From: a virus
Reading direction: 5' to 3' (one strand)
Virus record (IMG/VR): IMGVR_UViG_3300025141_008672
Span: 1 to 20,639 of that record
DNA: 20,639 bases
A program made the position numbers and the translations under genes. This document shows positions 1 to 20,639 of this stretch, one piece after another (within the stretch, counting starts at the first letter, position 1; the number at the start of each line of letters is the position of its first letter). The notes beneath the pieces were generated by a model. The model made no database searches, had not been told where the DNA came from, and worked only from the letters and a program-made list of their open reading frames with translations.

Positions 1-8
1 TGGTCTAC

Positions 9-23
9 TGGTATTATACCACA
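9..23 (-). promoter_or_regulatory. Possible extended -10 promoter inside a 13-bp palindrome
   Basis: Positions 9-21 are a perfect 13-base dyad (TGGTAT-T-ATACCA). On the minus strand this gives TGTGGTATAAT, an extended -10 element (TGN plus TATAAT), reading out of the window to the left. No good -35 hexamer lies 16-18 bases upstream. The same nonamer TGTGGTATA recurs upstream of the scaffold gene (17556-17564). The rest of 24-132 holds no gene. It contains an AT-rich inverted repeat (65-71 with 80-86, AATAAAG/CTTTATT, loop of 8), a second minus-strand TATAAT (105-110) and a GTATATATAC palindrome (115-124). Function is inferred only. Confidence 0.3.
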
Positions 24-132
24 TCGACAGCCTCCTTTGAGGGTGCAAAATCTTTCCACACTCAAATAAAGCCCCCTCACTTTATTAATAACTCTATACA
101 GTACATTATACCGTGTATATATACTGGGTTAT

Positions 133-429
133 TTAAAATACCCATCTAAACAACATTATAACCCCGAACAGTGCAATAAGTATAATAGCCATCACCTTCA
201 AATCATTCACTATCAATGACGGTGGTGTGACTGTACGTTTTATATCAGATTCATCATACAAATCATTCCTCTTAGGCGGTACAAGTGTTGAACCTCTTTC
301 TAAATATGCCTTTACAGTTGTTGGACTCATATTTAAATCTCGTCCTATTTTCATATATGATTCATTTCTATCATAATAGCGTTCGCAAAGTTCACTTAAT
401 AAATGGTCATATTTTCTTGGTCTTGTCAT
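133..429 (-). CDS. Small helix-turn-helix protein with C-terminal membrane anchor
   Basis: A 98-residue protein of unknown family. Residues about 24-46 form a plausible helix-turn-helix (a helix with KIGRDL, a turn NMSP, and a recognition-like helix TTVKAYLERG). This kind is seen in resolvase and sigma-like DNA-binding domains and in small phage regulators. A charged linker (about 47-77) follows, then one hydrophobic span at 78-96 with only two residues after it, so the protein would be tail-anchored with its N-terminus in the cytoplasm. The start at 429 lies 4 bases after the stop of the small membrane gene at 434-556, and both sit downstream of the strong promoter at 609-637. No Shine-Dalgarno is present. 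Candidate roles are membrane tethering of DNA, a membrane-bound regulator, or exclusion/lysis control; none is shown by sequence. That it is a real gene is fairly sure; the role is not. Confidence 0.7.
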   Translation of the reverse strand: MTRPRKYDHLLSELCERYYDRNESYMKIGRDLNMSPTTVKAYLERGSTLVPPKRNDLYDESDIKRTVTPPSLIVNDLKVMAIILIALFGVIMLFRWVF

Positions 430-433
430 AGAA

Positions 434-556
434 TTATCTAGTTAGTAAATTAGCAATTAGATTTAATGAAAATACAAATGGTGTTAGTGCTATTACTACT
501 ATAAAGCATTGAGCAAAGTAACTTGCTGTTTCTTCTCTAGTCTTTTCTCTTTTCAT
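434..556 (-). CDS. Very small single-span membrane protein (40 aa)
   Basis: Starts MKREKTREETASYF, then has one hydrophobic stretch from about residue 13 to 37 (FIVVIALTPFVFSL region) and ends NLLTR. The charged N-terminus (four K/R before residue 8) favours N-inside topology. The stop (TAA, 434-436) is 4 bases before the ATG of the HTH-anchor gene, a tight operon spacing. An in-frame ATG at 580 would add eight residues (MRIKSYKQ) and is the first ATG after the predicted transcription start near 602. I chose 556 because the ACAAACAA just before it resembles the leaders of the other genes. Family unknown. It could be a holin or antiholin partner, an exclusion peptide, or a partner of the anchored HTH protein. 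Confidence 0.55.
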   Translation of the reverse strand: MKREKTREETASYFAQCFIVVIALTPFVFSLNLIANLLTR

Positions 557-608
557 TTGTTTGTAAGATTTGATTCGCATAGGTTTGTTATTTATTTCTT
601 ATATTTAT

Positions 609-637
609 ATATTATCATATTTTTTAAAACGTGTCAA
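609..637 (-). promoter_or_regulatory. Near-consensus sigma70 promoter
   Basis: On the minus strand the sequence reads TTGACA (637-632), a 17-base spacer, then TAATAT (614-609), with a TG at the extended -10 position (TGATAATAT). The -35 is a perfect match and the -10 matches 5 of 6. Transcription would start near 602, about 20 bases before the ATG at 580, and read through the small membrane gene and the HTH-anchor gene. It lies just downstream of the late terminator, so it opens a separate unit. Such a strong host-type promoter suggests early or constitutive expression, unlike the late genes. Confidence 0.8.
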
Positions 638-647
638 ATCATTATAC

Positions 648-656
648 TGTGGATAA
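648..656 (-). promoter_or_regulatory. DnaA-box-like 9-mer
   Basis: The minus strand reads TTATCCACA, an exact match to the classical DnaA box, 10 bases upstream of the -35 hexamer at 632-637. No second clear copy was found nearby, although the AT-rich stretch 598-626 lies beside it. A single 9-mer can occur by chance. It could mark host DnaA control of the promoter or part of an origin, but the evidence is thin. Confidence 0.25.
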
Positions 657-658
657 CT

Positions 659-695
659 TCAAACAACAAAAAAACCACCTGTTTAAAGGCAGTTT
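659..695 (-). terminator. Intrinsic terminator of the late/lysis unit
   Basis: On the minus strand, AAACTGCCT (695-687), a six-base loop, then AGGTGGTTT (680-672) form a 9-bp stem with two G-U pairs. A T-rich tail (seven T's at 674-668, then GTTGTTTG) follows directly. It lies about 95 bases past the stop of the holin-like gene and before the promoter at 609-637, where the end of the late transcript is expected. The interval 557-789 has no convincing gene; it holds this terminator, the promoter and the small repeats listed. Confidence 0.75.
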
Positions 696-789
696 CCTTG
701 TTCAACGAAATGTACTTTCAAAGTTGTCTTTGATCCCCTATGCGAATAGAGTTCATTTTAAATTTAGCAATTTACCAAGTATCTGTCAA

Positions 790-1086
790 TTATCTTACTG
801 ACTTTTTATTCAGGTATTTTGAAACTTCCCCTAAAATTAGCCCTAAAACAACCGTCCATTCACTATCAAAATTAACTTCACTAAGCGTTTGTATTAAAAC
901 TTCAATACCACCAGCAACAAACATCATTCCAACACGCCAACCAAACGATTTAAAACGTGGCACTAACTTATTAAAAAATTCTTTTTTCTTTGACATAGTT
1001 TTTACTTTATATAACCTACCACTAGGCATTTTAGATATTAATTCCTGCATACTTGGAAACTTTTCCATATAACTAAGATAATTCAT
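790..1086 (-). CDS. Putative holin
   Basis: A 98-residue protein with two hydrophobic segments, about 50-68 (WRVGMMFVAGGIEVLIQTL) and about 76-92 (WTVVLGLILGEVSKYLNKK), separated by a short acidic turn and followed by a basic C-terminus. This two-span, small, basic-tailed layout next to an endolysin is that of class II-like phage holins. It would form lesions in the inner membrane and release or activate the endolysin. The start at 1086 overlaps the end of the endolysin gene by 14 bases. An internal ATG at 996 (MSKKKEFFNK) with an A-rich leader would give a 68-residue protein holding both spans, and is a credible alternative or dual start. The terminator at 659-695 follows. Position and topology support the call; no family motif proves it. 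Confidence 0.6.
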   Translation of the reverse strand: MNYLSYMEKFPSMQELISKMPSGRLYKVKTMSKKKEFFNKLVPRFKSFGWRVGMMFVAGGIEVLIQTLSEVNFDSEWTVVLGLILGEVSKYLNKKSVR

Positions 1087-1819
1087 TAGTCATTATGTCC
1101 AAACCTTTTTTATAATTTGCAATTGTCGGTACATCCTCAAACTCACTCCACAAACCAACCTCAAGCCCCATTCTATACGTTGGTAAAGCTGATATATGAT
1201 GAGCAGTGTTATTAATTTCATCTATAAAATAAATTTCTTTTTCATCAACTCTTTTACATTGAAACATGTTTTGAATTATTAAATATTGATTAAAGTACCC
1301 TTTATACCCATTATTGCGATCTATAACCTGCCATTTACTACGTACATCCATTTTTTGCAAACGTACACCCCAATGTAAATGCGGACCTGTGCTAGTAACT
1401 GGATATCCTGAATTTCCACTAATTGCAATTTGCTCTCCTCTTTTTACCTTCTTATGTGAAATAAGTTCCTCTTTTAAATGCCCAAAATTCATCTCTAAGC
1501 GATATTTAACACCATCAACAACCCAACTATCAGAATAAGCCCATAAAACGTCTCCATACGTCTCATTTGCCATGTAATTATCAACCCAAAGGTCACAAGG
1601 TGCATATATAGGAGTTCCAACTGGAGCAGGAAAATCAATTCCATTATGTCCTTTCATACCCCATTGACCATAAAAGCTCTCATGTCCATTCCAACTAAAA
1701 TCTTGACCAAACGATTGTCCATAAGCAACTTCCATTGGCTTTGATAATACAATCGGTACTTTAACACTTGGCTCGATACGATATTGTAACATGTACTCTT
1801 TTGTTACTTTTCCTGTCAT
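1073..1819 (-). CDS. M23-family peptidoglycan endopeptidase (endolysin)
   Basis: A 248-residue zinc metallopeptidase of the LytM/lysostaphin (M23) type, which cuts peptide cross-links of peptidoglycan. The metal site is complete: H58 and D62 in GHNGID, H147 and H149 in PHLHWG, plus H114 in the GHL motif. The glycine-rich turn SGNSGYP (134-140) is also typical. There is no signal peptide or membrane span, so export would rely on the neighbouring holin. Residues about 160-248 form a separate C-terminal part (a YFID..NNTAHHI stretch near 197-209) that I do not recognise with certainty and that may bind the cell wall. The gene has its own candidate promoter (1898-1926) and overlaps the holin gene by 14 bases. 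It ends with TAG. A tail-associated role is less likely given this position. Confidence 0.9.
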   Translation of the reverse strand: MTGKVTKEYMLQYRIEPSVKVPIVLSKPMEVAYGQSFGQDFSWNGHESFYGQWGMKGHNGIDFPAPVGTPIYAPCDLWVDNYMANETYGDVLWAYSDSWVVDGVKYRLEMNFGHLKEELISHKKVKRGEQIAISGNSGYPVTSTGPHLHWGVRLQKMDVRSKWQVIDRNNGYKGYFNQYLIIQNMFQCKRVDEKEIYFIDEINNTAHHISALPTYRMGLEVGLWSEFEDVPTIANYKKGLDIMTNELS

Positions 1820-1889
1820 ATGCTATTATTGTTATATTAATAAAGTAATTAATATATGATTTTAACAACTGTACTCTCTCTTGTATTTA

Positions 1890-1926
1890 TTTACTACTCT
1901 ATACAAATAATACTATATGTAGTAAA
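1890..1926 (-). promoter_or_regulatory. Candidate lysis-gene promoter enclosed by an 8-bp inverted repeat
   Basis: TTTACTAC (1890-1897) and GTAGTAAA (1919-1926) are perfect complements separated by 21 bases. On the minus strand the right arm supplies TTTACT (1926-1921, -35-like, 4 of 6). This is followed by a 17-base spacer and TATAGA (1903-1898, -10-like, 4 of 6), which abuts the left arm. It lies in the 112-base gap upstream of the endolysin, one of the longest gaps in the late region. The layout resembles a promoter with paired operator half-sites, but each hexamer is only moderate. Confidence 0.4.
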
Positions 1927-1931
1927 CAGAA

Positions 1932-3836
1932 TTACTGACTAATAGCTTTTTTCTTTCCAAAATTAGATTTAGGCTTTTTACCTGCAGCTTCTAAGAATAC
2001 TTTTTCTACATCAATAACACGATCTACACCCTTTTTAAATAACAATACTGCAGAACCTATTGTGTCACCCGACAATGCCTTTTTAGCATCCAAAGCAGCA
2101 CCCGTTATTTCCTTCCTAAACAAGTTTTGTTGATCTATATTACCAAGTAATTCTGTAGACAAGTGAGACATTATTGCATGATCCATCAAATCAACCCCTG
2201 TATACTTTTCTATCACTCGTACAAGCTCTAAAGCTTCTCTATTTCTTCCTGAAAGTAATAGTTTTATCAAATACTCAGCACCCGCCCTACCTTTTGTAAA
2301 TTTCATCAAATCAGCTTCAGCTTCTTTTAGAAGACTAAAATCTCTATATATTTGAGCTTGTTGTTTACCAACCATAGACTCATTAATTTTTGCAAAACTT
2401 TTTCGCATTTGTCGTGAAAGTGAATCTATTGAATTAGAAACCTCTTTTGCCTGTTTGCTAAAATTTATCTTATTGTCGTATGCAATTCTTGCATCTATTA
2501 TATTCTCAATAGTTGGATTATTTCTAACTGTTCTATTTATAGCATTCAATTCATTTATAACCTTAACTTCGGCTTTACTAACTAATGGAATTTTGTTTTT
2601 TTGTTGTATGACAAGCCCCCTATTATCAAAAGCTAAATTTAATTTATTTAATTCTACATCAAAATTTTTAGCCACATAGTCAACACCATAGTATTGAACC
2701 TTCTTCCCTTTATAAGTGGTTTTAAATGGTGCTTGTGTTTGTGAAAACTTTTGTCTAAATTCACCAATTGGACCTCCAACATCAGTCAAAGCCTTTGATA
2801 CCCCTTTTTGTGCTTTCATTACATACTCACCACCATGCCCCCGACCTGTGATTGCTCTTGGATCTAAATTTCTTGTTTTTACGACATTGAAATATTCCTC
2901 TAATAACTTGTGCTTCCCTTCTATACCCTTTTTTATATCTGGTCTTACTCCTGCCCACTTTTCTTTTATAGTAAGAGCAGGGGCTTCAGTTTTTGCCTTT
3001 TTAAATGCTTTATTTGACGCTTCCAAAGATGTTTCTACTTTACTTTTTTTAGGTTTTATAACTTCAATAACCTGACTCGGTGTCTTGGTTTCAACATCAT
3101 CAATAGCCTTAATCAACTGATTCACATTACTAAACTTTGGTTCCGACACTCTTTTTTTATAAATATTGTTATAAATATTTTTTGCCCCAGCTTTAACCTC
3201 TGGATCTAAAATTATACCTTTTTGCTTAAACACTCCTCTTGCCCCTAATAAACCTAATGCTAAATCAGTACCTCCTTGAAACATTTGTTCTTCATTTCCT
3301 GTTTTCATACCTTCAACAAGATTTTCAATACCTGAATAAGTTTGACCTGCACCCATTACAACCTGCACCCCTTTACCGAACCCAGCTAAAGGAGCACCTG
3401 CAGCACCTTCTTTACCAATATTAAACCCAAAAGAGCCTGTTTTTTTACCTATATTCATTGCTGTCTTTGGTATTTCTTCAGCCTCAAAGCCTTTACCACC
3501 TGGAACTAATCCCTGTATGGTTTGTTTTCCTGTTTCCAAGACAGCTCCTATTCCACCACCAATAACAGCAGAACTAGCTCCGATAGCACCACCAATTAAT
3601 GAAGGAACCCCTGTTTTCTTAACAGCTCCTGTAAAAGCCTCAACTCCTGTATTTATAACATCAGCACCTTTTCCCAACAAACTTCTTTCTTCTTTTGGTT
3701 CATCCATTATTGTTCCTATGTCTGGCAAAGACTTTGTTTTGCTCAATATTTCCTCCAAAGGTCGTCTTTGTTTTTTTGGTTCTGAAATGCTTTGCGAACC
3801 CCCAAGTATTTCATCCAAGCTTCTTTTTTTTGCCAT
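1932..3836 (-). CDS. Large internal virion / DNA-ejection-like protein
   Basis: Start set at 3836 (MAKKRSLDEIL), 10 bases after the upstream stop. An in-frame ATG at 3869 lies inside the upstream gene and is less likely. This gives 634 residues. The N-terminus has two similar short motifs, RSLDEILGGS (about 6-15) and RPLEEILSK (about 25-33). A glycine-rich hydrophobic segment follows at about 77-100, then more Gly/Ala-rich sequence to about 200. The rest is mostly helical and basic and ends NFGKKKAISQ. There are no enzyme motifs. Its place after the tail genes, its large size and the membrane-seeking Gly-rich segment fit a pilot or ejection protein carried in the capsid (compare P22 gp7/gp16/gp20 or T7 internal core proteins by position only). 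I do not recognise a specific family. Confidence 0.65.
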   Translation of the reverse strand: MAKKRSLDEILGGSQSISEPKKQRRPLEEILSKTKSLPDIGTIMDEPKEERSLLGKGADVINTGVEAFTGAVKKTGVPSLIGGAIGASSAVIGGGIGAVLETGKQTIQGLVPGGKGFEAEEIPKTAMNIGKKTGSFGFNIGKEGAAGAPLAGFGKGVQVVMGAGQTYSGIENLVEGMKTGNEEQMFQGGTDLALGLLGARGVFKQKGIILDPEVKAGAKNIYNNIYKKRVSEPKFSNVNQLIKAIDDVETKTPSQVIEVIKPKKSKVETSLEASNKAFKKAKTEAPALTIKEKWAGVRPDIKKGIEGKHKLLEEYFNVVKTRNLDPRAITGRGHGGEYVMKAQKGVSKALTDVGGPIGEFRQKFSQTQAPFKTTYKGKKVQYYGVDYVAKNFDVELNKLNLAFDNRGLVIQQKNKIPLVSKAEVKVINELNAINRTVRNNPTIENIIDARIAYDNKINFSKQAKEVSNSIDSLSRQMRKSFAKINESMVGKQQAQIYRDFSLLKEAEADLMKFTKGRAGAEYLIKLLLSGRNREALELVRVIEKYTGVDLMDHAIMSHLSTELLGNIDQQNLFRKEITGAALDAKKALSGDTIGSAVLLFKKGVDRVIDVEKVFLEAAGKKPKSNFGKKKAISQ

Positions 3837-3846
3837 ATATTTAAGA

Positions 3847-6213
3847 TTAAGCAGCTCTCCACCCTTCACGGCGTTTCATGCTGTTAATTAAAGTGTTTAA
3901 CTCACTATCTGACATTTCTCCAGTCTTCTTATTTCTTAGTGATGGAGCAACATCAGCACCATAACCATTACCACTCCAACGCCGCATTGCTTGCTCCAAA
4001 CTAAGATTTCTATAAGATGATGCTTTTAACAAGTCTCTTGCCGCTTTTAGGCCTTCCGCTTCCGATGAAAACACTGCAAAACTACCACCATCAGTTGCCT
4101 TTTGCCCCTCACTAGTATTATAGTTTTGAGCAAATTTTCCATACTTAATGTTTAATGGATTGTTATGCCGCCAACTAACTGAACCACCTTGCTTGATTTT
4201 TGGCGTTGAACCTTTTTGAGACGTGCTCTGGTCTTGACTAAAACCCCCATTATAGAACTTTAATATTTCATCGTGCGAATATCCCTCCTTCAAAGCATCT
4301 GTAATTTCTTGATTATATCCTAATCCATCTGGATCTTTTTGTAGGTTTTCAACTATATTCTGAGCACTATATCCTTCTTTTACTGCTTCTTGTATTCTAT
4401 CACTTAAAGGTTTTTGCTCATCAATGGAACCACCTGCTCTTTTATATGCTTTTAGTGTTGTATTGTATATACTTTGTACTTCTTTTTTAAAAGCTTCTTC
4501 ACTAATATCCCATTTACCTGTTGGATTTCCATTACCATCTTTAACTTCCCAGTCATTTAACTTTGTAGCACTTCCTTTCAATATATCTAATTCTGATTGA
4601 TTCAAAGCTCCTAAAGTACCACCTTGTTCTTTAAGTTGAACAAGATAATCTAAAGTCTCTTTACTTGTTAATTGATGTACTGCACCAACAAATTCTTCTA
4701 CATTTCCAGTAAAATCTAAAGCTGAAAATCGTGACAAAGGATTTGGACCAACTGCCTTACTTAAAGCTTGACTGTTAAATATTTCCTTTAATGAGCCTAA
4801 CTTATTTTCTAATAAATCTAATTTAGCTTCATCTGTTTTTGCACCTCCTGCAGTCAGTCCATTGGCTACTGCATTTTTAAGATCAGCAGGAACATTCGCA
4901 ATTGTTGATTCTCCATTATTAATAAGGTCAATCCATGAATCAACCGTTGTATTCGTACCTCTTACATATCCATTTCCTCCAAAGCCACCTTCTAATCCAT
5001 CAGATCCTATATTACTTGCTATTAAGTTTCCTTGAGCATCATAACGAACTTGATCTTTACCAAGTGTAAACCCTTTATCTTCAGCTTGTTGTTTAGCACT
5101 TTCTGCAATTACATTTCCTTGAGAATCAAAACGCTTTTGACCTTCACTTAACGTAAATCCTTCCCCTGGTTTACTAGCTGCAATCAGTTCTTTTCGTTTT
5201 AACTGTTCCTGAGTCAAACCAAATTCAGCGGCTTGTAATTCACCAATTCTTTGTGCTTGAGCTAAAGCAGCTCTTTGTTGTATTGGCAATGATAAGTTTT
5301 GAGCTCGTTCCTCAATTGCCTTTTGTCGTCCTGTTATAAACTCTAAAGGCACTGCTCGCTGCCCTTCTTCTGTAATTCCAAGTTGTGCCGATTCTGTTAA
5401 TTTATCTAATTGCTTTTGTGCAGCAATTTCAGCAGGAGACAACTTATACCCTTGCATAACTCTATCAATAGCCGATTGATATTCAGGCGAATATTGTCCA
5501 GGCTGTGGAGTTGTAGGCGTTACTGGAGCTGTTACTTCTGGAATAGAAGGAGTAGATATATTAGCAACTTCAGGAGAGTTTGTTTCTTGTGCTGGTGTAT
5601 TTACCACACCACCAGTATCGGGGTTTACAACTGTACCAGAAGGCGTTTTAACAGCATTATTTGGGATTGGTTGAGCAACTGGAGCTTGTTCTTGCACTGG
5701 AGCAGTTTGTTGCCCATTTCCAAGCTTTACAACGTCCCCAGGGCGTATTAAATTAGGATTAGTCCTAAATTGTGGATTTAATGCCAATACATCACTTAAA
5801 GACATTCCATTTCGTGAAGCAATAGCTGATAAAGTATCACCACTTTGAACTGTATGAGCCCCAGCTTGTTGCGGAACGACTGGACGTTCAACTGATTGTC
5901 TTATAGGATTAGTTTCAATCGACTGCCTAATAGGATTTGTCTCAATAGACTGTCTTGTTGGATTGGTTTCAATTGATTGATAAACCCCAGATGGTTGAGG
6001 TGGTCTTTCCATACTCATATTTAATCCAGATGGTTTCACTGGTTGAGCACTTTGTCCTCTTAATGTATTTAAAAGCTGAGTATTCTGCAATGCAGAACCT
6101 CGATAACCTTGTATACCATGTTTTTTTGCTAATCTTGACCTAGAACCAAAATCACTCGCTTGATTTAACGAGCCTAAATAGTTGACAATTGATGGTCCAG
6201 TGTATTTTGGCAT
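3847..6213 (-). CDS. Virion protein with LysM and C-terminal lysozyme-like domain
   Basis: A 788-residue multidomain protein. Residues about 20-52 carry a SRSRLAKKHGIQGYRG motif and QNTQLL, which I associate with phage structural proteins. At 79-105 the nonapeptide QSIETNPxR is repeated three times. A LysM module (119-165: HTVQSGDTLSAIA through IRPGDVVKL) should bind peptidoglycan. Two related stretches with GFTL..GQ.R.D.QGN.IA follow at about 350-402. Late in the protein, two KEGYS-type segments precede the C-terminal domain (676-788), which has RHNNPLNIKYG, EGLKAARDLL, MRRWSGNGYGA and REGW. This pattern resembles the lysozyme-like domain of some tail proteins. A cell-wall-opening injected or tail-tip enzyme is likely. 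The gene lies 4 bases after the connector gene and 10 before the ejection-like gene. The catalytic residue is not certain. Confidence 0.75.
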   Translation of the reverse strand: MPKYTGPSIVNYLGSLNQASDFGSRSRLAKKHGIQGYRGSALQNTQLLNTLRGQSAQPVKPSGLNMSMERPPQPSGVYQSIETNPTRQSIETNPIRQSIETNPIRQSVERPVVPQQAGAHTVQSGDTLSAIASRNGMSLSDVLALNPQFRTNPNLIRPGDVVKLGNGQQTAPVQEQAPVAQPIPNNAVKTPSGTVVNPDTGGVVNTPAQETNSPEVANISTPSIPEVTAPVTPTTPQPGQYSPEYQSAIDRVMQGYKLSPAEIAAQKQLDKLTESAQLGITEEGQRAVPLEFITGRQKAIEERAQNLSLPIQQRAALAQAQRIGELQAAEFGLTQEQLKRKELIAASKPGEGFTLSEGQKRFDSQGNVIAESAKQQAEDKGFTLGKDQVRYDAQGNLIASNIGSDGLEGGFGGNGYVRGTNTTVDSWIDLINNGESTIANVPADLKNAVANGLTAGGAKTDEAKLDLLENKLGSLKEIFNSQALSKAVGPNPLSRFSALDFTGNVEEFVGAVHQLTSKETLDYLVQLKEQGGTLGALNQSELDILKGSATKLNDWEVKDGNGNPTGKWDISEEAFKKEVQSIYNTTLKAYKRAGGSIDEQKPLSDRIQEAVKEGYSAQNIVENLQKDPDGLGYNQEITDALKEGYSHDEILKFYNGGFSQDQSTSQKGSTPKIKQGGSVSWRHNNPLNIKYGKFAQNYNTSEGQKATDGGSFAVFSSEAEGLKAARDLLKASSYRNLSLEQAMRRWSGNGYGADVAPSLRNKKTGEMSDSELNTLINSMKRREGWRAA
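5899..5979 (-). repeat. Three tandem nonapeptide-coding repeats (QSIETNPxR)
   Basis: Within the LysM protein, residues 79-105 are three near-identical nonapeptides, with a partial fourth (QSVERP). The 27-base units differ mainly at third codon positions: Ser is TCA, TCT and TCG; Thr is ACC, ACA and ACT; Arg is AGA, AGG and AGA. The peptide has therefore been kept while the DNA diverged. It lies just before the LysM module and probably forms a linker. Confidence 0.8.
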
Positions 6214-6217
6214 ATTG

Positions 6218-7156
6218 TTAATAATTTATTATTAGATTTGAATTGATTTGATGATGATCCTCACCATCATCAATAACATTACTAGTTGTTTTTGACGACC
6301 AATTTCTTACTAACTCCCCTATTCGACCTGCAGGAGCAAAACCATTTTCTCCAAAATTTCCATATTGTTCCATAAAAGACATCCAACGATTATCCCCTTC
6401 TTTTTTCCAATATTGTGCTGCTGCATAAATCCAAGGCAAGTCTTGATATGCTTCAGGAAGCAATGGCATTTGCCCAATTGTGTAAGTATTTGATTGACCT
6501 GACCAACCTGCATTACTATATAAGGTTTCTAAGGCTAAACTTGTTGTTGTTGAAACACTGTTTATCTTATACCAAAAATTATCCCCTGAGTTTGTACCAG
6601 TCAAGGTTTGGTCTACTTTAATATAATATCCATCCATTTGCCTTGACCAGCTCGTACCGCTACCAGTCACTGTTGCTGCTACTGTTGTATTAGTCATTGC
6701 CGAAATTGTACCTGTTGTATAATCTGCATTTTCTAAATCAACAACCCTTTGTTTATATATATATTCAATAGCAGACGCTGTTGTTGTTGCAGGCGTTGGA
6801 TAAAGTAATAACCTATTATTAAATACAAAATACCATTCAGGTATATCTTGCTCATAAGAAACATAATTTAAAGAATCCCAATGTTCTTGGTTAGGGGATA
6901 GTCTAGGAGAGTAACGCACACTATCAATGGTTACTGAAACACTACGGATCTGATCGACATTATATGGTATTCTATACTCTTGAGTAGATGCTGTGGTTGT
7001 AAGCTTTTTAGAAGCTTCTAAAAAAGGCCAGTCCTTAAAAGTAATAATGGAACGATAACTATCATTTGCCATTTGATCCCCAAAAAGAAGATTAGCTGCA
7101 CTAGTATTCTTTGTTAGAGTTCCGTATAAATTTCTACCCTCTGTATACGATTTCAT
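6218..7156 (-). CDS. Putative head-tail adaptor / connector protein with inserted beta domain
   Basis: A 312-residue protein. The N-terminal part (about 1-140) has a helical start, then LFGDQMANDSYRSIITFKDW and a beta-rich segment with YRIPYNVDQIRSVSV and LLLYPTP. This is the look of podovirus adaptor or tail-tubular proteins that bridge the portal ring and the tail. Residues about 147-228 (GTISAMTNTTVAATVTGSGT through NTYTIG) look like an inserted beta-sandwich of a type common in phage connectors. A helical C-terminus returns with LPEAYQDLPWIYAAAQYW and KKEGDNRW. It lies between the tail stabilisation-like gene, a small fibre-like gene and the ejection genes, as expected for a neck component. 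The specific P22 gp4 equivalence is inferred, not shown. Confidence 0.6.
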   Translation of the reverse strand: MKSYTEGRNLYGTLTKNTSAANLLFGDQMANDSYRSIITFKDWPFLEASKKLTTTASTQEYRIPYNVDQIRSVSVTIDSVRYSPRLSPNQEHWDSLNYVSYEQDIPEWYFVFNNRLLLYPTPATTTASAIEYIYKQRVVDLENADYTTGTISAMTNTTVAATVTGSGTSWSRQMDGYYIKVDQTLTGTNSGDNFWYKINSVSTTTSLALETLYSNAGWSGQSNTYTIGQMPLLPEAYQDLPWIYAAAQYWKKEGDNRWMSFMEQYGNFGENGFAPAGRIGELVRNWSSKTTSNVIDDGEDHHQINSNLIINY

Positions 7157-7178
7157 AGGCGTTTATAATTAATTATAT

Positions 7179-7688
7179 TTATTGTACCACGATTAGCTCT
7201 ATTTTTACAGTAACATTTGCGACAGATGTTAAAGTTCCAGTGTCTTTTAGTGCTAACCTATCACCTTTTGCAAAAGTCCTATCTGCCAACGTTGTTGTCA
7301 ATACTCCATCCTGAACTTCATTTATTGTAGCCTTCAAAGATATATCTGTATCAAGAACTTCATTTCCTGCCCCTAAAGCCTCTCCATCTTCCAACTTCTC
7401 AAGATTTAGTACTACCGAACCGCCTGAGGTACCTGCTGTTTGATGAACTTCTTGAAAGCCTGTAATAACACATTTAATCGGTACAATAAAGAAAACACCA
7501 TAATTTGCAGCAGTTGCCGCATCTGTACCATAAATTGTATGATGAATATAAAGCTTTTTTTGTGTAATGTCTTCAAAGTTTACCAAAAGGGAATTATAAC
7601 CATTATGAGTATGGTTTTCTCTTGCAGTGTCTTTTTGTGAGGCTTCAAGCCTTTCTATTCTTTGTATAAGATTCTTTTCATTTATCAT
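7179..7688 (-). CDS. Small fibre-like or tail-tip protein with HTH metal motif
   Basis: A 169-residue protein. Residues 1-24 form a short coiled coil (IQRIERLEASQ), followed by ENHTHNG (H26 and H28) and then a beta-rich domain to the end. A short coiled coil followed by an HxH is common in trimeric phage fibre and spike proteins, where three HxH copies can hold a metal ion; here that is inference. The ATG (7688-7686) overlaps the TGA stop of the upstream gene (7687-7685) in an ATGA junction, so translation is probably coupled. No enzyme motif is visible. Confidence 0.5.
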   Translation of the reverse strand: MINEKNLIQRIERLEASQKDTARENHTHNGYNSLLVNFEDITQKKLYIHHTIYGTDAATAANYGVFFIVPIKCVITGFQEVHQTAGTSGGSVVLNLEKLEDGEALGAGNEVLDTDISLKATINEVQDGVLTTTLADRTFAKGDRLALKDTGTLTSVANVTVKIELIVVQ

Positions 7689-9439
7689 GGGTAAAATCTT
7701 ATTACTAAAAGTTCTAAATCATTTGCTTGTTGTGTAGTCTCCCCCATCTCAACTTGAATCTGTATATTTTCTAAATCAATCAACCCAATATCTTCAGTTG
7801 TAAATACGTTTTGACTCCCGATTAAATTATATGTATCAAGAGTAGTAAAAGAATCACTAAAAGCTGTTCTATAACTAATCCGTATATTTCCACTTGAAGC
7901 TGCTTCTGTTAAAACACATTCCATCCTCGAAAAAGTCGCTTTTGATATATTGTCAGATAGTTGATAAAAAGGACTTTGTATTATTGCATCATACGGAGCA
8001 ACTAACTTGCTTCCATGCAAATCAGATAAAAATTTATCAGCTCCGCCACTATAACCAAATCTATAAAGCTGATCTTTTGCATATATAGCAGTTGCATTTG
8101 CATCCCCAGATGATGGAACCTGCTCAATTACAAGCCTACCATCTAAAAACAGTCTCCATAAACCACTATATTCAGTATTAAAAGTAGACTCTACACCAAA
8201 CAGTATTGAATTATTTAACTGTGCTAATCCACCCCAAGCAACTATATTACTAGCTGTTTCAATACCTTTATCGACCAAATAATCTGGCAACTTTTTAAAC
8301 AAACTTGCATACGTCCCTTCAGTTACATAAATTCCACCAAGTTCACCAGCCAATATATAAACAGAACCACCAACATTAATTATTTTTGATATTTCAGATT
8401 CAGGAACTTCAATAGGTATATTAAAAGAATTACTAATTCTATCCCAAGGATAAATCTTGTTTGTATTACTACTACCAACCATTAAATATGTGCCTTGCTC
8501 TGCTAAACATTGTGCATTTTCTCTAACTGGTAAATCAAGAGCCTGATTATTATATGTATAAGTTGAACCTGTACCAGGAGCAAACGTCGAACCTGCTGCT
8601 TCTATTATGCTTCCAACATATCTATCATCACAAAAATAGATTGCATCATCTTGTCCAACAATCGCCTCATGGCTATTTGTTGAACCTGTTGATGTATTCA
8701 GAGCATTCCATGAATTTGACCACGTCAAAGCCTCTAAAGTTGCTGTAGAGCCTACATCCATCACGTCAATCGTTGCATCACGAAAAACAAATAACCATTC
8801 TTTTGTGGTACTCGTAAAAGATGTTATCGCAAGCCCCCTACCATTCCCATTTGAAACACCAGAAGCAGGAGTATCAAGGGCTGAGTTATGTAATAGAAAC
8901 ATTGCCGAATTATCCTCAAACCAAACACGACCTTTTGAACATGTGTAAAATCTCCTAGAATCACCTGCATTTCCTACAATATGCCTAATTGTTCCTGGTG
9001 TAGCTTGGTTTACTGTATGAACACCACTTCCAGCACTTGTTATATTAATAACTGTTCCTGCCGCAGTACCAGCACTATTCTTGTAACTTGTACAAACCTG
9101 AAAAGTTGTGTTAGTAACTTTATATAAAAAATACATCGTACCAGTCGCTAATCCTGCAGGCAATGTTCCTGTTGTTGTAAAATAAACTGCTGTTCCCGAA
9201 TAATTAAGGGCATCAGATTCAACGTTTGCCGATGTTGTACAAATATCAGTGCCTACACCTGCTGTAAATGTTTGAGTTGTAACAGTCCTAAAAAGTGGAC
9301 CTGGTCTTTTATTCAACCGAACTGATCCCTTTATAGCATCAATGTTTACATTCTTAAACAAACCAAACCCAAGATGCGGAGAATCTGCTATCCCAGTTTG
9401 CCAATCGTTTATTATTAATGGTGACTGATTGCTACTCAT
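7685..9439 (-). CDS. Tail/packaged-DNA stabilisation protein (P22 gp10-like)
   Basis: A 584-residue beta-rich protein. The N-terminus (DWQTGIADSPHLGFG, then FKNVNIDAIKGSVRLNKRPG) is typical of gp10-like proteins that plug the short tail below the adaptor. Residues about 53-147 look like an inserted module (GTLPAGLATGTMYFLYKV and TFQV) often found spliced into phage structural proteins. The remainder (about 150-500) has repeated WLFVFRD, AIYFCDDRYV, TYLMVGSS, SVYILAGE and WRLFLDG units, suggesting a beta-propeller. The gene ends TGA followed directly by an in-frame TAA, and the next gene starts inside this stop. Family assignment rests on N-terminus, size and position. Confidence 0.65.
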   Translation of the reverse strand: MSSNQSPLIINDWQTGIADSPHLGFGLFKNVNIDAIKGSVRLNKRPGPLFRTVTTQTFTAGVGTDICTTSANVESDALNYSGTAVYFTTTGTLPAGLATGTMYFLYKVTNTTFQVCTSYKNSAGTAAGTVINITSAGSGVHTVNQATPGTIRHIVGNAGDSRRFYTCSKGRVWFEDNSAMFLLHNSALDTPASGVSNGNGRGLAITSFTSTTKEWLFVFRDATIDVMDVGSTATLEALTWSNSWNALNTSTGSTNSHEAIVGQDDAIYFCDDRYVGSIIEAAGSTFAPGTGSTYTYNNQALDLPVRENAQCLAEQGTYLMVGSSNTNKIYPWDRISNSFNIPIEVPESEISKIINVGGSVYILAGELGGIYVTEGTYASLFKKLPDYLVDKGIETASNIVAWGGLAQLNNSILFGVESTFNTEYSGLWRLFLDGRLVIEQVPSSGDANATAIYAKDQLYRFGYSGGADKFLSDLHGSKLVAPYDAIIQSPFYQLSDNISKATFSRMECVLTEAASSGNIRISYRTAFSDSFTTLDTYNLIGSQNVFTTEDIGLIDLENIQIQVEMGETTQQANDLELLVIRFYP

Positions 9440-9444
9440 AGCTT

Positions 9445-9885
9445 TTATTTTTTATCTATTAAAGCATCAAATAAATCTAAACATTCTAATGACATTGAAG
9501 GCATTGTTTCTCTTTGCGAACTAGATGAATAATACTTTATAGCCTCAATCATTCTATCCGAAAACTCTAGTTCTTTTTCACTTGATCGCTCTTGCAATAC
9601 CTTCTTTCTTGGTTTTGATGATAACCATTCATCATATTTAATCCATTCAAATAAATCAGAAGGAATTTCATCGTTATCTTTCAAACCAGCATCCTTTACT
9701 TCTTTCATATCAATCACACAAACCTCTAAATCTGATAATAATAATTTATTTGCTTCTAAAACCCCTCTTTGATGATCTCTATGAAATGCTGTTCTAACAA
9801 CTGCCCGCCCCTTTTCATTTACCTGATCAGTATACTTTAGAATTTCTAATAAGATTTTTTTTAGTTCTACGTTTTTAACTTTCAT
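9445..9885 (-). CDS. Hypothetical helical protein
   Basis: A 146-residue, mostly helical, charged protein with no signal peptide, no membrane span and no motif I recognise. The first helix (VELKKILLEILKYTDQV) is amphipathic. The middle has DLFEWIKYDEWL and the C-terminus SLECLDLFDALIDKK. It sits 5 bases before the tail stabilisation-like gene and 19 bases after the short tagged fibre gene. By position it could be a small neck protein or an assembly chaperone, but nothing in the sequence decides. Confidence 0.6.
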   Translation of the reverse strand: MKVKNVELKKILLEILKYTDQVNEKGRAVVRTAFHRDHQRGVLEANKLLLSDLEVCVIDMKEVKDAGLKDNDEIPSDLFEWIKYDEWLSSKPRKKVLQERSSEKELEFSDRMIEAIKYYSSSSQRETMPSMSLECLDLFDALIDKK

Positions 9886-9904
9886 TTTATTTGTCTATTT
9901 TTTA

Positions 9905-10339
9905 TTAGATTTCGTACCACTTCTTTGTGTCAGTTGTCATTAATTTGAAAACCTTTGTATCCCCAATTGATACAGATTCATCTGCTCCAGCCTTTAAAAA
10001 CATTACAGTCTCAGATGTTCCCATACCATGATTATTCTTCAAAGTCAAAGAAGCTCCAAATACTAAAGTTATCACTGCACCATCTGACAGCCCCGTTGAA
10101 ATAATTCCAGATATTGTAGTTGTACCAGTAACACGAAATGAATCACCATCTGAACCTAATGCTAAATCAGTTGCACTCGCAATATCTGCCCCCTGTGTAT
10201 CTATAGCTTGACTATCTGATGTAACTAGAAGTCTATGGGTAACTGGATCAGCCCATAAAACAACTGGCGTTGTTTGGTCAACGTTTGAAACAGCCATTAA
10301 GGTTGGTATTCGATTATTATCTCTTTTTGCATCTGCCAT
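9905..10339 (-). CDS. Short tagged fibre/decoration protein (N-tag plus C-terminal beta domain)
   Basis: A 144-residue protein in two parts. Residues 1-40 carry the module MADAKRDNNRIPTLMAVS, TPVVLWADP, THRLLV, which recurs at the start of the proteins at 12193-13338 and 13342-13617. Residues about 50-144 (ASATDLALGSDGDSFRVTGT onward) match the C-terminal domain of the 12193-13338 protein, sharing the LxLGxDGxxFxxTGTTxI pattern. It looks like the long protein with its middle removed. Such beta domains are common in phage fibres and head decorations. I infer that the N-module docks to the virion and the C-domain is exposed. It lies just upstream of the neck genes. The exact role is unknown. 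Confidence 0.6.
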   Translation of the reverse strand: MADAKRDNNRIPTLMAVSNVDQTTPVVLWADPVTHRLLVTSDSQAIDTQGADIASATDLALGSDGDSFRVTGTTTISGIISTGLSDGAVITLVFGASLTLKNNHGMGTSETVMFLKAGADESVSIGDTKVFKLMTTDTKKWYEI

Positions 10340-10373
10340 GTTTATAATGTTTATCTACTTAGCATATAAAGCT

Positions 10374-10805
10374 TTATAGCAAATTAATTAATTTTGGAGC
10401 GACAAGAAACATTAATCTTATAAATTCTCCAAGTATCACAGCACCAACCCCAAAAGCAATACGCTTTTGTGTTGTTATATGCTGATCTACTATTTTAATT
10501 TTATTTTCATATTCTATCTTAGTCACATACTCCTCTTTTATCATCGTTTTTATAGATGTTATTTGAGTATCAATATATGAAGATAAAGTATTTACACTGT
10601 TAGTAATAATTCTTTGATAATCCTTCGGGTGGTTTTGAACTTCATTCATAATATCATCCAACCTTTTATCCATCTCTTTCTTACGAATAGAATATTCCTT
10701 ATTTCTTTCTTTTTCTTTCTTTTCTAACATCATTAGCAAATTATTCTCATGTTTAAGAAGTGCAATTTCCATATCTTTTTTTGTAGCGTTACACTCTTTC
10801 TGCAT
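10374..10805 (-). CDS. Coiled-coil protein with C-terminal membrane span
   Basis: A 143-residue protein. Residues about 8-58 are a strongly charged coiled coil (LLKHENNLLMMLEKKEKERN, then RKKEMDKRLDDIMNEV). A second helical stretch runs about 62-112 (with YVTKIEYENKIKI). A single hydrophobic span lies at about 116-142 (FGVGAVILGEFIRLMFLVAP), with two or three residues after it. Small coil-plus-span proteins such as the XhlA type assist lysis, and similar proteins occur in many phage late regions. Here it is 9 kb from the endolysin, among fibre and head genes, so a lysis role is uncertain. It begins 2 bases after the preceding gene. Confidence 0.6.
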   Translation of the reverse strand: MQKECNATKKDMEIALLKHENNLLMMLEKKEKERNKEYSIRKKEMDKRLDDIMNEVQNHPKDYQRIITNSVNTLSSYIDTQITSIKTMIKEEYVTKIEYENKIKIVDQHITTQKRIAFGVGAVILGEFIRLMFLVAPKLINLL

Positions 10806-10807
10806 TT

Positions 10808-11077
10808 TTATAATGTTTTTAATTTTGTTAAATTCGCTTCCGCTATGTCATACTCCTTTTTTAATCTATCCTTCTCAGCTTTTAGCTCAGCAGTGCTTTT
10901 AGCCTTGTACAGCTTTTTTAATTCTTGCATTCTTCTTTTTTCTTGAGTCAATTCCTCAAGTGTCATTTCTCGAACAATAATCTTTTTTGCTGTTACTGCA
11001 TTAAGTGCAGCCCCTTGAATAGCTGCAATAGCTTCTGCTTCCGTTTGATAAAAAGCTTCTAATACTTTTTTAGACAT
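10808..11077 (-). CDS. Small coiled-coil protein
   Basis: An 89-residue helical protein. The first 37 residues are alanine-rich (AEAIAAIQGAALNAVTAKKI). Residues about 38-89 form a long charged coiled coil (LEELTQEKRRMQELKKLYKA, then ELKAEKDRLKKEYDIAEANL). No membrane span or known motif. It begins 1 base after the stop of the 98-residue gene and ends 2 bases before the next, so the three small helical genes form one translational block. Function unknown; an assembly chaperone or fibre-trimerisation helper is possible. Confidence 0.55.
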   Translation of the reverse strand: MSKKVLEAFYQTEAEAIAAIQGAALNAVTAKKIIVREMTLEELTQEKRRMQELKKLYKAKSTAELKAEKDRLKKEYDIAEANLTKLKTL

Positions 11078-11078
11078 A

Positions 11079-11375
11079 TTATTTGATTTTACTTAATAAA
11101 CTCTTGTTTATTTTATCCATATCCACATCAAAACCTTCTGTCATCATAGCATCAACCTCTTTGAGCACCTTAGACATATCCTTACCCTTTTCTTTCTGCA
11201 TCTTACCTAATTCATATTTAGCAAAAGATACGTCATAAGTAATACTATCTAAATAATCAATAGCCTTTCTAATACCCAAAAACTCTCCCAAATTTTCAGC
11301 CTTTGATTTATCTAATGTTTTTAACTTAACAGCCATTTGTTGAATCTCTTTATATGTTAGCTTTTTTATTGACAT
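11079..11375 (-). CDS. Small helical hypothetical protein
   Basis: A 98-residue, lysine-rich, all-helical protein (KKLTYKEIQQMAVKLKTLDK at 4-23, then LGEFLGIRKAIDYLDSI and KVLKEVDAMMTEGFDVDMDK). No known domain, no membrane span. It is translated just after the beta-rich 11385-12182 gene, with 9 bases between them, and is followed 1 base later by the coiled-coil gene. Unknown function. The tight spacing and consistent A-rich leader support a real gene. Confidence 0.55.
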   Translation of the reverse strand: MSIKKLTYKEIQQMAVKLKTLDKSKAENLGEFLGIRKAIDYLDSITYDVSFAKYELGKMQKEKGKDMSKVLKEVDAMMTEGFDVDMDKINKSLLSKIK

Positions 11376-11384
11376 AGTTTTAAA

Positions 11385-12182
11385 TTACATTTGCTTAATA
11401 AAGACAAAGCTCCAATCAGCTGCCATAACGGGGCTGTTTACGATCGCATATCCATGCAACTCATAATCATTGTCAGAACTAGGAGAAAGTACTGCAAAGG
11501 CATTTGGCTGGTCCCCTGTTGTTGCCCAGTTACAGTCACCAGAACCACGAATAGCTGTTGTTACCTCCGCTGTACCATCAACGTCATACCACATAAACTC
11601 TGCAAGATCATTTCCAGCGTCACCGATACGCAATCCTGTGGTGACCTCATAATCATATCCACCTGTTAATGTAATACGCCCTATGTTAGTAGTTGTATCT
11701 AATGATATCAAACTTAAACCTGAAGCCTCTGCAACAACAGTATTAAACTCAATTCTTGTATCTACTGCTATTGAATCATTTGAAGATGAACGACCTATCA
11801 GCATCCAATCCTTTGCTGTTGCACCTGTAATATCAGGAGCTTGTTCAAACCATGTCCCATCAACAGTACAAAAGAAAATAGCTGTTTTTAAGGTTGACAA
11901 AGTCATTGATGTATCAATCCCTTGACCCAATGTTTCACCACTAGCAGGAAATATCTGCAATGTTTTTGCACCGTCATTCTGAACTGTACAATATGTACCA
12001 GCAATAGCGGCTGGTAATGTAACTACATCATTATTATTAGCACATACAGAAATTTGATTGATACATGCAGTCAAAGGCTGTTGTCCTTGAGTTTGTGTTG
12101 TAGAAGCTGTTATTCCATTAGTATATGCAATTGCAGGGCTCCCATTAGTTGTTTTATAAACCTTTCCTGTTATTTTTCCCAT
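11385..12182 (-). CDS. Two-domain beta-rich head/fibre protein, C-terminal C1q/TNF-like
   Basis: Start placed at 12182 (MGKITGKVYK), 10 bases after the upstream stop and behind an ATAAAAAC leader. A longer frame to 12245 would overlap the upstream gene by about 50 bases and begins with implausible sequence. The 265-residue product has a first beta domain at about 32-112 (VVTLPAAIAGTYCTVQNDGA, TLQIFPASG), a repeat-like fold frequent in phage appendages. A second domain at about 143-264 has FNTVV, ITLTGGYDYEV and a C-terminal DWSFVFIKQM, an arrangement resembling C1q/TNF jelly rolls of receptor-binding tips. No catalytic residues. It probably decorates the head or contacts the cell; structural prediction would settle the second domain. 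Confidence 0.6.
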   Translation of the reverse strand: MGKITGKVYKTTNGSPAIAYTNGITASTTQTQGQQPLTACINQISVCANNNDVVTLPAAIAGTYCTVQNDGAKTLQIFPASGETLGQGIDTSMTLSTLKTAIFFCTVDGTWFEQAPDITGATAKDWMLIGRSSSNDSIAVDTRIEFNTVVAEASGLSLISLDTTTNIGRITLTGGYDYEVTTGLRIGDAGNDLAEFMWYDVDGTAEVTTAIRGSGDCNWATTGDQPNAFAVLSPSSDNDYELHGYAIVNSPVMAADWSFVFIKQM

Positions 12183-12192
12183 GTTTTTATAA

Positions 12193-13338
12193 TTAAGGAG
12201 TAAAGAATGGAGTTGTTTTAAAATTTGTACCATTATAAACCACATGCAAGATAGAACCTGCCGCAGAGGTATATGTACTTGAAGTATCTATCAATATTTC
12301 TGCTGTTCCAGCTCCACCTGATGTATTATGATTTACATCCAATATACCTGCAAATTCTAAAAAGAAATCCGTTCCAGCTTCCCAACCTGCAGTTGTTATA
12401 GCATTAATATTTGTTGTTCCCGTAATAATAAAATAGTTCCCATCTTCTCCAAGTGTTAAGTCTCCTGCACTAGCTACATTTGCACCTTTTGCTTGTTTTA
12501 ATCGAATACCATCCATTTTAAATCCACCAGTTGCAGCACCTGCTATAAAATCGCTTGTATCATGTTCAAAGTATCCATACTGTGTATTATCCGAATCTGG
12601 ATCAGTTGCAGAAAATATATTTAAACGTGGATTTGTTGCTTTTGTATCTCTATCATGGTCCTTTAAAACATTATCTCCTGAAATAATATTGACTTGGTGA
12701 TTCCCATGACCATCTAAAGAACCAGCAACCAAACTCATTCCTTGATCTGTACCATAAATAATTCCTGCACGTGTTGCCGCAGTACCAGAAAACTGTAATC
12801 CACTACTAACTCCAATCCCTACCCAGATAGAAGAATTTAATACTCTAACTTGAGCATCAGCATACAAATTCCCATCAACTTCCAATTGACCTGTTATATA
12901 AGCATCATCCCCATCTTCTGAAGCAATAGAACCCGGAGTACCAGTTCCAAAACAATGAGCTCCTGAACCTGATATATACCTAGGTCGTGTACCATCATGA
13001 TACAAACGAATCGTATCACCTGCCGCATCTCCATAGATAACTAAAGATGCTTGAGTTATTCCATCTAAAATCCCCAAATCCGTACTTCCAATTATAGATT
13101 CACGACCAACCATCAAAACAGGAACGTTTGTTGCATCACCATCTGGCAATAAAACTTTTAACATACCTGCATTTGCATCTGTTGTATCAAAAACAATATC
13201 TGCTGGAGAAAATGTATTTGCTACCAATAGCCTATGAGTTGTTGGATCAGCCCATAGTCGAACAGGCGTTTCCCCGTCTACGCTAGAAACAGCGATTAAA
13301 CTAGGTACTCTATTATCATCATGTTTTGCATTTGCCAT
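12193..13338 (-). CDS. Long tagged fibre protein (N-tag, beta shaft, C-terminal domain)
   Basis: A 381-residue protein. Residues 1-41 carry the shared tag (MANAKHDDNRVPSLIAVSSV, then TPVRLWADP and THRLLV). Residues about 50-284 are beta-rich and repetitive in style, with Gly, Asp and Thr turns (DATNVPVLMVG, ASLVIYGD, YITGQLEVDGNLYADAQVRV, GHGNHQVNIISGD), as in a fibre shaft. Residues 285-381 (ASAGDLTLGEDGNYFIITGT onward) match the C-terminal domain of the 9905-10339 protein. It lies 3 bases after the tag-only gene and 10 before the two-domain beta protein. I infer a virion appendage assembled through the tag. No enzymatic motif is visible. Confidence 0.65.
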   Translation of the reverse strand: MANAKHDDNRVPSLIAVSSVDGETPVRLWADPTTHRLLVANTFSPADIVFDTTDANAGMLKVLLPDGDATNVPVLMVGRESIIGSTDLGILDGITQASLVIYGDAAGDTIRLYHDGTRPRYISGSGAHCFGTGTPGSIASEDGDDAYITGQLEVDGNLYADAQVRVLNSSIWVGIGVSSGLQFSGTAATRAGIIYGTDQGMSLVAGSLDGHGNHQVNIISGDNVLKDHDRDTKATNPRLNIFSATDPDSDNTQYGYFEHDTSDFIAGAATGGFKMDGIRLKQAKGANVASAGDLTLGEDGNYFIITGTTNINAITTAGWEAGTDFFLEFAGILDVNHNTSGGAGTAEILIDTSSTYTSAAGSILHVVYNGTNFKTTPFFTP

Positions 13339-13341
13339 ATT

Positions 13342-13617
13342 TTATGTTGAATCAACTAATAAATCCCCCAATGAATTTACATATAATTGCACTGGAGTTT
13401 CTCCATCTGTACTTGAAACAGCCATCATTGTCGGAACGTTATTATCATCTCGTAAAGCATTGTCATCAGTATTGAAATCACTTCCCGACGTTCCATTTGC
13501 AACGTTTAGTATATTTGTTGTTGGGACCGCTGTTATCTCTTTAATAGTAGAACCATCTGTATTTAACAACCCTATTGCAACTGGAACACCGTTGCCATCT
13601 CGATTTGCATCTGCCAT
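13342..13617 (-). CDS. Tag-only protein with two copies of the shared N-terminal module
   Basis: A 91-residue protein that is almost nothing but the shared module. A diverged first copy at 1-42 (MADANRDGNGVPVAIGLLNT, DGSTI, TTNILNVA) is followed by a better conserved second copy at 53-90 (ALRDDNNVPTMMAVSSTDGE, TPVQLYV, GDLLVD). No other domain. It is the first of the tagged proteins in transcription order, 1 base after the coiled-coil gene and 3 bases before the long tagged fibre gene. It could be an adaptor, a competitor that caps unused docking sites, or a reduced fibre. The role is not known. Confidence 0.6.
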   Translation of the reverse strand: MADANRDGNGVPVAIGLLNTDGSTIKEITAVPTTNILNVANGTSGSDFNTDDNALRDDNNVPTMMAVSSTDGETPVQLYVNSLGDLLVDST

Positions 13618-13618
13618 A

Positions 13619-14335
13619 TTATTTTTTGTTTAAATGCCTTTTTGCTTGGATTAATGCTTGATAATTACTTTCCAATTGTCGCTTTTCTTCTGCTATTCTT
13701 CCAGAATACTTCTTCAATTCTTCTTCCTTTATCTTTAGCACTTTTTCAAAAGTTTCTAGTTTATTCTTTTTAGATTCAACGTTTACATACTCCTTGTTCA
13801 AACCTTCTACTGAATTATAGTATTTTACCCATTGATCTTTTAAACATTCAGTCGATGTTTTCAATTCATCTTTAGCCTTCTTGATTGATAACTCGTCTCT
13901 AGCAATAACCTCTACCCTTTCATCTAAACTATGTTTGTAATCAATATTATCTTCTAGTTGTTGTTGCAAAGTTTCACGTGAATCTTGTAAAGTCTTTCTA
14001 TCTTTTTCTAGTTGTTCGATTTTATCAAGTTGAATTTCTCTATACTTTTCAGCTTCTTCTCTTATCTTATGAATTGGCTGCATTAAAAATTCTTTTTCCT
14101 CTTCCAATCTAACAACTTCTTGAACTAACTTACCTTTTTCAAACTTTATCTTTGCTTCATACTCTTTCATTTCTTGTTCAATCTTCTTGCGTTCAAACTC
14201 CCATTCATCTTGAAGTTTTGACACTCTTTCAATTAAACTTTTTTCATGATTGAACAATTTTTGTATTCGAGCTTCCACCTCAACAACCTTTTTTGATTTT
14301 TGATTTTTAATTTCAGATCGATTCAACAATTCCAT
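13619..14335 (-). CDS. Long coiled-coil protein
   Basis: A 238-residue protein that is helical almost end to end. Heptad-like charged sequence runs from about residue 15 to 235 (for example EWERKKIEQEMKEYEAKI-like stretches, KIEQLEKDRKTLQDSRETLQ, ELKKYSGRIAEEKRQLESNY). No hydrophobic span, no enzyme motif. It lies between the basic-tailed head protein and the tagged proteins, with 1-2 base gaps on both sides. A rod-like structural or assembly factor is likely. The name rests only on composition. Confidence 0.6.
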   Translation of the reverse strand: MELLNRSEIKNQKSKKVVEVEARIQKLFNHEKSLIERVSKLQDEWEFERKKIEQEMKEYEAKIKFEKGKLVQEVVRLEEEKEFLMQPIHKIREEAEKYREIQLDKIEQLEKDRKTLQDSRETLQQQLEDNIDYKHSLDERVEVIARDELSIKKAKDELKTSTECLKDQWVKYYNSVEGLNKEYVNVESKKNKLETFEKVLKIKEEELKKYSGRIAEEKRQLESNYQALIQAKRHLNKK

Positions 14336-14337
14336 AC

Positions 14338-14757
14338 CTATTTTTTAGCTTTAGGCTTGGTTCTTGTTTTAGGCTTCACATACTCCTCTTCTGGTTCTGT
14401 AGTATCAAGTTTACCAACTTCTTCTTTCTTTTTAACATTAATGTTCATTGAAGGTTCATCTTCTACCGTATTTACATCTTCTATTTCAAGATTATTAATA
14501 TCAGGAGAATCTTCAATCAAGAAAGCCTTATCATACAATTCTTTAAACAAAGGCACTTCTGAAGGTTTTTTCGGCGATGTAGAACGATCAAGACCTTTCT
14601 TGATAAGCTCTCTATTAGCCAAATGCTTTGCAAATACACTTGCAATACCTTCAACGTAATATTGTTTTGCTCCAGGTGGAAATGTGTATGGTTTCCCATC
14701 CCAATAAGCTGTAAATTCCTCGTTTGTAAAATTATGGAAGATAAATTTCTTTTTCAT
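14338..14757 (-). CDS. Conserved head-region protein of unknown function
   Basis: A 139-residue protein. The N-terminal half has FHNFTNEEFTAYWDGKPYTF, then PPGAKQYYVEGIASVFAKHL and ANRELIKKG. I recognise this as a small domain that recurs beside capsid genes in environmental phages, without a known role. The middle (about 80-125) is acidic and likely disordered, and the tail (about 127-139) is strongly basic (KPKTRTKPKAKK), which could touch DNA or RNA. It has its own candidate promoter (14798-14825). It ends with TAG, 2 bases before the coiled-coil gene. By place it may be a head completion or minor capsid protein. Confidence 0.6.
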   Translation of the reverse strand: MKKKFIFHNFTNEEFTAYWDGKPYTFPPGAKQYYVEGIASVFAKHLANRELIKKGLDRSTSPKKPSEVPLFKELYDKAFLIEDSPDINNLEIEDVNTVEDEPSMNINVKKKEEVGKLDTTEPEEEYVKPKTRTKPKAKK

Positions 14758-14797
14758 ACTTTTTGATTTTAAACTACTGGCGTGGTGAATCCAATAA

Positions 14798-14825
14798 ATT
14801 ATATAAGCACCATTTTTATCATCAA
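14798..14825 (-). promoter_or_regulatory. Internal sigma70-type promoter
   Basis: The minus strand reads TTGATG (14825-14820, 4 of 6 for -35), a 16-base spacer, then TATAAT (14803-14798, perfect -10). Transcription would start near 14791, about 33 bases before the ATG at 14757. It lies in the 106-base gap after the decoration gene, just past a GC-rich hairpin, and could boost the accessory head and fibre block separately from the capsid genes. Confidence 0.55.
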
Positions 14826-14827
14826 CC

Positions 14828-14851
14828 TTGCCCCACTGAAAAGCAGGGCAA
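14828..14851 (-). other. Hairpin after the decoration gene
   Basis: TTGCCC (14828-14833) and GGGCAA (14846-14851) form a 6-bp GC-rich stem with a 12-base loop. An alternative pairs CTG/CAG inside the loop with a small bulge. It begins about 13 bases past the stop of the 14864-15589 gene on the minus strand. No T-run follows, so it is not a standard intrinsic terminator. It may be an mRNA 3'-end stabiliser, processing site or partial attenuator ahead of the promoter at 14798-14825. Confidence 0.4.
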
Positions 14852-14863
14852 AGCTAATATAAT

Positions 14864-15589
14864 CTATACCATCATTAAGTCGATTGCTGCATATTCTGTA
14901 CTTGAAGAAGCTGCTAGAACTCGCCCTACTTTTGGCAATTGTTCTGGTGCACCATCTGCAGTAACTTCCACTGCTCCCGCTGTATTGTCAGAAGCAACAA
15001 CGTCTAAACCAATAGTTAAAGTACCATCAGCTAAAACACTTGCTGGACCTCCAACCTGCAACCAACCATAATATGCCGCAGTCATTGCTGTTACTGCAAC
15101 ACCTCGAGGTGTAGATGTTAATGTCGTTGGACAAATAATCACACCATCATAGGGATTGCTTATTAAGTCGATTGTTGTTGAAGTTGTTAATGCAACTTGG
15201 ATGTTATCTTTTAATGTTAGAGTAACTACCGCAGCAGTTGCCGCAGGGTGGCTATCAATAGCATAGATAAATCCTTCCCCTGCATCATCTGCAATTACAA
15301 CAAACCCGTTTGCATATTGATTCGCTGTAACTGTTACTGTTGAAGTTGTTGTAATCGTATTTGTATCAGCCGCAGATGCAGCAATAGCAAGATTTGCATC
15401 CCCTGTATCCTCTGCAACTCCTTGTTGAAGTTTACCAGCTGCTAAAGCTGTTCCACCTGCTTTACAATAACGATAAGAACGACCGTCATTTGACCGAATG
15501 AACTCTCCTACGTTGTGCAAAGCACTTTCTTTTTCTTCAAAAAGTCCTTGTGATACAACTTGAGGTCCTGTTCCTGTTAATTGTGTCAT
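14864..15589 (-). CDS. Putative capsid decoration (cement) protein
   Basis: A 241-residue protein rich in Ala, Thr, Val and Gly, placed directly after the major capsid gene (31-base gap), where phages keep decoration proteins. Residues 30-60 (IRSNDGRSYRYCKAGGTALA, GKLQQGVAE) and the C-terminal motif at 173-189 (YYGWLQVGGPASVLADG) followed by VGRVLAASSSTEYAAIDL suit a small beta-barrel cement protein coating the capsid surface. The YYGW...GPASVLADG pattern is one I have met in proteins at this locus. A central Thr/Val-rich insertion (about 75-145) may form a second lobe. Ends with TAG. The assignment is from position and fold style. Confidence 0.65.
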   Translation of the reverse strand: MTQLTGTGPQVVSQGLFEEKESALHNVGEFIRSNDGRSYRYCKAGGTALAAGKLQQGVAEDTGDANLAIAASAADTNTITTTSTVTVTANQYANGFVVIADDAGEGFIYAIDSHPAATAAVVTLTLKDNIQVALTTSTTIDLISNPYDGVIICPTTLTSTPRGVAVTAMTAAYYGWLQVGGPASVLADGTLTIGLDVVASDNTAGAVEVTADGAPEQLPKVGRVLAASSSTEYAAIDLMMV

Positions 15590-15620
15590 GGTTTTATTCT
15601 TAATTAGTTAAATTAGATAA

Positions 15621-16640
15621 TTAGATACTTGTAATTCCTGTTAATTTACCTTGTCGTTTTGGATTTCGTGTTACGAATTGTCCACCAAAGTAAACATGTC
15701 CAACTACTCCACCAGCATTTGCGGGTACAATCCAATCACTCCAAGAGAAACCTAATCCAATTGGTGCAGAATAATCATTCCCTTCAACTTGTGATTTATA
15801 AGCAACTGGTTGTCCGAATTTATATGGTAAAGCATACCATTCTAAGTCCTCTTCACGTAAAGCGAATAAAACTCCAGAAGTACATTTTTCATCCATTAAT
15901 ACAGGTTTACCCATGTAACTTAATGCAGTGAATCCAGTTCCAGCTTGTAGTCCTTTCATCAATGAAGCTTCTTTGTTAATTCGCTCTTGTGGTCTTAACA
16001 ATTGTCCATAGAAACTAAATACAGCCTCAGTCGTATAAAACGCCGAAGGTTTTTGTGCTCCTGATGTTACATTGTTCCAAAGTGTATCGATCTTTGCCAA
16101 AGTTAAAGTACCACCTGATGCAGTAACAGTTCCTTGTAAAGTTGTGTATGTGTTTCGGTTTAGTCCACCAATAGTTGCAACAGAAGTTCCGTCATCAACT
16201 AAAGCAGCTAATCCTAATGGGTCTTTTGATCCATTTCCTGTTCCATCAGCATAGAAGATTGTTCCTAAATCATCTGCCATGTCTTCTGTATCAGATTGGA
16301 TTGTCAATTTCATCAAATCTAGAATCTTGTCTTCTGTATCGGCAACAGATAATTCATCACCTGGTAAAGCACAAGTAATTTGATAAAAAGAAGGAGTATA
16401 TTCCATGAATTGACGATTATCAGTAGCAGCTACTGAAAAAGTGTCAAAACCTCGGAATGATGTTCCTGTTGTATTCTTTGAAGTCTTAATCGGAATTCGC
16501 ATTGTTCGACCACTCCATTTTTTTGAAGCTCTTACAACACGTTGAAATAAAACATTTGAGTTCAAAATAGTATCAACCACATATGGAAGATATTTTTGCT
16601 GAACCGTTGTTTGGATCCGTTGTCCGTATAGTTCTGCCAT
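15621..16640 (-). CDS. Major capsid protein
   Basis: A 339-residue protein with the features of an HK97-fold coat protein. A helical N-terminus (QQKYLPYVVDTILNSNVLFQ) is followed by an E-loop-like segment (KKWSGRTMRIPIKTSKN, TSFRGFDTF), a spine helix (DLMKLTIQSDTEDMADDLGT) and IFYADGTGNGSKDPLGL. Later come P-domain sequence near ERINKEASLMKGLQAGTGF and a beta-rich end with GQFVTRNPKRQGKLTGI. No prohead-protease cleavage is evident and no protease gene is nearby, so the coat is probably used full length. It follows the scaffold gene, with a 49-base gap carrying a strong stem-loop (16646-16677), and precedes the decoration gene. Size and order support the call well. Confidence 0.88.
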   Translation of the reverse strand: MAELYGQRIQTTVQQKYLPYVVDTILNSNVLFQRVVRASKKWSGRTMRIPIKTSKNTTGTSFRGFDTFSVAATDNRQFMEYTPSFYQITCALPGDELSVADTEDKILDLMKLTIQSDTEDMADDLGTIFYADGTGNGSKDPLGLAALVDDGTSVATIGGLNRNTYTTLQGTVTASGGTLTLAKIDTLWNNVTSGAQKPSAFYTTEAVFSFYGQLLRPQERINKEASLMKGLQAGTGFTALSYMGKPVLMDEKCTSGVLFALREEDLEWYALPYKFGQPVAYKSQVEGNDYSAPIGLGFSWSDWIVPANAGGVVGHVYFGGQFVTRNPKRQGKLTGITSI

Positions 16641-16645
16641 GTTAA

Positions 16646-16677
16646 TAGGTTTTAATAATTAAATTATTGCAAACCTA
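16646..16677 (-). other. Stem-loop just upstream of the major capsid start codon
   Basis: TAGGTTT (16646-16652) pairs with AAACCTA (16671-16677). Inside it AATAATT (16654-16660) pairs with AATTATT (16662-16668), giving up to 14 base pairs with a small internal loop. It lies in the 49-base gap between scaffold stop and capsid ATG, ending 5 bases before the ATG at 16640. No T-tail follows, so it is not an ordinary terminator. It may be an mRNA processing or stability element, or a switch on capsid translation in a genome without Shine-Dalgarno sites. Confidence 0.55.
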
Positions 16678-16689
16678 CATGACTATTAT

Positions 16690-17478
16690 TTACCAAGCAC
16701 GATTGTTTGGATTTTTAAAGTCATCTGAAGTCATATAGTTTGCAGGTTTCTTCTCAGCTTTCTGCTTTGAAGATGTGGTAGCTCCTGCAAGCTCTTTACG
16801 ATCATTCGTGTTAGTTGTTTGTTTCACTGTTCCTTTTTGCATAAACTCCCAACCTAGTCGATAATTCCACTTCCCATCTGGAGTAACCAAATTATTGTCT
16901 ACTACAAATTTAGTAAGCTTGTTTACATCAACCTTAGAGCTATCTGGATTTAAAGCACGGTCATTAGTTATAAAATCAACCTCTTTACTTCTGTAATTAT
17001 TGGCTTCTTCTACAAGCTTGTCAGATGCCCTCTGAGCCTCACTAATACTTTTTATTGCTTCTTCTTTAGCATTATCAATTTTAGCTTGCTCATGAGCTAA
17101 ATATCCTTCCCATGCCTCTTGGTTTCCACCAAACCATGAAGGAATCTCTGAGGCTTCTGGAACTTCAGGCTGTTTACTAAACTGACTGAATTTCTCATTA
17201 AGCTCTTTGATATCCTTCTGATGGCGTTCTTCTTGTTCATTGAAACGGCTTTTCCATTCCCCTTCACGTTCTTGCCATCGAGGGTGTTTGTTAAATGGTA
17301 CATTAGTATCTTCTGAAGAAGATGTTTCTTGTTGATTATTATCCCCATCAACAGCAGGGTCAATATTTCCATCGTTTGTTTCACTGGGCGAAGGTGTAGA
17401 GTTATCGTCTCCATCTGCAACTGGAAAAGGATCTCGTCCTTCTTTTGTTGCAAAGTCTGCCACACTTAAATCTTCCAT
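16690..17478 (-). CDS. Scaffolding protein
   Basis: A 262-residue protein between portal and capsid genes, the usual place for a scaffold. Residues 1-60 are acidic and low-complexity (Asp, Ser, Asn, Thr), likely disordered. Residues about 65-110 (REGEWKSRFNEQEERHQKDI, KELNEKFSQF) and about 125-165 (EGYLAHEQAKIDNAKEEAIK) are coiled coils. The C-terminal part is more basic (KQKAEKKPANYM), as in scaffolds that contact the coat protein through a basic tail. It would direct capsid assembly and then leave. It has a 92-base upstream region with a candidate promoter (17554-17564). No protease motif is present. Confidence 0.8.
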   Translation of the reverse strand: MEDLSVADFATKEGRDPFPVADGDDNSTPSPSETNDGNIDPAVDGDNNQQETSSSEDTNVPFNKHPRWQEREGEWKSRFNEQEERHQKDIKELNEKFSQFSKQPEVPEASEIPSWFGGNQEAWEGYLAHEQAKIDNAKEEAIKSISEAQRASDKLVEEANNYRSKEVDFITNDRALNPDSSKVDVNKLTKFVVDNNLVTPDGKWNYRLGWEFMQKGTVKQTTNTNDRKELAGATTSSKQKAEKKPANYMTSDDFKNPNNRAW

Positions 17479-17553
17479 TGTTTTTATTTTAAAGTTTAAT
17501 TACGATCTATTTATTTTTACGATGCAATAGAACGAAAACATCTATATAAATTT

Positions 17554-17564
17554 AGTATACCACA
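17554..17564 (-). promoter_or_regulatory. Candidate extended -10 promoter for scaffold/capsid genes
   Basis: In the 92-base gap after the portal gene, the minus strand reads TGTGGTATACT (17564-17554): an extended -10 (TGG plus TATACT) with a weak -35 (TTAAAT, 17582-17577, 17-base spacing). It shares the nonamer TGTGGTATA with the element at 15-23. The start site would be near 17547, giving a leader of about 70 bases. It would raise expression of scaffold and coat relative to portal, as the stoichiometry demands. Confidence 0.4.
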
Positions 17565-17570
17565 ATAAAA

Positions 17571-19511
17571 CTATTTATTTAATAATTTCACTTTAGCATC
17601 AAACATTTTTTGCGTTTGTTCATACTGTGCAATACCTTCAGGAGCAAGCTGTACGCCAACCTTTGCAGCCATCTGAGCTTTCCCTTCTGGTGGTAAATCT
17701 TTATAACTCATTGATTCACTTGGTGGCTTCTGTTGAGCTCCTGCCGATTCTTGTCGTTGTTGCATAACCTGAGCAATTCTATTATCTTTTTCAAATAATA
17801 CTTCTGGAGCGTTAAACTCAAGCCAAGCATTTGCAGCCATTTCTTCAGCATTTGGATAATCTAATGCTTTATACAAATCAATTGACGACATTTTACCAAC
17901 ACCAGCCAATTCAATTGCTTGATTAGCCAAAGTTAATGAATCTTTAGGCAATAAAGAACCTTCTTTCACACTAATAACAACTTTAGGCTGTTTTTTATTA
18001 GTATAACGCTTGTCATATACATACAATAATTGAGCAAACCAATTATAAGCAGAATCAGCCAACTGTTCCAAATATTCACTAAAACCACCACCGATTCTGT
18101 CAGTATCAAGCATTCTACTTTGCATTTTTCCTCTTACTGTTTGTTCTGATTGCAAACCTGCCGCACTCGATCCACGAGTACCAAAAATATCACGAACTCT
18201 AATTCGTGTATCTTGTAATTGATTATATATATCAGCAGGCAACCCTGGAGCACTCATTCGTTGAACGGCATCATTTGCACTTCCTGCAGGTATAAATATA
18301 GTTCCACCATTACGCAAAGCTTTAGAAACCCCTTTTCCTTCCTCTTTCGTTAAACCTGAACGCTCCCCAGATACAACCATACCACCATTCATACTGTCAG
18401 CATTTTTATCGATCTGCTTATTTCTCTTATTAATCAAATCTTGATTAGATAAGTTTTGCCCAATCAATGAAGTATCATCCATCGGCTGTTTTCCTGTATT
18501 AAATACAGTTAAGAACATAAAAGGAGACTTAGGAGCAGAAAAGAAATTAATAGATTCAACCTTTTCTTTTAATACTTGCCCATTCTCATCTAAAACAGGC
18601 TCCCCGTTGTCGTCATAAGGTGCTTCTTCTTCAGTGTCATAATTCCAATGTGGATTTTTCTTTTTCAATAATACATGGTTTTTACCTTCCATGTTCAAAG
18701 TCCAACACATATAATCATTTGTCCACCATTCAATAAACCCTATTTCAGTACCTAGTGCTTGTTCATTATTTCTTCCTTTTGCTAACTCTTTAACCTTTTT
18801 TTCAGCTCCAGATTCTCCACCAAGGCTTTTCAACGTTTCAATCATTCCTTCAGCACTCATTTTGCGATGTTCCCCTACAAATTCTCCAGTATACCCTTTT
18901 TCCTCGTCAATCGTTGCTTCTGGATCTAGTATAATCTTTTGAGGTCTAATAACTTGAAAATCAGGCCTATCTCTTTCCACATTCCAACCTGCTTTAAAAA
19001 CTCCTAACAAATACAAAGCCCAATGCCTTGTACCTTTCTTTAATTTCAAACGAAATACTAACTCATCTGCTATTTCTCCTAATTCTTTTTGTAATTCAGA
19101 AGCAAAAGCAAAGTTTTCATCTGTTTGCTCCTCTTTTCTTGAAAGTATAACCATTGGATCAGGATTCCGGCGAATTACTTGCGGTAGATACGTCTCCAAA
19201 GCTTCAAAAATAACATTATCAACCATTGGCTGATCCTTATTCTTTAGCTTAGAAGTACCATAATGCTGTCCTTTCCAGTACTTTTCATTCATTTCTCCTT
19301 TTGTCTTCCATTCTGTATAAGCTGCTGATTCCTTCCATGTTTTTTGCCAAGCATCTGTCAGCTTCCCAAGCTTGTCATTATCCATATTTAAAACAAGCTC
19401 TGGAAATTTATCTGAAACAACTCCTTGTTCAGTTTCCACATCTTGCGAGCCTTTGACTTTGTTTACATTGCTTTCAAGGGAATAGAACCCTTTATTTAGA
19501 TCATCTGCCAT
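17571..19511 (-). CDS. Portal protein
   Basis: A 646-residue protein directly after the terminase, matching podovirus portals in size and style. The N-terminal region has AYTEWKTKGEMNEKYWKG, then MVDNVIFEALETYLPQVI and RRNPDPMVIL. The middle has WNVERDRPDFQVIRPQKI, LDPEATIDEEKGY and IGFIEWWTNDYMCW. The clip/stem area includes FNTGKQPMDDTSLIGQNLSN and KRNKQIDKNADSMNGGMVV. After this come SAAGLQSEQTVRGKMQSRM and a helical C-terminus rich in Gln. Twelve copies would form the ring through which DNA enters and leaves the head. The start at 19511 is 22 bases after the terminase stop. It ends with TAG. The exact portal family is not assigned. Confidence 0.85.
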   Translation of the reverse strand: MADDLNKGFYSLESNVNKVKGSQDVETEQGVVSDKFPELVLNMDNDKLGKLTDAWQKTWKESAAYTEWKTKGEMNEKYWKGQHYGTSKLKNKDQPMVDNVIFEALETYLPQVIRRNPDPMVILSRKEEQTDENFAFASELQKELGEIADELVFRLKLKKGTRHWALYLLGVFKAGWNVERDRPDFQVIRPQKIILDPEATIDEEKGYTGEFVGEHRKMSAEGMIETLKSLGGESGAEKKVKELAKGRNNEQALGTEIGFIEWWTNDYMCWTLNMEGKNHVLLKKKNPHWNYDTEEEAPYDDNGEPVLDENGQVLKEKVESINFFSAPKSPFMFLTVFNTGKQPMDDTSLIGQNLSNQDLINKRNKQIDKNADSMNGGMVVSGERSGLTKEEGKGVSKALRNGGTIFIPAGSANDAVQRMSAPGLPADIYNQLQDTRIRVRDIFGTRGSSAAGLQSEQTVRGKMQSRMLDTDRIGGGFSEYLEQLADSAYNWFAQLLYVYDKRYTNKKQPKVVISVKEGSLLPKDSLTLANQAIELAGVGKMSSIDLYKALDYPNAEEMAANAWLEFNAPEVLFEKDNRIAQVMQQRQESAGAQQKPPSESMSYKDLPPEGKAQMAAKVGVQLAPEGIAQYEQTQKMFDAKVKLLNK

Positions 19512-19519
19512 ATAAAAAC

Positions 19520-19549
19520 ATTATATCAGAAAATTAAATATCACGCCAA
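19520..19549 (-). promoter_or_regulatory. Weak candidate promoter at the terminase-portal junction
   Basis: The minus strand has TGATATAAT (19528-19520), an extended -10 with a perfect hexamer, and TTGGCG (19549-19544) 18 bases upstream. The start site would fall near 19513, only a few bases from the portal ATG (19511-19509), so the transcript would be nearly leaderless. The element overlaps the end of the terminase gene and may be fortuitous in AT-rich DNA. Confidence 0.22.
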
Positions 19550-20639
19550 TCATTGGAATCTTCGTCAGCCCACCATTCAACATTTTCCTTTTCAGCATCA
19601 CCAAACACCCTATTAGGATCAAAACTAGCACTATGTCCAGGGTCAATCATTACACTGTTGGGCTTTCTGTCTTCATTCACTCCTACAATACCACCTTTAC
19701 CACCAAACCTATCTAAACCAATACGCCAATATACAGTTGCATGAACCCAGTCATCCCTATCACTTCTCATCCATTTGTATTGAGTTATACCCAAAGTATT
19801 CACTTCTGAAACTCGATAAATATGTGACCAGTGTAACCAGTACTCATGCCATTGTTCAACTGTTCCCCTGTATAGCAACCATCGTTTATCTCTTAACTCA
19901 TCAATTACAAGTTGAATCATTCTGTTTCTGTCAGCGGTCACATTTCCATTTTCATCCTTTGAACCCCAACGAATCAACTTCATTGTCTTTCTATCTCTAG
20001 CATAGTGACATAAATATACACGTCCTGGATAAGCTGCTCTAAGCTTTCTAGCACCGATAATATCTCCCCCTTGGTCAATAACCATTATACTATTGCTAAA
20101 CTCTTTTAAAAAGTATTCTAGCGTTTGATTCAAAGCCAACCCATTCACTTTGTCTGGCATATAATCAGTCATTTCTCCATAACCTAATAAACCTTGCTTG
20201 TTTCCATATACATAACGCAATTTTATACCAGTATCAACTCCGATAACTATACGCCCTTTATGTAAGTTTTCATCAGAAGTGACAGCTCCTTTAATCATTT
20301 CCTCTGTTACACTGTTTCCACTTCCTGCATAAGGCAAACCTAAAACCTTATTATAAAAATAATCCATTGTTTGCTTTCCAGATGCAGCATCTTCATACTT
20401 GTTTATAATTTCCTCTGCTGATACCCATGCAGCCATTAATAAACTAATATGATAACCTGACCATTTAGCATCTTCACAACCTTTCTTTGCAAGCCATTGA
20501 CCTACTGCCCTGTCTTTCCAGTGTAATTCTTTTTTACACTTCTTACATTGAAAAATCCTTCTTTCTAAACAAATGCTCATATCCCTATCATCTTCAATAT
20601 TCCATGATAGCATTTGCATGTGGTCACAATGTGGGCAAT
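19534..20639 (-). CDS. Terminase large subunit, GpA-type (5' end outside window)
   Basis: The C-terminal part of the packaging ATPase/nuclease. The reading frame stays open to the right edge, so the start is missing. A zinc ribbon spans the edge: CPHCDH just before the ATG at 20619, and CKKC at residues 25-28 counted from that ATG. Next comes YHISLL (56-61) and the RNase H-like nuclease, with candidate metal ligands D129 (IGVDTG), D182/D186 (VIDQGGD) and D289/D290 with H293 (RDDWVHA). This order (zinc ribbon, then nuclease) is that of lambda gpA-type terminases rather than the T4 or P22 types. The ATPase domain lies beyond the window. It would cut concatemers and pump DNA through the portal encoded next. 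Confidence 0.88.
   Translation of the reverse strand, partial: CPHCDHMQMLSWNIEDDRDMSICLERRIFQCKKCKKELHWKDRAVGQWLAKKGCEDAKWSGYHISLLMAAWVSAEEIINKYEDAASGKQTMDYFYNKVLGLPYAGSGNSVTEEMIKGAVTSDENLHKGRIVIGVDTGIKLRYVYGNKQGLLGYGEMTDYMPDKVNGLALNQTLEYFLKEFSNSIMVIDQGGDIIGARKLRAAYPGRVYLCHYARDRKTMKLIRWGSKDENGNVTADRNRMIQLVIDELRDKRWLLYRGTVEQWHEYWLHWSHIYRVSEVNTLGITQYKWMRSDRDDWVHATVYWRIGLDRFGGKGGIVGVNEDRKPNSVMIDPGHSASFDPNRVFGDAEKENVEWWADEDSNDWRDI

Follow-up and report, generated by a model that had tools for sequence, protein, structure and literature searches.

At the end of a minus-strand series of genes in a 20,639-bp virus fragment (IMG/VR record IMGVR_UViG_3300025141_008672, analysed over its whole length and called the window here) lies a two-gene unit, encoding a 48-residue single-span membrane protein and a 98-residue helix-turn-helix (HTH) protein with a C-terminal membrane helix (Table 1). 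The series begins with the terminase gene (20637), followed by genes for the portal and the major capsid protein (15621-16640), structural genes, an M23 peptidase gene, the 790-1086 ORF, and the HTH unit. Both genes of the unit are present on the minus strand where a first-pass annotation of this DNA had placed them (133-429 and 434-580). It had, however, assigned 40 residues to the smaller protein: the first ATG gives 48, and the 40-residue version begins at an internal ATG (556). No viral relatives of the M23 peptidase gene were found, and a glutathione-synthetase-like identity for the 790-1086 ORF was rejected, the match being below cut-off.

Relatives of the major capsid protein occur at 80 viral loci at least, and in five genome contigs, four belonging to Patescibacteria MAGs and one to an Ignavibacteriae MAG. 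The nearest named phage by this protein is a TM7 phage (32%). A Shine-Dalgarno-like motif was found for none of the 19 longer window ORFs, and such motifs are nearly absent throughout the clade (loci L003-L111; at most 29% in any locus). Together, the predominance of Patescibacteria MAGs among the capsid relatives, the proximity of a TM7 phage, and the scarcity of Shine-Dalgarno motifs indicate that the host is probably a Patescibacterium, allowing for possible errors in MAG binning.

Table 1. Features in and around the two-gene unit, in window coordinates (KD19, Kyte-Doolittle-19; AF2, AlphaFold2)
Feature	Position	Strand	Basis or remark
Conserved noncoding element, hairpins, perfect extended -10 TGGTATAAT (21-13) at far end	1..132	-	L083 match
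Tail-anchored HTH protein, 98 aa (HTH head, flexible linker, C-terminal membrane helix)	133..429	-	ORF; AF2 model; relative L083 870-1145
3' coding DNA of membrane tail	133..237	-	94% identical to L083; head diverged
C-terminal membrane helix, residues 78-97	139..198	-	KD19 2.59; model; 94% identity to L083 tail
Tail peptide of the HTH protein, TVTPPSLIVNDLKVMAI			
Tri-helical HTH domain, residues 8-46	292..408	-	AF2 helices; Foldseek; weak sub-threshold profile matches
Single-span membrane protein, 48 aa from first ATG	434-580	-	ORF; KD19 2.39
Target CCUAUGCGAAU over AUG of 48-aa ORF	573..583	-	11 nt perfectly complementary to 737-747
P2 promoter, TTGACA-N17-TAATAT, TG before -10	609..637	-	Consensus scan; promoter class validated in clade phages
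Consensus DnaA box TTATCCACA	648..656	-	10 bp upstream of P2 -35; sole TTATNCACA in window
Intrinsic terminator of P1 RNA and late operon	665..702	-	16-bp hairpin with T run
Predicted small RNA, about 90 nt, three stem-loops, P1 start to terminator	665..754	-	MFE -26.0 kcal/mol
Antisense segment AUUCGCAUAGG in first stem-loop of P1 RNA	737..747	-	100% inverted repeat I7
P1 promoter, TTGACA-N17-TAAATT, TG before -10	761..789	-	Directly past stop codon of 790-1086 ORF
98-aa ORF, moderately hydrophobic segment	790-1086	-	KD19 1.33; adjoins M23 peptidase gene
M23 peptidase	1073-1819	-	Pfam E 1.3e-14

The tail-anchored HTH protein and its small neighbor

An AlphaFold2 model of the HTH protein (two-row alignment) has HTH helices at residues 8-20, 25-31, and 36-46 (pLDDT about 84), the latter two forming the HTH that had been claimed at residues 24-46. 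These are followed by a disordered linker (residues 53-55 and 57-69, pLDDT <50) and one continuous C-terminal helix (residues 70-97). The Kyte-Doolittle-19 maximum of 2.59 falls at residues 79-97, with three Lys/Arg residues before the span and zero after it. The chain stops one residue past the membrane helix, and a sensory or extracytoplasmic domain is absent. The strong span, which is kept in the sole known relative of the protein, bears out the C-terminal anchor proposed in the first-pass annotation.

Comparison with Foldseek superposes the HTH on the DNA-binding domain of DeoR (7bhy; 0.7 Å over 40 residues) and on sigma region 4 DNA-binding domains (0.7-0.8 Å over about 40 residues); none of the matches reaches E 0.001, E-values for a domain this small not being significant alone. 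The head also gives weak MerR, HTH_38, and sigma-r4 profile matches, all below curated cut-offs, and profile searches of Pfam, PHROGs, NCBIfam, and PADLOC returned nothing beyond such sub-threshold HTH matches. As modeled, the architecture is that of an HTH head joined to a membrane anchor, and we infer that the protein binds DNA.

The 48-residue protein has a basic N-terminus and a KD19 peak of 2.39 at residues 25-43. Its stop codon lies 4 bp before the start of the HTH gene, so translation of the two may be coupled. No homologue was found in viral contigs and no family match was obtained; a SecE-like identity was rejected as a match below cut-off. The protein could be a membrane partner of the HTH protein or a membrane-active effector. 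Tethering of DNA, sensing of the membrane, and phage exclusion, the roles suggested earlier for the gene pair, are each conceivable.

An N-terminal HTH is also found in transmembrane transcription regulators of the CadC/ToxR/ArnR type (PMC10269533, PMC6396743), where, as in the phage protein, a single chain carries both the cytoplasmic HTH and a membrane anchor. A survey of these regulators (PMC10269533) nowhere uses the word "phage". CadC, ToxR, and ArnR have a sensory domain, although not all such regulators do; in ArnR, HAMP and sensor are followed by two C-terminal spans (PMC6396743). In contrast, the 98-residue protein has one span at its extreme C-terminus and no sensor. It does combine in one chain the two features by which transmembrane regulators are recognized, a predicted HTH and one or more transmembrane segments. 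Judged by the model, its closest architecture is theirs, pared down to a head, a linker, and a single span at the end.

The first-pass annotation had named phi29 p16.7, in which an N-terminal span precedes a C-terminal homeodomain-like domain, as the closest idea. Both are phage-encoded membrane proteins with a DNA-binding domain, but the domain order is reversed, and p16.7 is absent from the 50 best Foldseek matches and from the PDB-sequence matches of the 98-residue protein. The comparison thus stands as a functional likeness only, p16.7 binding displaced ssDNA and terminal protein (PMC4974454); the 98-residue protein is not a p16.7 homologue or family member.

Head, tail, and noncoding element in a second contig

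The only relative of the HTH protein that was found is encoded in L083 (870-1145; IMGVR_UViG_3300025066_000309, 14,277 bp; the same contig as L002), and its model has the same layout (HTH pLDDT 83-87). Phage and plasmid collections and 84,980 species genomes gave no relative; a profile search of 380 Patescibacteria genomes gave a single match, to the head only and inside a 989-residue frame; and no other HTH-plus-tail protein was found in the phage clade, of which about 100 loci were covered. Because matches to the L083 primase are low (only 23-33% in Patescibacteria and <30% in phages), L083 may, going by sequence, be another phage type. A search of related contigs for the same gene pair had been suggested as a check: the HTH-anchor gene is present in L083, and no homologue of the tiny protein is recognizable there.

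The heads of the two proteins are 29% identical, with codon-position identities of 0.39/0.48/0.29. By this measure they show an old divergence, with synonymous sites saturated and a protein-coding pattern still visible. The tails, in contrast, are 94% identical in protein, with codon-position identities of 0.91/1.0/0.91. The six sense-codon nucleotide changes in the tail all fall in one 15-nt patch and amount in the protein to Ala=Ala, Ile>Val, Leu=Leu, and Ile>Val only, which is conservative for a membrane span. A diversity-generating retroelement was rejected as their source, the changes not being adenine-directed. The noncoding element is 97% identical over 131 bp to L083 1632-1762, and the window ends inside it. 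Folded as RNA, it is more stable than most shuffles in the window (z -2.34), and less clearly so in L083 (z -1.81). No DNA-level similarity between the window and L083 was found beyond tail and element. In L083, a 36-residue membrane ORF and a YopX-family gene separate the HTH gene from the element, which there lies ahead of a further single-span ORF of 36 codons that has a Shine-Dalgarno-like sequence.

Near-identity of tail and element beside a diverged head places a recombination boundary between head and tail. By comparison of the two contigs, anchor and noncoding element travel together while the DNA-reading head is exchanged, and since the heads differ while the element is constant, the element is unlikely to be their common operator. 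It could be argued that tail and element are no more than the edge of a recombination joint or of mobile DNA, the membrane tail having no selected function. The tail DNA is indeed nearly identical even at third positions, and the homology runs past the stop codon into noncoding DNA, with the window ending inside the element; but the tail changes are those tolerated by a membrane span and both heads are still fused in frame to the tail, and we consider this explanation unlikely.

Opposite the element, both contigs have an open frame of about 50 codons (window 3-149, plus strand; L083 1772-1620, minus strand). The few substitutions are mostly synonymous when read in it, which hints weakly at antisense coding. 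Just upstream of the HTH gene in L083, the leader (772-845) can form a pair of hairpins that a third stem closes (z -1.65, not significant).

Promoters and a DnaA box

A perfect TTGACA with an extended -10 occurs at exactly two sites in the whole window, P1 and P2, against 0.15 expected from simulated sequence. Both are on the minus (coding) strand and both lie in one gap. P2 (637-609, TTGACA-17-TAATAT with extended -10) is the near-perfect sigma70 promoter that had been proposed to drive a separate unit, a proposal that this count supports. The description of the unit as lying right after the late terminator was accurate as to position, but had missed P1, whose transcript also ends there. The terminator (702-665) is absent from the listing of a simple consensus scan.

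Among clade phages and L083, such promoters (up to one -35 mismatch) number 13 in intergenic DNA, against about 1.7 expected, a figure obtained as total expected matches multiplied by the noncoding fraction. In the fetched loci, a promoter (at least 9/12 matches) follows 17 of 57 TTATCCACA sites, against about 1.3 expected, and a relaxed pattern of DnaA box plus promoter has 12 matches against 0 for the scrambled control. The strict pattern has 11 matches in 192 Patescibacteria genomes, against 0 for scrambled and reversed controls. On sequence grounds, P2 is a member of a class of promoters that, in this phage group, follow a DnaA box. Genes downstream of these promoters in the clade include portal as well as replication genes, and the class is therefore a general one, not a replication signature.

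In members of the class (L099, L104, L105, L088, L056, L026, L037, L065, and window 656-609), TTATCCACA lies about 4-16 bp upstream of TTGACA-N17-TATAAT, before portal and early genes. A candidate shared operator, TATmCACnGTATAATG at 655 and 119, was rejected, its frequency being about that of chance by our own estimate. In L083, positions 9738-9998 hold a promoter, a structured RNA, a strong terminator, TTATCCACA, and a promoter, then XRE and D5 primase genes, in the layout of window 789-580; the two regions align with a score of 56, against at most 47 in 500 shuffles.

A DnaA box beside the unit, a similar layout before the XRE/D5-primase operon of L083, and the membrane-anchored DNA-binding architecture would also suit a replication or packaging tether of the phi29 p16.7 kind, in which the HTH protein would keep phage DNA at the membrane while it replicates and play no part in transcription. 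This seems improbable, however, as clade DnaA-box promoters also precede portal genes and the box is not replication-specific, the fold resembles sequence-specific regulators, and a p16.7 match was not obtained.

A predicted antisense RNA and a model for the operon

The RNA predicted to run from P1 to the terminator folds with z -3.26, and 0 of 200 shuffles are as stable. Its 11-nt match to the start of the 48-residue ORF was noticed post hoc. Composition-matched simulated RNAs equal it with p about 0.0007, and of 655 other window stretches 0 do so; in the predicted mRNA most of the target is free of base pairing. RNAduplex rankings that involved large loops were uninformative and were set aside, and Rfam gave nothing convincing for the unit region or for the conserved noncoding element. 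By prediction, the P1 RNA has the traits of trans-acting antisense small RNAs, namely its own promoter and terminator and a structured fold, and 11 nt at a translation start falls within their 6-12 nt range of complementarity (PMC4147584).

For the L083 counterpart of the RNA, complementarity to the following gene start was looked for and not found. Antisense control of the operon by the P1 RNA is therefore uncorroborated by comparison, and stands as a good hypothesis for one genome. P22 sar and the c4 RNAs of phages P1/P7 are short phage antisense RNAs that pair at a start region and hold an operon off. Compared by description only, the P1 RNA is like them in its start-region pairing, and differs in targeting a membrane-protein operon and in having its own promoter and terminator upstream.

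Operators too look like inverted repeats, and the 11-nt arms might be DNA operator half-sites, or might match by chance, in which case P1 would only add transcripts ending at the late terminator; that L083 shares the layout without the complementarity agrees with this. Yet the arms are 153 nt apart with one exactly on a start codon, and the P1-terminator RNA is more stable than 200 of 200 shuffles. We regard this reading as possible, if rather doubtful.

In type I toxin-antitoxin systems such as tisB/istR, a small hydrophobic single-span protein is likewise paired with a separately promoted complementary RNA (PMC4147584), and the 48-residue protein fits the type I toxin size class (<60 aa, one span). 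It would then be a toxin acting on the membrane (as a lysis helper, in growth arrest, or in exclusion), with the P1 RNA as antitoxin and the HTH protein as a co-expressed regulator. The basic N-terminus, the complementarity of the P1 RNA to the start codon, and the position directly past the lysis genes (M23 peptidase and the small 790-1086 ORF) agree with such a module. However, described type I antitoxins pair over at least 18 nt (PMC4147584) and the P1 RNA over 11, the phage operon adds a gene for a DNA-binding protein, and the 48-residue protein lacks a family match; a toxin-antitoxin function is in our view unlikely.

The reading that we prefer, tentatively and with somewhat less than even confidence, is an antisense-gated, separately regulated phage operon for a membrane-tethered DNA-binding regulator and a tiny single-span partner. 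Both genes would be driven by P2, a promoter of host type with an extended -10 and a preceding DnaA box, and P1, just upstream, would make a short structured RNA ending at the terminator. We infer that this RNA is produced and acts as a repressor: by 11 nt of its first stem-loop it would base-pair at the tiny gene's start codon, keeping translation of the operon low until the RNA is out-titrated or P2 is strongly used. The HTH protein would enter the membrane through its C-terminal tail, leaving the HTH on the cytoplasmic side, and so held would fix its DNA site at the membrane, as transcription regulator or anchor; it may work together with the 48-residue protein. The bound site may be a promoter, as for a regulator, or bulk phage DNA, as for a tether; a regulator is favored because the modeled HTH resembles sequence-specific domains.

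To our knowledge, gene control in viruses of Patescibacteria is almost entirely uncharted. Should the operon model be right, these phages employ small-RNA control along with DNA-binding proteins that are kept at the membrane and whose heads can be exchanged, and the model supplies promoter, RNA, and operator sequences that can be tested. The DnaA-box promoter class would link phage transcription to the host replication initiator. It is tempting to speculate about a Patescibacteria phage cassette, in which a DnaA-box promoter and an antisense RNA gate a membrane-tethered DNA-binding protein with a swappable head and a constant tail plus element. Such a cassette, a long shot on present evidence, would be a modular means by which selected DNA sites of phage or host are fixed at an ultra-small cell's membrane.

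In the related phage L110, the position equivalent to window 790-1086 is occupied by an 82-residue hydrophobic, holin-like ORF. A 163-residue ORF of the same phage (3981-4472, minus strand), at the junction of lysis and replication genes, shows by eye an HTH-like stretch at its N-terminus and an HNH-like region after it.
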